Source of the DNA: Actinocorallia populi
GTDB lineage: Bacteria > Actinomycetota > Actinomycetes > Streptosporangiales > Streptosporangiaceae
Length of the DNA: 61,391 nt
Assembly: GCF_002995495.1 (NCBI RefSeq)
Contig: NZ_PVZV01000016.1
Coordinates: forward strand, 1 to 61,391
Direction of reading: 5' to 3'
Shown here: in pieces, positions 1 through 61,391 of the stretch
Layout of the letters: each line of letters opens with the position of its first letter
Position numbering within the stretch: the first letter of the stretch is position 1
Program-made: the position numbers and the translations under genes
The notes under the pieces: model-generated
What the model saw: the letters and a program-made list of their open reading frames with translations, nothing else
What the model was told of the DNA's origin: nothing
Database searches by the model: none

Positions 1-76
1 CGCCGCGTTCCTCACCCTCGCCGCCGCCCTGATCTGCTACAAGAGACTCTCCCGAATCACCACATAAGACGTGCTC
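1..76 (+). mobile_element. Right end of an IS5-family-like element, continuing past the window edge
   Basis: The first 76 bases look like the 3' end of an insertion sequence. The reverse complement of about 45-76 aligns with 61316-61347 at the far end of the window, sharing GTCTTAYGTGG and TTCGGG blocks, as terminal inverted repeats would. TTA follows this end (77-79) and TTA precedes the other (61313-61315), consistent with a 3-bp target duplication of IS5-type elements. Family assignment is by eye only. Confidence 0.5.
2..67 (+). pseudogene. C-terminal fragment of a transposase
   Basis: An open frame enters at the window edge and stops at TAA 65-67. The 21 residues (AAFLTLAAALICYKRLSRIT...) have the hydrophobic-helix-plus-YKRL tail often seen at the end of actinobacterial IS5-type DDE transposases. 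If the window is a closed circle, this frame joins in phase with ATG codons at 61354/61357, giving only a 34-residue peptide, so the gene would be an internal-deletion derivative. Otherwise it is simply cut by the window edge. Confidence 0.45.
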
Positions 77-293
77 TTATGTGAAACCCAGGGGGGCTCG
101 CAGCAGCGCCTCGGGACGCCGACACCAGCACTGCTCAACCTTGCGGAAGGCTGCTCAAAGATTACGGAAGACGGGCGGCCCGGGTCGGAGGACGTGCGAC
201 GCGCGCACGCCATCCCGGCCCGGGCCGGCGTCAGGCGACCGGATACCGGCTGCAACCAGCTGGCCGCCCTCTTCGTGTCCTGGCTCTTCGATC

Positions 294-317
294 CGGGTTC
301 CCAACCGAGTGAAGGAG
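294..317 (+). repeat. 24-bp direct repeat, copy 1
   Basis: It is identical to 664-687 and begins CGGGTTCCCAACCGAGTG, ending in the SD-like GAAGGAG. Here no gene with coding character follows, so this copy looks like a duplicated leader/RBS segment. Confidence 0.8.
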
Positions 318-663
318 TTGGACACGATCCCGATGCTCTTTCCATCGGTGTACGACTCACCATCGGATTTTTTAATCCCGAAAGCAAGCCCAACGGACAC
401 CATCAGACAGCATCTGACGCGATTTTACAGCACCTGACAGACCGCAACGGCATTTAACAATGGCCAACAATGGTTCGCGCTTCGCGGCCGGTCGCCATGT
501 TTCCGCTGTTCACAAGGTCCTCCTGTCCAGTGCCGTCAAAGGCCTGCGAACCGGTGGACAGGTCTCGGAACGTAATACACAATTAGCTCTCGGCGAATCT
601 TCTCGTGCCTGCCCGGACTGCAAACCGGGACCGCCGGGACGAGAAGGGACGCACAAAAGAATA

Positions 664-687
664 CGGGTTCCCAACCGAGTGAAGGAG
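664..687 (+). promoter_or_regulatory. 24-bp direct repeat, copy 2, carrying the RBS of the 695 gene
   Basis: Identical to 294-317. Its GAAGGAG end lies 7 nt upstream of ATG 695 and supplies the ribosome-binding site of the small membrane protein gene. Confidence 0.75.
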
Positions 688-694
688 AGGCGCT

Positions 695-889
695 ATGAAG
701 CGTCTGCTGCACCTCGGGGACGACTGGCCTGCGTCGGTCGTCCTCATCGTCTTCATGTCCGTGCTCGTGCTGCTGGGCGTGGGCGCCGACGCCGAGCAGG
801 TCAACGTCGTCCTGAACGCCGGGACGCTCATGGTCACCGTCCTGGTCGCCCGCGACGTCCGTGGGCCCGGCCACGGCCTCCTGGCCTGA
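695..889 (+). CDS. Small membrane protein (64 aa), hypothetical
   Basis: A 64-residue protein. A short charged N-terminus (MKRLLHLGDDW) is followed by one or two hydrophobic stretches (about residues 12-27 and 38-52, with an ADAEQ turn between), as in a small inner-membrane hairpin. GAAGGAG in the repeat at 664-687 lies at a good distance from the ATG, which decides the start. The stop is 14 nt before the next gene's ATG, so the two are probably cotranscribed. I do not recognise the family. Confidence 0.6.
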   Translation: MKRLLHLGDDWPASVVLIVFMSVLVLLGVGADAEQVNVVLNAGTLMVTVLVARDVRGPGHGLLA

Positions 890-903
890 GGCGGGCGAGC
901 ACC

Positions 904-1785
904 ATGGCCGCTTTCGAGATCAATGACGATTTCCTCGGAGACTTCCGCGCAGTGACGCGGAGGGTCCTGGGCCGCTACACGTTCGACCAGATCAGCCGCA
1001 TGAGCGCGGGCCACCTCAGCCCTGACGAAGCTCGCCAGTTTCTAGCTGGAACTCTCTTCCCGTCCAAGGTCAAACTCGAGCTTCTCAGCGCGCAGCTCCC
1101 GCACGTGGACGCTGTGGATCTCCTGACCGCTCGCGAGGCTATCCAACAGTTTGTCGACTCAACGAGAAAGGAACCCAGCAAGTCTCTCCGTCCCGTTGCT
1201 GGTGCCCGGCCCGGCACCGTCCGTCCGGCTGGGATGAAGGTGGCGGGGGACCTCAACATCAGCGGCGCCACCCCCGAAGTCCTGCGCGCCTTTACCGGCG
1301 CGGAGGTCACCGGCAACTTCAACGTGAGCGCCGCCGACGGTGAGGAGACGACTCGACCGAGACCGTCCGGTGCCACCGCGCCGCCGCTGAACGCTGGCCC
1401 GGCGAGACACACGGCCGTCATGCCCGACCCCTTCACCGCGCACACGGAAGAGGAGTTCATGGCGGTGCTGCGGGACCTGTGGAGGTACACCGACCGCCCC
1501 TCCAGCCGTGACCTGGCCAAGTGGTCCGAAGACCCCCATACGAAGGCCCCCGCGTTCTCGCACACCCTCGCCGCAGGGCTGGTGTCCGAGAACCCATCGA
1601 AGTGGCCGACGGTCCGGCTCCGCTACATCCAGGGCTTCGTCCGCGCCTGCGGTGGTGACACTGCCCTCATCGCCCGCTGGACCGCGGCCTGGCGGCACGT
1701 CTTCGAGGGCTTCCCCCTCCCCGCCCCCACCGAGTCGGCCCTGCCCCCCGGCGTGACCCCCATCAACCGGAACTCCATCCACTAG
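904..1785 (+). CDS. HTH-type regulatory/effector-associated protein
   Basis: A 293-residue soluble protein. The N-terminal about 90 residues form a helical domain (MAAFEINDDFLGDFRAV...). Residues 110-190 are variable, and the C-terminal about 100 residues (DLWRYTDRPSSRDLAKW ... RLRYIQGFVRACGG ... AAWRHVF) resemble the XRE-like domain of actinobacterial proteins linked to signalling and defence loci. Frames upstream of 904 are open but lack coding character, so ATG 904 is preferred, although its SD is weak. The TAG stop lies inside the IS481 target duplication ACTAGT, so the insertion left the protein intact. Function unknown. Confidence 0.6.
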   Translation: MAAFEINDDFLGDFRAVTRRVLGRYTFDQISRMSAGHLSPDEARQFLAGTLFPSKVKLELLSAQLPHVDAVDLLTAREAIQQFVDSTRKEPSKSLRPVAGARPGTVRPAGMKVAGDLNISGATPEVLRAFTGAEVTGNFNVSAADGEETTRPRPSGATAPPLNAGPARHTAVMPDPFTAHTEEEFMAVLRDLWRYTDRPSSRDLAKWSEDPHTKAPAFSHTLAAGLVSENPSKWPTVRLRYIQGFVRACGGDTALIARWTAAWRHVFEGFPLPAPTESALPPGVTPINRNSIH

Positions 1786-1786
1786 T

Positions 1787-2571
1787 TGTAATGATCATGA
1801 ACGTTGTTGACACGGGTTGAGGGTGCTTGATCAACAGTGAAGACCTCCGAGGTGGTGGAGCTGTCTAGGTCCACACCACCTCGGAGGTCTTCGTGTCCCA
1901 CCGTAACGCCAGGTTGACGGTCCACGGGCGGCGTCTGCTCATCGAGCGTGTCGCCTCGGGCCGCCCGGTGGCCCATGTGGCCGCGGAGATGGGCATCTCC
2001 CGCCAGACCGCCCACAAATGGGTGGCCCGCTGGCGCGCCGAGGGACCGGCAGGCCTGCACGACCGCCCCAGCCGGCCCCACGCCACCCCGCACCGCACCC
2101 CGGCCGAGGTGGAAGAGCAGGTCTGCCGTCTGCGCACCGGCCGCAAGCTCGGCTCGGCCCGCATCGGCCCGATCCTGGGCCTGCCCGCCTCGACCGTCCA
2201 CCGGATCCTGTGCCGGCACGGCCTCAACCGGCTGTCCTTCATGGACCGTCCCACCGGCCAGGTGATCCGCCGCTACCCCGGAGAACTGGTGCACGTGGAC
2301 GTCAAGAAACTCGGCCGCATCCCCGACGGCGGAGGATGGCACGGTCACGGCCGCGACAGCGGCTGCCGTGACCGGCGCCGCGTCATCAGATTCGACTACG
2401 TCCACTCGGCCGTCGACGACCACACCCGCATCGCCTACAGCGAGATCCACGCGGACGAGAAAGCCACCACCTGCGCCGCCTTCCTGCACACCTACAACCA
2501 CCACCGGTGCCACACTGCCCTCGGCGGCGCGGCACCCATCACCCGCGTCAACAACCCTGCAAGTCAATACA
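1787..2571 (+). mobile_element. IS481-family-like insertion sequence, internally deleted
   Basis: A 785-bp element bounded by imperfect terminal inverted repeats of about 40 bp: left TGTAATGATCATGAACG..., right (reverse complement) TGTATTGACTTGCAGGG..., both continuing into TTGTTGAC and CGGGT. Direct 6-bp copies ACTAGT flank it (1781-1786 and 2572-2577), fitting the NCTAGN target duplication described for IS481. Intact members are around 1 kb, so this copy is short, and its transposase lacks a central segment. It is probably not self-mobile. Confidence 0.85.
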
Positions 2572-2576
2572 ACTAG
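1893..2576 (+). pseudogene. IS481-family transposase with internal deletion
   Basis: A 227-residue open frame. It has an N-terminal HTH (ISRQTAHKWVARW), a linker typical of IS481 (GLHDRPSRPH), and the start of the DDE core (ELVHVDVKKLGRI, VDDHTRIAYSEI). After DEKATTCAAFLH the frame jumps directly to the C-terminal YNHHRCHTALGG block. The segment carrying the second catalytic Asp (the usual TDN motif), about 80-90 residues, is missing. Family members are usually about 310 residues. The deletion keeps the frame but should abolish catalysis. The stop codon lies in the right target duplication. Confidence 0.85.
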
Positions 2577-3592
2577 TCGTCTTCTGGCTCGTTGAGGAGG
2601 GCGTGGTGCAGCCGTTCCCACCGGGGGAGTGCCTCGGGGTAGGAGGCATGGGCGGCGATGCGAAGCCAGCGCAGTGCTTCCTGAGGTTCGCCCTGTGCTT
2701 CTTTCAGCAGCCCCAGCCGGTAGGCGGCGCCAGCGTGCCCTGCGGTGGCTGCAGCTTGGTAATAGACGGCGGGAGCTCTGCTGGTCGTTCCTGTGGGGGC
2801 CAGTGGGTCTTCCTCGAGGGTGCCTACGGGGAGCGCGAGTTCGTAGGCGTAGGCAGAGGCCAGTTCGCGTCGCTGTTCGGAGTCGGCATCGCGAAGGGAC
2901 AGGGCCATCGCGTCTTCGCTGATGGCTGCCAGTTCCACCCAGATCAAGGCGGTCTCCACCTGGCCGATGCACAGCAGCAGGATGCCCAAGCGGCAGGCGG
3001 CCTCGGCATCTTCGTGTGTGGCGGCACGGAACAGCTCCTCCCCATGGTCTCCGAACCATTCCTGGTAGGGGTGAGCGGCCTCATCAGCAAAGAGGGAACT
3101 CGCCTCGGATGAGCCCGTCGCCATCCTCGACTGCTTCTCGGCGTCTGTTCCGGTACCGGAAGATGCGGAGTCAGTGATCTTGTACTCGGCCTGGCGTGTG
3201 GCCGCAGTGGATGCGGTCTCGGCGATGGGTGCCGTCAGGGGCTGCTCGTCGCAGCTTCCGTCTTTGAGGCTGCGTTTGGTGGCCTGGTAGCGCAGACTCC
3301 ACATCTCGATCGTCCCGACCGTCTTGTCCGGGTCCAGATGCGTTTCCTTGGCCGTGATCCTCAGCGCGGCAATGAAGGTGGCAACCCAGTCCCATGCCGG
3401 CAGCGTCAGCCGCCGACCGCTGAGGTTGTCATGCAGCGTGCTTCTCGCCAGGTGGATGTCCCCGGGCAGGGTTTTGGAGATCTTCAGCAGACGACTGGGC
3501 CGCGGTGGTCCTACCGCCGCGTGGGCACGCTGAAGCTGCCGCGTGAAGGCGGCCACAGCAGGAGGCGGATCCCGTCGTGATGCTTGATGCAT
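2573..3592 (-). CDS. HTH plus Sel1/TPR-repeat protein
   Basis: A 339-residue soluble protein. Residues 1-105 resemble an actinobacterial XRE-like domain (AFTRQLQRAHAAVGPP ... STLHDNLSGRRLTLPAW). Residues 105-165 are a polar linker. Residues 165-330 carry Sel1/TPR-like helical repeats (AACRLGILLLCIGQ, AGAAYRLGLLKEAQGEPQEALRWLRIAA). Such proteins are usually signalling scaffolds or regulators. Its TAG stop overlaps the right copy of the IS481 target duplication. Before the insertion it was tail-to-tail with the 904-1785 gene, with stops overlapping at CTAG. The SD is weak. No catalytic motif is seen. Confidence 0.65.
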   Translation of the reverse strand: MHQASRRDPPPAVAAFTRQLQRAHAAVGPPRPSRLLKISKTLPGDIHLARSTLHDNLSGRRLTLPAWDWVATFIAALRITAKETHLDPDKTVGTIEMWSLRYQATKRSLKDGSCDEQPLTAPIAETASTAATRQAEYKITDSASSGTGTDAEKQSRMATGSSEASSLFADEAAHPYQEWFGDHGEELFRAATHEDAEAACRLGILLLCIGQVETALIWVELAAISEDAMALSLRDADSEQRRELASAYAYELALPVGTLEEDPLAPTGTTSRAPAVYYQAAATAGHAGAAYRLGLLKEAQGEPQEALRWLRIAAHASYPEALPRWERLHHALLNEPEDD

Positions 3593-3941
3593 GGCTTGCC
3601 CGTTTTCTGTGGGTTGTCCAGCAGGACAGGTCGATCCCCATCAGCATCACAGGGCCCAGAGCCCGGCAACACCGCATCTGCTCACCCTGGCCCCGTAAAC
3701 GTGTTAAACGCATTTCACCTAATTGACTCCCACTTGTCACCATTACTCGCCGGTACCGGACTCACTCGGACGCATCCGAACCTACCCGGACGCACCCGGA
3801 CGGATCCGGACCACAAACCGGCTCCTCTATAAGCACCGCCCATCAGTCCGAAACTGTCCGGGTGGGTTCGCTGTCGTCCGGATGCGTACGAAATCAGCCG
3901 TGCTCCTGACACGCCGCCGCCCCTGCACGACAGTGATCAGC
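3593..3941. other. Intergenic region with a 10-bp tandem repeat array
   Basis: No gene is supported. It lies between the divergently oriented 2573-3592 and 3942-4166 genes and holds six consecutive 10-bp repeats (separate entry) plus a TATAAG sequence shortly after them. It probably carries the promoters of both genes. Confidence 0.5.
3757..3816 (+). repeat. Six tandem 10-bp repeats, consensus CGGACGCATC
   Basis: Units start at 3757, 3767, 3777, 3787, 3797 and 3807: CGGACTCACT, CGGACGCATC, CGAACCTACC, CGGACGCACC, CGGACGGATC, CGGACCACAA. The exact 10-nt period puts each unit on nearly the same DNA face. A related inverted copy (CGTCCGGATGCG) lies at about 3876-3887. It may be a cooperative operator or an iteron-like array. 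Confidence 0.7.
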
Positions 3942-4166
3942 ATGACGACAACGCTCTCAACTGCCCCCTGCCGGGCAGCTCCCCCCTGGGGCATCGAGCC
4001 CACCTCTCGCATCGATGCCAGCAACGAGGAAGGCCTGCTGTTGCTTCTCTTGATCACCCGATGGGAAATGCTCACTCAACGCCGCCACCCCGACCACGAC
4101 GAGATCGAGGCGCTCATCGATTTTTGGGCAGATCCGCAGATGGAGCCTGCTTCAGGCGATGACTGA
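3942..4166 (+). CDS. Small hypothetical protein (74 aa)
   Basis: A 74-residue acidic protein with a leucine stretch (GLLLLLLITRWEMLTQRR, about residues 31-48) and an acidic tail. The frame is open further upstream, but that part is made of the repeat array and looks non-coding, so ATG 3942 is preferred. No clear SD. I do not recognise it. Confidence 0.35.
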   Translation: MTTTLSTAPCRAAPPWGIEPTSRIDASNEEGLLLLLLITRWEMLTQRRHPDHDEIEALIDFWADPQMEPASGDD

Positions 4167-4536
4167 CCCGCGCTCGGACGTCCCGGCCAGAAACCGCACC
4201 CAGCCTCGCCATGCTCCCTAACAGGCCCTACGGCACCAGAAGAGTCATTCAGTGTGTCGCTTGACACTGAGTCTCACACAAACGGACTCCTTCCGGTCGG
4301 TTCATGTATCTGGCGGAATATCCGCAGCTAGATAGCCCGACACAACGGAAATGACGCATTCAGCCGCCTCCCGCTCCGGCGTGATCCTGGTAGCGTCGAC
4401 TGTTAAGTCTCTAACGGCTTGTTCACGGGCGTTGAGAGGTCTTCACGTGGGTCGCTCAACGCGATCCCGGCGAAAGCCCCCGGCTTCCGCCGGCCGACCT
4501 CGCCCTCTGGGCGAACGTGAACACCAGGGAGACCAG
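4167..4536. other. Intergenic region with a small inverted repeat
   Basis: No gene supported. An inverted repeat TCAGTGT...ACACTGA around 4248-4271 could be an operator or a weak terminator. The rest shows no recognisable structure. Confidence 0.4.
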
Positions 4537-4737
4537 ATGGCCTTGCCAAGCTCTGCCCCGCAGGAACAGCCCCCCAAGGAAAGGACTGATCCGCCAGCGG
4601 ACCAAGAGCCGCCATCGGCACCGAAGCGCCGCTACACCCAGTGGCTGGCAAAGCTCGTCCTCGCCCTCTTGTGCGCCGTCACCGGCGGCATCGCAAAGGC
4701 CGTGGCCGAAGAACTCCTTCGGAGCTGGCAGGAGTAA
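4537..4737 (+). CDS. Small membrane protein (66 aa), hypothetical
   Basis: It has a proline- and charge-rich N-terminus (residues 1-35), then a hydrophobic segment (LAKLVLALLCAVTGGIAKAVAEELL, discussed here only as about residues 40-62) preceded by RRYTQW, as in a C-terminally anchored small membrane protein. AGGGAGA precedes ATG 4537 and decides the start over longer upstream frames. Function unknown. Confidence 0.45.
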   Translation: MALPSSAPQEQPPKERTDPPADQEPPSAPKRRYTQWLAKLVLALLCAVTGGIAKAVAEELLRSWQE

Positions 4738-4921
4738 GGCCCCAGGACGGAACCCGATGACGGGACCAGCCTGAGGCCTTCCAGCGGAAGCCTCGCACCT
4801 ACATGGCCTGAGAAACCGGGTGCGGGGCTCTCCGTTTCCCTCACACGATCCATACCCGCCGCCAAGAGGCGACAAGGGACGAAATGTGTCAAGCAAACGA
4901 CACTTATCTAACCCAACTATG

Positions 4922-4941
4922 CCTCGACCGTAGGGTCGAGG
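4922..4941. terminator. Small perfect hairpin, possible terminator
   Basis: An 8-bp stem (CCTCGACC/GGTCGAGG) closes the 4-nt loop GTAG. No T-tract follows on either strand, so a terminator role is only possible. Confidence 0.3.
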
Positions 4942-5194
4942 GCCCCCTACTGTCAAAGCCCCTCACGGCCCAGCTACCGCTCCGCAAGCAAGGGAACCCC
5001 TGCTCAGCGCGGTTTTAAAGCCTTGTTCCATCCACGGAAGTAACCTTCTCGCTACAGGGCCAGACCTAACCAGCCCTGGCAACACCAGGCGCACCACGAA
5101 AATCCATCTGCTTCTGACTTTCCGGACAAGGCAGATGGAGTGATCCAGGGCTGGCCGTGGACTGGTCAGCCGAGCCACCGAGTGCTGAACGCGA

Positions 5195-5229
5195 CGCCCG
5201 CCCGCAAACGATGCGATGCGGACGGGCGG
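5195..5229 (-). terminator. GC-rich hairpin after parB
   Basis: CCGCCCG pairs with CGGGCGG around a 17-nt loop, 17 nt beyond the parB stop on the minus strand. There is no T-run, as is common in high-GC actinobacteria. Confidence 0.4.
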
Positions 5230-5245
5230 TAGAGGTGAGGTCTGC

Positions 5246-6352
5246 TCAGACGGCAGGCGTGGTGAGGTGGTGAACGAGCACAGCCACGTCATCCGGACTG
5301 AGCCGGTCCCGGATCAGCGCAGCAAGCGCAGAAGGTGACTCCCACGGCACAACTGTGTCTGCAGACGGAAGTACAGGACTTGTGGTTTCGCGTCGAGTGG
5401 TCGCAGACCGGTTTACCGCGGTAAACCGATCGTCCTCCAGCTTCGAAGCGGTAGCGTCCGTCGGCTGGTTTACCGCGGTAATCTGGCCGCCGCCCGGCTC
5501 TGGCTCCGTGATACCGACAGCTTCGTTTGGCCGGTTCACCTCAGTAGTCCGGTCGGATTGCGGCTGAGTGGTCATCGGCACGCTGGTGGGACTGCCGGTA
5601 GGGCGTTGACTCGCCGCCTCGACCGAGGAAGCAGCCACAGCTGCTCGTTCTTCTTGACGGCGTGCGCTTCGTTCTTGTGCTTCGGCTGCTTCTCGTTCAC
5701 GCGTGGTCTTCCAAGCCATCTCTTGGTCCTCGGGAGGATGGCTGGCAATGGAGCGCGCGATCCGGACGGGCAGGTCGCCGACGCGGACCTTCTCCTGCAG
5801 CTCTGAGGTGAGGCGCAGGAGAGCTCGACGCTGGGACACCCAGGTCTTGTGGCGGCGGAACCGTTCGGCAGCTTCGTTAGCGCTGCCGCACTCGGCCACC
5901 ATGGCCTCGACAGCGTGGGCTTCTTCGATGGGATCAAAGTTCCTGCGGTCGAGGTTCTCGCTGACCACAGCGTCGATGAACCTGGCGCGGTTGTCGGCAA
6001 CGTCTTCGCGGATCAGGACATCTAGGAAGTCCAAGCCGACGTGGCGGGCTGAGCGGTAGCGGCGCTCGCCGTTGGCGAGGACGTAGGTGGCCTCACCAAT
6101 GATGGGCTCGTGCTCAGGCCAGAGCTTGAGGTAGGCGGTACGGCTGACCGCGACGACCGGCTGGAGCTGGCGGACGCGCAGGCTTTCGCCGAGTTCGGTC
6201 AGCTCTTCCTCGGTGCCGAAGTTCTTGCGCGGGTTCAGCGGGGTGGGGACGATCTGGTCTGGCTTCAGGCGGACCAAGGTCGGGGTGCTGTGCCCAGGGA
6301 CATCTTCGATGGGTTTGCCGGCCAGCGAGGCGAGGCTGGTCCTACGGCCCAT
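5246..6352 (-). CDS. parB: ParB-family partition protein with parS-encoding linker
   Basis: 368 residues. The N-terminal ParB/Srx domain (about 25-140) has NGERRYRSAR (94-103) for CTP/DNA handling, followed by an HTH region (about 145-185, NEAAERFRRHKTWVSQRRALL). A long charged region (215-330) contains repeats TTEVNR (269-274), ITAVNQ (291-296) and FTAVNR (310-315), whose codons are the parS-like palindromes. The C-terminal about 40 residues (SALAALIRDRLSPDDVAVLVHHL) fit a dimerisation helix. The ATG overlaps the parA stop (TGATG), so it is cotranscribed and coupled. It should load at parS and feed ParA for segregation. Confidence 0.9.
   Translation of the reverse strand: MGRRTSLASLAGKPIEDVPGHSTPTLVRLKPDQIVPTPLNPRKNFGTEEELTELGESLRVRQLQPVVAVSRTAYLKLWPEHEPIIGEATYVLANGERRYRSARHVGLDFLDVLIREDVADNRARFIDAVVSENLDRRNFDPIEEAHAVEAMVAECGSANEAAERFRRHKTWVSQRRALLRLTSELQEKVRVGDLPVRIARSIASHPPEDQEMAWKTTREREAAEAQERSARRQEERAAVAASSVEAASQRPTGSPTSVPMTTQPQSDRTTEVNRPNEAVGITEPEPGGGQITAVNQPTDATASKLEDDRFTAVNRSATTRRETTSPVLPSADTVVPWESPSALAALIRDRLSPDDVAVLVHHLTTPAV
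5409..5428. promoter_or_regulatory. parS: parS-like perfect palindrome inside parB
   Basis: A perfect 20-bp palindrome, CGGTTTACCGCGGTAAACCG, encodes FTAVNR on the minus strand. Its core is identical to the 26-bp palindrome upstream of parA. Confidence 0.8.
5467..5484. promoter_or_regulatory. parS: parS-like half-degenerate palindrome inside parB
   Basis: GGTTTACCGCGGTAATCT has an intact left arm and centre and a degenerate right arm. It encodes ITAVNQ. Confidence 0.65.
5533..5550. promoter_or_regulatory. Degenerate parS-like site inside parB
   Basis: GGTTCACCTCAGTAGTCC aligns with the parS core but is eroded. It encodes TTEVNR. Binding would be weak if any. Confidence 0.4.
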
Positions 6353-7020
6353 CAGGCGGCACCTCCGTAGCCGAGTTCGAGCGCGAGGCGGAAGAAGTCT
6401 TCGCGTGCCTCCATGGCGACGCGGTTCTTCGAGTACTGGGTGACCACGATCCCTTCGGCGCTGGCTCGGGTGTGGACTTTGTAGCGGCGAATGACGGCCT
6501 GGGTGCGGGGCCAGCCCTGCGCGTCGATATAGGCGAGGGTCTCTTCCAGGTCGGCGCGGCCGTCTCGCGGATCCCAGGCGTTCACCACGACTTTGAACGG
6601 CAATCCGCGAGGGGTGAGGACCCGGGAGACGGTACGGGCGGTCGCATCGAACGCCAAAGGCTCAGGCGGCATAGGGACGACGACGTCGTCGGCGACGTCC
6701 AGGCAGGCAGCGAGGATGTGCTCGTTCTCCAGGCTGCCAGGGGTGTCGACGAAGACGTGGAGGTAGCCGCCTGGGGCATGGCCAAGTGCGTTCTGGACGA
6801 CCGCAGCGAGGTTGACGGTGGTAGTGGTCTTGCCTACACCGCCCTTCTGATTGGCCACGACGTGGATGCGCGCGCCGATGTTCTTGAGATTCGCGATGCC
6901 ATCGATGTCGTCGTGGGCTTGCGTGAAGTCGAAGGGCAGGGCTTCGTCGCCGACTCGGTCGGCCCACCAGACTGCCGACCCTTGAGGGTCTGTGGACACG
7001 ACAAGGACACGTGATTCCAT
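6352..7020 (-). CDS. parA: ParA-family ATPase with swapped sequence blocks
   Basis: 222 residues from ATG 7020, which has GGAG 4 nt upstream; an alternative start at 7071 adds 17 residues. All ParA/MinD parts are recognisable: P-loop QKGGVGKTTTT (58-68), Walker A' VLVVSTDPQG (5-14) and Walker B-like VFVDTPGS (89-96). However, the A' block (about residues 3-47, strand 2 plus following helices) precedes the P-loop block (about 50-85), the reverse of normal ParA order. The remainder follows the standard order. It overlaps parB by 1 nt. Whether the permuted protein folds is unknown. The function expected from context is plasmid segregation. Confidence 0.8.
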   Translation of the reverse strand: MESRVLVVSTDPQGSAVWWADRVGDEALPFDFTQAHDDIDGIANLKNIGARIHVVANQKGGVGKTTTTVNLAAVVQNALGHAPGGYLHVFVDTPGSLENEHILAACLDVADDVVVPMPPEPLAFDATARTVSRVLTPRGLPFKVVVNAWDPRDGRADLEETLAYIDAQGWPRTQAVIRRYKVHTRASAEGIVVTQYSKNRVAMEAREDFFRLALELGYGGAA

Positions 7021-7115
7021 GAGCTCCGTTTGCTTCCCGTGATGAGCGGTACTTCGGGCAAGGAGCATCATCCCAGCACAACAGTCGCTTCAGAGGCCAG
7101 GACACTCAGGGGGCC

Positions 7116-7141
7116 TAGTGGTTTACCGCGGTAAACCACTA
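7116..7141. promoter_or_regulatory. parS: 26-bp perfect palindrome upstream of parA (parS/operator)
   Basis: A perfect 26-bp inverted repeat centred on ACCGCGGT, with core GTTTACCGCGGTAAAC. It lies 96 nt upstream of parA ATG 7020 and matches the sites inside parB. It probably serves both as a partition site and for autoregulation. Confidence 0.85.
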
Positions 7142-7311
7142 CGAGCGATTCCTTCTTCGTCGACGGACGATGTATCTGGTGGCGTTCAGAATCCTCTGAG
7201 TCGGAGGCTGTGGGCGGGGTAGGGTCATGTTCAGTGTGATCATTACCGACTGTGCGTCGTTGATCACCCCGTCTCAGGCCAGTGCCCTCCTTCATCTTTG
7301 GGGATGCCGAC

Positions 7312-8634
7312 ATGACCTATGCAGTTTCTGATCTCGATGCTGTGTCCTGTATCCGGGTGGAAGGGGGCGGTGCGGCCCGGGGCGCCCTGCGGGTGCCGGG
7401 CGATAAGTCGATCTCTCATCGGGCGCTACTGCTCGCGGCGCTCGCCCACGGCACCAGCATTCTGGAGGGACTGTCTCGCGGACAGGATGTGACCTGTACC
7501 CGTCACGCGGTCGAGCGGTTCGGGGTCGAGGTCGTCGAGGACGGGCAGGGCCGGCTGCTGGTGACCGGTCCGCTGCGTCATGAGCCCGATGACGTCCTGG
7601 ACCACGGCAACGCCGGGACGGGGATCCGGCTGACCGCGGGGGTGTGCGCCGGGATCGATGGCCTGTCGGTGCTGACGGGGGATGAGTACCTGCGGCGGCG
7701 TCCGATGGATCGGATCGCGGTCCCGTTGCGGGAGATGGGCGCTCGCGTCGACGGCCGGGAGGGTGGCCGTCTGGCGCCGCTGGTGGTGCGCGGCGGCGGT
7801 TTGCACGCCATCACCTACGCGCCCGCCCAGGCCTCGGCCCAGGTCAAAAGCGCGATCCTCCTCGCCGGCCTGTCGGCTGAAGGTCGCACGGTGGTGGAGG
7901 AGGTCCACCCGACGCGCAGGCACACCGAGGAGATGCTGGAGCAGTTCGGCGGCCGCGTCGCCGTGCAGGACACGCGGGTGAGCGTGGAGCGCAGCGACCT
8001 GGCCGCCACGACTGTGCACGTTCCCGGAGACCCGTCGCAGGCTGCTTTCTGGGCGGTGGCCGCCGCGATCAGCGACGGTGGCGAGGTCACCGTGCATGAC
8101 CTGTACCCGGGGTTCGGCCGCTCGGACTTCGTCGGGGTGCTCCAGCGGATGGGCGCCGATGTCGACTTCGACCAGGCCGGCGGGACGTTGACGGTCCGCG
8201 CCTCTCGGCTGCAGGCGGTGGAGCTGGGTGCGGAGGACATCCCGGGGATCGTCGATGAGGTGCCGGTGCTGGCGATCGCCGCGGCGCTCGCGCACGGCAC
8301 CACCGTCATCTCCGGGGCTGCGGAGTTGCGAGCCAAGGAGTCCGACCGTATCTCCTACACGTGCGCGATGCTGCGGGCGTTCGGCGTCAAGGTCAGCGAG
8401 CTGGAGGACGGCATGGTCATCGAAGGCGGCGGCCAGCTGCACGCCGCCCGGGTCGACAGCCACGGGGATCACCGTCTGGCGATGGCCGCGGCCGTCGCCG
8501 CATCGTGTGCGACCAGCGGCACCACCACCATCAACCGGTGGGAGTCCGTCGCCACCAGCTACCCCGCCTTCGCCGCTGACCTGATGCGCCTGACCGGCGT
8601 CTCCGTCACCGCCGATGCGGAGCAGCAAGCCTGA
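7312..8634 (+). CDS. aroA: 3-phosphoshikimate 1-carboxyvinyltransferase (EPSP synthase)
   Basis: It joins shikimate-3-phosphate and phosphoenolpyruvate to EPSP, the sixth step of the shikimate pathway. About 440 residues, the family's usual size. Motifs in order: VPGDKSISHRALL near residue 30, GNAGTGIRL about 110, RRRPMDR about 130, KSAILLAGL about 180, DPSQAAFW about 245, DEVPVLAIAA about 320, KESDR about 350. The GNAGTG motif is the unmodified form at the position that is GNAATG in the glyphosate-tolerant CP4 enzyme. Start is ATG 7312 with GGGGA upstream; GTG 7282 is an alternative. It is followed by a strong hairpin. A plasmid location next to aminotransferase and flavin genes suggests supply of an aromatic precursor rather than housekeeping. 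Confidence 0.93.
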   Translation: MTYAVSDLDAVSCIRVEGGGAARGALRVPGDKSISHRALLLAALAHGTSILEGLSRGQDVTCTRHAVERFGVEVVEDGQGRLLVTGPLRHEPDDVLDHGNAGTGIRLTAGVCAGIDGLSVLTGDEYLRRRPMDRIAVPLREMGARVDGREGGRLAPLVVRGGGLHAITYAPAQASAQVKSAILLAGLSAEGRTVVEEVHPTRRHTEEMLEQFGGRVAVQDTRVSVERSDLAATTVHVPGDPSQAAFWAVAAAISDGGEVTVHDLYPGFGRSDFVGVLQRMGADVDFDQAGGTLTVRASRLQAVELGAEDIPGIVDEVPVLAIAAALAHGTTVISGAAELRAKESDRISYTCAMLRAFGVKVSELEDGMVIEGGGQLHAARVDSHGDHRLAMAAAVAASCATSGTTTINRWESVATSYPAFAADLMRLTGVSVTADAEQQA

Positions 8635-8653
8635 CTTCAGTCCGAGCGAAGAG

Positions 8654-8689
8654 GCGGGCGGGCAGGGACTTCGGTCCCGGCCCGCCCGC
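8654..8689. terminator. Bidirectional terminator between aroA and the 8697 gene
   Basis: Arms GCGGGCGGGC and GCCCGCCCGC plus an inner GGGAC/GTCCC stem closed by a TTCG tetraloop, with one mismatch. It lies between convergent stops. Confidence 0.85.
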
Positions 8690-8696
8690 TTTGCGT

Positions 8697-9374
8697 TCAC
8701 CAGCGGTACTCCAGGAGATCGAATTCCCGGGTGTAGGCCTCTTCGACGGCTTGGCGGGCGGCGGCGTCCAGGACGTCCCGGTAGTGCAGGCCTGGTGGGC
8801 GGAAGTGGGCCTTGGCGTGCGGGAGCCGCAGCGGCGGCAGCCCTACCAGCTCGCACAGGTCGGCGAGTTGTTCCTCGAGGTGCTCGTGGCGCAGCAGGTG
8901 GTCGACCATCACGCGGCCGTCGTGGTCGGTGTAGAGGGGCCAGTTCAGGGCGTCGGCGAACTCGCCGGTGGCGATGAACTCCTCCATCGAGGGCCGCAGG
9001 TGGGGGTTGCGGTGGCGGTGGAAGTAGAGGCTGGCCACCTTCTCGAACGGGTTGCGCTCCACCGCGACGCTCACGTACCGCTCCCAGGGGGCGCCGAGTT
9101 CGGCGCGCAGGTGGCGGGCGGGCATGTGGTTGTAGAACCGGACCCGGCCGCACACTCCCGGCGGGGCGGGCGCGGGGCCCGCGTGCAGGCCGGGGTGCAG
9201 GTGGTTTTGTGGCGGACGTCCGCCTTCGGTTCGCCGCAGTTCCTCATCTCGCGGGGACAGGGAGGTGATGATGTCGTCGGGTCCGGCTAGGGCGGACAGG
9301 GCGATCTCCAGGGAGGTCGAGGCGGTCTTGCGGGTGCGGACCACGATGAGCCCCGGCCCGTCCAGCACGATCAC
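8697..9374 (-). CDS. Sulfotransferase-family-like protein
   Basis: 225 residues. The N-terminus IVVRTRKTASTSLEIAL resembles the 5'-phosphosulfate loop of sulfotransferase-family proteins (KTASTSL in place of the classical KTGTT). A central VERNPFEKVASLYF matches the 3'-phosphate-binding RNPxxxxxS region, and LYTDHDGRVMVDHLLRHE is typical of this family's C-terminal half. It may transfer sulfate from PAPS to a small molecule. GTG start with GAGGAG upstream, 10 nt after the flavin gene's stop: the last gene of a three-gene minus-strand operon. Confidence 0.65.
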   Translation of the reverse strand: MIVLDGPGLIVVRTRKTASTSLEIALSALAGPDDIITSLSPRDEELRRTEGGRPPQNHLHPGLHAGPAPAPPGVCGRVRFYNHMPARHLRAELGAPWERYVSVAVERNPFEKVASLYFHRHRNPHLRPSMEEFIATGEFADALNWPLYTDHDGRVMVDHLLRHEHLEEQLADLCELVGLPPLRLPHAKAHFRPPGLHYRDVLDAAARQAVEEAYTREFDLLEYRW

Positions 9375-9384
9375 CCGGCGCTCC

Positions 9385-10487
9385 TCACAGCTCGGGGGCC
9401 AGGTGGCCGTCGGCGGTGCCGACGGTGGTCAGCGCCCGCCGGTAGGAGGCGGGCGCCAGGTCGGGGGCGTGGCGGGCTGCCAGCATCGGGTCGGCCAGGA
9501 GCTGGCGGCCCATGAGGACGAGGTCGCAGGCTCCCTCGCGGATCAGGGCTGCGCCCTGCCCCAGGTTGGTGATCTTGCCTACGGCGGCGGTGGGCATCCC
9601 TCCTCGCCGGCGGATGGTGCGGGCGTAGGCCGCCTGCCAGGCCGGGCCTGCGGGGCGGGGTTCGGGGCGGGTGATGCCGCCGGAGGTGCAGTCGAGCAGG
9701 TCGACGCCGTCGGCGGCCAGCAGCGGCGCCAACCGCACTGCTTCCTTCAGCCCCCATCCGCCGGGAAGGTGGTCGGTCGCGGAGATCCGCACGAGCAGCG
9801 GCAGGTCCGCGGGCAGGGCGCGGCGCACGGCTCGGGCGGTGCGGCGCAGCAGCCGAACCCGGTTGTCGAAGTCGCCGCCGTAGGCGTCGGTGCGCTGGTT
9901 GGCCAGCGGGGAGAGGAAGGAGTGCAGGAGACGGCCGTGCCCGGCGTGCAGCTCCACCGCGCGGAATCCGGCACGGGCGGCGCGGGCGGCCGCGGCGGCG
10001 AACTGGTCCACCACGTCGCGGAGCTGCTCGGTGCTCATCTGGCGCGGGGTGCGGTAGCCGTCGGCGAACGCGATCACAGAGGGGCCCAGCGGCTGCCATC
10101 CGCCGTCGGCGTCGGCGAGCGGCTGGTCGCCGCCTGGTCCCCAGGGGCGGGTGCGGGAGGCTTTGCGGCCCGCGTGCGACAGCTGCAACGCCGCAGTCGC
10201 ACCCTGCCCATTGATCGCCTCGGCCACGCGGGCCAGGCCCTGCTCCTGCTCGACGTTCCACAGTCCCAGGTCGTGGGGGGTGGCCAGGGCATCGGGGGAG
10301 ACGGCGGTCGCTTCCACGATCACCAGGCCCAGCGCGGTGGAGTGCGTGGTGTAGTGCGGCAGGTGCCAAGCCGGGTCGATCAGGTGACCGGGCAGCGCTC
10401 GGTAGGTGCTCATGGGAGGCGGCCCAGCCGGTGGCGGATCACGACTCCGCGCAAGGTCAAGGGCACAGCGAGGGCGGAAAGCGTCAT
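9385..10487 (-). pseudogene. NADH:flavin oxidoreductase / Old Yellow Enzyme, frameshifted near the N-terminus
   Basis: The main frame (ATG 10413 onward) carries an OYE-type FMN TIM barrel: LVIVEATAVS, LQLSHAGRK, FRAVELHAGHGRLLHSFLSPLANQRTDAYGG (residues named in pieces), LLVRISATD, and MGRQLLADP for phosphate binding. The missing first strand, VPLTLRGVVIRHRL, is encoded just upstream in another phase from ATG 10487, which has a strong GAAGGAGA RBS and overlaps the aminotransferase stop by ATGA. That frame ends at TGA 10412-10410, overlapping ATG 10413. One extra C in the CCC run at about 10414-10416 would restore a full-length enzyme. It may be a true inactivation, a sequencing error, or a split gene expressed by coupling. 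Confidence 0.8.
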
Positions 10488-11737
10488 CTGTCTCTCCTTC
10501 GCTCAATGAGTTCGGCGGCACGTGTCAGAGCCACCTCGTACGGGTCGGGGCCGAAGAGCGGCTCGTACGGGTCGGGGCCGAAGAGCGGCTCGTACAGGTC
10601 GCGGGTGTCGACCTCCACCAGAGCGTCCAGCAGCCGGCGCGTCCCGTCGAAGCCATCGGGATCGTGGTGGAGAGCGGCGGGCAGGCCCAGCAACGCGCCG
10701 AGGTCGGGGTCGGTGAACAGCGGCAGCTCGTGCAACGGCCGGGCAGGCAGGGCGGCGCGGATACCGCACGCGCGCAGAACGTCCACGAGCACGGTCACGG
10801 CGTCGGCAGAACGCGCCCGCCAGTGCATCTTGTACAGGGCTCCGGCGGTGCGGCCGGGCGGGTCGGCCAGCGGGGCCAGGTTGGGCAGCAGCGCGGCCAT
10901 CAGCGCGTCGACGGCCCGCTCTCGCTCGTTCTTGACGGCCACGATGTCGGGCAAGCTTCGCAGGTGATCGGCGGCCAGGACCGCGGCGACGGGGTGGGGG
11001 CGGCGGTTGTGCCCGGCGCCGGTGACGGCCAGCGCCCGCAGCCGGGGATCGGCCAGGCCGTTCAGGGCGCGGCGCTTGGGCTGGGCCAACACCCGCGCCC
11101 GCTCCCACACCGCCGGGTCGGCGGCGCTCAGCAGGCCGGCCTTGCCGCCGGAGACCGTCTTCCACGTGCCGCACGACCAGATCGCCGCATCGCCAACGGT
11201 TCCGACCGGCTGTTCCTTCCAGCGGGTCCCGTGGGCGTGCGAGCAATCTTCGATCAGGGCCAAGCCGTGGCGGTCGACGAAGGCGCGGGCGGCCTGTAGG
11301 GGGACGGGCCGTCCCCAGGTGTGGGTGATGACCAGCGCGGCGGTGCGGCCGGTGACACGGGAGGCCGCGTCCTGCAGGTCGATGCCGCCGGTCGTCGGGT
11401 CGGCGTCGCACAGCACCGGGATGAGGCCGGTGGGCAGCATCGCGGTCACCGTGGAGCGGAACGAATGGGAAGCGGCCAGGACGTGCGCACCTTCCTCCAG
11501 GCGCAGCGCCTGGTAGGCGGTCTCCAACGCGCTCGTCCCCGAATCACACAACAGCATCGGCCGACCTGGTGCGAGTGTCTGGCCGGCCAGCTGCTCACAG
11601 GCGTCGATCTGCGGGTGAGTAGCCGCCGCACCGGCCAGGTCTCCGCTCTCCAGCAGCTGGTGGACTTCCTCTAGTGCGGCCGTGGACCACCAGGGCCACA
11701 ACCGGGGTGGGGTCGGGAGAGTCTGCGTGTTCTGCAT
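10484..11737 (-). CDS. DegT/DnrJ/EryC1-type PLP aminotransferase
   Basis: 417 residues. Fold-type I features: a cofactor-binding loop LLCDSGTSALETAY (about 63-76), ALIEDCSHAHGTRWK with the PLP-contacting Asp (about 168-182), and WKTVSGGKAGLLS with the Schiff-base lysine region (about 196-208). Relatives act on keto-sugars or cyclitols, including amino-shikimate chemistry. AGGAGGT upstream of ATG 11737 decides the start, and the stop overlaps the flavin gene start by 4 nt. The C-terminus contains a 9-residue unit YEPLFGPDP twice from a 27-bp tandem duplication. Substrate unknown; the nearby aroA makes an aromatic or cyclitol substrate plausible. Confidence 0.8.
   Translation of the reverse strand: MQNTQTLPTPPRLWPWWSTAALEEVHQLLESGDLAGAAATHPQIDACEQLAGQTLAPGRPMLLCDSGTSALETAYQALRLEEGAHVLAASHSFRSTVTAMLPTGLIPVLCDADPTTGGIDLQDAASRVTGRTAALVITHTWGRPVPLQAARAFVDRHGLALIEDCSHAHGTRWKEQPVGTVGDAAIWSCGTWKTVSGGKAGLLSAADPAVWERARVLAQPKRRALNGLADPRLRALAVTGAGHNRRPHPVAAVLAADHLRSLPDIVAVKNERERAVDALMAALLPNLAPLADPPGRTAGALYKMHWRARSADAVTVLVDVLRACGIRAALPARPLHELPLFTDPDLGALLGLPAALHHDPDGFDGTRRLLDALVEVDTRDLYEPLFGPDPYEPLFGPDPYEVALTRAAELIERRRDR
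10535..10588. repeat. 27-bp tandem duplication in the aminotransferase 3' end
   Basis: Two adjacent identical 27-bp units encode YEPLFGPDP twice. The frame is kept. Confidence 0.85.
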
Positions 11738-11870
11738 CCGCGTACCTCCTGGGGGTGGATCCGGTGGACCCGTATCAGTGCAGAGCAGGCCCGGCGAACA
11801 GAGAAAGGGTGTTGTCCGGAGGCTGGTCGAGCGCGGCGGCCGCCAGGATCGGTCAGGCCGCCGCGCCCGG

Positions 11871-12206
11871 TCATGAACGCACGGCCAGGACCTGGCGTGC
11901 GAGGAAAGGTCCTTGGCCGTCGCCGGGCCGCGCCCCGGCAGGGGCGACGGCCAAGGAGTTCGTGGGGTACAGCGCCTCATCGACGGCGCGCATGCGGTCG
12001 GCCAGCTTGTCGGGATCGGTGTCTTCGTCGACGTCCACGGGCGCGCGGTGGAGCGGGAAGGCCGAGAAGCTGCCCCGGTGCGGGCTGTAGAGCACGACCC
12101 AGCAGGGGAAGTCGCCGTCCATCCGCGCGGCGATCGCACGGTTGGCCCGGTCCGCCTCCCGCGCATCAACGAGCCGCTGGCTCAGGGTCCTGTCGCGCCG
12201 GAGCAT
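11871..12206 (-). CDS. Hypothetical protein (111 aa)
   Basis: A soluble protein with a basic N-terminal helix (RRDRTLSQRLVDAREADRANR) and a conserved-looking core (DFPCWVVLYSPHRGSFSAF). The ATG overlaps the previous gene's stop (TGATG), so the two form a coupled pair. Similar small pairs often sit beside XRE regulators in actinobacteria, and an XRE regulator is divergent 480 nt away. Function unknown. Confidence 0.6.
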   Translation of the reverse strand: MLRRDRTLSQRLVDAREADRANRAIAARMDGDFPCWVVLYSPHRGSFSAFPLHRAPVDVDEDTDPDKLADRMRAVDEALYPTNSLAVAPAGARPGDGQGPFLARQVLAVRS

Positions 12207-12463
12207 CACAGGCCCTCCGCCGCGATCGCTTCGACGACGGCCATCGCCGCCGCCTGCTTCTCCAGCTCGGCTTCCAGGGCCGTGCTGGTCGGTGCGTGCA
12301 CGTTCGGGTAGACGCCGTAGTAGCCGGCGCCCTTGGCCACTCGCGGCGGGGCTTTCACGCGGGAGGCGTACAGATGCCCCTCGTCAGAGGTCCACAGCCG
12401 CCAGTCGCTCCCGTAGACCTCGGCGAGCCGGGCCAGCTCCACCTCTGTGACGCTCGGGGCCAT
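12206..12463 (-). CDS. Hypothetical protein (85 aa)
   Basis: A small protein beginning MAPSVTEVELARLAEVYGSDW, with GAGGTAG in front of ATG 12463; the open frame extends to 12577, but the upstream part lacks an RBS. Pattern LWTSDEGHLYASRV followed by a helical C-terminus. It is the first gene of a coupled pair with 11871-12206 and is divergent from the XRE regulator at 12686. Function unknown. Confidence 0.55.
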   Translation of the reverse strand: MAPSVTEVELARLAEVYGSDWRLWTSDEGHLYASRVKAPPRVAKGAGYYGVYPNVHAPTSTALEAELEKQAAAMAVVEAIAAEGL

Positions 12464-12685
12464 CGCTACCTCGCTGTAAGCCAGACCGATACGGGCAGTG
12501 ACCGAACAGTGGCTGGGATTCTCACTCGTCGCAATGTCGGCCAGCTGTGACAGACGCCGTCCGTCCAGCGGTTCCATGACGGCCCGCCGCCCTTGTCACA
12601 GGAGGCGATGACGAGGCGCGGACAAGCCCTGCTCGGGGCCGAAGTTTCGTGGCTACTGTGGAAAGCAGTCCACTGAGGAGCCGAC

Positions 12686-14077
12686 GTGAAACCCCAGCAG
12701 ACCGCCCGCAGTCTCCGCGAGCAAGCCGCGCGGGAGTCCTGGAGCCCTGAGGCGCTTGTCGACGCCATCGCTGAGCGCACCGGGGTGAGCCGCCTTCGCG
12801 CCTTCCGCCTCGCCGCAGACCTGACCCTGGATGAGGTCGCCCGGCAGATCACCGCGCTGCGCGGCTCCACGGTGAGCAAGCAGCAGCTGTCCCAGTGGGA
12901 GACCGGCAGGGCCCAGCCCCGTGAGCATCTGCGTGATGTGCTCTGCCAGTTCTACGGCACCCGTCCCGACCGCCTGGGCTTCGGCAGCGACTACAGCGCC
13001 AGCGAGCGGTCCGCGCTCGCAGCTCAGGCCCGCGCCGCCTCCACCCTCACCGGACGTGCCGACGCCCCTGACCAGATCGACGCCGGCACCGCACGCGACC
13101 TCGACGAAGTCCGCGCCCGGCTCAGCCGCTTCCTCCAAAGCGAGTTGTCCGAGACGGCGGTGGAGTACCTCGAAGCCCGGGTGCGCAACTACGACGCCGC
13201 CTTCATCACCGGGGCCAGCAGCGAAGTCATGGGCGACGTCGCCATGGACCTGCGCTCCGCGGACGAGCTCCTGGAGCGTACCCGTACCCCGGCCACGGCC
13301 GCACGGCTGCTCACCGTGATCTCCTACCTGTCGGGGATGCTCGGCATTTTGATGCTTCATCTGGGCAACCAGCGCAAAGCCGATGAGTGGTTCCTCTACA
13401 GCCAGCTGTCAGCCGACCAGACCGAGACGCGGGATCTGCGCGCCTGGGCCACCGCCCGCCGCGCCCTCCTGCCGCTGTACTACGGCAACGCCGCCGACGC
13501 CGTCCGGCACGCCGACCGCGCCCTGGCCCTCGCGGGCAAGGCGCCTTCCGCGGCGGCCGTGCGGGCGCTCACCGTCCGCGCCCGGGCCAAAGCCGCCCAC
13601 CCCGGCTCCCGCGCCGCCGTCCTGGCCGACCTCGACAAGGCCGCCGAGATGCACGAGGCTCTGCCGATGGAAGCCACCACCGACGGCATCCTCGGAATCA
13701 CCCGCCTGCAGCTCAACGCCTACCTGGGCGAGACCTACACCGACGTCGGCGACACCCAGCGCGGCATGCTCCACCACAGCGAAGTCCTCGACCGGTTCGC
13801 CGGACACGCCGCCGACGGCTGCCTGCAGCCTGACGGCTGCCTCGACTACGCCCTCGCCTGGTTCTCCCAAGCCAAAGCCCACGCCCTGGACGGCGACCAT
13901 GACGAGGCCGCGACCGTTATCAGCACCGCGGTGATGACCGTCCCCCTGAAATGCCGCACCACCATGGTCCTCAAGACCGCCAGCGCTGCGGCCAGGGCGA
14001 TCCCCATGGGCGCGCGCACGACGACCGAGTTCGCCAAGATGCGTGATGTGCTCGCCTTCCACGCATCAACGAGTTGA
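12686..14077 (+). CDS. XRE-family regulator with TPR-like C-terminal domain
   Basis: 463 residues. The N-terminal HTH_XRE (about 30-90: LTLDEVARQITALRGSTVSKQQLSQWETGRAQPREHL, cited in parts) is followed by helical repeats to the C-terminus (LRAWATARRALLPLYYGNAADAVRHADRALAL and similar), as in Streptomyces regulators that sense a ligand or peptide through TPRs. GTG start with AGGAG upstream. It is divergent from the 12206-12463 pair, which it may control, and followed 12 nt later by the pterin dehydratase gene. Confidence 0.8.
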   Translation: MKPQQTARSLREQAARESWSPEALVDAIAERTGVSRLRAFRLAADLTLDEVARQITALRGSTVSKQQLSQWETGRAQPREHLRDVLCQFYGTRPDRLGFGSDYSASERSALAAQARAASTLTGRADAPDQIDAGTARDLDEVRARLSRFLQSELSETAVEYLEARVRNYDAAFITGASSEVMGDVAMDLRSADELLERTRTPATAARLLTVISYLSGMLGILMLHLGNQRKADEWFLYSQLSADQTETRDLRAWATARRALLPLYYGNAADAVRHADRALALAGKAPSAAAVRALTVRARAKAAHPGSRAAVLADLDKAAEMHEALPMEATTDGILGITRLQLNAYLGETYTDVGDTQRGMLHHSEVLDRFAGHAADGCLQPDGCLDYALAWFSQAKAHALDGDHDEAATVISTAVMTVPLKCRTTMVLKTASAAARAIPMGARTTTEFAKMRDVLAFHASTS

Positions 14078-14089
14078 GGAGCAAACACC

Positions 14090-14386
14090 ATGGCAGCGCT
14101 CACCGAAGACCAGATCACCGCCCGCCTCGCCGAACTCCCGCAGTGGAGGCGTGACGGCGACACCATCACTCGGACCGTCCAGGCCCCCACGTTCCTCGCC
14201 GGGATCGACATCGTCGCCGCGGCCGCCAAGGCCGCCGAAGACGCCAACCACCACCCCGACATCGACATCCGCTGGCGCAACGTCACCTTCACTCTCACCA
14301 CCCACGACGCCGGCAACGCCCTGACCGCCCTCGACTTCGACCTCGCCGAACAGATCGACCAAGCTGCGGCCCAACACGGCGCCTGA
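14090..14386 (+). CDS. phhB: Pterin-4a-carbinolamine dehydratase
   Basis: 98 residues, the family's full length. The conserved histidine motif is seen as EDANHHPDIDIRWRNVTFTL, with His-His-Pro-Asp at about residues 49-52 (catalytic region). It dehydrates the 4a-hydroxy-tetrahydropterin formed by aromatic amino acid hydroxylases so that the cofactor can be recycled. No hydroxylase gene lies in the window. GAGGAG precedes the ATG. Twelve nt after the XRE gene, so cotranscribed. Together with aroA nearby it suggests cargo for aromatic metabolism. Confidence 0.9.
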   Translation: MAALTEDQITARLAELPQWRRDGDTITRTVQAPTFLAGIDIVAAAAKAAEDANHHPDIDIRWRNVTFTLTTHDAGNALTALDFDLAEQIDQAAAQHGA

Positions 14387-14572
14387 CCAACACGCCAGGC
14401 CTCGGGCTAAGACGCTCGATTCACCGCATCCGGCAACCGCTCCACGGCGACCAGTGCACCTCGCCGGCGAAGTACCTGACCCCGGCCGTGTCCTACTGCG
14501 GTCGGGGCAAAATCGTCTTTGAGACCTTCTCGGCGATAGCCCGATCGGGCAGGCGCCTCCCAGGATGGGCCG

Positions 14573-14950
14573 ATGATCGATCCCCGGTACGCCTTTCCGT
14601 TTCTCATCGCGATCCTCCCGCCGGCAGTGTTCGGCGGCATCTTCATCGGCGCAGTAGAGGCCCAGCACCACAACTGGGTGATGGGGATCCTGGCCGCCCT
14701 CTCGACGGGCCTCTTCGTCACCGTCATGCCCGTCCAGCTCGTGATGTTCGACCCCGTCCTGACAGAACGCCCGCGCCGCCTGATCTGGATCGTCCTGGTG
14801 CTGGCCACGGGGGCGATGTACCTGGCAGGGACGGTCATGCTCGAGAATGCCGCCTGGCCGGTGCAGTGGGGGCTGCCGCTGGTGTGCCTGCTGCCCCTAT
14901 ATCTCACTCGGGCTGCCGTCCGCGCAGCCCGTACCCGCCAGGAGAGCTAA
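14573..14950 (+). CDS. Four-helix membrane protein, hypothetical
   Basis: 125 residues with about four hydrophobic segments (roughly 8-27, 36-56, 70-88, 92-113) and a basic C-terminus (RAAVRAARTRQES), giving a small integral membrane protein. Start ATG 14573 with GGATGGGCC upstream, a modest SD. No family recognised. Stands alone on the plus strand after a 186-nt gap. Confidence 0.5.
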   Translation: MIDPRYAFPFLIAILPPAVFGGIFIGAVEAQHHNWVMGILAALSTGLFVTVMPVQLVMFDPVLTERPRRLIWIVLVLATGAMYLAGTVMLENAAWPVQWGLPLVCLLPLYLTRAAVRAARTRQES

Positions 14951-15101
14951 CCGCCCGCCTGCTGCGGGCCAGACGAGCTCACGCCGCTTCGCCTCGGCAG
15001 CGCGGACACGGCTCTGATCTCATGTTCGGCTCAAGACTCGGTGATCAGACGAGGTCGGACGCTACGGTGACGCCAAGGCCCTTGCTCCTGCCGGAGGAAC
15101 C

Positions 15102-15518
15102 GTGGCGAAGATAAAGATCACTCTGAATTGCTGCCTGTGCGGCCGACGTATCCCGCACTCGTGCGACGTGTACCCCTTGGACGCCGAATGGCAGCGCCGC
15201 TACCCAGCCATGACCGGGATGCTGGCCTGCGACTGCGCGCTGCGCATCGACTGGCTGTGTCAGCGTCCCGGTGGCGGGTTCGTCGACGGTCACATCCCCG
15301 CCGACTGCCACGGGTCCGACATGGACGCCTGGAGCCATATCGGCGTCCCTCACACCCACACCGCGGCCGTGACCGCTTTCCCCGACTCCGCCCTGGCCCA
15401 GGGCGCGGAGGACTACCTGCGCAGCCTCGCGGCGAACCCACGCCTCACCAGCCCGAACGTCATCCAGATCCGGGAGGCCGTGCGCCGCTGGGACGAACAC
15501 CGACCGACACAGCCGTAG
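15102..15518 (+). CDS. Hypothetical cysteine-rich protein (138 aa)
   Basis: GGAGGAACC precedes GTG 15102. The N-terminal half contains CCLCGRRIPHSC and LACDCALRIDWLC, which could bind a metal. The C-terminal half is helical and includes SNPNVIQIREAVRRW-like residues near the end. No known catalytic motif is seen and the family is not recognised. It precedes the P-loop kinase gene by 46 nt, possibly in the same transcript. Confidence 0.6.
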   Translation: MAKIKITLNCCLCGRRIPHSCDVYPLDAEWQRRYPAMTGMLACDCALRIDWLCQRPGGGFVDGHIPADCHGSDMDAWSHIGVPHTHTAAVTAFPDSALAQGAEDYLRSLAANPRLTSPNVIQIREAVRRWDEHRPTQP

Positions 15519-15564
15519 ATAACCGGGCATCCCGAACCTGCCTTTCACGACGGACGGACCGACC

Positions 15565-16152
15565 ATGCGTGAAGTGCCACAATGCGCTGGGACCACAAGC
15601 TCGCCGACGCTGATCGTGGTCAGCGGCCCGCCCGGAAGCGGCAAGACCACCCTGGCCCGGAAGATTGCCGCGCAGATCGGCTGCCCCCTGATCATCCGCG
15701 ACGAGATCAAACAGGGCCTCGTCATGGCGAGGCCCGGCTACAAGCCCGGCGGCGACGACCCGCTCAACCTGACCGCACTTTCAACGTTCACCGACGTGCT
15801 CACCACGCTCCTGAAGTCCGGGACGACCACCGTCGCCGAGGCTGCCTTCCAAGACCGGCTGTGGCGGCCGCTCCTGGAAGGCCTGGCGCCGATGGCCGAC
15901 ATCCGGATCATCCGCTGCGAGCTGTCCACCGACACCGCCCACGCCCGGGTCGCCGAGCGCGCCGCCACCGACGTCCACCGGGCCGCCCACGGCGACGCCG
16001 GTCTGCTGGAAGCCATCGCGTCCGGCAACAGCCCGATCGCGTCCTTCGTACCGATCGCAATGGACCTGCCGACCCTGATCGTGGACACATCCGACGACTA
16101 CCGGCCTGGCCTCTCCGACATCATCGCGTTCGCCACAAGATCTACACGTTGA
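15565..16152 (+). CDS. AAA/P-loop kinase-like protein
   Basis: 195 residues. Walker A GPPGSGKTT at about residues 20-28, then RDEIKQGL, a segment TTVAEAAFQDRLW with a Walker B-like end, and RIIRCELSTDTAHARVAERA, the lid/arginine region seen in zeta-toxin-like and chloramphenicol-phosphotransferase-like small kinases. It probably phosphorylates a small molecule; the substrate cannot be told. It is the last gene before the 16.2-kb repeat tract. Confidence 0.7.
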   Translation: MREVPQCAGTTSSPTLIVVSGPPGSGKTTLARKIAAQIGCPLIIRDEIKQGLVMARPGYKPGGDDPLNLTALSTFTDVLTTLLKSGTTTVAEAAFQDRLWRPLLEGLAPMADIRIIRCELSTDTAHARVAERAATDVHRAAHGDAGLLEAIASGNSPIASFVPIAMDLPTLIVDTSDDYRPGLSDIIAFATRSTR

Positions 16153-16583
16153 CGGTTCTGGGCGCGGGGTCCCAGATTTCCCGGGTCGAGGAGGACCGGA
16201 ACGCGCCGTAGCGACACCACGCATCCGAACCCGCATCGTTTGTGCCAGCAGGGCGCGTCCAGGCGTCCAGTCCAGGCGTCCAGCGTGTCCAGTCCAAGCG
16301 TCCGGGCGTCCAGCGTGTCCAGTCCGGGCGTCCAGCGTGTCCGCGGGGTCGTCCAGGCCGTCCACTCTCACGTCCAACAGAACCCCTCTCCTGGACTCTC
16401 CTGCAGACTCTCCTCATTCCTCCTGGACTTTCCTCTGGACTCCACTCCTGCTGGTCAGCGGACTCTCCTCGCGCCCTTGGACTGACCGCTGGACTCTCCT
16501 GGACTCCTGTCGTCCAGTCATCCAGAGGAGAGTCCAGGAGGGGCGGTTTCAAAAATCCGACCTCGTCCGAGGCGTCCAGGCCT
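16153..16583. other. Gene-free repeat tract between kinase and recombinase genes
   Basis: No credible gene. Mostly short GTCCAG/CTGGAC repeats (separate entry), which make all frames open but of low complexity. Kinase and recombinase genes converge here. Confidence 0.6.
16255..16530. repeat. Short GTCCAG repeats that switch orientation
   Basis: The left half (16255-16375) has about a dozen GTCCAG or GTCCGGG units, often as GGCGTCCAG or CGTGTCCAG. The right half (16385-16530) has the inverted form, CTGGACTCTCCT and CTGGACTTTCC. The whole tract can fold back on itself. Its role may be protein binding, termination between convergent genes, or a replication feature. Confidence 0.7.
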
Positions 16584-17807
16584 TCAGCGGGACTCGATGG
16601 CGATCATGTGCTTGGGGACGCCGCCGATGCTCACGGCTGCGGCGCGGTCGTCCGCGGTGAGCTGCTTCTGGTCGGCTTCGGGTACGAGGTGGACGTAAGG
16701 GGTGCGCTCCATGCGCTGCAGCGCCTCGTCGACGGCCTGGCGGTCGGCGCCGTTCAGCAGGGTGCGGATCCGCGTCAGGTAGATCCAGTCCAAGGGTTGG
16801 CGGGCCAGCGTCCAGTAGGCGTCGTGGATGCGGCGCTCGATGTCGCCGGCGTCGTCTGGCTGCTGCGCAGTGATGTCGACAACCTGGGCGGCTTCGACGG
16901 CCAGGGCGACGTGCTCGGCCTGCGGCGGGGCCTGGACGGGATCGGCCGGTGCGGCGGTCGCAGCGTCGTGGTCGCGCAGCATCCGCATGACGGTGGCGGG
17001 GGAGGGGTGCTGGCCGCGCTTCTTTCCCTTGGTGATGACAAGCTGGGCGGCGATCTCGCGCAGGCTCTTGCCCTGGCCGCGCAGGTGCAGCGCCATCGAC
17101 AGCATCGCCTCATCGCCGACGGCGGCGCCGCCGATGGTCTTGCCGCGGGCGCGTGCGGACTCGTGCCCTTCCAGGGTGCGCTCGCGGATGTACTCGCGCT
17201 CCATCCCCGACAGGGCCGCCAGGACGGTGAAGACGATGCCGCCCGGGTCGTGGCTGCCCTGCAGCTCTCCGGTGAGGAACTGCAGGGCGACGCCGTAGGA
17301 GCGCAGCTGCTCGGCCAGCTCGGCGAGCTGCAGGCCGCGGCCGAGCCGCTTGTGCTCGTGGACCACGAAGGTGACGTCCAAGCCTGAGGTGCGCAGCTCC
17401 CGCGCCCACTCCACAGCCTTGTCGAGTTCGGGCCGCTGGGCGGCGCGGGTGGAGACCTTCTCGGTGAACACCTTGGTGACGCCGGCGGCCTTGAGCGAGT
17501 CGAGCTGGGGGTTCAGGGATTGGCGGGCGGTGGAGGCGCGGGCGTAGCCGATCCGCACGTGCCCGGCCGACCGGGTGTCGGCGGCCGCGGGGCGGGGCAG
17601 CTCGATCCACAGCGTCCCGGGCTTGCGCACCGGCGGGACCGGAACGTTGAGCGCCTTGGCGAGCGAGGGCACGAGCCGGAACCGCGCGGTGTGGTACTGC
17701 GCGGCCACCTTCCCCTTCCCGGTCCGGCAGGGAGAGCCGGCCGGGGCCGCGCACGAGGACATCGGGCAGTCGTTCGCCTCGACCAGGAGGTGGTTGTCGT
17801 CGCTCAT
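16584..17807 (-). CDS. Serine recombinase with N-terminal Zn-binding domain
   Basis: 407 residues from ATG 17807 (GGGG upstream; a 30-nt longer start exists). The N-terminus has CPMSSCAAPAGSPC (Cys14, 19, 27) with a later His39, as in the small zinc-binding domains on actinobacterial plasmid proteins. The resolvase domain begins about residue 84 with RIGYARAST (catalytic Ser about 92) and continues through RPELDKAVEWAREL and VVHEHKRLGRGLQLAEL to AALSGMEREYIRERTLEG. An HTH region (LREIAAQLVITKG, SPATVMRML) follows at about 230-275, then a long C-terminal extension. It is probably a multimer resolvase or invertase acting at the adjacent site. Confidence 0.88.
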   Translation of the reverse strand: MSDDNHLLVEANDCPMSSCAAPAGSPCRTGKGKVAAQYHTARFRLVPSLAKALNVPVPPVRKPGTLWIELPRPAAADTRSAGHVRIGYARASTARQSLNPQLDSLKAAGVTKVFTEKVSTRAAQRPELDKAVEWARELRTSGLDVTFVVHEHKRLGRGLQLAELAEQLRSYGVALQFLTGELQGSHDPGGIVFTVLAALSGMEREYIRERTLEGHESARARGKTIGGAAVGDEAMLSMALHLRGQGKSLREIAAQLVITKGKKRGQHPSPATVMRMLRDHDAATAAPADPVQAPPQAEHVALAVEAAQVVDITAQQPDDAGDIERRIHDAYWTLARQPLDWIYLTRIRTLLNGADRQAVDEALQRMERTPYVHLVPEADQKQLTADDRAAAVSIGGVPKHMIAIESR

Positions 17808-17817
17808 GCCCCCGATC

Positions 17818-17939
17818 GTTTCATGTGTGTGTTTCAATCGTCAATCTATTTGAAACGACTCATGAAACGGTTTCGGGGTGCGTTCGCCCTGTTCGCGCTT
17901 CACCGTTCGGGGTGTTTCATAGGCGATCGCTTATGAAAC
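17818..17939. promoter_or_regulatory. res: Putative res/operator site upstream of the serine recombinase
   Basis: Multiple GTTTCA/TGAAAC half-sites. Two 26-bp dyads lie at 17831-17856 (GTTTCAA...TTTGAAAC) and 17914-17939 (GTTTCATA...TATGAAAC, with one mismatched pair). An 11-bp GAAACGGTTTC lies between them (17864-17874), and one more half-site is at 17818. The arrangement resembles the multi-subsite res of resolvases and would also allow autorepression. Confidence 0.65.
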
Positions 17940-18048
17940 ATCGCCTGGTCGTTGCTAGACGGGGTAGTCGGGGGTTCCCGCTGGGTCGCGGTCGCCCTTT
18001 CGGCCTGTCGTTGTCTCTTTCCGGCTTACGAGGAGGCGGTCTTCGTAA

Positions 18049-19121
18049 TGGTGGTGGGTGCGGTGGCAGCGATCGAGTCCACTCGCGGCCTGCTGGTCGC
18101 CTGCCTGCGCGCTACCGGCCGGACCGCCTACGCGATCAACCCGCTCGCAGTCGCTCGCTACCGCGAACGCCACACCGTCGCCCGGTCGGAATCCGACCAC
18201 GCCGACGCACTGACCTTGGCGAACATCCTGCGAGATGACACCCAGTACCATCGGCCGCTGCCTCAGGACTCCGAACTCGTCCAGGCCATCGCGATCTTGG
18301 CCGGTGCCAGCAGGACGCCTCCTGGCACCGGCAGCAGCTCGCCAACCAGTTCCGCTCGCTCCTGCGCGAGTACTTTCCGGCGGCCCTCGCGGCGTTCCAG
18401 CTGAAGAACATCGGCCTGACCAGCCGGGAGGCCCGCGCCGTCCTGGCCGTCGCGCCGACCCCGAACCGGGCCGCGAAGCTGACCAAGCAGCGGCTCATCA
18501 CCGTCCTGCGCTGCTCGGGCCGGGAACGGAACCTCCAAGCCTGGGCCGACCGGCTGCACGAGGTCTTCCGCGAGCCGCAGACGCGGCAACTGCCGATGGT
18601 CAAGAACGCCTTCGGCACGCAGGCCCTGGCCCTGGTCCTCCAGCTCGACGCCGCCTGCCAGGCCGTTGACCAGCTTGCCGAGACCACGGCCGAGACCTTC
18701 GCCCCAGCATCCCGACGCCGAGATCATCACCAGCTTCCCAGGCCTTGGCGATCTCAACGGCGCCCGCGTCCTGGCCGAGCTCGGCGACGACCGCGACCGA
18801 TTCACCGACGCACGATCAGTGAAGGCCTACGCTGGCTCCGCGCCCATCACCCTGGCATCGGGCAAGAGCTATGTCGTCCACCACCGCAAGGTCAAAAACC
18901 AGCGACTCGCGGCCGCGGGCTTCGTCTGGGCCTTCGCCTCGCTGCGGTCGGCAGGTCCACGCGCCCACTACGACCACCGGCACGCCATCGGCAACCGGCA
19001 CTCCAGCGCCCTGCGCAACACTTTCAGCCGAACGCTCGGATGCCTCCACCACTGCCTTCAGACCGGGCAGCTCTACGACGAGAACGCCGCGTTCGGCATC
19101 CGTCTCCAGGCCGCAGCTTGA
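18049..19121 (+). pseudogene. IS110-family transposase remnant, frameshifted and 5'-truncated
   Basis: The reading passes through three phases. 18049-18300 gives AIESTRGLLVACLRATGRTAYAINPLAVARYRERH (typical IS110 DEDD domain). About 18310-18705 continues in another phase with LREYFPAALAAFQLKNIGL. About 18705-19121 continues with DAEIITSFPGLGDLNGARVLAELGD and YAGSAPIT, the transposase-20 domain with its Ser. The N-terminal about 60 residues, including the first catalytic Asp, are missing. At least two frameshifts make it inactive. No clear ends were found. Confidence 0.85.
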
Positions 19122-19425
19122 CGGCTTAGAGAGATCGGATGTCTGGTTGCACAAGTCTTGTCGATACCCCGAAGTGAACAAGCTGCCCCGCGCCGGGTTC
19201 GCGGCATTGGCTCATCCCACTGGCCCTCCTCCCGCATCGACATTCTCCCTTACCCCTCGCCGCGAGGTTCACGCTTCGTTGCTTACATAAGATCTATGCG
19301 ACCTTCGCGAATATACGACAAAGACACGAGAAGGCGGGTTTGTGGGGGTGACCAGGTGGAACTCCCATTATGACGGAACAAAAGCCTCTCTCATAGCGAG
19401 AGAGTTGAATTACTCAGGGGAGAAT
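19122..19425. other. Intergenic region upstream of the repeat-protein gene
   Basis: No gene supported. The composition is less GC-rich than the surroundings (e.g. around 19270-19420), suggesting a promoter/leader for the 19426 gene and a junction between the IS110 remnant and the protease locus. Confidence 0.4.
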
Positions 19426-20094
19426 ATGGCAAGCGCAACCACGCAAAAAAGCGCACCTTCGTTTTCCGACTACGGATCGCAGATCCATTCCGGCCAAACT
19501 GCTCAGCAGATGGATCCGGCCAGTCTCTTCCCGCTCCTGGAGAAACTCTTCAGTCTCTTCCAGCAGCAGGGCCCCTCGGGACAGGTCGGAACGATGGGCA
19601 CCACCTCCGGCGGGGGCCAGGTAGACCCGGCCGGTCTCCTCCCGCTCCTGGAGAAACTCTTCAGTCTCTTCCAGCAGCAGGGCCCCTCGGGACAGGTCGG
19701 AACGATGGGCACCACCTCCGGCGGGGGCCAGGTAGACCCGGCCGGTCTCCTCCCGCTCCTGGAGAAACTCTTCAGTCTCTTCCAGCAGCAGGGCCCCTCG
19801 GGACAGGTCGGAACGATGGGCACCACCTCCGGCGGGGGCCAGGTAGACCCGGCCTGGTTCATCCCAGTCCTCACGGGAATCCTCAGTCTCTTCCAGCAGC
19901 AGGGCCCCTCGGGACAGGTCAGGCCCATGGGCACCACCTCGGGCGGGGGACAGGTGGACCCGGCTGCCTGGTTCATCCCAATCATCGCGGGAATTCTCAG
20001 CCTTCTGCAGCAGCAGGGTCCGTCAGGGCAGGTCGCCCCGTCCTCGCTCTTCGGTCCCAACATGTGGGGATGCCCGCCTTGGGCGCGGGCGTGA
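19426..20094 (+). CDS. Repeat protein with five amphipathic 37-residue units
   Basis: 222 residues, with AGGGGAG before ATG 19426. After a polar N-terminus (about 30 residues) come five 37-residue units. Each has an amphipathic/hydrophobic helix (PAGLLPLLEKLFSLFQQQ, or the more apolar PAWFIPVLTGILSLFQQQ in units 4-5) followed by a Gly/Ser linker (GPSGQVGTMGTTSGGGQV). Units 1-3 are nearly identical at DNA level (period 111 bp). No signal peptide. It is the first gene of a five-gene set with a subtilisin-like protease. It may be a membrane-active or scaffold protein, possibly a protease substrate; this is inference. Confidence 0.65.
   Translation: MASATTQKSAPSFSDYGSQIHSGQTAQQMDPASLFPLLEKLFSLFQQQGPSGQVGTMGTTSGGGQVDPAGLLPLLEKLFSLFQQQGPSGQVGTMGTTSGGGQVDPAGLLPLLEKLFSLFQQQGPSGQVGTMGTTSGGGQVDPAWFIPVLTGILSLFQQQGPSGQVRPMGTTSGGGQVDPAAWFIPIIAGILSLLQQQGPSGQVAPSSLFGPNMWGCPPWARA
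19570..19902 (+). repeat. 111-bp tandem repeats within the 19426 gene
   Basis: The marker GGCCCCTCGG recurs at 19570, 19681 and 19792, an exact 111-bp period. A more diverged copy continues the array beyond 19900. The near identity implies recent expansion or gene conversion. Confidence 0.85.
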
Positions 20095-20139
20095 CGGTGG
20101 CGAGGTGTTCGCTGCTGGGATTGTGAGGCGAGGCGGAAG

Positions 20140-20430
20140 ATGACCTCAAAGATGTCCGACCTATATACCATGGCCGGTTCTGTTGGTGACGGTGCGGTGC
20201 CCTTCGGCGATCAGTCAAAGGCGCAGAGTCGCATCGTCCTGGAGGGCGTCAACAACTGGCTACAGAGGACGGTTCCGCAGAGGCCGCAGTTCGCCGGACT
20301 CGTTCCGGTGGCGCTGGGGGCGGTACGGCTATACCGGGCTCAGAAATATCAGGAGTCGCTCTACCTCGCCCAGAGCATCGCGAAGATACTCGAGTATCTC
20401 GGCGAATCGGTCCCCGTTGAAGATGGGTAG
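20140..20430 (+). CDS. Small hypothetical protein (96 aa) of the protease locus
   Basis: A helical protein: the N-terminal 30 residues are polar, then RIVLEGVNNWLQRTVPQRP, a short hydrophobic segment (FAGLVPVALGAVRLY) and a Tyr/Leu-rich helix (YQESLYLAQSIAKILEYL). AGGCGGAAG precedes the ATG. The 3' end overlaps the next gene by 8 nt, which suggests translational coupling. I do not recognise it. Confidence 0.6.
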   Translation: MTSKMSDLYTMAGSVGDGAVPFGDQSKAQSRIVLEGVNNWLQRTVPQRPQFAGLVPVALGAVRLYRAQKYQESLYLAQSIAKILEYLGESVPVEDG

Positions 20431-20689
20431 TTCATCTGGCTCCGGACCGGCCGCAGGCCGGTCCGGAGGCACTCGATATGTCATGCGTGATGCGGACCAC
20501 GGTCCTTCCATCCTGCTGGCTCAGGCAGCCGAATCTCTCGCCGCGGACCCCGAGGTCAGGTTCATACGTGCGATCGGTAACCCCGACGCACCGGTCCTGC
20601 TGGTTCTGGAGACCTCTCCCGCCCACGCCGAGGTGCTGCGGCGGAGATTCGGGAGAGACCTCGAGATCGAAGAGGACCAGATCATATGA
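20423..20689 (+). CDS. Free-standing protease-prodomain-like small protein
   Basis: 88 residues. After a Gly/Ser-rich start, residues 19-86 (RYVMRDAD ... LAADPEVRFIR ... PVLLVLETSPAHAEVLRRRF ... LEIEEDQ) match by pattern the N-terminal region of the downstream protease, residues 42-130 (RYMVKALP ... LESDPNVEVKQR ... DLLVCEMEVDYAKTLRQSL ... VRIETDR). Subtilisin prodomains (I9-like) fold the enzyme and inhibit it, so this looks like a separately encoded prodomain or inhibitor. It overlaps the upstream gene by 8 nt and lies 46 nt before the protease gene. An internal ATG at 20483 is an alternative start. Confidence 0.6.
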   Translation: MGSSSGSGPAAGRSGGTRYVMRDADHGPSILLAQAAESLAADPEVRFIRAIGNPDAPVLLVLETSPAHAEVLRRRFGRDLEIEEDQII

Positions 20690-20735
20690 ATTCCGATCAT
20701 GTGACCAGTTGAATTTCTAGCACAAGGGAAATCCC

Positions 20736-22616
20736 ATGACTGACAGGGATAAGAAAGAAAGCAGCAAGCCGACGGGTCGGCCGCGCGGCCGAGCGAAGCC
20801 CTCCGAGGCGAACGAAGCGAAGCCTTCCGAGGCGGGCGAGCTGGCCTCCCGCCCTCAGCGCTACATGGTCAAGGCCCTGCCGGCGGCGCAGCTCACGCCG
20901 ATGGGGGTGAACGTACCTCCCTTGAGCCCGTCCGCCCTGTTCCAGATGCTCGAGTCCGATCCGAACGTCGAGGTGAAGCAGCGTCTGGCACCGTCTCGCA
21001 TCACCCCTTTCGGTACGGGCGAGATGCCCGGCACGGATCTCCTGGTCTGCGAGATGGAGGTCGACTACGCCAAGACGCTGCGCCAGTCGCTCCCGCAGGT
21101 GCGCATCGAGACCGACCGGCTGCTCTCCTACGCCCAGGCGCCCGTCATCTCGGAGAGTCGATCCGCCGGGCCACTGCAGCCGCTCGGCCTGCACCTCACC
21201 GTCACTTTTCTGGTCCGTGGCACCAGAGGGGAGCCTCTGCCGGCCGCAACGGTCATCGTCGTGGGGCACCAGGGCTTTTCCCAGGGGGTTACGGGAAATG
21301 ACGGACGGACATCGATAACTCTCATCGGGGAGACTCCGCAATCAATTAAGTATGTCCAGTTCCTGCCGGCTGAAGGGTACTGGAGCCTCCAGGTGAACCG
21401 CCCCTCCCTGGCGGTGGGGCAGGACAATATCGTCTCCCTGAAAAGAAGCATTTCGGATACGTTTCCCGGCTTTCCGGAGCAGCGGATGTTCAGCTGGGGC
21501 GCGCAGGCCATGTCGCTGGACCGCATAAGTCCGACCCTGCGCGGCAAAGGCGTCAAGATCGCCATCGTCGACTCGGGGGTGGACGTCCAGCACCCCATTT
21601 TGGGCCGTGTCACCGCAGGTGTCGACCTCGTCGATCACGCACCCCGAGGATGGGCCGTGGACATCGTCCGGCACGGCTCCCACTGCGCCGGCGTGATCAC
21701 CGGCACCGGGGAAGAGGGGATCTACGGCTTCGTCTCGGAGGCGGAGGTCCATGCCTGCAAGATCTTCCCGGGTGGCTACTTCAGTGATCTCGTCGCCGCC
21801 GTCTATTACTGCATCGACCAGCAGATCGATGTGATGAACTTCAGCCTCGGCGCCCAGGGGTTCTCCTCCGACGTCGCGGAAGCGATCGCTGCGGCTCGGC
21901 AGGCGGGGGTGGCCTGTATAGCCGCAACGGGCAACACCGCCGGCGCGGTCAGCTTCCCTGGGAACTTGCCGGATGTGCTGTCGGTGGCGGCCATCGGCAA
22001 GATCGGCACCTACCCCAAGGAGAGCACCCACGCCGGCGAGGTGCTGGGCCAGGCGAATTCCGAGGGCTACTTCGCCGCGAAGTTCTCCTGCCACGGGCCG
22101 GAGGTCGATGTCTGCGCACCGGGTGTGGCGGTCCTGTCGTCGGTGCCCGACGGCGGCTACGCCGTCTGGGACGGGACTTCCATGGCAGCCCCCCATGTCA
22201 CGGGGCTAGCCGCACTCGTGCTCTCGGCTCGCGATGAGTTCCGCAGCGCATACGCCCGCCGCGATGCCCGCCGTGTCGACCGGCTGTTCCAGGTCCTGAA
22301 GGAAAGCTGCACCCCGATCGATCTCGGCGACCCGCACCGGACCGGTGCGGGGATGCCCGACGCCCTGCGCGCCCTAGAGCCCGTATCCCCGTCGTTCGCA
22401 TCGCCGAACGACAATATCCGCCAACTGCTGGAACAACTCCTCAAGGCCCTGTCCTCGGGGGGTTCGGGAGGTGTCGCCCCAGCGTCGACTGCGTCTTCAC
22501 TTTCCGCCCCTGCCCCCCTCGAAGAGGAGACCGACGTGCGGCGCACACTGAGGCAGCTGAACGAGGAGGTGTACGCCGCAGGCCTCAATGGCTACGGTCC
22601 GGACCCGCTCCTCTGA
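20736..22616 (+). CDS. Subtilisin-like (S8) serine protease without signal peptide
   Basis: 626 residues. The catalytic triad is visible: Asp279 (IAIVDSGVD), His313 (VRHGSHCAG) and Ser482 (DGTSMAAPH), with oxyanion Asn400 (ATGN). Order: polar N-terminus 1-40, prodomain-like region 42-135, an Ig-like/carboxypeptidase-regulatory domain about 150-237 (TVTFLVRGTRGEPLPAATV ... GNDGRTSI), the protease core 265-510, then a low-complexity tail. The N-terminus is highly charged (MTDRDKKESSK) with no secretion signal, so it may act in the cytoplasm or leave by another route. ATG start with AGGGAAAT upstream. A small gene upstream encodes a prodomain-like partner. Confidence 0.9.
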   Translation: MTDRDKKESSKPTGRPRGRAKPSEANEAKPSEAGELASRPQRYMVKALPAAQLTPMGVNVPPLSPSALFQMLESDPNVEVKQRLAPSRITPFGTGEMPGTDLLVCEMEVDYAKTLRQSLPQVRIETDRLLSYAQAPVISESRSAGPLQPLGLHLTVTFLVRGTRGEPLPAATVIVVGHQGFSQGVTGNDGRTSITLIGETPQSIKYVQFLPAEGYWSLQVNRPSLAVGQDNIVSLKRSISDTFPGFPEQRMFSWGAQAMSLDRISPTLRGKGVKIAIVDSGVDVQHPILGRVTAGVDLVDHAPRGWAVDIVRHGSHCAGVITGTGEEGIYGFVSEAEVHACKIFPGGYFSDLVAAVYYCIDQQIDVMNFSLGAQGFSSDVAEAIAAARQAGVACIAATGNTAGAVSFPGNLPDVLSVAAIGKIGTYPKESTHAGEVLGQANSEGYFAAKFSCHGPEVDVCAPGVAVLSSVPDGGYAVWDGTSMAAPHVTGLAALVLSARDEFRSAYARRDARRVDRLFQVLKESCTPIDLGDPHRTGAGMPDALRALEPVSPSFASPNDNIRQLLEQLLKALSSGGSGGVAPASTASSLSAPAPLEEETDVRRTLRQLNEEVYAAGLNGYGPDPLL

Positions 22617-22758
22617 CGGCCAGGCAGGACGCTCCCGCCCGGGGAAACCCGGGCCCTGCCCCCGCACTCGCCGGTTCACTCACCCGGAGACTCGCAGTCC
22701 GGCCGTCCGGCTCATCGAATTCATCAAGCCTCCGTTTGCATTGATAGATGGAGATTCC

Positions 22759-23847
22759 ATGAGTGACGGGCATGCCTATTTCTTCAAGAAGAACCGCTAC
22801 CTCCGCTACAACATCGCCAACGACGCTGTAGACGTAGGGCCCACCGAAATCGCCAACTTCTGGCCCGCCCTCCCCGCAGAATTCCAAGCCAACCTAGACG
22901 CCACGATCAACTGGGGCGACGGGCATGCCTATTTCTTCAAGAAGAACCGCTACCTCCGCTACAACATCGCCAACGACGCTGTAGACGTAGGGCCCACCGA
23001 AATCGCCAACTTCTGGCCCGCCCTCCCCGCAGAATTCCAAGCCAACCTAGACGCCACGATCAACTGGGGCGACGGGCATGCCTATTTCTTCAAGAAGAAC
23101 CGCTACCTCCGCTACAACATCGCCAACGACGCTGTAGACGTAGGGCCCACCGAAATCGCCAACTTCTGGCCCGCCCTCCCCGCAGAATTCCAAGCCAACC
23201 TAGACGCCACGATCAACTGGAGCTGGGTCGACCGCTGGCAACTACTCGACATCGACCGGCGCTTCCTCTACGTCATGGAACGACTCGTCGAACGCTACGG
23301 ATACACCGTGAACGGAGCAGCCGGGCTCGCCGGGAACCTCGGGGCCGAGTCCGGTGTGGTCCCTTCCCGTGTCGAAGGGAGCCATGCCGATACTCCGATG
23401 CGCTCCAAGAACTTCCAGGGCGTGATGACCGACCATGAACCAGATGACATCATGAACCGCAACGCCGCCGCGCACATCGGTCCCGCGCTGCCCGGCATCG
23501 GCCTCGCCCAATGGACCTCTGGCAGCCGACGCGCCAAACTCTTCACCCATCCATTCGGCGGAAGCGGTCTCGGCGCCCGCGTGATCTTCAATATGGACGC
23601 CCAGCTCGACTACCTCGCCCATGAACTGACATCCGGTTTCTCCGGCGTCCGAGCCGTCCTCATCAACCCCGCGGTGACGGTGAACGCCGCCTGCGACGAG
23701 GTCGTTTACAACTTCGAGGTCCCCGGGGCAATCCTGGAGAACGGGACCAAGCTCCCACGATCTGATCCCCGCGTCCAAAATGTCTTCGCCCAGCGCCGCA
23801 CATGGGCGCAGCATGCTCTGAACGCCTACCATGCCGCTCATCCCTGA
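22759..23847 (+). CDS. Hemopexin-repeat and phage-tail-lysozyme-like protein
   Basis: 362 residues. Three identical 51-residue hemopexin-type units (GHAYFFKKNRYLRYNIAND ... FWPALPAEFQANLDATINW) occupy residues 3-155. A domain from about 175 (FLYVMERLVERYGYTVNGAAGLAGNLGAES ... GIGLAQWTSGSRRAKL) matches the pattern of phage-tail lysozyme/peptidoglycan hydrolase domains, with the Glu in GAES as a likely catalytic residue. GGAG before ATG 22759 decides the start. Lies 142 nt after the protease gene, probably the same locus. No signal peptide. It may be a wall-cleaving effector whose hemopexin units bind a partner. Confidence 0.8.
   Translation: MSDGHAYFFKKNRYLRYNIANDAVDVGPTEIANFWPALPAEFQANLDATINWGDGHAYFFKKNRYLRYNIANDAVDVGPTEIANFWPALPAEFQANLDATINWGDGHAYFFKKNRYLRYNIANDAVDVGPTEIANFWPALPAEFQANLDATINWSWVDRWQLLDIDRRFLYVMERLVERYGYTVNGAAGLAGNLGAESGVVPSRVEGSHADTPMRSKNFQGVMTDHEPDDIMNRNAAAHIGPALPGIGLAQWTSGSRRAKLFTHPFGGSGLGARVIFNMDAQLDYLAHELTSGFSGVRAVLINPAVTVNAACDEVVYNFEVPGAILENGTKLPRSDPRVQNVFAQRRTWAQHALNAYHAAHP
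22764..23222 (+). repeat. Three perfect 153-bp tandem repeats (hemopexin units)
   Basis: GACGGGCATGCC starts recur at 22764 (approximately), 22917 and 23070, and the three units read as identical throughout. Such perfect DNA identity indicates very recent amplification or active homogenisation. Confidence 0.9.
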
Positions 23848-24207
23848 GCGGCGGCGTCCAGTAGGTGCCAGGCATCATCCAGGTGCGCAGCGTCTCCCCG
23901 GCTCGCAAGAAGCGCTGCGGGTCCATGTCCAGGCAGACGCCGTCGGGAGTGCCGATGAGGGGTCCCGGTAGCAATCGCCGAAAATCCAACGGATCTATCT
24001 CTGACCTGCACAGACGGAGCCCTGCCCGAAGGACCGGTGACAGTTCCCCTCGGCGAGTCCGCGCAGGTCAGCGACTACATCGGTGGATTCACGGCCGCTG
24101 CTACCGGGACCTCGACCCGAGCGGAGGGCCCACATGGGCCCAAAATCCACAATGGGTGGATCTTGAACAGCGGCATCTTCCCAGGTGTAGGTGTTGTTGG
24201 ATAAGGA
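23848..24207. other. Intergenic region with a possible gene remnant and a shared element
   Basis: The minus strand at about 23865-23985 reads LLPGPLIGTPDGVCLDMDPQRFL and similar, which looks like a fragment of a lost gene, but nothing identifiable. 24126-24169 is a repeated element also found at 25494-25521 and 30796-30840. Confidence 0.4.
24126..24169 (+). repeat. Shared cassette-boundary-like element, copy A
   Basis: It runs GGCCCACATGGGCCCAAAAT then CCACAATGGGTGGATCTTGA. It matches 30796-30840 over its whole length and 25494-25521 over the first half. It lies 39 nt before a pentapeptide-repeat gene. Confidence 0.7.
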
Positions 24208-25503
24208 GTGAGCGACTTCCCTGCCACGCCGCCGCCCGCTGACGTTCCCGAGCCCGCCCAGCGGCCGGAACGACCATGGAAGCGGCGGGTGCTGATCGGG
24301 CTCGGCATCGCGGCCGCGCTCGCGTTCCTGTTCTTCCTGTTGTGGCCGGCCACAGCCTGGTGGGTTGAGCGCGTCGACGGCGTCGACCTGGACGCCAAGG
24401 ACTTGGAGACCGGCAAGGACCGCCAGGCCCTCTTGGACAAGGCCCGCGGCCGATTCACCGCACTGGCCACCGGCATCCTCGCGGCCATCGCGATCATCTA
24501 CACCGCCTCGAACGCCAGGTCCGCCCGTGATACGGCCAAGGCTGCAATCAGTAGCTCTGAGGCGTCCCACCGTGCCGCTGAGGCATCCGAACGCACCACC
24601 CAGGCCGCCTTCGACAGCGCCAAGGCTTCCCAAAAGACCGCCCGAGCCGCCATCCGCACCGCAGCCGCCACCGAGCGGGGCCTGGTCACCAGCCGGTTCA
24701 CCGCCGCCGTCGAACAGCTCGGCAACACCAACCCCGCCATCCAGCTCGGCGGCGTCCACGCCCTAGTCGGCATCGCCGACGACGAACCCACCATGCGCCA
24801 GACCTGCATCGACGTCCTGTGCGCCTACCTGCGCCTGCCGTATGACCCCGACCCCGGCAAAGACGGAGACCTTCAGGACCGCAAGGCCTTCCAGTTCCAG
24901 CGGGAGGTCCGCCACACCATCCTGCGCCTCATCGGCAACCACCTACGCCTCCCCGATGACCACCCCCACTGCTGGTGCGGCCACGACTTCGACTTCACCG
25001 ACGTCATCTTCGACGGCGCCGACCTCCACGAAGCCCGCTTCACCACCGGCCGCATCTCCTTCCGCGACGCCCACTTCTCCAGCGGCATGATCGACTTCGG
25101 AGGCGCGGAGTTCACCGGCGGCGAGGTCAGCTTCTGGGACGCAGAGTTCACCGGCGGCGAGGTCAACTTCGTGGACGCAGAATTCACCGGCGGCAGGGTC
25201 GACTTCTGGCGCGCCCACTTCTCCGGCGGCACGGTCGACTTCGGAGGCGCGGAGTTCACCGGCGGCGAGGTCAGCTTCTGGGGCGCAAAGTTCTCCAGCG
25301 GCGAAGTCAGCTTCGTAGTCGCGGAGTTCACCGGCGGCACGGTCGACTTCGTGGACGCAGAGTTCACCGGCGGCACGGTCGACTTCCGAGAAGCGGTCGG
25401 TGAACGGCTGAACGAGCTGCCTGGCCCAGGGGAAGAAATCCCTGCCGGGCTGCTGCTGCCGGAGGCATGGTTGTCGGCAGGGGAAGAAGGCCAGCCCACA
25501 TGA
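24208..25503 (+). CDS. Membrane-anchored pentapeptide/decapeptide-repeat protein (paralogue 1)
   Basis: 431 residues; GTG start with AAGGA upstream. Two hydrophobic segments (about 29-50 and 85-103, FTALATGILAAIAIIYTA) flank a short charged loop. A coiled-coil-like Ala/Ser/Thr-rich stretch (about 105-150) follows, then a conserved module ATERGLVTSRFTAAVEQLG ... IQLGGVHALVGIADDEPTMR. The C-terminal half has degenerate repeats of the type FTGGxVxFxxAE, which would form a right-handed beta-helix. Three paralogues occur in the window. It is probably bound to the membrane with the helix in the cytoplasm. Function unknown. Confidence 0.75.
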   Translation: MSDFPATPPPADVPEPAQRPERPWKRRVLIGLGIAAALAFLFFLLWPATAWWVERVDGVDLDAKDLETGKDRQALLDKARGRFTALATGILAAIAIIYTASNARSARDTAKAAISSSEASHRAAEASERTTQAAFDSAKASQKTARAAIRTAAATERGLVTSRFTAAVEQLGNTNPAIQLGGVHALVGIADDEPTMRQTCIDVLCAYLRLPYDPDPGKDGDLQDRKAFQFQREVRHTILRLIGNHLRLPDDHPHCWCGHDFDFTDVIFDGADLHEARFTTGRISFRDAHFSSGMIDFGGAEFTGGEVSFWDAEFTGGEVNFVDAEFTGGRVDFWRAHFSGGTVDFGGAEFTGGEVSFWGAKFSSGEVSFVVAEFTGGTVDFVDAEFTGGTVDFREAVGERLNELPGPGEEIPAGLLLPEAWLSAGEEGQPT

Positions 25504-25521
25504 GCCCAGAACCCTCAACGG
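25494..25521 (+). repeat. Shared cassette-boundary-like element, copy B (cut by MITE 1)
   Basis: AGCCCACATGAGCCCAGAAC matches copies at 24126 and 30796. It overlaps the stop of the pentapeptide gene and is interrupted by the MITE at 25526. Confidence 0.6.
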
Positions 25522-25525
25522 AATC

Positions 25526-25702
25526 GGGGTGTCGGTAAGACTCGTGCAATCAAGTACAGGCGTTCGCATCTCTCCAGGTCAGGCAGGGCTTCCTGACCGG
25601 ACAGAAGCAGCTTGTCTGCAGTCTTCGACGCCTGCGAGCAGTGCCCTCACCTGCATGAACGTCAACGCGTGCACCTCATGACAGCCTCGTTACCGACACC
25701 CC
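25526..25702. mobile_element. MITE 1 (177 bp)
   Basis: Terminal inverted repeats GGGGTGTCGGTAA/TTACCGACACCCC. It is nearly identical in sequence to the inverted copy at 26910-27086 and has the same length. It has no transposase, so it is a miniature element. No clear target duplication was seen. Confidence 0.85.
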
Positions 25703-25704
25703 TC

Positions 25705-25890
25705 GTGCGGCGGGAGGTGGCGGCCGTGCCGTCAGACGTCGCCGCAGCGATCGCCGAGGACCAGGCCGTCATCGTCGAGGACGAACTCCTCTTGGCGGCC
25801 GAACGCGCCGACTACGAGGCCTGCCTGGTCGAGATGCGCGAGGAGCGCGAGGCATCGACCGGCCGTCCGTCCGGACGCCCGCTGCCGGAC
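25705..25890 (+). pseudogene. Fragment resembling the C-terminus of the plasmid Rep
   Basis: The reading VEDELLLAAERADYEACLVEMREERE resembles LADEQLLAAERDDYETGLTEM at the end of the Rep protein encoded at 32275-34647. It begins immediately at MITE 1, with nothing of the rest of Rep upstream. It is a remnant of a second Rep-like gene or of a duplicated Rep tail. Confidence 0.5.
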
Positions 25891-26054
25891 CGGCGCTGGC
25901 CCCACCCTGACTCCCGACCCGAGTGGAGGGCCGTGATCCGGGACACCGCCGGGACACCTGCCCCTCACCCGCGGGCGCGCCGCCCTCTAGCGTCGGTGTC
26001 CTGGACACGTCCCGCCTGCGCGGGCCACAGGTACGGTCGGGAACGGGGGCGGAT

Positions 26055-26846
26055 ATGCACGCGATGGGGATCACGGTGCGGTTCCCGGGCACCGGCGACG
26101 GGCGGGGCAAGACCGCCCGCGGCAGGGTGGTCGATACCGCCCGCACCCTGACGGCCGTCGTGTCGGCCGGGCTCCTGGCCGCGGGTTGCGCTGGAGCCGC
26201 ACCATCGGCACCTCCGGGGCGGGCACCGCAGCCCCGGGATACGCCGGCGGCCCGGGATACACCGGCGGCCGGGGATCGGCCGCTTCCGGTCCGGGTGACC
26301 TCGGCCCCGGAGACCACCGACCACATCGCGGTGGACGAGTTGCTGCCCAAGCGGCCCACGCGGGGCGGGTTCGCCGCTCGGGCGCTGTGGGAGGTGCGCA
26401 AGCAGACCATCATGATGCCGCGGATCTTCGCCCCGACGACGGGAAGCTGCGAGGACGAGGACTTCGCACCGGCCCCCGGACGGACCCTGCGCTGCACCGT
26501 CACCTACAGGGGCGTCGAAGTGCCCTGGAAGGTGACCGTGCTGTCCGAGATCGAATGGGATGCGCCGTGGTACCACTCCGGTGAGGAGCACCTGCAGTTC
26601 CGGGCCACCCCACTGCGGGCCCTGCTGACCGAGGAGGCCGTTCATGCGGCCGTCCTGGCCTCCTTTCCGCGCGAGCAGCGGCGTTGCACCGAGATCCCCG
26701 CGGTGACGCTCGTGGACGTCGGTGCCTCCACTGGATTCCGCTGCCAGTACCGCTATAAGGGGCTCACGGACGACTTGTACCACTGGCAAGGCCTGGACGT
26801 CCGCACCGCTGCGGACGGGACCCTGGACCTGCACGCCGAGGGCTGA
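26055..26846 (+). CDS. Putative lipoprotein
   Basis: 263 residues. The N-terminal signal (basic residues, then TLTAVVSAGLLAAGC) has a lipobox LAAGC with Cys at about residue 43. A proline-rich, repeated linker (DTPAARDTPAAGD) precedes the folded part, which has four cysteines (SCEDED, LRCTV, RRCTEI, FRCQY) that could form two disulfides. The pattern (RTLRCTVTYRGVEVPWKVTVL) recalls DUF4333-type lipoproteins. Exported and anchored to the outer face of the membrane. Enclosed between two inverted MITEs, so possibly moved as a unit. Confidence 0.65.
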   Translation: MHAMGITVRFPGTGDGRGKTARGRVVDTARTLTAVVSAGLLAAGCAGAAPSAPPGRAPQPRDTPAARDTPAAGDRPLPVRVTSAPETTDHIAVDELLPKRPTRGGFAARALWEVRKQTIMMPRIFAPTTGSCEDEDFAPAPGRTLRCTVTYRGVEVPWKVTVLSEIEWDAPWYHSGEEHLQFRATPLRALLTEEAVHAAVLASFPREQRRCTEIPAVTLVDVGASTGFRCQYRYKGLTDDLYHWQGLDVRTAADGTLDLHAEG

Positions 26847-26909
26847 GCGCAGGGCGGCCACGCCCGTCGCGTGCCGCCTCGGCGGTGACGGATCGTCCTG
26901 GCCGGTGTC

Positions 26910-27086
26910 GGGGTGTCGGTAACGAGGCTGTCATGAGGTGCACGCGTTGACGTTCATGCAGGTGAGGGCACTGCTCGCAGGCGTCGAAGACTGCAGACAA
27001 GCTACTTCTGTCCGGTCAGGAAGCCCTGCCTGACCTGGAGAGATGCGAACGCCTGTACTTGATTGCACGAGTCTTACCGACACCCC
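26910..27086. mobile_element. MITE 2 (177 bp), inverted relative to MITE 1
   Basis: Same length and terminal repeats as 25526-25702, in opposite orientation; internal sequence differs at only a few positions (e.g. AGCTTG vs TACTTC variants). It provides an ATG with GGAG upstream (27043) for the frame that runs into the following gene. Confidence 0.85.
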
Positions 27087-27462
27087 AACCCTCAGCTGGG
27101 ACGTCGCCGCGAGCATCCCCAAGCTGGCCGGCGGCCACGACCTGGCCATCACCATCTGCCAGGCCTTCCTATACGAACTCTCCTACTCCAAGGAACTCCG
27201 CAACAAAACCGGCGGCGAACTCCCCTGGTACGGGATCGGCACCCCCGTCGCCCAGATGCTCGCCTGGCTGATCCGCCACGACCCGACCACCGCCCGCCTG
27301 ACCGTCGAGCAGATCATCGGTGAGACCCTGCGCCAGCTGGAGATCTCGCGTGAGGTCACCGAGCGCTCCATCGCGACCGCCCTGTCCCTGGACGGCGACT
27401 TCGACAAAGCAGTCCTCAAGGACTTCCTCAACCGCGTCTTCACCCCCAAGACCACCACGTAA
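27043..27462 (+). CDS. Hypothetical protein, 5' end replaced by MITE 2
   Basis: The body (27087-27462) encodes a helical acidic protein (ASIPKLAGGHDLAITICQAF ... YGIGTPVAQMLAWLI ... LDGDFDKAVLKDFLNRVF) that I do not recognise. Its original start is lost at the MITE junction. A fused frame begins at ATG 27043 within the MITE, with GGAGAG just upstream, giving 14 MITE-derived residues plus the body. It is followed by a perfect hairpin terminator, which suggests that the body was a real gene. Confidence 0.5.
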   Translation: MRTPVLDCTSLTDTPTLSWDVAASIPKLAGGHDLAITICQAFLYELSYSKELRNKTGGELPWYGIGTPVAQMLAWLIRHDPTTARLTVEQIIGETLRQLEISREVTERSIATALSLDGDFDKAVLKDFLNRVFTPKTTT

Positions 27463-27471
27463 GCACAACGA

Positions 27472-27498
27472 GGCGCCGGGCAGGAACTGCCCGGCGCC
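27472..27498 (+). terminator. Perfect hairpin terminator
   Basis: Stem GGCGCCGGGCAG/CTGCCCGGCGCC (12 bp) with a GAA loop, followed by TTAACGTT, 9 nt after the stop at 27462. Confidence 0.85.
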
Positions 27499-28004
27499 TT
27501 AACGTTGTACGTCCGGCTCCGGGATCGCACACCAGCCAGATGACGACGTCGCAAAAGGGTGCTGCCGCAGCTGACGAACGCCTCGGGACGGCGACACGTT
27601 TCTCAACACCCGCCAGGACGACCTCGCCGTCCCTCCGGCGGCTTGAGGAAGGTCTTCGAGAACCGATCGATTTACAACGCCTACCCGGCAGAGCTGTAGC
27701 CGCGACCGGTGAAGTTCGGCCTGAGGCGAGGCCGTAGGCAACTTGAAGATCACCGGCGGATGCGACCGACTACAACGACGACCGCATCGCTGATCGAGAT
27801 GAGCTGGTCAGGTAACCGCGAGCTCATCGAGACTCCCCCTCGTCGTTCTGCGCGTCCGCCCCTTGCGCGCATCCAAGACCAGCCCGCAGAGCATGCACAA
27901 TCCCGCAGCAGATTCGGTTTGCACACTTCGCAGGTTTCTCGCCTCTTTGTGGGTGATGGTGGCGGTGAGGCACCGAGGCCCGCCGCGTCGACAATGAGGG
28001 GAAG
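27499..28004. other. Intergenic region with a remnant shared with 30.5 kb
   Basis: No gene supported. The block at about 27662-27720 (CGATCGATTTACAAC then CCTACCC and CCGGTGA) matches 30528-30587, the terminator and 3' end of a pentapeptide fragment, so it is probably a relic of a lost paralogue. The remainder probably holds the promoter of the sigma-factor operon. Confidence 0.45.
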
Positions 28005-28223
28005 GTGTTCGGGATGCTCTCCTTGGCGCCGGGTGAGTGGGTGGTCGTCTTCGCCGCGCTCACCCAGCTGCTGGTCCCGCTCGTCACCGGGGCGGTGCAG
28101 GTTCTGGCGGAGCGAGCTCGCCGGACGACCCTGCTTGCCGTCATCCGGAAGCTTCCGCCGGGCCACATGCTGGTCGAGGAACGGACGGACGGGAGCCGGC
28201 TGACGATGCGAGGTCGCCGGTGA
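28005..28223 (+). CDS. Small single-span membrane protein, EACC1-like
   Basis: 72 residues. A hydrophobic N-terminal helix (LAPGEWVVVFAALTQLLVPLVTGAVQVL, cited in parts) is followed by a basic cytoplasmic tail RRTTLLAVIRKLPPGHMLVEERTDGSRLTMRGRR. This TM-plus-short-beta layout recalls the 'effector-associated constant component' small proteins of actinobacterial conflict operons, but the match is by impression. GTG start. The stop overlaps the sigma gene start (GTGA), so translation is coupled. Confidence 0.55.
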   Translation: MFGMLSLAPGEWVVVFAALTQLLVPLVTGAVQVLAERARRTTLLAVIRKLPPGHMLVEERTDGSRLTMRGRR

Positions 28224-28750
28224 CCGCCGCCGCGCTCGATCCGGAATCGTCTTCCGACGATGCGGACTTGGAGAGCATCTACGGCAAGCTCATCGAGTCC
28301 CAATGGCCGCGGCTGATGGCACTGTGCCTGGTGAACAACCGGTCGGTTCAAGAGGCCGAGGACATCGTCCAGGAGGCGTTCGTCAACCTCTACCTGCGCC
28401 ATCAGCGGCACGGACCGGTCAAGGCGCCCACCCCCTACCTGCGGGCCATCGTCACCAACCTGCTGAAACGCGGCCACCGCAGGGAGCTGCCCACGCAGGA
28501 CGCTGGAGCCTCGGAGGTCTCCCGGCTTCCCGGAGAAAGTGAACTCGAAGGGCAAACGCTCATCCGTGCCGCGCTCGACCAGCTCCCCCGCCGGAGCCGC
28601 ACGGTGTTCACCCTCGACCTGGAGGGCTACACCACGAGGGAGATCGTCTGCCTGCTCGACATGAAGCCGAGCACAGTACGGTCCCACCTGCGCCATGCAC
28701 GCAACGCGTTGGCCGCATGGTGGGACAAGCAGGGAAAGGAGTTCCGATGA
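28220..28750 (+). CDS. RNA polymerase sigma-70 family factor (ECF type)
   Basis: 176 residues. Region 2 (about 15-80) has EAEDIVQEAFVNLYLRH and RAIVTNLLKRGHRR. Region 4 (about 115-170) has LDQLPRRSRTVFTLDLEGYTTREIVCLLDM and STVRSHLRHARNALAAW, the promoter -35 binding HTH. The GTG start overlaps the small membrane-protein gene by 4 nt and its stop overlaps the next gene by ATGA, so it is the middle of a three-gene coupled operon. The first gene's membrane protein may hold it in check, as anti-sigma factors do; this is inference. Confidence 0.88.
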   Translation: MTAAALDPESSSDDADLESIYGKLIESQWPRLMALCLVNNRSVQEAEDIVQEAFVNLYLRHQRHGPVKAPTPYLRAIVTNLLKRGHRRELPTQDAGASEVSRLPGESELEGQTLIRAALDQLPRRSRTVFTLDLEGYTTREIVCLLDMKPSTVRSHLRHARNALAAWWDKQGKEFR

Positions 28751-29106
28751 GCGACGAGACCGTTGACGAAGTCCTGCGCGACAACTACGAGACCCTGGTC
28801 GTCGGCATCCGCGCTGAGGCCGATCTGGCTGCGGTGAAGTCCTCGATCTTCGCGGCGATGCGCGCCCGAGGGCCGCTCCCCCAAGCCGCGCCGCCCGCGC
28901 CTCCTCTCCCCGCCCCCGAACCGCTGCCCGTGTTCCTCACGGTCAACGAGGCCGCCACCATGATGAACGTCAGCAAGATGACGATCTACCGGCTAGTCCA
29001 CGCAGGCGAACTACCCGCCATCCGCGTCGGCCGCAGCTTCCGCATCCCCGAACCCGCCGTCCGCGACTACCTCCGCCATTCCCACCAAGACAGCCAGGTG
29101 TGCTGA
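28747..29106 (+). CDS. Helix-turn-helix (excisionase/BldC-type) DNA-binding protein
   Basis: 119 residues. An acidic N-terminal part and a proline-rich hinge (PLPQAAPPAPPLPAPEP) are followed by LTVNEAATMMNVSKMTIYRLVHAGELPAIRVGRSFRIPEPAVRDYL (cited in parts; about 65-112), a MerR-superfamily HTH_17 as in excisionases. Third gene of the coupled sigma operon (ATGA overlap at 28747). It could be a second regulator of the same regulon. Confidence 0.85.
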   Translation: MSDETVDEVLRDNYETLVVGIRAEADLAAVKSSIFAAMRARGPLPQAAPPAPPLPAPEPLPVFLTVNEAATMMNVSKMTIYRLVHAGELPAIRVGRSFRIPEPAVRDYLRHSHQDSQVC

Positions 29107-29335
29107 AGCAAGCAGCCGACGAACCGACCCCCCAGGCCGTCAGGCGGCCGAACACGGGAAACCGCGCCTGGCCGAGTATGCGGCTGTTGGCGCGGTGTTG
29201 AACGCCGGGGTGAGGTCATCGGCCGATGGTCTGGTGAAGGAGGCCGATGGTGCCGCCGAAGGCGGAGCGGCCGCCCGGGCATCGGAGAAATCCTCGTCGG
29301 TGGGCGAAATGCCGCCCGGGTGCGTCTGAAGAGGC

Positions 29336-30505
29336 GTGTGGAGCGAGATATGGAGCTGGATATGGGCAAGAGGCGTGTGGAGCGAGATATGGGCAAGTGG
29401 GTGGGTCGGAAGGGCGGCCAAGTGGGTAGCCGTCAGTGTCCTGGGAGCCGGGGCTGTCGCCCTGGTGTTGTGGGTGGCCATCGGGCCGGGCGCGCTCTGG
29501 GTGCTGGAGAGCGCTGACGGCGTCAAGGGCCTGACCGGCAAGGACCGGGCCGAGGCACTGGACCGGGTGCGGGGACGGGCGATCGCGATCGGGACCGGGC
29601 TGATCGCCCTAATCGCGATCTACTTCACCGCCCGCACCGCCCACGCCGCCCTGGCCAGCAGCGCCGCCGCCCAGCAGACCGCGGCCGCGACTGAGCAGGG
29701 CATGGTGACCGGCCGCTACACCGCCGCCATCACCCAGCTCGGTGACAAGGACAGCCTCGACATCCGCCTGGGCGGCATCTACGCCCTGGAGCGCATCGCC
29801 ACCGACTCGATGCGCGACGACCCGGTCATTGCCGAAGTCCTGGCCACGTTCGTCCGCGGACACCTCGAAGACGACGACGCCCGTCGCTCCCTGCCCGAGG
29901 CCGACCCCCAGCGCTACCGGCTGCGCGCCGACCTGCGCGCCGCCCTGGCGGTCCTGGGCCGCCGCTCCCACGACAACAACTTCTTCCACTCCGACCTGTC
30001 AGGCCTAGACCTCCACCAACTCGATTTGTCCCGCATCACCTTGGCCCGCACCAATCTAGTCAGCGCGGACTTGAGCGGCGCGGATCTGCACGACGCAAAT
30101 CTGTACTTCGCGGACCTGCGCGGCGCGGACCTGACTGGCGCGGACCTGCGCGGCGCAAAGCTGGGCGGCACGGACCTGCGCGGCGCAAAGCTGGGCGGCG
30201 CAAAGCTGGGCGGTACGGACCTGCGCGGTGTGGACCTGCGCGACGCAGACCTACGCGACGCAGACCTGCGCGGCGCAAAGTTGGACGGCATGGACCTGCG
30301 CGGTGTGGACCTGCGCGACGCAGACCTAAGCGACGCAAAGCTGGGCGGCGCAAAGCTGGACGGCATGGACCTGCGCGGTGTGGACCTGCGCGACGCAGAC
30401 CTACGCGACGCAAACCTGCGCGGCGCGGACCTAGGCGACGCGGACCTAAGCGGCGCGGACCTGCGCGGCGCAAAGCTGGGCGATGCCGATCACGAAGGCA
30501 CATAA
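29336..30505 (+). CDS. Membrane-anchored pentapeptide-repeat protein (paralogue 2)
   Basis: 389 residues from GTG 29336. The N-terminus is unusual and Trp-rich, from a short DNA duplication (GGCGTGTGGAGCGAGATATGG twice). Two membrane segments (about 34-54 and 83-100) and the AAQQTAAATEQGMVTGRYTAAITQLG ... IRLGGIYALERIA module (cited in parts) follow as in the paralogues. The C-terminal about 150 residues are regular pentapeptide repeats of the A(D/N)L(R/S)G type (DLRGADLRDADL). Start choice is uncertain. Ends at a 46-bp inverted repeat. Function unknown. Confidence 0.75.
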   Translation: MWSEIWSWIWARGVWSEIWASGWVGRAAKWVAVSVLGAGAVALVLWVAIGPGALWVLESADGVKGLTGKDRAEALDRVRGRAIAIGTGLIALIAIYFTARTAHAALASSAAAQQTAAATEQGMVTGRYTAAITQLGDKDSLDIRLGGIYALERIATDSMRDDPVIAEVLATFVRGHLEDDDARRSLPEADPQRYRLRADLRAALAVLGRRSHDNNFFHSDLSGLDLHQLDLSRITLARTNLVSADLSGADLHDANLYFADLRGADLTGADLRGAKLGGTDLRGAKLGGAKLGGTDLRGVDLRDADLRDADLRGAKLDGMDLRGVDLRDADLSDAKLGGAKLDGMDLRGVDLRDADLRDANLRGADLGDADLSGADLRGAKLGDADHEGT

Positions 30506-30512
30506 GGACTAA

Positions 30513-30558
30513 CGCCTGGGTGTTGTAAATCGATCGATTTACAACACCTACCCAGGCG
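30513..30558. terminator. 46-bp inverted repeat between convergent genes
   Basis: CGCCTGGG...CCCAGGCG with inner GTTGTAAATCGAT/ATCGATTTACAAC arms; a 4-nt CCTA bulge on one side. It lies between paralogue 2 and the convergent fragment. Confidence 0.75.
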
Positions 30559-30823
30559 ACAGCCTTCGCGCACCGGTGAGGTCCACGCTGTGCAGGTCTA
30601 TGCGGCTCAGGTCGATGCGGCTCAGGTCCGCGTTCCTCAGGTTTGTGCCACTCAGGTTCGCGCCACCTAGGTTCGCGCCGCCTAGGTTCGTGCCGCTCAG
30701 GTCCGCGCCGCGCAGGTTCGCGCCGCTCAGGTTCGCGCCGCTCAGGTTCGCGCGGTTCAGCTTCGTGGTCCGTAGGTCCACACCGCTCAGGGGGTCCAGC
30801 CCACATACGCCCAGAACCCACAA
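30548..30823 (-). pseudogene. Pentapeptide-repeat fragment
   Basis: 91 residues, almost entirely regular repeats (ANLSGANLRGADLSGTNL) with no N-terminal membrane part. Its apparent GTG start lies within the shared element at 30796-30840, so it seems to be the end of a paralogue cut off there. It may still be translated. Ends at the terminator shared with paralogue 2. Confidence 0.65.
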
Positions 30824-30840
30824 CAGGTGGATCTTGAGCG
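30796..30840 (+). repeat. Shared cassette-boundary-like element, copy C
   Basis: AGCCCACATACGCCCAGAAC then CCACAACAGGTGGATCTTGA matches 24126-24169 over its whole length. It marks the truncated end of the pentapeptide fragment. Confidence 0.7.
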
Positions 30841-31021
30841 GCCGACGTACCGGATAACGGGTCCAAGTCGTGCGGTCACCTCGGTGGTGGAAGCACAGGT
30901 CAGCAGCAGCCGCCGGGCCCGATTTTCGTGGTAGCAGCCTCTTATCGCGTACATGGAATGGTCGAGCGACCTGTCCGGTGAGGCGCCGGCTCCGCCTGAC
31001 CGTGCCACCGGGGTGCGGTGA

Positions 31022-31537
31022 TCAGGAAGCTGATGCCTGATCCGGCTGAAGCTCGATCCAGTAGTACCGTGCCGGACCGAGCCCGGTGTTCCGCACTCCC
31101 TCAAGGACACCGCGGTTACGCTCGATCGTCGCCGCCGAGGCGAGGTTGTCGTCTGCGCAGACCAGCAGCACCCGATCCAAGCCCAGTGCCCGGGCCTCCT
31201 TCAACATCTGGCCCAGCGCCCAGGTGGCCAACCCGCGCCCTCGTGCGGACGGCCGGACGCCATAACCGATGTCCCCGAACGCGCTGCGCTCGTGCCGCAA
31301 CGCGATCCCGCCGAGCACCCGGTGGTCCTCGACGATCCAGCGGTACGTGCACCCCGCCCGCTCGGCCTGCGCCTGGCCGACCAGTCTCGCCACCCAGTCC
31401 GCGAACCCGGAGGCCGACTCGACCTCGTCTCCCGGCTCCAGCCCGAAACCGTCCTCGTGGACGCCGGACCCCCACTCCTCATGCGCCTCCAGCCAAGCGG
31501 AGTGCAGACGAGCGGTCGGCTCGATCAACTCGGGCAT
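31022..31537 (-). CDS. GNAT-family acetyltransferase
   Basis: 171 residues from ATG 31537 (MPELIEPTARLHSAWLEAHEEWG, a common start in this family). Features: TYRWIVEDHRVLGGIALRH (beta strand), FGDIGYGVRPSARGRGLATWAL containing the acetyl-CoA pyrophosphate loop (R-G-R-G-L-A, about 100-105), and LVCADDNLASAATIERNRGV near the C-terminus. It transfers acetyl from acetyl-CoA to an amine; substrate unknown. An upstream extension to 31603 is possible but lacks an RBS. Stands alone between pentapeptide relics and a broken gene. Confidence 0.9.
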   Translation of the reverse strand: MPELIEPTARLHSAWLEAHEEWGSGVHEDGFGLEPGDEVESASGFADWVARLVGQAQAERAGCTYRWIVEDHRVLGGIALRHERSAFGDIGYGVRPSARGRGLATWALGQMLKEARALGLDRVLLVCADDNLASAATIERNRGVLEGVRNTGLGPARYYWIELQPDQASAS

Positions 31538-31652
31538 ATTGCGACGATACTGGTCCGGTCGCACACCAGCGCTGCCCATCGTGGAACTCACTCCGTCGGC
31601 CAAAGCAGCGAGCTGCGGAAACGTGGTTTCGTTGTGGAAATTGACCTTATGT

Positions 31653-32150
31653 GGGCTGGATCCCTACTGGCCGTTCCAATCCTCCTCGCGGGCCTGCTGG
31701 CACGAGCCGTGCTCGCGGGTGTGGCAGCGCGCCGAGCGCACCGGGCCCGTGCCGCGGTACTGCTCGGACGCCTGCAAGCAGCGCAACCACCGGCTGACGC
31801 GGCCGATGTCCAAGACGGCGCGGGCCCGGCACCTGCGCGCGCAGAAGGCCCGACACGAGGAATGGACGGCCTGGGGCGCGCAGGCCTGGCGCCAGGACTA
31901 GGAGGAGCAGCGCCGGTGGGAGGACGACTGGTGGCAGCGCTCCGCGGGGGCAGCCTGGTCGGGCGGTGAGGACGCGCGGGCCACGGTGTTCCGGCTCGCC
32001 GACCTGGTCGACGACGGGACCGTGCCGCTGACGCGGGCGTTCCGGGCCGCCAGCAAACGCTGCCATCCCGACCTCGGCGGGGACGCGGCCGACCTCGATG
32101 CCCTGGTCAAGGCCCGGGAGGTGTTGGAGCGGGCCGGCGCCTGGACCTGA
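31653..32150 (+). pseudogene. J-domain-like gene with Cys motif, interrupted by TAG and truncated at the 5' end
   Basis: One frame reads CWHEPCSRVW ... GPVPRYCSDACKQRNHR (a Cys/His cluster), then a Glu/Arg-rich helix, TAG at 31899-31901, then continues in phase as EEQRRWEDDWWQR ... RAFRAASKRCHPDLGGDAADL, which contains a J-domain-like HPD motif. Coding character on both sides of the TAG argues for a single gene killed by a nonsense mutation. No good start exists: the 5' end stops at AGCCCACAT-like sequence shared with the cassette elements. Confidence 0.6.
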
Positions 32151-32274
32151 CCGCGGCGGTCACCGCCGCTCCTCCTCCTTTCGTCGCGCGTCGGCGGCGA
32201 GGCCTCGCCCGATGAAACACCCGGGCCCGCGTCGATATTCGTCGCACGGAACTCGTGGCGGCCGTCGCGACGGA

Positions 32275-34647
32275 TCAGCCGGGGGCGGGCTGCAGCGGGT
32301 CGGGTTGCTCGCGCTGCAGCCGCATCTCGGTCAGTCCCGTCTCGTAGTCGTCGCGTTCGGCGGCCAGGAGCTGTTCGTCGGCGAGGGCCTCGGTGTGGTC
32401 GGCGGCCGCCAGGGCGCGGGCGTAGGCGATGTCGGTGGCTACGAGTTCCTGCAGCTCGATGGCGGCCTGGGCCAGGATCTCCTCGATCTCGGCGTCCTTG
32501 GCCTGCTCCAGCTCGTCCTGGGTGATGGGCCGGATGCGGGCAGGGGCGCTCAGGTGGCGTGGCGCTCGCTTGGCGCCGGGCGGCAGGGGTCGGCCGCGCC
32601 GGGCGGGCTGCTCGGTCGGCTCGGCTGTCTGGGCTGCGGCGGCCTTCTGGGCGGCCTGCTCGATGGTGGCGTCCCAGCTGGCGATGAGGGAGCGCCAGAT
32701 AGCGCGGTCGGCCTGGTGGGCGTCGATGAGCTCCTGGCGGCGAGTGAGGGCGTCGACCTCGACGGCGACCTCGTCCAGGGTGCATCGGCCGCGTCGCCAC
32801 AGGCCGGGCCCGGCGCGCTCGGCCAGGCCGTGCTCGGCCAGCCGGGTCAGCGCCCGGGTGACGGTGGAGGAGCCCAGGCCGGTGACGCGGGCGAGCTCCG
32901 CCGGGGAGAGGGGCGTGGTGCCCAGGGCGTCGTAGACGAGGCTGGCCGGCACCTTCAGCACCAGGAAGACCGGGTGCAGCGCCTCGATCCGGCCCGCTCG
33001 CCACGACCTCCAGGCCGCCTCGCTCTCGTACTTCTTGGGGATGACCAGCAGGTACGCGTCGGCCTGCTCGCGCCGCCCGCGACGCACCAGGTCCACGAAC
33101 GCGTTCGGTCCGCTCGCCAAGGTCTGCAGGAGGCTCGCGACGGTCGTGTAGTGGACTCCGGTCATCAGTGACAGGTTGCGCGCGCCGAACTCGATCGTGG
33201 TCGCTCCCGACATCTGCGCCGCGGCGCCCAGGGCCTTGAGCAGGGACAGGATCGAGGCAGCAGCCCCTCCCCACTCGGCCAGCATCTCCGGGTCCTGCTG
33301 AGCGATGCGGACCGCGTTGTGCCACTGGCGGATCTGCTGGTACTGGGTCAGCTGCCCGTAGGCGACGGGGTGCCGGACGGGGAGATCACCCAGCAGCTTT
33401 ACGTTGTCAGGGTCGTCGGTTGTTTCTGCGGGCAGGGAGGGGGGCGGCGTAGGAACAAGCCCACTGGTGTAGGAATCTGGGCCAGCCTCCCCCCTTCGAG
33501 TCTCACCGGCGATTTTTTGCCAGAGGTGCTCGGCGGCGCTCTTGCCGCGCCAGCCGCGCTTGCGCTCCCACAGCACCGCCAGGCCGGGCCAGCACCCGCC
33601 GGGGGCCATGGACTGCTCCACCTCGTGGAAGCGCCACCCGCGGTAGAACAGGGCGCCGAAGAGGGCCATGCGGGCCTGGTGGCGGGTGGCGTAGCCGTGG
33701 GCGGCGTGGTCGCCGGTGCGCGCCAACTCCTCCAGGCGGGGCGGCAGCGGACGGGCGCCGCCCGGGCGGGGGGACCAGTGGTAGCCGCGCCCGTCGACCG
33801 GCGCCCAGCTGCCCGCTGAGGGCACCAGCACGTTGCCGCCGCGGGCCGCGGCCGCCAGCTCGGCCTCCAGCTCCTCGTGCAGCGCGTTCCACGCCGCCGC
33901 GCCGTTGGGGCGACGGGCGACGTCGACGGCCGCGGCCAGGCTCATCCCGTGCAGGCGCAGGTAGCCGCTCAGACGGCCGTCGCGGACCTTGTGCGCAGCA
34001 CCGGGGGGACGGATCTGGGAGTCGGGCTGATACATCGGCGCCGGGTCGATGACCGGGAAACGGCGAGAAAGCGCCTCGGCCAGCTCCCGCAGCTCCCGGA
34101 ACGGCCGCGGCAGGGAGAAGGGGATGTAGAGGTGGAAGCCTCCGCTGGGAGAGCGGTCGAGGATGTAGCGGCAGCCCGCCCGACCCAGCAGGACGGCCAC
34201 CCGGTCGACCACCTGCACCAGGTGACCGCGCCGATCGGTGATCTGCTCGGGCACCCGACCCATGTCCACATCCAGCACCACCATCCGGCCCGTCCCGGCG
34301 TGCACGTCACCGACGGGGATGGTGGCGGGCTGGCTGGGCAACTCGGTGCTCAGCGCCACTTCCAGACGCCTGCGGCCCTCGTCCTTGCAGCGCGGGAAGG
34401 TCTTACCGCCATCGGGCGAGCGGCGCATCACCGCACGGCCCGCCAAAAGCGGAGCCAGGGCCGCCCACGTCTGCGCGGCCGCAGCGCGCTCGGCCGACGG
34501 CTCGACCGCCGACGCGCCCGTCGTGCGTATCAGCGGCTGACCTGGGAAGACTTCCCCAGGGATCTGGAGATCAGAGGCGGTCTGACCGCCCCTGGTCTCG
34601 GGGCGGTCTGGGCCGGCCTCACGAAGCGGTGCTATCGTGGGCTCCAT
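32275..34647 (-). CDS. rep: Plasmid replication protein with AEP primase-like domain
   Basis: 790 residues from ATG 34647. The N-terminal part has archaeo-eukaryotic primase features: VVLDVDMGR (metal-binding Asp pair), RSPSGGFHLYIPF and SQIRPPGAAHK. A middle region follows, with a winged-helix HTH LSPAELARVTGLGSSTVTRALTRLAEHGL (about 595-625) that may bind the origin, and a long helical C-terminus. Similar Rep proteins initiate replication on actinobacterial plasmids and integrative elements. Start has a weak SD, and alternatives lie slightly upstream. It lies at the end of the minus-strand backbone. A fragment of its C-terminal region recurs at 25705. Confidence 0.75.
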   Translation of the reverse strand: MEPTIAPLREAGPDRPETRGGQTASDLQIPGEVFPGQPLIRTTGASAVEPSAERAAAAQTWAALAPLLAGRAVMRRSPDGGKTFPRCKDEGRRRLEVALSTELPSQPATIPVGDVHAGTGRMVVLDVDMGRVPEQITDRRGHLVQVVDRVAVLLGRAGCRYILDRSPSGGFHLYIPFSLPRPFRELRELAEALSRRFPVIDPAPMYQPDSQIRPPGAAHKVRDGRLSGYLRLHGMSLAAAVDVARRPNGAAAWNALHEELEAELAAAARGGNVLVPSAGSWAPVDGRGYHWSPRPGGARPLPPRLEELARTGDHAAHGYATRHQARMALFGALFYRGWRFHEVEQSMAPGGCWPGLAVLWERKRGWRGKSAAEHLWQKIAGETRRGEAGPDSYTSGLVPTPPPSLPAETTDDPDNVKLLGDLPVRHPVAYGQLTQYQQIRQWHNAVRIAQQDPEMLAEWGGAAASILSLLKALGAAAQMSGATTIEFGARNLSLMTGVHYTTVASLLQTLASGPNAFVDLVRRGRREQADAYLLVIPKKYESEAAWRSWRAGRIEALHPVFLVLKVPASLVYDALGTTPLSPAELARVTGLGSSTVTRALTRLAEHGLAERAGPGLWRRGRCTLDEVAVEVDALTRRQELIDAHQADRAIWRSLIASWDATIEQAAQKAAAAQTAEPTEQPARRGRPLPPGAKRAPRHLSAPARIRPITQDELEQAKDAEIEEILAQAAIELQELVATDIAYARALAAADHTEALADEQLLAAERDDYETGLTEMRLQREQPDPLQPAPG

Positions 34648-35689
34648 TCGTGGCAAGGGCCAGTGGGCATGCAAAAGCCCTCTGGTGGTGAACCGGCCGC
34701 CGGCAAGCGGTCGGAGATCCGTCCCAGATGAGGATTGGCAGTCCTCGGGACGGTGGATTTTGAGTGGGTAGAGGCGTCGTTCCTGGCAGGGGCGGGCGCC
34801 TCTTCTGCTTTTAGATCACGATCACTCCCGCGTTCGGCGCAGACGAAGAAGCCCAGCGTCCCAGCAGCGGCGCATATGGACACGCAGGCATGCCGGACAG
34901 CCGGGCGGTAAGAGAAAACGAGGGTTTCGGCGCGGGAGGCGCGCTCGAGGTTTGCGCCGTTATCGGCGTGCCGCGTGTTGCGGCTCTTGCAAGGGCAGGT
35001 ACCCTCATGCTCGTAGCTCCGCTGTTGTAGGTCAAAGCTGCGGTGGAGCTCGGAGCTCGAACCCCGGCCAGGGTTCTTGCTCCAGACAACGACGACGAGT
35101 CGCTGTTCACCGGCTGCTACTCCGGTGGGCGACGAGTCGTCGTTGTTGTTTTGTAGGGGATTGTGCCGCGAGTGGATCACGGCAGGTCCCGTGAGGCACG
35201 CTACACCCACAGCAACCTCAGCGGCACCTGACACGCCAGTGCCGCCACGTCGAAGTCGCGCGGTGGGCGTGGCTTCGGTCGTCAAGGCCTTCGGCTCACG
35301 GCCGTGCGGCCACGCTCCTTCTGCAAAGACGAGAGGGCCATACGGCCTGGTCAGATGCGTCGGCAGGCAGCATGGACCATCGGGTGTGCTTACGTCGCGT
35401 GGCACGAACCCGCCCGGCAGGCGAACCGATCGATTCTTCGCGTTCATGCACTTATCGGTCATGACGTGACAGGCGGTGTGGGGAATCGTGACATCGGGGT
35501 CCCGGCTTTTATCGGCCGTTTGCGGACCCGCCGGGAGCGCCGACGTGGCCGCCTGCAGGGGGATGCGAGCGGCTCCGGTGACGTCGGCGGCGGGCGGGTG
35601 GAGCGGTGGTGTGCTGGTCATCTCGGCTTCCCGGGGCTGGTGTGACTCGTACGGCCGAAGAGAGCCCGGCCGGGCGGCCGGGCCGGGGT
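34648..35689. other. About 1 kb upstream of rep, mostly non-coding; possible origin region
   Basis: Lower coding bias, with one strong hairpin at 35086-35146. A minus-strand frame opens from ATG 35621 (MTSTPPLHPPAADVTGAAR...) with GGGAAG upstream and reads to 34632, but composition degrades after about 60 codons, so a gene is uncertain. Given its place just upstream of rep, the region is a candidate for the replication origin; this is inference. Confidence 0.4.
35086..35146 (+). terminator. Hairpin with T-rich tail
   Basis: Arms ACAACGACGAC and GTCGTCGTTGT enclose a second small stem (CCGG...CCGG). TGTTTTGT follows on the plus strand. A terminator is the simplest reading, but a structured origin element is possible. 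Confidence 0.5.
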
Positions 35690-36037
35690 TCAGTCGGTGA
35701 TGCGGTCCAGGACGTCGTCGGCGCGGCCAGCCAAGAGGTTGACGGCGGTGGTGGTGTCGCGGGTAATGCTCAGCAGCGCGACAGCGGCGGCGAGGATGAC
35801 GTCGCACAGCTCGCCCTGAACGTCGGCGAGGTCGGCGTTCACTCCCTTGCGCGGGTTCTGGCCCTGCAGGCCGATCCAGGCGCTGATGGCCTCGCCGTAC
35901 TCCTCGCCGATCTTGAGCAGGCGCAGGGTCTGCTGCAGGTCGTCGTCTCCGCTGTGGCGGTCGAGCCAGTCGACGACTTCGGCGGCGCTGTCCCAGACGT
36001 AGTCGCCAATCGGCTCGCGGGTCGTGGTGTCGGTCAT
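35690..36037 (-). CDS. MazG-like nucleotide pyrophosphohydrolase family protein
   Basis: 115 residues. Residues 40-100 (LLKIGEEYGEAISAWIG ... DVQGELCDVILAAAVAL) match the all-alpha NTP pyrophosphohydrolase pattern, with EExxE at 46-50 and a later ExxD pair for Mg2+. It may clean non-canonical nucleotides or (p)ppGpp during transfer or replication. It lies between rep and the translocase gene on the same strand and is followed by a 60-bp repeat also found after the translocase gene. Confidence 0.75.
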   Translation of the reverse strand: MTDTTTREPIGDYVWDSAAEVVDWLDRHSGDDDLQQTLRLLKIGEEYGEAISAWIGLQGQNPRKGVNADLADVQGELCDVILAAAVALLSITRDTTTAVNLLAGRADDVLDRITD

Positions 36038-36180
36038 CAGGTTCTCCTTGGAGTGTCTGAAGAGAGAAAGGTGTGGGGATCGGGCGGATTGTGAGCTCGA
36101 GCCGGAATCTTTTTTGCGGAGCTGGTGTGACTCGGCGGGCCGGAGAGAGCCCGATCCGCGGGGTGCGGGCCGGGCCGGGG

Positions 36181-37638
36181 TCAGGCGGGGGCGTACAGGC
36201 CGCGCTCAGGGCGGGTGACGGCTTCGTTGTTGGCCAGGCCGATGAGGGCGTTGCGCACCGAGCCCAGGCGCACGGTCTTGCCGCCGTCGGCGTTGACGGC
36301 CTCGAAGATGGCTTCGGCGTCCATGGGGTTCTCGGCCTTGCCGAGGACGGCCAGGACGCGGTCGTCCAGGCGGGTTGCGGCGGGGCTGCCGCCGCTGGGC
36401 GGCGTGCCGTCCGTGGCGGCCGCGGCTGCGGTCGGCGGCGGCTGCTCGCCCCGCAGTTCGTCGCACAGCTTCTTTATGGCCTCGCGGTCGTGGCGGGCCT
36501 TGTAGGCCTCGCCCGCGGCCTTGTGAGAAGCGGCCTCCAGACGGGGCGGCTCGTCGTCTCCGTAGAGGGCCAGGATCTCGGGGTCCAGGCCCGGGCTGGG
36601 GGAGATGGGGCCGATCCGGAAGTGGCGCATCATCGAGGTGGGTCGGGGGCCAGACAGCAGGTAGCCGGTGCCCTGGGTGCCGGGCCCGTCTTCTTCGTCG
36701 TCGTCTTCGTCCACGTCGAACTGGCTGGTCAGGTCGCGGGCGCGCAGCGTCTTGGGGATGGGCATGAGCTGCTCGCCGGCGGGCAGCAGCCCGTCGGAGA
36801 CGAGCTGGCGCATCATCGACGACGACCAGCGCAGCAGGGTGACCTCGCCCTCCTTCAGCATCGCCCGCAGGGTGTCTGAGCCGCCGAGCTCTTCCAGGTG
36901 GGAGGCCTGCGCGGCCAGGCCGATACCGACGCCGACGGAGCGGCCGGTGCGGCCGATCTCGCGGATGAGGTAGGTGCCTTCGTCGCGGTAGGCGCTGCCC
37001 TTCTCCAGCAGGCGGTTGGCTTCGTCGATGCGGACGTGCAGGAGCGGGTCGGGGTCGTTCAACACGAACGCGGAGCGGCCCATGGCGCTGTAGCGGGCGC
37101 GGCGGTCTTCGATGACGGCCACGGCGGCGCGCAGCATGAGGATGGCCTCCTCCAGGCTGTCGCCGGGCCAGTCGACGTTGTCCTTGGCCTCGGGCACGGA
37201 CTGGCCGCCTTTGAGGTCGGCGAGCCAGACCACGATCCCGTTGATCTTCTCGGCGGCCAGCTCCAGCTGCAGCGTCCTGCTCTTGCCGGCGCCGGTGGTG
37301 CCGAACAGCAGGAAGCGCTGCGCGCTTCCGGTGCTGACGTCGAACAGGCGCTTCTTGACCGGGCGGCCGTTGTGGTAGCGGCCGACGGTGATGCGGCCCG
37401 CCTTGTCCATCACCAGGTCCTCGCGGGCGACGGGACGGACTTCGGCGAGGGGGTTGGAGGGGTAGATGGTGATGAGGCCGCGCCGCACGCCGTCGGTCTC
37501 CACGGCGATCCTGGTCGGGTCCGCGATGTCCAGGGCGGAGCACAGGGCGGTGAGGTCGTAGCGGATCACCTGGCCCTGGGGGACCTCGATGCGCAGCTCC
37601 ACGATCTCTTCAGCGTTGGCCAGCAGCATCATGCTCAT
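36181..37638 (-). CDS. traB: FtsK/SpoIIIE-type DNA translocase (TraB-like)
   Basis: 485 residues from ATG 37638 with AGGAGA upstream. Walker A FGTTGAGKS (about 115-123), Walker B-like LLHVRIDEANRLL (about 200), and a sensor region LREIGRTGRSVGVGIGLAAQ, as in FtsK-HerA ATPases. The C-terminal about 70 residues (DRVLAVLGKAENPMDAEAIFEAVNADGG) form a winged helix, comparable to FtsK-gamma/TraB for recognising short repeats. It lacks the membrane domain; a separate membrane protein gene lies 14 nt upstream. It should pump double-stranded plasmid DNA between mycelial cells. Last strong gene of the transfer operon. Confidence 0.88.
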   Translation of the reverse strand: MSMMLLANAEEIVELRIEVPQGQVIRYDLTALCSALDIADPTRIAVETDGVRRGLITIYPSNPLAEVRPVAREDLVMDKAGRITVGRYHNGRPVKKRLFDVSTGSAQRFLLFGTTGAGKSRTLQLELAAEKINGIVVWLADLKGGQSVPEAKDNVDWPGDSLEEAILMLRAAVAVIEDRRARYSAMGRSAFVLNDPDPLLHVRIDEANRLLEKGSAYRDEGTYLIREIGRTGRSVGVGIGLAAQASHLEELGGSDTLRAMLKEGEVTLLRWSSSMMRQLVSDGLLPAGEQLMPIPKTLRARDLTSQFDVDEDDDEEDGPGTQGTGYLLSGPRPTSMMRHFRIGPISPSPGLDPEILALYGDDEPPRLEAASHKAAGEAYKARHDREAIKKLCDELRGEQPPPTAAAAATDGTPPSGGSPAATRLDDRVLAVLGKAENPMDAEAIFEAVNADGGKTVRLGSVRNALIGLANNEAVTRPERGLYAPA

Positions 37639-37652
37639 GACGGGGCTTCTCC

Positions 37653-38552
37653 TTAAACGAGGGCGGTGGTGTCGGAGTTCTTGACGAGAGAGGGCCGCTC
37701 GGCCTCGGCCGCAGCGGTGGTGGGGCGGCCGACGCGGATGCCGGTGATGACGGCGCCGGGCATCGCGGCCGGGGCGATCTGCTGCGCCCAGATCTCGGCG
37801 GGGTCGTCGCTTGCTTCCTCGGCGGTCTGGCCGATGCTCAGCCGCCGCACCCCGGCGCCCCGGCCGGGCACGGGGGTGACCTTGATGAGGTCCTCGGGGA
37901 CGTCCATCAACGCACTGAGGCGCTTGATGGAGATGTCCGGGACGGGCTCGCCAGGCAAGGTGGCGCGGATGACGGCCTGCATCGTCTGTTCGCCGGTCTG
38001 CTCGATGGCCTCCAGGCGGGTGCCGGGGGCGGCGCCGCCGGTGGTGGCGACGCGCTGCGCCCACCAGGCGGCGGCCGGGTGGTCGTAGACCTCCTGCAGC
38101 ACCACGTCCGCTGAGACGACGGCCGCAGGCGGCGGAGGCGGGGAGACCATGCGGCGGGCGGTGCGGGCCGGGCGCAACAGCCACGTGCCGACCGTCCAGG
38201 CGGCCAGGGCCAGGGCCTCGCCCCAGTGCACGCCGGTGATGAGACGCTCGGCGACCAGAAGGGCGGAGAGGCTGATGCCCGGCATCAGGTACAGCACCGA
38301 GGTGGTGGCCTTCTGGTGGCCGGAAGGCTGGCCGAACCGCAGGCCGAGCAGTCCGGCGCCGGTGACGGCCGCGGTGCCCAGCAGCACGGGCCCGAAGTTC
38401 TCCGGGGCGATCATGACGACGCCGGCGGCGGTTGTCCCGGCAAGGGTGGTGATGCGCCCCGTGGCGTCCCGGACGACGTCGATGCGGCGGCGGGCGTCCT
38501 GCAGGTGGGGGGTGTCGGGGATCTCGATGGTCAGCGAGCGCGGCGCGGACAT
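37653..38552 (-). CDS. Membrane protein of the transfer operon
   Basis: 299 residues. Four hydrophobic segments at about 40-60, 62-72, 83-100 and 110-125 are followed by a cytoplasmic domain of mixed alpha/beta character (DISIKRLSALMDVPEDLIKVTPVPGRGAGVRRLSI). Gene order immediately before the translocase gene suggests it takes the role of the FtsK/TraB membrane part as a separate subunit. RBS GAAGGAGA before the ATG. Family not identified. Confidence 0.7.
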   Translation of the reverse strand: MSAPRSLTIEIPDTPHLQDARRRIDVVRDATGRITTLAGTTAAGVVMIAPENFGPVLLGTAAVTGAGLLGLRFGQPSGHQKATTSVLYLMPGISLSALLVAERLITGVHWGEALALAAWTVGTWLLRPARTARRMVSPPPPPAAVVSADVVLQEVYDHPAAAWWAQRVATTGGAAPGTRLEAIEQTGEQTMQAVIRATLPGEPVPDISIKRLSALMDVPEDLIKVTPVPGRGAGVRRLSIGQTAEEASDDPAEIWAQQIAPAAMPGAVITGIRVGRPTTAAAEAERPSLVKNSDTTALV

Positions 38553-38578
38553 GACTGTTGGTCTCCTTCCAGGAGGGG

Positions 38579-39013
38579 TCAGCGGTTGCTGTAGAACTGG
38601 GCGTCGGCCATGGGAACGGGCATGCCGTTGGCCGCCCCGGCCACCGAGCCGTAGTCGGCCCGGTGGGCGGCGGCGGTGGCTTCGAAGAGCACCGAGAGGT
38701 CTTCCAGACTCGTGGCCATCGCCTCGGCCTCCTCCAGCACGCTGCGCATCACGGCCGCGGCGTCGCGGTGCTCGGCGACGGTGTCGACGTCGACGACCAG
38801 TGCGGCCATCTGGTCGGCCAGGCGGTCCACCGACTCCGAGCAGCCCTCGACGTAGCGGTAGGTGGAGCGGACCTGCTCCGACAGGCCGCGCAGCTTCATC
38901 CCGGCGGCGGCCAGCTGGACGAGGAGGACGCCGTAGCGCACCGCATCGCCGGCCACCGCGACCGCAGTGGCCACCAGCCCGCCGCCGCTGTCGCTGCGTT
39001 CGATCTCGGTCAT
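38579..39013 (-). CDS. Transfer-operon helical protein (144 aa)
   Basis: A mainly helical protein: the N-terminal GGLVATAVAVAGDAVRYGVLLVQLAAAGMKL is weakly hydrophobic. The rest (LADQMAALVVDVDTVAEHRDAAAVMRSVLEEAEAMATSLEDL) is coiled-coil-like. No catalytic motif. It lies 10 nt after the 39023 gene's stop and 26 nt before the next gene, so it belongs to the same operon. Function unknown. Confidence 0.65.
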   Translation of the reverse strand: MTEIERSDSGGGLVATAVAVAGDAVRYGVLLVQLAAAGMKLRGLSEQVRSTYRYVEGCSESVDRLADQMAALVVDVDTVAEHRDAAAVMRSVLEEAEAMATSLEDLSVLFEATAAAHRADYGSVAGAANGMPVPMADAQFYSNR

Positions 39014-39022
39014 GACCGGCTC

Positions 39023-40831
39023 CTATTCGTTGTGGTAGTCGCGCTCGGCGGGGCGGGCGTGGCCCGCATCCCGCACAGCGTCGGCCAGGCCCTGGTGGCG
39101 GGCGGCGGCGTTGGTGCCGGCGGTGGAGATCGACTCGGACGCGGCGGGCAGCTTCTCGGCGATGGCCTGAGCGCGGGCCTTGACCGTGACGACCTTGTCC
39201 ATCAAGGCCAGGACCATCCCCTCCAGCACACCGGGGACCTTGAGGTCGACGATCTCGGCGTGCAGGACCTCCAGCTTGGAAAACAGCCGGTCACAGGCCT
39301 CTGCGGAATGCAGGGCCTCGGTGACGCCGTCGGTGATCTCAGCGGCCATGTCGGCATCGGCGTCGATGACGTCGTAGATGGTCAGCTCGGCATCGGCGTA
39401 CTGGGTGTTCAGACGGCCCATCTGCATCGCGGTCATGGTCTCTCCTTCACTAGGGCCCTCAGACGCGGGCACGAACGGGACTTCACCGGCCGCATCGGGG
39501 CGCTGTGGCTGGTCCTGGTCGAGCCGCTCAACGGTGGTCTGCACCGTCGTGTCGGCCCGCTGCGGCGGACGCATGTCCTGCCAGGTCGGCAGACCCGGCA
39601 CAGAAGGCGCCTGCCTCTCACCGCGCTCCCGCGGCTTCTCTCGCTCGGCCTCCTCCCAGACGGCCTCCACCACTTCCTCTTCCGGCCCCTTGACCTCCGG
39701 CACCCGCTCCGCGGCCTTCGCGCCGTCAGCCTTGGTGCCGGGTGCCTCGCCGTCGGTCTTCGCGTCGCCGGTCTTCGTGCCGTCGGTCTTCGCGCCATCG
39801 GCCTTCTTGCCGTCCGTCTTCGCGTCCGCGGTCTTCGTGCCGTCGGTCTTCTTGTTGTCCGTCTTCGCGCCGTCGACCTTCGCGCCGTCGACCTTCTTGC
39901 CATCGGTCTTCGCGCCGTCGGTCTTCGCGTCCGCGGTCTTCGTGCCGTCGGTCTTCTTGTTGTCCGTCTTCGCGTCGCCGGTCTTCTTGCCATCGGTCTT
40001 CGCGTCGCCGGTCTTCGCGCCATCGGCCTTCTTGCCATCGGCCTTCTTGCCATCGGTCTTTTTGCCGGAGGTATTGCCGTCGGCGTTCTTCTTCTGTTGC
40101 TTGGAGTTGCCGTCTTGAGCGTCCTGGTCCTTCTTCCAGAACCGGCGCTTGCTGGTCTGCTTGCCGTTCGGGGAGCTGGTGGAGGATGCGTCCGTCCCGC
40201 CCTTGCGGCCTGCCTTGGGGTTAGAGACGCTGCCCGTCCGGCCGTCGCTACCGGTCTTGCGCTTGGTGGCGGCCGGGGAGCCCAGCAGGCCCTTGGAACC
40301 ACCGCCACCCTTGGAGCCGCCGCCGTTGGTGCCCTTCGCCGCGGTCCCGTTCGAGCGTGTGGCGGTAGCGGTCGGTGCGGGTTTGGCGGCGGCGCGGGCC
40401 TTGTCGGCCTCGGCCTGGGCCTTTTCTGCCAAGGCCCGCTTGTGGGCGGCGCGGGCCCGCCAGCTCGCCCCGGCCTGCCACATGCCGCGGGCACCGGCGA
40501 TGCCCAGTGCGGTCATCATCGCCAGGCCGACCGCGACGGTGTCGCGTGCGGTGGGGTGGTCGGGATCGTAAGCCGGCGGCTCGAATTCGCCCTCGTCGTC
40601 CTCGACATCTCCGTCGCCGGGCAGGGAGATCGCGGGCATGGTCAGGTGCAGGGGCGGGGCCATGTCCCGCGCGTCGGGCATCCGGGGAGCAGGGGGCACC
40701 GGAACATCCCCGCCGCCATCGCCGTCGGCCGGGGCGGGCTCGGGGGCGGGGTCGTTGCGCAGGAACGCCGGCAGGCCGACGCGCGGGAAGGTCAGCACAT
40801 CGGCGCCCGTGGTCTCGTCGCGGCCGGTCAT
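39023..40831 (-). CDS. Transfer-operon protein with Lys/Asp/Gly-rich repeat region
   Basis: 602 residues. An acidic proline-rich N-terminus is followed by a short hydrophobic segment (VAVGLAMMTALGIAGARGMW, about 100-118). Then a long basic region contains 5-residue repeats such as TDGKK, ADGKK and TDGAK (about residues 255-370). The folded C-terminal part (MGRLNTQYADAELTIYDVIDADADMAAEITDGV ...) is helical. ATG 40831 overlaps the previous stop by ATGA. The basic repeat may bind DNA or the cell wall. Family not recognised. Confidence 0.7.
   Translation of the reverse strand: MTGRDETTGADVLTFPRVGLPAFLRNDPAPEPAPADGDGGGDVPVPPAPRMPDARDMAPPLHLTMPAISLPGDGDVEDDEGEFEPPAYDPDHPTARDTVAVGLAMMTALGIAGARGMWQAGASWRARAAHKRALAEKAQAEADKARAAAKPAPTATATRSNGTAAKGTNGGGSKGGGGSKGLLGSPAATKRKTGSDGRTGSVSNPKAGRKGGTDASSTSSPNGKQTSKRRFWKKDQDAQDGNSKQQKKNADGNTSGKKTDGKKADGKKADGAKTGDAKTDGKKTGDAKTDNKKTDGTKTADAKTDGAKTDGKKVDGAKVDGAKTDNKKTDGTKTADAKTDGKKADGAKTDGTKTGDAKTDGEAPGTKADGAKAAERVPEVKGPEEEVVEAVWEEAEREKPRERGERQAPSVPGLPTWQDMRPPQRADTTVQTTVERLDQDQPQRPDAAGEVPFVPASEGPSEGETMTAMQMGRLNTQYADAELTIYDVIDADADMAAEITDGVTEALHSAEACDRLFSKLEVLHAEIVDLKVPGVLEGMVLALMDKVVTVKARAQAIAEKLPAASESISTAGTNAAARHQGLADAVRDAGHARPAERDYHNE
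39737..40069. repeat. 15-bp imperfect tandem repeats coding for TDGKK-like units
   Basis: On the plus strand the motif is GCCGTCGGTCTTCGC or similar, repeated about 22 times. Such arrays change length easily by slippage. Confidence 0.85.
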
Positions 40832-41085
40832 GACACCCGCCTCTTGGCCTCGGCCTGCTCGCACTGCTCGGCCCAGGTGGCCAGCAGACGCGCCAGGTCC
40901 TTGAGGGCCTCGTCGCTGCCGGTGGTGCGCTTGATGCGCATGGCGGCGGCCTTGGCGCGGTCGACACCGACCGCGACGTAGTCCTCGGCGCTCTGGCAGG
41001 CGGCGTACTTGCCCTGCCAGTGCTCGGCGATGTTCTGCAGCCGGCGGATCTCCGGCGACAGCTTGCGGGGGGCTCGCCTGCTCAT
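40828..41085 (-). CDS. Transfer-operon small protein (85 aa)
   Basis: A basic helical protein (MSRRAPRKLSPEIRRLQNIAEHWQGKY ... VDRAKAAAMRIKRTTGSDEALKDLARLLATWAEQ; about 80% helix-forming). Both ends overlap neighbours by ATGA (41085/41082 and 40831/40828). Possibly DNA-binding through the basic N-terminus. Family unknown. Confidence 0.7.
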   Translation of the reverse strand: MSRRAPRKLSPEIRRLQNIAEHWQGKYAACQSAEDYVAVGVDRAKAAAMRIKRTTGSDEALKDLARLLATWAEQCEQAEAKRRVS

Positions 41086-41558
41086 GCCGACCACCGCTCA
41101 TCCCGGACCATGTCCATGAAGCCGCGACGCGAGCCCTCAGAGCTCTGGTCGGCCGACGGCAGGGGCGGGGCGCTGCCGGGCCGCGGCTGCACCGCGGGCC
41201 GGCTGCGGCCGCCCAGCGGCGGAGCCTGCTTGACCTGGCGGGCGGCCTGGCGCAGCGCGGGCAGCTCGTGGCGGCCCTTGCGGTAGCGGGCCTCCAGCTG
41301 GTGGGTGAGCTGCGCAGCCTCTTCCAGGTGCTCCTGGATGCGGCCGAACGGGCTCTTGACCCAGCGGTGCCGCCACCAGGCTTCGAAGCTGCCGTAGCCC
41401 TCCGGCGGGTTGGCCTTCCACATCGCCTCCGCGTCGCGCCGGATACGGGAGACGTAGTCGGCCTGGCCCTCCAGAATCTTGCGCAGCTGGGCGCTGAACG
41501 CCTTCATCATCTCCGGGTCATCGAGCATGTCCCCGGACCACTCGGACTCGTTGGTCAT
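41082..41558 (-). CDS. Transfer-operon hypothetical protein (158 aa)
   Basis: GAAAGGGGACG precedes the ATG. The acidic N-terminus (DMLDDPEMMKAFSAQLRKILEGQADYVSRI) is followed by a Trp-rich centre (GYGSFEAWWRHRWVKSPFGR) and a basic proline-rich tail. No known domain. It opens a new translational unit after the 142-nt gap that follows the 41701-42081 gene, and its stop is coupled to the next gene. Confidence 0.65.
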   Translation of the reverse strand: MTNESEWSGDMLDDPEMMKAFSAQLRKILEGQADYVSRIRRDAEAMWKANPPEGYGSFEAWWRHRWVKSPFGRIQEHLEEAAQLTHQLEARYRKGRHELPALRQAARQVKQAPPLGGRSRPAVQPRPGSAPPLPSADQSSEGSRRGFMDMVRDERWSA

Positions 41559-41700
41559 TCGGTCGTCCCCTTTCGAAGAAGTTGCGGGAGTAGAGAGGTA
41601 CGGGCCTCGTCCATCCGGCCGGAGCAGGTGTCCGGCGGGCTGGGCTGGGTCCGTGCCGGGGCCCGGCCGGGGGGCGCAACCCCTCGGCCGGGCTCGCGGG

Positions 41701-42081
41701 TCAGTCCGTCTCGCCTCGCATCACCGCCTCAGCGGTGGAGGTCAGGAACCAGAAGAGGACCGTCATCACCACGCTCAGGACGGTCAGGCCGAAGGCGACC
41801 TTCCAAGGCCAGGACGTCGCCAGGAACAGCACGACGGCCGGTGCCAGCAGCACCACGCGCAAGCGGCCCGGCATCTCCCGCCACAGCGGAGCGACGCGCA
41901 CCGCCACGTCGCGGCGGACCAGGACGGCGGCGGCGATGCCGACGATCAGGACGTTGGCCAGCATCCGGCCGTTACCGGCGACCAGCTGAACGGCCAGGCC
42001 GACCAAGGCGGTGGCCAGCAGGACGCGCTCGGCGCGGGACGCGGCCGCCAGGGAGCGGATCTTCGTCTTCATGGCGGTCAC
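41701..42081 (-). CDS. Transfer-operon membrane protein (126 aa)
   Basis: Three to four hydrophobic segments (about 20-34, 40-54, 74-88, 92-113). The GTG start at 42081 overlaps the previous gene's TGA by 4 nt; an in-frame ATG three codons later is the alternative. Probably an inner-membrane component of the transfer apparatus. Family unknown. Confidence 0.65.
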   Translation of the reverse strand: MTAMKTKIRSLAAASRAERVLLATALVGLAVQLVAGNGRMLANVLIVGIAAAVLVRRDVAVRVAPLWREMPGRLRVVLLAPAVVLFLATSWPWKVAFGLTVLSVVMTVLFWFLTSTAEAVMRGETD

Positions 42082-42944
42082 CGGCCCAGCCGCTCGTGGG
42101 CGCCGAACCGCAGAGCGGCCGCCAGCGCCATCCCGACCAAGGCCACCAGCCACCACCGCGGCCCGTCGCCGTGGAAGGCGTAGACGGCCACCGTGGCGAT
42201 GACCGTGGCCAGCACCGCGCGCTCGCTCAGCCGCACCCGCCGGTCCTCGATCTCGGCGGCCACCAGGTCCGGGTGGCGCGGTGTGTCCGGGGACAGGTGG
42301 TGCTCCTGCAGGGCCAGGGCCTCCAGCAGGTGCCGGGTCTCGTCCCGCTGGGCGTAGCGGGGCAGGGCGGCCAGCTCCCGGTAGAGGACCGCGCGGCCGG
42401 TGCGGTTGGGCAGGCAGGTCAGCGCCTCCCACAGCACCACCTCGGCCGGGCCGGCGCCCTCGCGCTCGGCCAGGATCGCCGGGTCGCTGCCCATCTGGCC
42501 GGTGGGCACGAGTTCGTCGATCTCGAACGCCTCGCCTTCGACGCCCAGGGGGCCGTCCCACTTGATGCACACCGCCAGCGGGTCGCCCTGGGGGCGCTCC
42601 ATGGCGGTGATGACGCGCTGGTCGCCCAGCCGCCAGATCAGGTCGCCTTCGGACAGGTCGCCGGCCCGCGTCCACTCCGCCTTGCCCAGCGCCCGCTCGG
42701 CCAGCGCGGCGTAGCGCAGCAGCCGGGACGTGCTCGCGAAGTCCGGGGCGGGCTGCGGCGCGTACATCTGCACCGCGAGGGTGTGCAGCTCGCCCTCGGC
42801 GACGGCGGCCAGGTCCAGCAGCTCGGCGCGGGAGGCGGGGTCGGTGGCCTCGGCCGCCATCGTGAGGAGGTCGATGACCTCGGTGGCGGTCTTCTTGATG
42901 CGCCGGTAGCGCTGGTAGCTGGTGATCAGGGTCTTGGCGTTCAT
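42078..42944 (-). CDS. Transfer-operon protein with C-terminal membrane hairpin
   Basis: 288 residues. A soluble N-terminal region (helices to about 90, then a beta-rich core WTRAGDLSEGDLIWRLGDQRVITAMERPQGD and acidic FEIDELVPTG), a helical middle and two hydrophobic stretches at about 240-275 ending in RFGAHERLGR. Start coupled to the upstream gene by ATGA. Probably membrane-associated with a large cytoplasmic part. Family not recognised. Confidence 0.65.
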   Translation of the reverse strand: MNAKTLITSYQRYRRIKKTATEVIDLLTMAAEATDPASRAELLDLAAVAEGELHTLAVQMYAPQPAPDFASTSRLLRYAALAERALGKAEWTRAGDLSEGDLIWRLGDQRVITAMERPQGDPLAVCIKWDGPLGVEGEAFEIDELVPTGQMGSDPAILAEREGAGPAEVVLWEALTCLPNRTGRAVLYRELAALPRYAQRDETRHLLEALALQEHHLSPDTPRHPDLVAAEIEDRRVRLSERAVLATVIATVAVYAFHGDGPRWWLVALVGMALAAALRFGAHERLGR

Positions 42945-43240
42945 CGCGTGCCCTCCCGGTGGGCCTCGAACAGGTCGATCTGGTCGTCGGGCCCCGCGGT
43001 GGGGCGGTGGGTGGTCTCGGTGATGGCGGGCTGGGCGCCCAGGGAGAGCGCTGCGGTCCGCTGGGCGGGGCTGAGGAGGAAGTAGGCGGGCTGGGTGGCG
43101 GTGGCGTAGAACCGGAAGCCGGGCTGCAGCTCCAGTCGGGCGGCCATCACGTCCAGCTCGGCCTCGGTGTCAGCGGTCAGGCGCGCCCACTTCAAGGCGC
43201 CCTTGCCGGAGCGGCGAGCGGGGGTGACGTAGGCGGTCAT
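42941..43240 (-). CDS. DUF4031-like small protein
   Basis: 99 residues. MTAYVTPARR ... WARLTADTEAELDVMAARLELQPGFRFYATA resembles the DUF4031 pattern (short beta strand, then D-T-x-x-E-L helix). Coupled to both neighbours by ATGA (43240/43237, 42944/42941). Function in transfer unknown. Confidence 0.6.
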   Translation of the reverse strand: MTAYVTPARRSGKGALKWARLTADTEAELDVMAARLELQPGFRFYATATQPAYFLLSPAQRTAALSLGAQPAITETTHRPTAGPDDQIDLFEAHREGTR

Positions 43241-43695
43241 CGGCCTGCCTCCTTGCTGGTCAGGGGGAAGTGGACGGCGATCTGCCAGCCGGTGGACGGC
43301 GCGCCGGTGATGCGCAGCTCGCCCAGCCGTGCGCAGATCCCCAGGCCGCGGCCGCCCTCGTCCCGCTTGCCCGGGTTGATCCGGGGAGCGCGGCCGGTCT
43401 CGTTGCCCTGGTCGGCGACGGTCACGACCACCTCGGTGGAGGTGACCTCGACAGCCAGGATCGGCTTGCCGCGGCTGTAGCGGACGGCGTTGGTGGCCAA
43501 CTCCGAGGCCACCACCCGCACGTCCTCCACCAGCAGCGCGTCCAGGTTCGCCACCGTCCGCGCGGCCAGGGTGCGCGCCACTCGGGGCGCGTCCAGGTCC
43601 GCAGGCAGCCTCCAGGAGGCCACCCCGGTGCCGGCCGCGGCCGTCAGCAGCGCCGCCATCGTCGGCGTGCCCGTCTGCGTGATCGCGGTGGTCAT
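43237..43695 (-). CDS. RsbW-type ATP-binding (GHKL) anti-sigma-like protein
   Basis: 152 residues. GHKL motifs: the N-box VASELATNAVRYS (about 65-77), the G1 box VVTVADQGNE (about 92-101) and GRGLGICARL (about 118-127). This is the serine-kinase anti-sigma family found widely in actinobacteria. Within a transfer operon it may regulate a sigma factor, possibly the one at 28220; that link is inference. Coupled by ATGA to both neighbours. Confidence 0.88.
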   Translation of the reverse strand: MTTAITQTGTPTMAALLTAAAGTGVASWRLPADLDAPRVARTLAARTVANLDALLVEDVRVVASELATNAVRYSRGKPILAVEVTSTEVVVTVADQGNETGRAPRINPGKRDEGGRGLGICARLGELRITGAPSTGWQIAVHFPLTSKEAGR

Positions 43696-44282
43696 GCGAT
43701 CACCCCCGCAAGCGTCGCGGCGGCCAGCACGACCACCCCAGCGGCCAGCAGCACGACGGCCTGGCGCAGCGCGGTGTACTTGCGGACCGCGATCCGCGAC
43801 AGCACCGCCAACTCCTCGGCGGCGTAGAGGTCCTCGGTGAGCTGCTGGTCGACCTCGGCGAGGATCCGGTGGTGCGTCATGCCGGACCAGCGGCAAAAAC
43901 CGCTGCTGCCCAGCGCCGGGCGCAGCACGCCGACCAGAAGCAGCAGCGCCGCTGCGGTCCAGCACAGCGCGGCGGCCGCCAGCAGCACCCGCACCACCAG
44001 GTCCGCGCGCTGGGCGCTGGCCTGCAGGAGGAACGCCAGCCCGGCACCGGCCAGGGCCGTGAGCGTCGCGCACTTGGCGTCGACGCGCACCAGCTCGCCG
44101 CGCACGGCGGCCAGCTCGGCCAGCAGGATCCGGCCGTTCTCGCTGGTCACCCTCGCCTGGGGCTGGGCGGCAGCGGTCCGAACGGCCTCGGTCAGGCTCT
44201 CCAGCCGCTCGCCGATCGCCCTGGTCGCACGGATGCTGTTCTCGGCGTGGAGGTTGGAGCCCATCCCCGTCGGCGACGTCAT
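43692..44282 (-). CDS. PycTM (Pycsar effector)-like membrane protein
   Basis: 196 residues. A soluble helical N-terminus (about 1-65) leads to GELVRVDAKCATLTALAGAGLAFLL (about 63-86), the characteristic D-x-K motif entering the first membrane helix. A second helix (97-120) ends in RPAL. A connecting loop and AVLSRIAVRKYTALRQAVVLLAAGVVV (about 159-186) hold the third membrane helix. This layout matches the PycTM/DUF5706 domain of cyclic-nucleotide-activated Pycsar effectors. No nucleotide cyclase is found nearby, so a role in entry exclusion or pore formation during transfer is a possible alternative. Confidence 0.65.
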   Translation of the reverse strand: MTSPTGMGSNLHAENSIRATRAIGERLESLTEAVRTAAAQPQARVTSENGRILLAELAAVRGELVRVDAKCATLTALAGAGLAFLLQASAQRADLVVRVLLAAAALCWTAAALLLLVGVLRPALGSSGFCRWSGMTHHRILAEVDQQLTEDLYAAEELAVLSRIAVRKYTALRQAVVLLAAGVVVLAAATLAGVIA

Positions 44283-44707
44283 CGCGCACCTCCCGCGAAC
44301 GGGAAGGTGATGACGTCGGCCAGGTCCGCGCCCTCGGGGGCGGACTCGACTTCGACCGGCGCGTCCTGCGCGTCGGCGGTCAGGGACAGGGCCTGGGAGG
44401 CGGCGTCGTCGAACGAGGAGGTGGCAGCCTTGCGGCGGCCGGGCCGCCACGACAGCAGGGCCTTCCACCACGGCGTGCGCCGGGTGGCGGTGACCGCGTC
44501 GGCCAGGTCCTCCACGAGCTCGGCCAGCGCGTCGACGGTCTCGGTCAGGCTGGCCAGCTGGTGGGCGACCGCCAGAGTGGCGTAGCCGCCGGCGATGGCC
44601 GTCAGGTCCTGGACGCTGTCCTTGGCCCTGATCAGCTGGGCCTCGGCCAGCAGCAGGTCGGCGGTGTCCGCGGCGACCTCGTTCTGAGGAGCGTAGAAGT
44701 GGGTCAT
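44279..44707 (-). CDS. Transfer-operon hypothetical protein (142 aa)
   Basis: A helical N-terminal half (DLLLAEAQLIRAKDSVQDLTAIAGGYATLAVAHQLASLTETVDALAEL) with heptad-like spacing; the basic centre (WWKALLSWRPGRRKAA) could meet membrane or DNA; the C-terminus is acidic. Coupled by ATGA to both neighbours. Not recognised. Confidence 0.65.
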   Translation of the reverse strand: MTHFYAPQNEVAADTADLLLAEAQLIRAKDSVQDLTAIAGGYATLAVAHQLASLTETVDALAELVEDLADAVTATRRTPWWKALLSWRPGRRKAATSSFDDAASQALSLTADAQDAPVEVESAPEGADLADVITFPFAGGAR

Positions 44708-45570
44708 GACTCGACCTCCATGTCCGCGTCGCGGTCCTGCACGGGGCGGGCCTTGATGCGGTCCCGCAGGGCGCGGGCCTTGCGCAGACCGATCTGCATC
44801 TCCTTCGCCAGCAGGTCAGCGGAGGCGCGGCGGCCGGTCTTGTCGTAGTGATCGGCGTCGATCAGCAGTGCCTGGTCCAGTTCCTCCGCCGAGTAGTTCG
44901 CCTCGGCGACCGGCTTGACCGGCTCGACAGCAGCGGGGGCGGGGGTGGGCTCGGCGGCCGGCTCAGCGACGACGGGGACGGTGGAGATGGCGGGGGCGGC
45001 CTCGATGACCGGCTCGGGCTCCCCGGCGGTCACCGGAGCGGCCTCGACGAAGGTGTCCTCGGCACGCGGGGCCGGGAAGACGAACGCCGCGGGGGCGGGC
45101 TCGGCCGGGGCCTCGACGGCCGGCTCGGTCTCGGTGCTGCTCTGGAGCTTGTCGAGCACCTTGGCGGCCTTGTCCGGGTGGATGACGACCTCCAGCGCCA
45201 CGATCGTGGCGACGTCGCCGACGATCGGGTAGATCAGCGCGATCGCCTGGTTGCCCAGGTAGTCGATGAGGACGTCGTACTGCGCGACCACCGACAGGCT
45301 GATCGTGCCGAGCACCACCGCCCAGATCAGCGACTTGAGGAACTTGCCGAACTGCGTCTGGACCGCGAGCACGGACATGCCACCCGCCAGCACCACCGGA
45401 ATGGTGCCGAACGCGACCGCCAACTCGGTCGGCAGCGGCTCACCGTTGGCGGTCTCCAGGTGCAGGGCGTGGTGCAGGTTGAACAGCAGACCGTTCGCAC
45501 CCGCGATGAGCAGGACAGAGACACCGATGCTGCGGGTACGGCGGATGCTCTCCTGGCTCGGGGCACTCAT
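44704..45570 (-). CDS. spdB: DUF2637 / SpdB-like spread protein
   Basis: 288 residues. Four hydrophobic helices in the N-terminal half (about 14-35, 48-66, 80-100, 108-125), as in DUF2637 proteins and SpdB plasmid spread proteins. An Ala/Pro/Glu-rich hinge (about 140-220) and a C-terminal HTH-like helix set (ELDQALLIDADHYDKTGRRASADLLAKEMQIG) follow. Spd proteins help plasmid spread within the recipient mycelium and give larger pocks. Coupled by ATGA to the bldC-like gene upstream. Confidence 0.75.
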   Translation of the reverse strand: MSAPSQESIRRTRSIGVSVLLIAGANGLLFNLHHALHLETANGEPLPTELAVAFGTIPVVLAGGMSVLAVQTQFGKFLKSLIWAVVLGTISLSVVAQYDVLIDYLGNQAIALIYPIVGDVATIVALEVVIHPDKAAKVLDKLQSSTETEPAVEAPAEPAPAAFVFPAPRAEDTFVEAAPVTAGEPEPVIEAAPAISTVPVVAEPAAEPTPAPAAVEPVKPVAEANYSAEELDQALLIDADHYDKTGRRASADLLAKEMQIGLRKARALRDRIKARPVQDRDADMEVES

Positions 45571-45788
45571 GCGGCCGCCCCAACCACCAGGGCACGGACC
45601 TCGGACTCGCGGTAGCGGCGCTGCCCGCCGGGGGTGCGCAGCGAGGACAGGCGGCCCGACCGCGCCCAGCGGCCGACCGTCTGGGCGTCCACGCGGAACA
45701 GAGCGGCGACCTCACGGCCGGTCAAGAGCCGGTCGTCGAGGTCGTCGTCCTTCCGGGCGGCGCCGTTGTGGGGGATGATGTCGATCAC
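45567..45788 (-). CDS. BldC/MerR-like HTH regulator, first gene of the transfer operon
   Basis: 73 residues: LLTGREVAALFRVDAQTVGRWARSGRLSSLRTPGGQRRYRESEVRAL (cited in parts) is a complete MerR-type winged HTH, the BldC-like form without effector domain. AGCC/GGAGC precedes the ATG. It leads a chain of ATGA-coupled genes reaching 41701. Probably the local regulator of transfer, working together with the divergent GntR gene. Confidence 0.85.
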   Translation of the reverse strand: MIDIIPHNGAARKDDDLDDRLLTGREVAALFRVDAQTVGRWARSGRLSSLRTPGGQRRYRESEVRALVVGAAA

Positions 45789-46101
45789 GGGCTGTGCTCC
45801 TTGGCTAGAGGGGACAGACGGCTCGTGCTAGGCCCCGGTGTTTGCCCACCGGGGCCGTCTTGCTTTTGGAGTGGATCTCCGAATCGGACATCCAGATCCT
45901 TCAGGTTGTAGCTACTGTCATCTCTGTAGGTACAAAGCCAACTTTGACAAGCACACATGCTTACGTCAAGGGGCTTCTGTAACTTCTGTAGGTACAAAGC
46001 TCGAGCTACATGGGCCTTGCCGAAGAAAACCCAAGGTCAGAGAGTGAACTTCGTCGGTACAGATAGATTTGTTGGTACAGAAGACCGGCAGGGGAGCAGT
46101 G
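45789..46101. promoter_or_regulatory. Divergent regulatory region between transfer operon and GntR gene
   Basis: It contains a hairpin at 45831-45856 (GGCCCCGGTG/CACCGGGGCC, followed by GTCTTGCTTTT on the plus strand) and four copies of a GTNGGTACAGA/AAGT-like motif. The base composition drops compared with surrounding genes, as in promoter regions. Confidence 0.7.
45923..46083. promoter_or_regulatory. Four GntR operator-like repeats
   Basis: Copies: 45923-45938 TCTGTAGGTACAAAGC, 45985-46000 TCTGTAGGTACAAAGC (identical), 46050-46064 TTCGTCGGTACAGAT, 46067-46083 ATTTGTTGGTACAGAAG. The shared core is GTNGGTACA, partly palindromic (TGTAGGTACA). They would let the adjacent GntR protein repress both itself and the transfer operon. 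Confidence 0.7.
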
Positions 46102-46866
46102 ATGGCGGAAGCTGGCCAGCGGACCAAGTGGAGGGGCGTCTACAACGACCTGCACAGGCAGATCGAGCGGGGAGAGCTCAGCCCTGGCGATCAGATCCCC
46201 GGAGAGTTCGAACTGGCTGACACGCACAAGGTCAGCCGCAGCACAGTACGAACCGCATTGATCCACCTTCAGCAAGAGGGTTTGATCACCAGCGGACGCG
46301 GAAGCCTGGGACGTCAGGTGCGCGAACGGCGCCCCATGTGGTGGAACCTGGCATCGTTTGAAAACGGCGACCGTCGGGACGACCCGCAGACCGGGATGGA
46401 CGAGTGGGCCGCCGGCGTCCTTGAGCAAGGGCGCGTCCCCAAGCAAGAGGTGGCAGTCAGCATCCAAGCCGCCCCGCCCGAGATCGCCAGCCGATTGGAC
46501 ATAGAACCTGAAGGCCTGGCGGTGAGGCGGCAACGCGTCCGCTTCGTCGACGATGTTCCCTATCAACTGTCGACATCGTGGTTTCCCGAGCACATTGCCC
46601 GAGGCACCGCATTGATGGAGCAACGTGACCTGGCCATGCCCGGCGGGGTTCTGCGCAGCATCGGCCACCCGCAGGTCAGGGTGCGAGACGAGATCTCGGT
46701 GAGGATGCCGACCCCTGCAGAAGTCGACCAGCTGGACTTGGGGATGGGCATGCCTGTCGGGCAGCACATCCGAACCGGATACGACGCCAAAGGTCACGCC
46801 CTGCGCGTGATGGTCACCGTCTTTCCCGGAGATCGACAGTTCCTCGTCTACGACCTGGAGGTCTGA
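46102..46866 (+). CDS. GntR-family (KorSA-like) transcriptional regulator
   Basis: 254 residues. The winged HTH is residues 10-75 (VYNDLHRQIERGELSPGDQIPGEFELADTHKVSRSTVRTAL..., cited in parts; ends GSLGRQV). The UTRA effector domain follows (about 95-250), with RLDIEPEGLAVRRQRVRFVDDVPYQLSTSWFP and AEVDQLDLGMGMPVGQHIRTGYD. GntR proteins of this type (KorSA, TraR) hold down transfer genes of actinobacterial plasmids until a signal arrives. GGGGAGCA precedes ATG 46102. Operator-like repeats lie just upstream. Followed by a gene 3 nt after the stop. Confidence 0.9.
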   Translation: MAEAGQRTKWRGVYNDLHRQIERGELSPGDQIPGEFELADTHKVSRSTVRTALIHLQQEGLITSGRGSLGRQVRERRPMWWNLASFENGDRRDDPQTGMDEWAAGVLEQGRVPKQEVAVSIQAAPPEIASRLDIEPEGLAVRRQRVRFVDDVPYQLSTSWFPEHIARGTALMEQRDLAMPGGVLRSIGHPQVRVRDEISVRMPTPAEVDQLDLGMGMPVGQHIRTGYDAKGHALRVMVTVFPGDRQFLVYDLEV

Positions 46867-46869
46867 GCG

Positions 46870-47658
46870 TTGTTGCGCCACCTGGGCTACGGGCTGGACC
46901 CGCTCAGCTCTCCCCTCGATTACCCCGGTCGCATCCCCGCCGAGCCAGCGGTCCTGCTGCTGGAGACAGCCGTGCTTCCCATCATCCCCGCCGCCCAGGA
47001 CATCGAGCACTGGCCGACCACCGACATCCACGGCGAACACCAGCCGCTCGGCAAAGTCCTGCAGAACGTCGAAGCTGCGCCGATCGAAAGCCGTGTTCCC
47101 GTCGCGGCCGTCGGCTCCAACGCTTCGCCCTCGCAGGTAGCTCGCAAGTTCGCCAGCGCGGGCCTGACTCCCGTCGTCCCCATCACCGCGGTGACGATCA
47201 AAGGCATTGCCGCTGGTCTGTCCGCCCACATCAGCAAACCGGGCTACGTCCCCGCCGCCCCCGTCTCGGCGCCTGGAATCGACTCGGCAATGCATCTGAC
47301 CTGGTTGGATGACGCCGAGGTGGCCGTAATGGACGCCACCGAACCCAACTACCGACGCACCCGGCTCCCCGCAGAGCACTGCGTAACCTTGCCGAACGGC
47401 CAGACCGTCAATGACGTCTGGATCTACGTCTCCCGTCACGGGTACATCGCGGACCCGGACGGCACTCCCCGCAAGCTCACTAACCAACGTGCAGTGCTGA
47501 CTTACATGATCTCCCGACTTCCGAACGTCGGCGTCTCTACTCCCGAGGAGTGGATCAACGCAGCTAAGGATCCGGCGTGGCGTGATGACATCCGTGAGCG
47601 CTTCTTCGCTTCCGGCCTTGGGCATCACCAGCCAGACCTTGCGCTCTGGGGCACATGA
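46870..47658 (+). CDS. Gamma-glutamylcyclotransferase-like (AIG2-fold) hypothetical protein
   Basis: 262 residues; TTG start with GGAGG upstream. AAVGSNASPSQVARKFASAG (about 78-97) resembles the YGSN loop of the AIG2/GGCT fold. SAHISKPGYVPAAPV and LTWLDDAEVAVMDATEPNYRR (about 140-165) resemble the downstream parts, with a Glu in TEPNY as a possible catalytic acid. The first residue of the loop is V, not Y, so activity is uncertain. Lies 3 nt after the GntR gene: cotranscribed. Confidence 0.55.
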   Translation: MLRHLGYGLDPLSSPLDYPGRIPAEPAVLLLETAVLPIIPAAQDIEHWPTTDIHGEHQPLGKVLQNVEAAPIESRVPVAAVGSNASPSQVARKFASAGLTPVVPITAVTIKGIAAGLSAHISKPGYVPAAPVSAPGIDSAMHLTWLDDAEVAVMDATEPNYRRTRLPAEHCVTLPNGQTVNDVWIYVSRHGYIADPDGTPRKLTNQRAVLTYMISRLPNVGVSTPEEWINAAKDPAWRDDIRERFFASGLGHHQPDLALWGT

Positions 47659-47798
47659 GAGAGAACCACTTTGCTGACCGCAATGCTCTAGCTGATGCGC
47701 ACCAACTACTGAACGCCGTCTCTTAGCAGGGGCCATCAAGAGAACATCCTTAGTCTCGGACTGTGTATGAAGTAGCGACTAGCCTTGGCCATGGCTTT

Positions 47799-48647
47799 TC
47801 AGCTGGTGGTGTTCGCGATGATCTCCAAGAGCCACGAGATCAGGGCATCGCCTTCGATGGCGCCCTGGCGCAGCTCGTTGAAGTGGGTGACGTAGTCGGC
47901 GACCTCTTCGGGATCGCGTAGGCGCAGACCGCGGGTGACGGTCTGGGCGAGGACCAGGGACTCGGCATCGACTTGGGGGTCGCCGATGATGGCGAAGGCG
48001 TGCTGGGTGTGGACGGCCTCGGGGCCGGCGAACGGGATGACGCCCATGGTGATGTTCGGTCGCCGAGCAAGGTCGATCAGGTGGCGGATCTGCTCGGTCA
48101 TCTGCTCGGGGGTGACGAGTCGGCGGCGTAGCGCGGTCTCAGTCGTCAGCAGGTAGAACGTCTTGGCCTCATCGTCCAGGACGACGGCGCGAGCGGTGCG
48201 GGCCTGCACGAGCTCGGCGAGGTCTGTGCCGTCGTCGCGGACGATGTGCATCCCGAGGCGGAACATGGCCTCGGCGTAGGCGGGGGTCTGGGCCAGGCCG
48301 TTGATGACGTCGTGGCTGAACTCGCGGTTGATGGTGGCGGCGGCTTCCAGCCGTTGGATGTCGTGTTGGAGGCGGATGCGGCCGGGCGCCATCTCGCGCC
48401 GCCACTCGGTGGTCTGCCCGGCGATGCGCTCTGCGATGGTGACCAGCTCCCTCGTCTCATCGATGGTGGCTCCGCAGGTCTGGCACCACTGCTCCACGAC
48501 CTGAGGGGACGGCGCGGTGGCACCGCGCTCGGACTTGGAGACCAGGGACTGGGACTTGCCCAGCATCCGGCCGAGTTCGGTCGTGGACACGCCGCGGCGG
48601 GCCCGCAGATCGCGCAGGCCCGCAGCGAGGTCGTCCCGATCACTCAT
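47799..48647 (-). CDS. Scr1-family XRE regulator (DUF5753)
   Basis: 282 residues from ATG 48647. N-terminal HTH_XRE (about 8-65: LRARRGVSTTELGRMLGKSQSLVSKSERG) and the DUF5753 domain (about 90-280) with INREFSHDVINGLAQTPAYAEAMF and the common motif RRPNITMGVIPF. Proteins of this kind act with a small partner as regulators or antitoxin-like modules in Streptomyces and relatives. It overlaps the DUF6879 gene by 4 nt and is last in a three-gene minus-strand operon. Confidence 0.9.
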   Translation of the reverse strand: MSDRDDLAAGLRDLRARRGVSTTELGRMLGKSQSLVSKSERGATAPSPQVVEQWCQTCGATIDETRELVTIAERIAGQTTEWRREMAPGRIRLQHDIQRLEAAATINREFSHDVINGLAQTPAYAEAMFRLGMHIVRDDGTDLAELVQARTARAVVLDDEAKTFYLLTTETALRRRLVTPEQMTEQIRHLIDLARRPNITMGVIPFAGPEAVHTQHAFAIIGDPQVDAESLVLAQTVTRGLRLRDPEEVADYVTHFNELRQGAIEGDALISWLLEIIANTTS

Positions 48648-49180
48648 GCGGCGTTGATCCTCGGCCGCTTCCGGGTCAGGTAGGCCTCCAGCGGCTCGGC
48701 GTGGGCCAGGGCGATGTCGCGCATCCGGCGGCAGACCTCCACCTCGCCGCCGGTGGCGAGGACGGGCTGAAGGAAGCGGCCGTCGGCGTCGTAGTCCATC
48801 CACACGGCGGTGGCGTCGTCGACCAGCCAAAAGTCGCGGCGCAGCAGCTCCAGGTCGGGGTGGGCATCGCGTTCGGCGATACCGATGTCTTCGCCGGCGG
48901 CCGCGTTGGCCTGGTAGCCCCACAGCTCGTAGCGGGTGTAGGGGGTCAGCGGCAGGTCCACGACGTGGACGCGGCCCCAGGAGAAGCCGCGGGCTGTGGT
49001 GTCGCGCAGTTCGGCCAGCCACGCGGACGTCTCGGGCGTCTGCAGCTTGGGCGCGCGCCCGGCCCGCCAGGCGGCGAACTCCTCTTCCTCCTGGGGGACG
49101 GTGTAGACCGGCAGCGTCTCCAGCCGCCAGGCCGACCGCTTGGCGCCCTGGATGAGTGCGGCGAGGTCCTGCAGCTCCAT
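48644..49180 (-). CDS. DUF6879-family protein
   Basis: 178 residues. The pattern is LIQGAKRSAWRLETLPVYTVPQEEEEFAAWRAG ... RYELWGYQANAAAGEDIGIAERD ... FWLVDDATAVWMDYDADG (cited in parts), typical of the partner gene next to Scr1-type XRE regulators. ATGA overlap with the Scr1 gene and TGATG with the gene upstream. It may be the toxin-like or effector partner of the pair; the mechanism is unknown. Confidence 0.85.
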   Translation of the reverse strand: MELQDLAALIQGAKRSAWRLETLPVYTVPQEEEEFAAWRAGRAPKLQTPETSAWLAELRDTTARGFSWGRVHVVDLPLTPYTRYELWGYQANAAAGEDIGIAERDAHPDLELLRRDFWLVDDATAVWMDYDADGRFLQPVLATGGEVEVCRRMRDIALAHAEPLEAYLTRKRPRINAA

Positions 49181-49395
49181 CAGACCTCCGCGTCCCTGAG
49201 CACCTGGCGGCGCACCTTCAGCACGATCTCGCCCTCGCCCACCAGGACGCCGGGGATCGCCGCCGGGTCGACGGGCTCACCCACGACCACCGCGTAGTCA
49301 ACCATCTCGGGGTCATCGTCGTCGGTCCACACGCTCGGACACGTGTAGAGCTCCTTGCACTTCTGGTCATCGACCGACTGCCGTTCCCACGCCAT
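49180..49395 (-). CDS. Small hypothetical protein (71 aa), first gene of the DUF6879/Scr1 operon
   Basis: An acidic protein (MAWERQSVDDQKCKELYTCPSVWTDDDDPEMVDYAVVVGEPVDPAAIPG ...; cited in parts) ending in EIVLKVRRQVLRDAEV. GAGG precedes the ATG. Its stop overlaps the DUF6879 start (TGATG). A small protein of this type commonly precedes DUF6879 genes. Confidence 0.7.
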   Translation of the reverse strand: MAWERQSVDDQKCKELYTCPSVWTDDDDPEMVDYAVVVGEPVDPAAIPGVLVGEGEIVLKVRRQVLRDAEV

Positions 49396-49533
49396 ACGGG
49401 CCTCCAGATGGGGCGTGCTAGTCCAGACCTCAGTATGTGGACAGGACTAGGGATCGGGCAAGCTCCACTCCGATCAGACCCGTTCAGCGGTCGATCGAAC
49501 CAGCCCACTGGTTACTCTCCGTGGCTTCCAGTC

Positions 49534-49795
49534 GAATCGGGTCAGGTGCCGGACGGGTGGGCGGGATCGGATCCGGTCGCCTTACCGGACCCGATCGGAT
49601 CTTGGAAATCCGATCCGATCCGGCTGGATCGGATCGGGTCGGTCGGGTCGGATCGGGTATCCGATCGGATCGGGTCGGGTCGGCTGGATTGGATCGGGGC
49701 CGATCGGGTCGGCTGGATCCGATCGGGTCGGGTCGGGAGATCCGATCGGGTCGGGTCAGGTGCGGTTGTGGTCGGGTGGGATCGGGTCGGGTGGC
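49534..49795. repeat. Cluster 1 of ATCGGGTC repeats
   Basis: About seven copies of the 8-mer ATCGGGTC (reverse complement GACCCGAT), plus many GGATCGG, CCGATC and GTCGG units. The reverse complement differs by two bases from the GACCCGGA repeat recognised by TraB of pSVH1. Confidence 0.75.
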
Positions 49796-50739
49796 GGCGA
49801 CTGGTTCCGGACGTGCCCTCAGGCTGCTGCGCATCGTCGTCGGCCCGGATCACCGGACGCCGCTCGGCGTCTTGCCGCGCTCTCTGATGCGACGGCGGGG
49901 AGGTCGGGCCGGCGTGCTCCTGGCGCTCGCGTCCATGCCTCTCGCCGGGAGGCTCGGAGCTTCTCGGCCGCTGCGGCCGCGACCACTGCGGTGCCGCCAG
50001 GAGGTTGTCGTGCATCGCGCGCCGGGTGACCGCGCGGCCGTTGCGTGGGAAGGCCTACGATCGCGCGCTCGAACGTCTCGCGTCGGGTCGTGTACGGGTT
50101 TCTGGCGCCTTCTGACGGACTCGCCAGGGGTTGGGACTGCCTTTGCCGTTCGAGGGCGGCTCTGAAGCGATTTGAGAGCCTCGGTATCGGTGCGGGGTCG
50201 CGGAGCGTGAGTACATGTTCATGTTCATGTGCCCGCTGCGGGGGGTCGGCGGGGCTCCGAGGCGCGCGCATGTCGCGCGTCGCGCGAGTATCCGGATTCG
50301 GTGACCGTCTGTCAACCCTTGGGGAGGCGCCGGCCGCGCCGCTGCGACGGCCTGCCACTCCTCCCAGGAGGCCTTCCCCGTCCTCCTGCAGCGCCCTGGT
50401 CCTGGTCCAGGGCGCGTCCTCGCCTTCCTGCCTGCCGACGGACCCTTCAGCGAGTTCCTCACACCGGGATCCGGGTGCCGTCCGGGTGCCTGTCGGTGCG
50501 GCGCACGGATCCGTCGGGCGGGTGGGTGCGCTGTTCGGTCCGGTCTGGATGCGTCGGGAATCTGTCGGGGGATCCGTCGGCAAGGCTGGGCGTCCGTCGG
50601 CGCTCCGACGGGTTTCGCCCCGCGCCGGCGCTGGCGGCCGCCGCGACGATTCCCCCCGGACGGGAATGGCCCGGGGTGGGTTTTGGTCCGGCTTCTTCAC
50701 CCAGTCGGCGGGGCCTGCGGCCCGGGGCAGACGGCCGGG

Positions 50740-50990
50740 ATCCGATCGGGTCCGGTCGATCGGGTGCGCATCATCCGGTCGGGTCGCACCCGGCTGGGTG
50801 CCGATCGGGTCCGGGCTGCATCCGATCGGGTCGGGTGCGGCGACCCGATCGGCTCGGGTGGTCGGCATCGGGTCCGGCCCGATCGGATCCGATCCGGTCC
50901 AGCCGATCGGGTCGGACCGGGCACGGTCAGCGGTCCGGTCGGGACGGGTCGCGAGTCGGGTCGGGCGGACCAGTCCGAGTCCGCTGTCTC
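50740..50990. repeat. Cluster 2 of ATCGGGTC repeats
   Basis: At least five ATCGGGTC copies, one inverted GACCCGAT, and many GTCCGG or GATCCG units. It ends next to the 3' end of the relaxase gene. Confidence 0.7.
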
Positions 50991-51084
50991 ATCACAGAAC
51001 GTGATCCGGTCGGGATCGGTTGGGCCGCTCACGTCAGGCTGTTTCGTCGCCTGGTTCCGGTGGCGGCCGCCGTGACGGATCGGG

Positions 51085-54000
51085 TTACCGGCCGATGCCG
51101 CGACTGGGTCCGCCGTGGGTCGGGCCGGGCCGGTAGGGCGCAGCGGACGGCCCGTGAAGCTGCGGGCGGCGCTGGGCCGCCGTTTGGGCGCGGGCAGCCT
51201 GGTGCTCGGTGCGGGCGGCCTCTTCCCGGTCGGCACGTTCGGGGGCGTGCTCGTGCAGGAGTTGGCGGGCGGCGAGTTCTTCTCGGGTGGCCGTGAGGCG
51301 GCGGCGGGCTTCGGTGAGGGTTTGCGGGTCGTTCTGGCGCAGGTGGGCCGCCCAGGCGCGGTGGCCGCTGCCGTGGCGGGCGGCGCCCAAGTCGGCCTGG
51401 ATGGCGGCGGCGTGCAGCTGCTCCCACTGGCCGGTGAGCGCGGTCACGGCGCGGCGGGCGTCTCCTGGCCGCCAGGCGGGCGCGTGGCGGTCTTCGGCCG
51501 CGGCGGCGTAGGTGCGCAAGGCCTCCGTGCGCAGCGTGGTGGCCCGGGCGCGCAGCTCGCTCGTCTCCTGGATGGTCTGGCGCAAGTCGTTCTGCAGGGC
51601 GGTGATCTGGTGGGTGAGCTGGGTGCGGCTGGTGCCCGCCAGGCGCAGCGCGATCGGGTTGCGGCGGGTCTGCTCGCGCAGCTGCTCGATCTGCTCGCGC
51701 AGGTCCTGGGAGCGGCGGACGGCTCGGGTGAGGGCGTCTTCGGCCGCGGCGAGGTGGTCTTCCAGGCTGGTGGCGTGGGTGAGCTGTTCGTGCCGTTCGG
51801 TCAGGCGTCGGGCTTGTGGGCCGTCGCCGGCGGCCGCTGCGGCGGTCAGGCGGCGGACGTCGTCTTCGACGGCCTGCAGGAGGCCGATGAGTTGTTCCAT
51901 GCGTGTCTGGTGGCGGTGCAGGCCGTCGTGGCTCCATGCCCCGTAGGGGCGCTGGGTCCAGTCCGGAACGTCCGCGGCCGGGTCGAGGTCCTCCGCGATG
52001 GGGGCGGGGACGGCGTTCCATTCCTCCAGGACCAGGCCGTCTTCGAAGGCGGCGAGGGTGCGCCGGTAGGCGTCCAGGGTTCGCTGCAGGGCTTGGGCGT
52101 CGCTGACGGGCTCGCCCAGGGCGATGCGGTCGGCGTCGCTCTCCACCAGGTGGCGGGGCAGGTACAAGACGCTGCGGGCGCGGTCACGCGACATGGCGGC
52201 ATACAGGGTGTTGGCGTCCAGGCCCATCCCGTAGACGAGCGCCTGCTGGCAGGTGAGGCCTTGGGCGGCAGCGACGGTCAAAGCGGTGCCGTGGACCAGG
52301 CCGCCGCAGGCGATGTAGGCCGGCGGCAGCCACAGCGTCCGGGTGAGGCGGCCGTCGAGCTTGAACTGCACGCCCACACCGCGCAGGGGATCAACGCCCG
52401 TCACGACACCGCGGAACCCGTTGAGGATGTCAATCGTGCCGGGCGGGGCGTCGTCGCGGCGGGAGCGGTAGTCGTTGGCCCGGGTGCGCACATGGTCGCC
52501 GACCGCGAACGGCAGCACCGCGCCGTCGCCCACCGCGAACCACGCATCAGGGCCGGACAGGTCGCCTCGCTGGCGGCGGATCGCCCGGATCGCCATGTTC
52601 AGCTCGTTGACGTCGGTGTTGGTTCCGGCCAGGACCAGGACGTCGCGCAGCTCGTCGAAGGCGTCGCCCTCGACGAGGCTGCTGGCGGCCTCCCAGTGCG
52701 AGAGCAGGGCCAGCAGCGTGCCGGTGCGGTCCTCGCCCGCGTGGACGTGGCCACCGGAGGCCCACTGGGCGAGGGCGGCTTCGCGGTCGCCGGTGCGCCA
52801 GGTGGCCAGTGCTGAGCGCTCCAGCTCGCTGGTCTGCCGCCGGTTCTCGCTCAACGTCAGTCCGCCGACCTGCCGGTGGACCTCCTGGAAGCCGCCGCCG
52901 ACACCGACGGCGCGCAGCTGCAGCGGATCCCCGACCATCACGACCTTGACGTCCTGGGCGCGGGCTTCTGCGACGATGACGGCCAGGGCCCGGTCGTCGA
53001 CCATCGCCGCCTCGTCGACGACCAGGACGTCGACGCCGGCCAGGCCTTCGCCATCGGGATGGGTGATCCGCCGGACCCAGGACGCAACGGTGGCCGAGGG
53101 AATCCCGGCCTCGGCAGTGAGGTTCGCTGCGGCGACCGCCGCGGTGGCGGCGCCGGCGACGATGAGGCCCTGGGACTCCCACGCCGACCGCGCCGCCGAC
53201 ATGATCGTGGTCTTGCCCGCACCCGCCACCCCGATCACCGCGTCGACGCCGTGCCCCGCGGTCACCAGCCGCGTCACGACGGCGCGCTGCTCGGCCGACA
53301 GGGAGAAGCCGCGGCCGACCTCGAAGGCGCTGATCGCCATCGCGGCCGCCTCGACCGGGACCATCGCCAGGCCGGGCTCGCCGTCCATCGTCCTGCCCGT
53401 GCCCGGGTGCACGTATCCGGCGCGGCAGTCGGCCAGGATCTCGCCCTCGGCCTCCAGGATCGGCGTGGAGGTGAACCGCTCGCGGTTGGTCTGATACAGC
53501 GGGCCTGCCTGCGGCAGCAGCACCGCCGGGCCGTCCTGCAGGGCCAGGACGGCATCGGTCAGCGCGTCGGCTTCGGCCAGGGTGGTCAGGCCGGCGGGGA
53601 GCTGGTCGACCACCTTGGCGAGGACCTGGGCGCGGTGGGCGACCTTGCCGTGGGCGTTGACGCCGTGCTCGCGGTCGAACACCGCCGCGGCGATCTGCGC
53701 CACCGGCGGCACCGGCGGCAAGCCCGGCCCGCCACCGCGGCCCGTCATCGGCGCAGGACCATCCCCACCGCGGCGGGCGGCCGCCACGATCGCGTCAGGA
53801 TCCAGACCTTCCCGCACGGTCTGCGCCCGCCAGGAGGCCCGCCAGTCGGCGTGGTCACGCGGCGGCCCTGCGGACTCGGCCGATTCTCCCGAGAGGCTCA
53901 GGACGGTCTGCGTGGCAGCCTGCGCGGCGCGGGCGCGGGCCTCGCGGGTCTTCGCCGCAGCCACCCGGGTGAGGCCCGGCGGCATCGGCGGCAGCGCCTC

Positions 54001-55332
54001 GCCGTCGGTCAGGCCGCGCAGCGCCCGCAGATCCTTGGCGGCCTGGGCGAGCGTCGCGGTGTTCCTTTTGGAGAACAGGTGGCGGGCCTCGTTCGGGACG
54101 CCGACCATCTCCCACCCGCCGTTGGTGCCGGTGCGCTCCCACCGGTAGCCGGCCTCGGTCGTGTAGGAGCGGAAGCGGGCCTGGGCCATGGCGCCGGTCG
54201 CGGCGATGTGCCGGTGGAACTCGCGGCCGCCGTTGCCCGGCGTCCCCCACGTCCCGACCTTCACCACCTCGCCGCGCTCGTTGAGCACATCTTTCTCGCG
54301 GGCCAGGTGCGCCACCACGGCGTGGGCGTGCAGGTGCGGGTCGGGAGCCGCTCCGTCGACCGGGCGGGCGACGTCGTGCCACATCACCCACCCCAGCAAG
54401 CCGCTGGTCTCGACGCGGGTGGCGGTCTTGCCGTTACCGTGCTCGCCGCGCATCCCGTAGGAGCACCACGCCTCCACATCGGCCAGGGTCTCCATGACCG
54501 ACCGGCGGAAGAGTTCCTGCAGCTGCGCGGCGACCTGAGCGTCCCCCAGCGCCCACACCACGCCGGGGCTCTTGGGGATGTCGATCGTGATGTCCCATCC
54601 GCGGTCCCCGACGCGCACCTGGCGGTCGCGGAACCGCTGCGCCTGCGCCAGGTCGACGTCGTCGCGGCCGCCGTAGACCGCCGCGAGGTCGACGCCGGTC
54701 TCGGCCGCCAGTCGCTCCAGATCCTTCAGGGACGCGCGGTGCTCGACGTCGCCCGGCACCTTCCGCTTCGGGTCGCCGTCGACCATCCGCTGCAGCCGCG
54801 CCCACCGGCGCGTACCCCACTTGGTGTGCGCCAGCTTCGACGGCTCGACCCCTTGCCGGGCGGCGGCCTCGCGGATCGCCGCGAGCAGGTCGATCCCGGG
54901 CAGCGTCCCGCGCGGATCGGTCACGGTCTTCGGCTTCACCAGCACCACGCCGGTCGCCGGGTGAAGGCCCTCCATCAGCGCCCGCGCGTGGTCCTTGGCG
55001 GCCTCACCGGTCAGCTGCTCCCCGGCCTTGATCGACGGCACGCCCAGGTCGGCCAAACCGCCGCCGAACCACGTCAGCGTCTCCCGCATCCGGTAGTCGA
55101 CCGCCGCGTCCACAGCGGAATCCGAAGGGGTGAGGCCGCAGCCGGCAGATTCCTCCAGCCGGTAGTCGACCTGGGCTTCATCCGGCCCGATCGCGGTCAC
55201 CCGCGCCACCCCTCGCCCCTCCCGCACACCTATCAAGATCTCGTATGCCGGAGGCATACCTGGGTGCATTCCTGTGATCTTGATTGTGAGGCAGGTGGAG
55301 CCCGATGTACAGAGGTGCGCCGCATGCGACAT
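51085..55332 (-). CDS. traA: MobF (TrwC/TraA-type) relaxase-helicase
   Basis: Up to 1415 residues. The relaxase domain occupies the N-terminal about 450 residues: DITIDIPKSPGVVWALGD and the three-histidine metal site PHLHAHAVV (about 332-340), with candidate nicking tyrosines in the first 80 residues. A RecD2-like helicase follows, with Walker A GVAGAGKTT (about 690) and VLVVDEAAMVDD (about 740). The C-terminal 300 residues are a long coiled coil (DLREQIEQLREQTRR). It should nick at oriT and unwind plasmid DNA during conjugation. ATG 55269 (M22) with AGGA upstream is an alternative start. No T4SS genes are visible. Confidence 0.88.
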   Translation of the reverse strand: MSHAAHLCTSGSTCLTIKITGMHPGMPPAYEILIGVREGRGVARVTAIGPDEAQVDYRLEESAGCGLTPSDSAVDAAVDYRMRETLTWFGGGLADLGVPSIKAGEQLTGEAAKDHARALMEGLHPATGVVLVKPKTVTDPRGTLPGIDLLAAIREAAARQGVEPSKLAHTKWGTRRWARLQRMVDGDPKRKVPGDVEHRASLKDLERLAAETGVDLAAVYGGRDDVDLAQAQRFRDRQVRVGDRGWDITIDIPKSPGVVWALGDAQVAAQLQELFRRSVMETLADVEAWCSYGMRGEHGNGKTATRVETSGLLGWVMWHDVARPVDGAAPDPHLHAHAVVAHLAREKDVLNERGEVVKVGTWGTPGNGGREFHRHIAATGAMAQARFRSYTTEAGYRWERTGTNGGWEMVGVPNEARHLFSKRNTATLAQAAKDLRALRGLTDGEALPPMPPGLTRVAAAKTREARARAAQAATQTVLSLSGESAESAGPPRDHADWRASWRAQTVREGLDPDAIVAAARRGGDGPAPMTGRGGGPGLPPVPPVAQIAAAVFDREHGVNAHGKVAHRAQVLAKVVDQLPAGLTTLAEADALTDAVLALQDGPAVLLPQAGPLYQTNRERFTSTPILEAEGEILADCRAGYVHPGTGRTMDGEPGLAMVPVEAAAMAISAFEVGRGFSLSAEQRAVVTRLVTAGHGVDAVIGVAGAGKTTIMSAARSAWESQGLIVAGAATAAVAAANLTAEAGIPSATVASWVRRITHPDGEGLAGVDVLVVDEAAMVDDRALAVIVAEARAQDVKVVMVGDPLQLRAVGVGGGFQEVHRQVGGLTLSENRRQTSELERSALATWRTGDREAALAQWASGGHVHAGEDRTGTLLALLSHWEAASSLVEGDAFDELRDVLVLAGTNTDVNELNMAIRAIRRQRGDLSGPDAWFAVGDGAVLPFAVGDHVRTRANDYRSRRDDAPPGTIDILNGFRGVVTGVDPLRGVGVQFKLDGRLTRTLWLPPAYIACGGLVHGTALTVAAAQGLTCQQALVYGMGLDANTLYAAMSRDRARSVLYLPRHLVESDADRIALGEPVSDAQALQRTLDAYRRTLAAFEDGLVLEEWNAVPAPIAEDLDPAADVPDWTQRPYGAWSHDGLHRHQTRMEQLIGLLQAVEDDVRRLTAAAAAGDGPQARRLTERHEQLTHATSLEDHLAAAEDALTRAVRRSQDLREQIEQLREQTRRNPIALRLAGTSRTQLTHQITALQNDLRQTIQETSELRARATTLRTEALRTYAAAAEDRHAPAWRPGDARRAVTALTGQWEQLHAAAIQADLGAARHGSGHRAWAAHLRQNDPQTLTEARRRLTATREELAARQLLHEHAPERADREEAARTEHQAARAQTAAQRRPQLHGPSAAPYRPGPTHGGPSRGIGR
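55235..55284. other. Nested inverted repeats at the start of the relaxase gene
   Basis: ATCAAGATC and GATCTTGAT (about 55235 and 55275) enclose a 7-bp hairpin GTATGCC GGA GGCATAC (about 55245-55261). Partly within the coding start. It could be an autoregulatory operator or an oriT-like structure. Confidence 0.45.
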
Positions 55333-55407
55333 GAAGCCGTGATCAAAGCCCGTTGTCCCCGGTGTCCGTTTCCGGCTCTCTCGTCTCAGCGAACCCGGCG
55401 GCCGCAG

Positions 55408-55450
55408 GGATCTTCCCGGGTGCGGTCATCGTCAGATCCCGTGTGAGCGA
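55408..55450 (+). promoter_or_regulatory. Conserved leader of pentapeptide paralogues, upstream of paralogue 3
   Basis: GCAGGGATCTTCCCGGGTGC and following bases to GTGTGAGCGAC match 59862-59905 ahead of paralogue 4. A second, degraded copy follows at about 55491-55530. At this copy, GTG AGC GAC starts a short aborted frame (stop at about 55468). Confidence 0.6.
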
Positions 55451-55526
55451 CACAGAAGAGACCCCATAAGAAGCATTCTGCGGACCGCGAGGGATCTTCT
55501 GATGCTCGGGCATCGTCGGACCAGAT

Positions 55527-56780
55527 GTGAACGCCTCCCCCGCCCCGCCCGGCCGACAGCAGGCGCGCCGGGTCCTGATCGTCCTCTGCTCCCTTACATC
55601 CGTAGCGGTCGTTGGCCTCGTGCTGTGGGTCGCGGTCGGCCCGGGGGCCATGTGGGTGTTGCGGAACTTCGACAAGGTCCTGATCGGCGGGATGAGCCCC
55701 GCCGAGCTGTCCGAAGCCCTCGACCGGGTCCGCGGCCGCGCTGTAGCAATCGGCACCGGCCTGCTCGCCGCTGTTGCGATCTTCTTCACCGCCCGCACCG
55801 CCCGCGCCGCCCTCGACAGCAGCGCCGCTGCCCAACAGACCGCAGCCGCCACCCAGCAGACCGCCGCCGCCAGCCAACAGACCGCCGCGGCGACCGAGCA
55901 GGGCATGGTGACCGGACGCTACACCGCCGCCATCACCCAACTCGGCGACAAAGACAGCCTCGACATCCGCCTCGGCGGCGTCTACGCCCTGGAACGCATC
56001 GCCAGGGACTCCGAGCGAGACCACCCCACCGTCATGGCCGTCCTCGCAGCCTTCGTCCGCGAGCACTCCCACGACGAAGACGCCCACACCGACACCCGCA
56101 CCCCCAACACACACCGGACCGACGAAACCCCGACCGACCGCCAACGGTTCCGGCCCGACCTCCAAGACGCCCTCACTGTCATCGGCCGCCGCAACACCCA
56201 ACACGACACCAACTCCATCAACCTGAGCGGCGCGGACCTGCGCAACGCAGACCTGGGCAACGCGTACCTGCACGGCGCGAACCTGTACGGCGCGAACCTG
56301 AGCGGTGCGAACCTGGGCGACGCGAACCTGCGCGGCGCGTACCTGAGCAAAGCGGACCTGCACGGCGCGGACCTGAGTGACGCGGACCTGCGCAGCGCGA
56401 ACCTGAGTGGAGCGGACCTGATCGCCGCGGACCTAGGCGGTGCGAACCTGCGCGGCGCGGACCTGCGCGGCGCGAACCTGAGTGGAGCGGACCTGATCGC
56501 CGCGGACCTGAGTGGAGCGGACCTGCGCGGTGCGAACCTGGGCGACGCGAACCTGCGCGGCGCATACCTGAGCAAAGCGGACCTACACGGCGCGAACCTG
56601 GGCGGAGCGGACCTGCGCGGAGCGGACCTGCGCGGAGCGAACTTGCGCGGAGCGGACCTGCGCGGCGCGGACCTGATCGGCGCGAATCTGAGTGTGGAGG
56701 AGCTGCGCGCGGAGGGCGCCGTCGTCGACGAGGACGCCCGGTTCGATCCGCCGGAGGGAACAGATCCGGGGCCGGGGTGA
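55527..56780 (+). CDS. Membrane-anchored pentapeptide-repeat protein (paralogue 3)
   Basis: 417 residues from GTG 55527. The same layout as the paralogues: two membrane segments (about 18-40 and 72-90), an Ala/Gln/Thr-rich coiled-coil stretch with QQTAAAT repeats (about 97-125), EQGMVTGRYTAAITQLGDKD ... IRLGGVYALERIA, then regular pentapeptide repeats (NLSGADLRNADLGNAYL ...) for about 160 residues and an acidic end. The start may have shifted: paralogues begin MSD from a leader copy that is out of frame here. Function unknown. Confidence 0.75.
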   Translation: MNASPAPPGRQQARRVLIVLCSLTSVAVVGLVLWVAVGPGAMWVLRNFDKVLIGGMSPAELSEALDRVRGRAVAIGTGLLAAVAIFFTARTARAALDSSAAAQQTAAATQQTAAASQQTAAATEQGMVTGRYTAAITQLGDKDSLDIRLGGVYALERIARDSERDHPTVMAVLAAFVREHSHDEDAHTDTRTPNTHRTDETPTDRQRFRPDLQDALTVIGRRNTQHDTNSINLSGADLRNADLGNAYLHGANLYGANLSGANLGDANLRGAYLSKADLHGADLSDADLRSANLSGADLIAADLGGANLRGADLRGANLSGADLIAADLSGADLRGANLGDANLRGAYLSKADLHGANLGGADLRGADLRGANLRGADLRGADLIGANLSVEELRAEGAVVDEDARFDPPEGTDPGPG

Positions 56781-57201
56781 TCGCATAAGGCGCATTAAGT
56801 GAAACCGCCAGCCGGGGGGGACTGGGCGCGCCCTTGGAGAAACTGGAGAAGGGCGGCGACGGCGAGCAGGCCAAGCCGTCGGGAGAGAACGACGGACCCA
56901 GCGAGGAATGACCAGTGCCGCTCCGGACCTTAGCTTGCTCTCGGCCTTCCGCCGGTGGGCAAGCCCTTACCCACAAGGAGGAACAAGTACCTGTTCCTAT
57001 AACTTGCTCGCGGTCTTTCGAGGGTGGGCAATGGCATCCGATGCGAACACGACGCTTACGGCGTGGGGGCCCTGAGCCGGGCCTGCAGCGAGCGCTTACG
57101 AAGGGAACGAGAGCCACCGAAAGAAGAACATGGGGCCGACCCGGGCGGTTCGCCAACGTTCGCATCAGATGCGGAAAACTCGCATCCGACGGGAAGTACG
57201 G
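56781..57201. other. Intergenic region with repeated motifs upstream of the Imm1-like gene
   Basis: It contains paired copies (56931-56966 and 57000-57035) of an about 36-bp block (ACTTGCTC ... GGTGGGCAA). The second continues into GGGTGGGCAATGGCATCCGA... (57022-57050), which recurs at 57952-57980. The frame at about 56813-56909 reads LGAPLEKLEKGGDG ... and looks like the lost tail of another pentapeptide gene. Confidence 0.5.
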
Positions 57202-57885
57202 ATGGTGGGAGAGCGGACATTGATCCTGAGCGTCTTCATACACAGACGATGGCATCACCCCGCGTCCTGGGCGGAGACGGAACGGCTGATCACCGAAGTG
57301 GTCGAGAACCTGCCTGATCCCGAACCGCCCCCTGTACCAGAGCCTGTTCCAAAACACCTGGCCGCGAGTCTGCTGGAGGTACTCGAGAGCCTGCCGAAAG
57401 CCGACTGGCCGTACGGCGGCACGGCCGCCGAGTTCACTTTCACCGATCGGCACCGGGACCCGGCCGAAGAGTGGAACCACGACAGCTACCTGCACGTCGC
57501 GGTGAACGCCAGGACCCGCTACGGCGCCCTGAAATGGATGCTCCCCAAGGAGTCGACGGTACTGGCCGACCCGCACATCGCCGACCACGTGTGGCTCTCG
57601 GACAACCCGGCCCCACCCGCCGTCGACCCCGACGTCCTCGCCGACCCGTGCTTCCCCCGCTTCCACCACCCGCGAAGCGCCCTGCCAGCCACCCTGATCC
57701 GTGCCGCTGTGGAGGAGTTCTGCCGTACCGGCACCGGACAGCGGCCCACCTGCATCGACTGGACCCCCGGCTACCTCAGCGGCCAGCGCCTCGACACGCC
57801 AGAACCTGAAGAACACCTCTCGCAGTACGAAGACATCTCGGATGAGCCTCCCGACCTCGGGCAGCTTCACCATCCCGACCGCTGA
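57202..57885 (+). CDS. Imm1-like immunity protein
   Basis: 227 residues. The central and C-terminal parts (SYLHVAVNARTRYGALKWML ... HIADHVWLSDNP ... LPATLIRAAVEEFCRTGTGQRPTCIDW, cited in parts) have the Imm1 family pattern: beta-rich body, then RAAVEEF...TGxRPxxxxW. Imm1 proteins neutralise polymorphic-toxin effectors and often stand alone as orphan immunity genes. No cognate toxin is seen in the window. Start ATG 57202 has GGGAAG upstream. Shares an upstream motif with the TA pair downstream. Confidence 0.6.
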   Translation: MVGERTLILSVFIHRRWHHPASWAETERLITEVVENLPDPEPPPVPEPVPKHLAASLLEVLESLPKADWPYGGTAAEFTFTDRHRDPAEEWNHDSYLHVAVNARTRYGALKWMLPKESTVLADPHIADHVWLSDNPAPPAVDPDVLADPCFPRFHHPRSALPATLIRAAVEEFCRTGTGQRPTCIDWTPGYLSGQRLDTPEPEEHLSQYEDISDEPPDLGQLHHPDR

Positions 57886-57951
57886 ATCCTGCGATCAGAT
57901 AAGCACTCACTCGAATACGACACAGTTGGACACGGCAGGGCACCAGCAGGA

Positions 57952-57980
57952 GGGTGGGCAAGCGCGTCCGATGCGAACAC
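57952..57980 (+). repeat. Shared upstream motif (partner of 57022-57050)
   Basis: GGGTGGGCAAGCGCGTCCGA then TGCGAACAC; 25 or more of 29 positions match 57022-57050. It lies 60 nt before the TA operon start, probably an operator or promoter element. Confidence 0.65.
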
Positions 57981-58040
57981 CGGCGGAAGCTCCGCACGGC
58001 CGTCGGGGCGCCGCCTACGATGGGCTGGAGGGAGGCATCC

Positions 58041-58322
58041 ATGACCGCTCAGCCGATCGAGCACGACGACCCGCGGGATCCCTCGCGGATCCTGGCCGCG
58101 CTGCCGGCGCGGATGCGGCCGACGTTCCTGGCCGAGTACGAGTCCGCCGTCGACGCCGCCCACGACCCCGAGCGCTACCGGGCACTCAACGAGCTGCTGC
58201 AGCACTGGAGCGTCCGCGCCCGCGCCTTCGCCTCTCCCGGCTATGCGGCCGCCCGCGCCGAAGCCCTCGGGCCGGGCCCGTTCTTCTCCCTCGAGGACAT
58301 CGACGCGCGCAGGGCCTCGTGA
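58041..58322 (+). CDS. DUF6247-family antitoxin-like protein
   Basis: 93 residues: DPSRILAALPARMRPTFLAEYESAVDAAHDPERYRALNELLQHW is the typical helical core of DUF6247. GGAGGC precedes the ATG. Overlaps the next gene by 4 nt (GTGA), as antitoxin-toxin pairs do. Expected to bind and block the RelE-like protein and to repress the operon. Confidence 0.8.
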   Translation: MTAQPIEHDDPRDPSRILAALPARMRPTFLAEYESAVDAAHDPERYRALNELLQHWSVRARAFASPGYAAARAEALGPGPFFSLEDIDARRAS

Positions 58323-58573
58323 CGCCCTGGCGGATCGAGTTCACCTCCACCGGCGCCGCCCACACCGTCGGCCTGCCCGAGACCGCCTACAAATCCCTCG
58401 CCGCCGTCCTGGCCGACTCCCTGACCGACCCGTGGACGCGGACCCGTCCCGACGACGCCGACGACCCCGCCTGGCGCTGGACGCCGTTCGACGACGGCCG
58501 CGGCGGGGCCTCGCTCTACCTGGACGCCGGACGCGAGATCCTGCGCGTGTACGAGGTCGTCTGGACGGGCTGA
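58319..58573 (+). CDS. RelE-like toxin of a type II TA pair
   Basis: 84 residues: TPWRIEFTSTGAAHTVGLPETAYKSL ... WTRTRPDD ... GGASLYLDAGREILRVYEVVW (cited in parts), a small beta-sheet protein following a DUF6247 gene, as is seen in actinobacterial TA loci. GTG start within the antitoxin's last codons. Probably an mRNA interferase; catalytic residues cannot be assigned by eye. Confidence 0.7.
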   Translation: MTPWRIEFTSTGAAHTVGLPETAYKSLAAVLADSLTDPWTRTRPDDADDPAWRWTPFDDGRGGASLYLDAGREILRVYEVVWTG

Positions 58574-58998
58574 GTCGGCCAGCGCCTCGAAAACGCGGGG
58601 GCGCCGCGCGGTGCTGCGGGCCGTCCCGGACAGCGGACGGACCGTCCTCCGGCCGCGGACGGAGCGTCCAGCAGGGTTGTTTGCTGTTGCGTCTCGTCTG
58701 GACTGGGGCAGTCCCGCCGAACTCGAGGCATCCGATGATCTGCCTCAGATAGGTGGGACGAACCTGGGGTCGACCTCGGCTTATCCGGTCCCGCGATTCG
58801 TAAATCTGCCTCATGATCAGCGGGACGCCGGGGCGACGACGCTGTCCCACCTATCTGAGGCACCGAGGTCAGGGGCATGCCCCTGCCTCATGATCGGTGG
58901 GACGCAACATTTGCGTCGCGGGCAAGGCTCCATCGATGCGCGACGAATCGACACATGACCGCCGGGCGGTGAGCGTTCTCCGGGTCGCCGATCACGGC
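58574..58998. other. Gene-free region with four related 20-bp repeats
   Basis: No gene supported. It holds four copies of a TGCCTCA...GGGACG motif and an AGGGGCATGCCCCT palindrome near 58872. Confidence 0.6.
58741..58904. repeat. Four TGCCTCA...GGGACG repeats
   Basis: Copies: 58741-58759 (TGCCTCAGATAGGTGGGAC), 58807-58827 (TGCCTCATGATCAGCGGGACG, variant), 58844-58862 (exact inverted copy of the first), and 58884-58904 (variant with GGTGGGACG). The first and third form a 19-bp perfect inverted repeat bounding 122 bp. Confidence 0.85.
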
Positions 58999-59355
58999 TC
59001 AGACTGCTCGTCCGCGGACCGTCCGTCCGCCTGGTCCAGCCCGTGCGGACGGCATCCGCGGTCCAGGGGCGGCCGCAGGCCAACCGCCGAAGGCGACGCA
59101 CCGCGCCCTGGACGCAGCGTCCCGGTCCGCGCGGATCATCTCGTGCGAAATGACGTGGAACGGCAGCTCGCCCTCATCGGCATAGACCCGGCTCGCCCAG
59201 TCCGTCACCCCCTGCGTGCCGTGGTCGGCGTCCACGATCAGCACTTCCTCTCCCCGGTCGGCCAGCGCGAAGCCCAGCATCATCGCCGACGTCGACTTAC
59301 GCACCTCGCCCTTCAAGGTCGAGATCAGCCACAACTTGGCTCCGCCTACCGCCAT
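58999..59355 (-). pseudogene. Truncated ParA-like ATPase with broken P-loop
   Basis: From ATG 59355 (GGAGG upstream) the first 70 residues read AKLWLISTLKGEVRKSTSAMML ... EEVLIVDADHGTQGVTDWASRV, a close ParA pattern (normally KGGVGKTT in the P-loop). Here Gly, Gly and Thr are replaced (KGEVRKST), and sequence after about residue 75 no longer resembles ParA. It is thus a truncated, decayed copy, distinct from the parA at 6352. Confidence 0.75.
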
Positions 59356-59699
59356 ACGAACCTCCAGACGTCTGGACGCCAAGACTTCCAGACGCCCGAC
59401 CAAAGGTCACGGGCGGAGATCACGTAACTGGACTGAGCGGGACCGGAGTAGGTAGCACCTGCAACCAATGGAAATTTTTTTTTCGAAGCGGTCGGTATCA
59501 GACGAACCGTGTCGCTTTTTTTGGAGCCGTCCGTGCCGGGCAGCGCCGCGGCTGCGGCAGTGAGGGCGGCGGCGGCCAGGAAGCCGAGCTGCGCCGGGGT
59601 GGGTGCCCCGTCGAATCCGGCCGCTCCTGTTAGGGCGATGGACAGGGCGGCGGTGAGCGCGGCGGCCCAGCGGCTGCGGCCCTGTGGTGCGCGGTCCAA
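59346..59699 (-). CDS. Small membrane protein with two A-runs
   Basis: 117 residues; TTG start with GGAGG 6 nt upstream. Two hydrophobic segments (about 11-27 and 37-55) are followed by SKKSDTVRLIPTASKKKFPLVAGAT and a Trp-rich tail (WSGVWKSWRPDVWRFVW) that overlaps the 58999 gene's start. Runs of 7 and 9 A residues in the coding strand stand out in this GC-rich DNA. Family unknown; the tail may not be the natural end. Confidence 0.45.
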   Translation of the reverse strand: MDRAPQGRSRWAAALTAALSIALTGAAGFDGAPTPAQLGFLAAAALTAAAAALPGTDGSKKSDTVRLIPTASKKKFPLVAGATYSGPAQSSYVISARDLWSGVWKSWRPDVWRFVWR

Positions 59700-59861
59700 C
59701 GTCGTCCTCCATGGGTGATCTTCCGTCAGGACGGACGTGCGCCGGCCGCGGCGGGTTCCCGCCTATGCGCTCCCGGCATGGGTCGGCTACTGAACTACTG
59801 AAGACGGACCCCGGCCCGGTTTCACATAACCCGCGTTACGTGATGGCTCCCGGTACAGGGA

Positions 59862-59905
59862 TCTTCCCCGGGCTGGTCGTCGTCTGATCGGGTGTGAGCG
59901 ACTCC
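59862..59905 (+). promoter_or_regulatory. Conserved leader of pentapeptide paralogue 4
   Basis: ACAGGGATCTTCCCCGGGCT, GGTCGTCGTCTGATCGG and GTGTGAGCGAC match 55408-55450. It directly precedes and contains the GTG start at 59894. Confidence 0.6.
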
Positions 59906-61306
59906 CCCCAGACTCCTTCCGGCGGTGTTCCCAATCCTGTCCGGTGGCCGGTGAAGTACCCGTGGTTGAGGCCGGTTCTGATAGGGCTCGGCTGGCTGTC
60001 CGTCGCGGTGACCGTCGGCCTGGTGCTCTGGGTCGCGGTCGGGCCCGGTGCCCTGTGGGTGCTGCGGAACTTCGACAAGGTGCTGATCGGCGGGATGGAA
60101 CCCACCGAGCTGGCCGAAGCCCTCGACCGGGTCCGCGGCCGCGCCGTGGCAATCGGCACCGGGATGCTCGCCGCCATCGCCATCATCTACACCGCAGCCA
60201 ACGCCGCCTCCGCACGCCGCACCGCCGACGCCGCGTTCAAGGCTGCCGAGTCCTCGGAGCAGACCACGCGCGCCTCCATCCAGAGCGCCGAAGCCGCCAC
60301 CCGCACCGCGGCCGCCACCGAACGCGGCCTGACCACCGGCCGGTTCACCGCCGCCGTCGCCCAACTCGGAGAGAACTCGCCCGCCATCCGCCTAGGCGGC
60401 GTGCACGCCCTAGCCGGCATCGCCGACGACGAGCCCTCCATGCGCCAGACCTGCATCGACGTCTTGTGCGCCTACCTGCGCCTACCCTACGATCCCGACC
60501 CCGGCGAGGCACCCGAGCACGCTGAGGAGCGCAAGCGCTACCGCGGCCGCCGCGAGGTCCGCCACACCATCATCCGCCTCATCGGCCACCACCTGCGCCT
60601 GCCCGCCGACCACCCCCACTCCTGGCAGGGCCACGACTTCGACTTCACCGACGTCGTCTTCGACGGCGGCGACCTGCACGGCGCCCACTTCTCCGGCGGA
60701 AGCGTCAGCTTCGTGGGCGCAGAGTTCTCCGGCGGAAGGATCGCCTTCAATCACGCAGAGTTCTCCGGCGGGACGGTCGACTTCACGCGCGCGACGTTCT
60801 CCGGCGGGAGCGTCAGCTTCGGATACGCGACGTTCTCCGGCGGGAGCGTCGACTTCGAGTTCGCGGAGTTCTCCGGAGAGAGAACCGGCTTCGAGTTCGC
60901 GAAGTTCTCCGGCGGGAGCGTCAACTTCGGACATGCGAAGTTCTCCCGCGAGAGAACCAGCTTCGGACACGCGAAGTTCTCCGGCGGAAGAGTCGGCTTC
61001 GTGGGCGCGGAGTTCTCCGGCGGGACGGTCGACTTCACGCGCGCGACGTTCTCCGGCGGCGCGGTCGACTTCGGACACGCGAAGTTCTCCGGCGGGAGCG
61101 TCAACTTCGCGGGCGCGAAGTTCTCCCACCGGAGGGTCGACTTCATGGACGCGGAGTTCTCCGGCGGCCAGGTCGCCTTCTGGGGCGCGTCCGGGGCGTG
61201 TCCGGACGGGCTGCCCGGTTCGGGGGAGGAGGTCCCGGAGGGGCTGATGCTGCCGGCGGCGTGGCGGTCGGCCGGGGGCGGGGAGGACCCCGTGGAGCTT
61301 ACATAA
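59894..61306 (+). CDS. Membrane-anchored pentapeptide/decapeptide-repeat protein (paralogue 4)
   Basis: 470 residues; GTG start in the conserved leader. Two membrane segments (about 27-50 and 85-104), Ala-rich coiled coil, ATERGLTTGRFTAAVAQLGE ... IRLGGVHALAGIADDEPSMR and RQTCIDVLCAYLRLPYDPDPG, nearly the same as paralogue 1. The C-terminal half has decapeptide-type repeats FSGGxVxFxxAEF (FSGGTVDFTRATFSGGSVSF). It ends just before the IS left end. Close to paralogue 1 and more distant from 2 and 3, which carry regular A(D/N)L repeats. Function unknown. Confidence 0.78.
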   Translation: MSDSPQTPSGGVPNPVRWPVKYPWLRPVLIGLGWLSVAVTVGLVLWVAVGPGALWVLRNFDKVLIGGMEPTELAEALDRVRGRAVAIGTGMLAAIAIIYTAANAASARRTADAAFKAAESSEQTTRASIQSAEAATRTAAATERGLTTGRFTAAVAQLGENSPAIRLGGVHALAGIADDEPSMRQTCIDVLCAYLRLPYDPDPGEAPEHAEERKRYRGRREVRHTIIRLIGHHLRLPADHPHSWQGHDFDFTDVVFDGGDLHGAHFSGGSVSFVGAEFSGGRIAFNHAEFSGGTVDFTRATFSGGSVSFGYATFSGGSVDFEFAEFSGERTGFEFAKFSGGSVNFGHAKFSRERTSFGHAKFSGGRVGFVGAEFSGGTVDFTRATFSGGAVDFGHAKFSGGSVNFAGAKFSHRRVDFMDAEFSGGQVAFWGASGACPDGLPGSGEEVPEGLMLPAAWRSAGGGEDPVELT

Positions 61307-61315
61307 TCCCTCTTA

Positions 61316-61391
61316 GACTATGTCTTACGTGGCTTTTCGGGTGGTCTGCTGGGATGATGTCGTGCTGTGTTGATGTCGACTTTGGGTCTGC
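61316..61391 (+). mobile_element. Left end of an IS5-family-like element
   Basis: GACTATGTCTTACGTGG and TTCGGG match the reverse complement of bases 45-76. TTA precedes it at 61313-61315. ATG codons at 61354 and 61357 start a frame that would run, if the window is circular, into the transposase tail at 2-67. Confidence 0.5.

Follow-up and report, generated by a model that had tools for sequence, protein, structure and literature searches.

A putative actinobacterial operon combining a subtilisin, a stand-alone propeptide-like protein and a low-complexity protein: a possible regulated protease module

Four consecutive genes of an Actinocorallia populi contig, here named A to D, seem to make up a single actinobacterial operon, to which a fifth gene, the hemopexin-lysozyme E, appears to have been added locally ("4 + 1"). 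D is a subtilisin and C a free-standing homologue of its N-terminal domain. We tentatively read A-B-C-D as a regulated intracellular protease module, in which D would be a zymogen under the control of both a cis and a trans prodomain and an assembly of A and B would act as the recruiter.

Gene inventory and surroundings

The window, i.e., the whole stretch of 61,391 nucleotides that was analysed, contains five open reading frames on the plus strand between 19426 and 23847, as an earlier, sequence-only reading had listed them. The overlap of the two small genes reported there is also found: B and C share 8 bp if C starts with the ATG at 20423. The features are as follows.

19426..20094, plus strand: gene A, low-complexity repeat protein of 222 aa; the ATG at 19426 is preceded by GGGGAG
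19516..19964, plus strand: 111-bp tandem repeat array of gene A, 4.0 copies, 93% matches
20140..20430, plus strand: gene B, 96 aa, probably helical (judged by eye); the family adjoins D
20423..20689, plus strand: gene C, 88 aa, free-standing propeptide-like domain
20736..22616, plus strand: gene D, subtilisin of 626 aa; no signal peptide seen by eye
20856..21113, plus strand: residues 41-126 of D, propeptide-like N-domain, homologue of C
21192..21437, plus strand: residues 153-234 of D, predicted strands, perhaps Ig-like or carboxypeptidase-regulatory-like; Pfam matches below cut-off
21543..22247, plus strand: residues 270-504 of D, PF00082 catalytic domain with D279, H313, N400 and S482
22759..23847, plus strand: gene E, hemopexin repeats and phage-tail-lysozyme domain; outside the conserved operon
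22765..23220, plus strand: hemopexin-coding repeats of E, three 153-bp copies, 100% identical

In-frame tandem duplications are thus seen in two neighbouring genes of different kinds (A, 19516-19964; E, 22765-23220). Just 5' of A, 18666-19121 matches a transposase domain of the IS110/IS116 type and seems to be what is left of such a gene; 16584-17837 on the minus strand is a resolvase gene, and a pentapeptide-repeat protein with a hydrophobic N-terminal stretch is encoded 3' of E (24208-25503). The contig of the window also carries matches to ParA/ParB and to a TrwC relaxase; a simple test detected no overlap of its ends. Judged from such matches, a plasmid is plausible.

Distribution and conservation of the operon

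The operon ranges over the Streptosporangiaceae and their relatives, one other actinomycete family and some Streptomyces. With residues 36-268 of D as the query, the D N-domain was found in 43 of 341 family genomes. The genera that bear D include Planobispora, Nonomuraea, Microbispora, Planotetraspora, Acrocarpospora, Sphaerimonospora, Thermomonospora and Actinomadura, and there are Streptomyces records too. Gene order, where the flanks were read, is alike in most D loci. A profile of B matches at least 42 of 345 family genomes, and each B lies on the D contig, about 1 kb or less from D; since the profile was built from D-adjacent B genes and the best 12-14 candidates per genome were scored, a B away from D could be missed. 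In the family search a single D genome (G195) gave no B match, and D is truncated there; the two other genomes of the genus to which the window belongs lack both D and B. In a sample of 394 genomes from the class, some of them family members counted above, the D N-domain is found in 14, B in at least 14 and both in 13, three of the latter being outside the family. The class-sample B without D is a marginal partial match (E 7e-4), and the D without B (G512) has lost catalytic residues.

The loci were compared in a table of 55 D loci, 52 of them actinobacterial (L089 is truncated) and three distant proteobacterial, with some rows being near copies. The order A-B-C-D recurs at two distant loci, one in Streptomyces sulfonofaciens (L120), the other in a different family (L161). 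With the starts as picked by the gene finder, 24 of 27 loci have A and B 10-20 nt apart, and B and C overlap in seven of nine; in Planobispora (L090) the overlap is likewise 8 bp. Over A, B, C and D together, 23 of 24 genome pairs show a dN/dS below 1, which supports the coding status of all four genes. The sequence-only reading was to be given up if the partners were confined to this plasmid. They are not: A, B, C and D co-occur elsewhere, chromosomes included, and its terms "system" and "free-standing prodomain-like protein" therefore hold.

The surroundings of these loci also bear on a rather unlikely alternative, i.e., a housekeeping or stress module in which A would be a storage or condensate-like body maintained by D, B and C, with no role in conflict. 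Three genes recur downstream, which we take to encode universal stress, Hsp20 and DUF1876-type proteins. At least one of them is present in 13 of 15 Microbispora (g29) loci, the other two loci ending at contig edges, and two of the three are present in all five Planotetraspora (g46) loci. Such recurrent neighbours suggest vertical inheritance, and one scan of viral contigs did not find the D N-domain, which also speaks for this alternative. The occurrence in Nonomuraea g39, however, is patchy (nine matches, at least one g39 genome without), the copy of the window sits on a plasmid-like contig and adjoins the transposase remnant, and the operon is present on two Streptomyces records of a plasmid collection.

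The hemopexin-lysozyme gene

E matches PF00045 at 2.2e-28 in three stretches and PF18013 at 3.7e-14, and a start at ATG 22759 (362 aa) looks likelier than one at 22588 (419 aa). E is likely a cell-wall hydrolase. It is the sole gene of its own genome that matches PF00045 at E 0.01. Of 200 family genomes searched with E, 23 have a match, its own genome included; among the matches listed in other genomes none is near D, as judged by coordinates and, for three of them, by reading the surroundings. Phage records yielded no match at E 1e-5.

E adjoins D only in the window among the loci read, which rules it out as a member of the conserved core, and its type of lysozyme part is seen in no other fetched D locus. 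Of the five-gene system proposed earlier, the A-D core thus stands and E does not. E appears to be a local add-on and at most a putative partner of D. In Nonomuraea glycinis (L102) the gene of a different hemopexin protein, which resembles a phage endolysin in its C-terminal part, lies upstream of A at a distance of 103 bp. With the window, a hemopexin neighbour is seen in two of 52 actinobacterial loci, which is suggestive, not proof. Hemopexin proteins were also seen at two further places. One is encoded on the opposite strand of a Streptomyces jietaisiensis plasmid (L015) and is amidase-like in part, at a score below the Pfam cut-off; the other, at L186 (7390-9732), has a neighbour whose C-terminal portion shares 56% identity with the E lysozyme part.

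The subtilisin and its stand-alone propeptide-like homologue

D is an S8 protease: it matches PF00082 at 5.9e-38 (131.3 bits, the gathering threshold being 21.8), and the catalytic triad D279/H313/S482 is in place as previously described, together with N400. A signal peptide had been denied to D, and this is borne out by eye: the N-terminus is charged and no hydrophobic signal segment is seen. In eight pairs of intact copies dN/dS is 0.21-0.41, i.e., selection is purifying in all eight. The D model is of moderate confidence (mean pLDDT 65.8). It aligns to unprocessed pro-subtilisin E (3whi_B) over 524 columns with a TM of 0.75 by target length; 18 mature subtilisins outrank 3whi_B as matches of the model, and 3whi_A gives a TM of 0.60 with an rmsd of 14.3. 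The match of D to the "subtilase" defence model of PADLOC (3.9e-25) covers the catalytic domain and says little about function.

The free-standing prodomain-like protein was rightly recognised as such. C is a homologue of the D N-domain: the two profiles align with a hhalign probability of 98% (E 6e-14), and the AlphaFold2 model of C (mean pLDDT 80.7) has the order beta-alpha-beta-beta-alpha-beta, which is identical in the model of D 41-126. A single-pair BLASTP of C against the D N-domain found nothing. By sequence C does not belong to Pfam I9, which is matched by none of 11 C members at E<=1; by its predicted fold and its kinship with a domain preceding a protease it resembles the I9 type. 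Among the best 50 Foldseek matches of C, the top probabilities go to POIA1, alone (1itp, 0.99) or bound to subtilisin (1v5i_B, 0.98), with E-values that are not significant (0.06 and worse), HPPK enzymes in the first two ranks by E and many other ferredoxin-like folds matching too. In one locus (L053) C and D are fused in a single ORF. The dN/dS of C is 0.23-0.37 (five pairs).

Of the 46 loci in which D keeps Asp, His and Ser, 16 have C (16 of 43 if the three proteobacterial loci are left out); of the eight in which D has lost one or more catalytic residues, none does. Being missing from 30 of the 46 intact-triad loci, C is not essential. None of the Microbispora loci yielded a C. Few lineages underlie the association of C with an active D, and the tree carries a warning that some long branches may be wrongly joined; we read the tree as having C ancestral and later lost. 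The DNA of C had no match in the plasmid collection, and a search of 296 genomes of the phylum returned its own genome and three partial matches (E near 6e-4, taken as chance).

Small ORFs also adjoin S8 genes elsewhere. Paracoccus plasmid S8 proteases, distant relatives of D, have adjacent ORFs of 81-83 aa (L012, 7295-7546; L014, 7057-7302), and the Streptomyces jietaisiensis plasmid mentioned above (L015, 1-7080) carries another S8 protease, an 82-aa neighbour and a gene annotated as serine protease. Neither the Paracoccus ORFs nor the 82-aa ORF was accepted as a C homologue, the hhalign probability being about 1% in both cases.

The low-complexity protein A and the small protein B

Searched against Pfam, NCBIfam, PADLOC and PHROGs, A and B match no family significantly; the best match of A is a PHROG of unknown function (E 0.0025, 26 residues). 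In the window, A is built from hydrophobic units such as VDPAGLLPLLEKLFSLFQQQ, spaced by linkers of Gly, Gln, Ser and Thr. The unit type is DPAxLLPLLEKLFSLFQQQ in the window, VPADLISSLIDVGIEYGPDLIEDFLDLFQ-like in Planobispora and some Nonomuraea, and FWxKVARxxVRYGxPxARQIL-like in many other D loci. By eye and by hydrophobic moment, A would form short helices.

Common descent of the units of the window clade and the FWxKVAR clade could not be established (hhalign probability 7.8%), and "A" therefore refers to any gene that lies no more than 2.6 kb upstream of D and whose product has 20% or more Q+G and no more than 13% charged residues. Such a gene is present in 47 of 55 loci, and none of 392 genes (100-450 aa) outside that zone has this composition. 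The rule missed eight loci: L091 and L162 at contig edges, L089, L012-L014, and L092 and L093, which have more charge than allowed and in which A is present by eye. At the other extreme, the A of Thermomonospora has zero charged residues in 165. The dN/dS of A is 0.13-0.43 (five pairs, all Microbispora, the A of the window being outside the sample). Searching the plasmid collection with A gave four records, all at E 3 or worse. For B, dN/dS is 0.39-0.79 in five of six pairs; it is 1.2 in the sixth, where very few changes are found. A likeness of B to TPR or MIT-type helices is seen at chance-level E only.

Subtilisins that have lost catalytic residues

Asp, His and Ser of D are kept in 46 of the 55 loci, one D is truncated, and eight have lost at least one of the catalytic residues. 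"Intact" here refers to Asp, His and Ser only: the oxyanion Asn is replaced in six of the intact rows (L057, L110, L112, L116, L119 and L123). Asn and Ser are lost in L010, L011 and L159, His and Asn in L097; L086 and L088 retain Asp alone, and L121 and L122 none of the four residues. The A-like gene is kept in all eight of these loci, B in three. The D tree counts at least two losses of catalytic residues, with a long-branch warning and with 30 rows that belong to neither group left out of the change counts. Under the same warning, the residue-lacking D of L010, L011, L121, L122, L159, L086 and L088 are grouped in one part of the tree. Since A is kept beside a residue-lacking D in eight out of eight loci, we take A and D to be partners beyond substrate and protease; their pairing seems to outlive proteolysis.

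This finding weighs on the model that came with the sequence-only reading, in which D acts on A to yield helical peptides active on membranes and also releases or activates the lysozyme E, in the service of defence or cell-cell attack. The model is appealing in that A has tandem hydrophobic units on flexible linkers, D matches a defence model of PADLOC, the Nonomuraea glycinis locus has its hemopexin/phage-endolysin-like protein upstream of A, and the A of some relatives carries glycine zippers: 92 GxxxGxxxG motifs were counted in 31 A proteins versus a shuffle mean of 16.3 and a maximum of 28. However, 67 of these 92 come from four proteins; the excess (p < 0.05) is seen in 10 of the 31 and not in the other 21, and the A of the window has no zipper at all. 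Nor was an exporter or a signal peptide recognised among A-E (Pfam, NCBIfam; by eye). The persistence of A and D in eight loci with catalytic residues lost is not predicted by a pure precursor-and-protease pair, and E is outside the conserved core; neither the cleavage of A into membrane-active units nor the release or activation of the lysozyme finds support here. We consider the model as a whole unlikely, a role in defence or attack being possible. That D is mainly a binding scaffold, with proteolysis being secondary or restricted to self-processing, would agree with the repeated losses beside a retained A-like gene, but is improbable in view of the 46 loci that keep Asp, His and Ser and of the purifying selection on intact D.

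A possible mechanism

How, then, could the regulated intracellular protease module work? D would be made as a zymogen, the N-terminal propeptide-like domain of which is expected to fold and to cover the catalytic domain. C, the separate homologue of this domain, may act in trans as a second inhibitor or as a folding helper. A, being low in charge, rich in Q and G and presumably equipped with short helices, would self-assemble and be the constant binding partner of D; where D is active, A is probably also a substrate. B would be made in step with A and may bridge or tune the assembly. A cellular signal would drive the assembly of A and B and thereby concentrate D; the prodomains would be displaced or degraded, and local proteolysis would be switched on. 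The computed part of this picture comprises the conservation of the operon, the kinship of C with the D N-domain, the fold predicted for both, the intact triad of this copy and the repeated residue losses beside a retained A and without C. Inhibition by C, the helices and the assembly of A, its contact with D, what B does, and the nature of signal and output are all parts that we infer. Somewhat doubtful is the most specific version, namely that an intracellular subtilisin, restrained by prodomains in cis and trans, is recruited and activated by a self-assembling, near-uncharged, Q/G-rich protein, and that some lineages have kept D as a dead binding subunit.

If A indeed assembles, bacteria would offer an example of protease control by a low-complexity protein, and one that can be tested in soil actinomycetes. 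The conserved operon offers two proteins (A and B) without a significant family match and a separately encoded propeptide-like homologue, and the natural D versions with lost catalytic residues may help to separate binding from cutting.

Comparison with known systems

Several known systems share a part with the operon. The best NCBIfam match of D is the type VII secretion mycosin TIGR03921 (117.7 bits); D stays below the equivalog cut-off of 278.75, has no signal peptide that could be seen and has A, B and C as recurrent neighbours, and no genes of type VII secretion were recognised among A-E by Pfam or NCBIfam. PatA-type maturation of RiPPs does not apply, D scoring 42.2 bits versus 421.05, and no RiPP modifying enzyme was matched among A-E (Pfam, NCBIfam). 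Nor is the operon an IetAS system: D reaches E 0.006 against IetS, and Pfam gave no ATPase match among A-E. Gasdermin was matched neither by A, B and E nor by a 70-aa part of C (Pfam, PADLOC sequence models). Actinomycete proteins made of hemopexin repeats and a cell-wall hydrolase (L015, L186) resemble E in this architecture; that of L015 is amidase-like, and neither protein adjoins A-B-C-D in the stretches read.

The predicted fold of C is similar to that of POIA1 (1itp; 1v5i with subtilisin BPN'), with a Foldseek E that is not significant. POIA1 is a fungal protein that is not known to be made beside its target.

The EAD/NucA-trypsin conflict systems, which combine NucA, trypsin and EAD domains, are likewise protease systems of multicellular bacteria, and S8 is mentioned once in the accessible text (PMC7159879); A, B and C differ in that neither Pfam nor NCBIfam assigns them any of these domains.

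Among the described systems that we met, SUB1/SUB1-ProM of Plasmodium (PMC6993865) comes closest in pairing a subtilase with a propeptide-like inhibitor that stands alone. There, too, a free-standing propeptide-like protein is encoded beside subtilisin genes. Its inhibition of SUB1 was measured, whereas that by C is predicted here; the Plasmodium system is eukaryotic and vacuolar, and its abstract names no low-complexity partner. Among the open-access papers listed, none describes the combination A-B-C-D, and one in a subscription journal could have escaped; on this basis we take the combination to be new. Its parts, a subtilase and a propeptide fold, are of known kinds.
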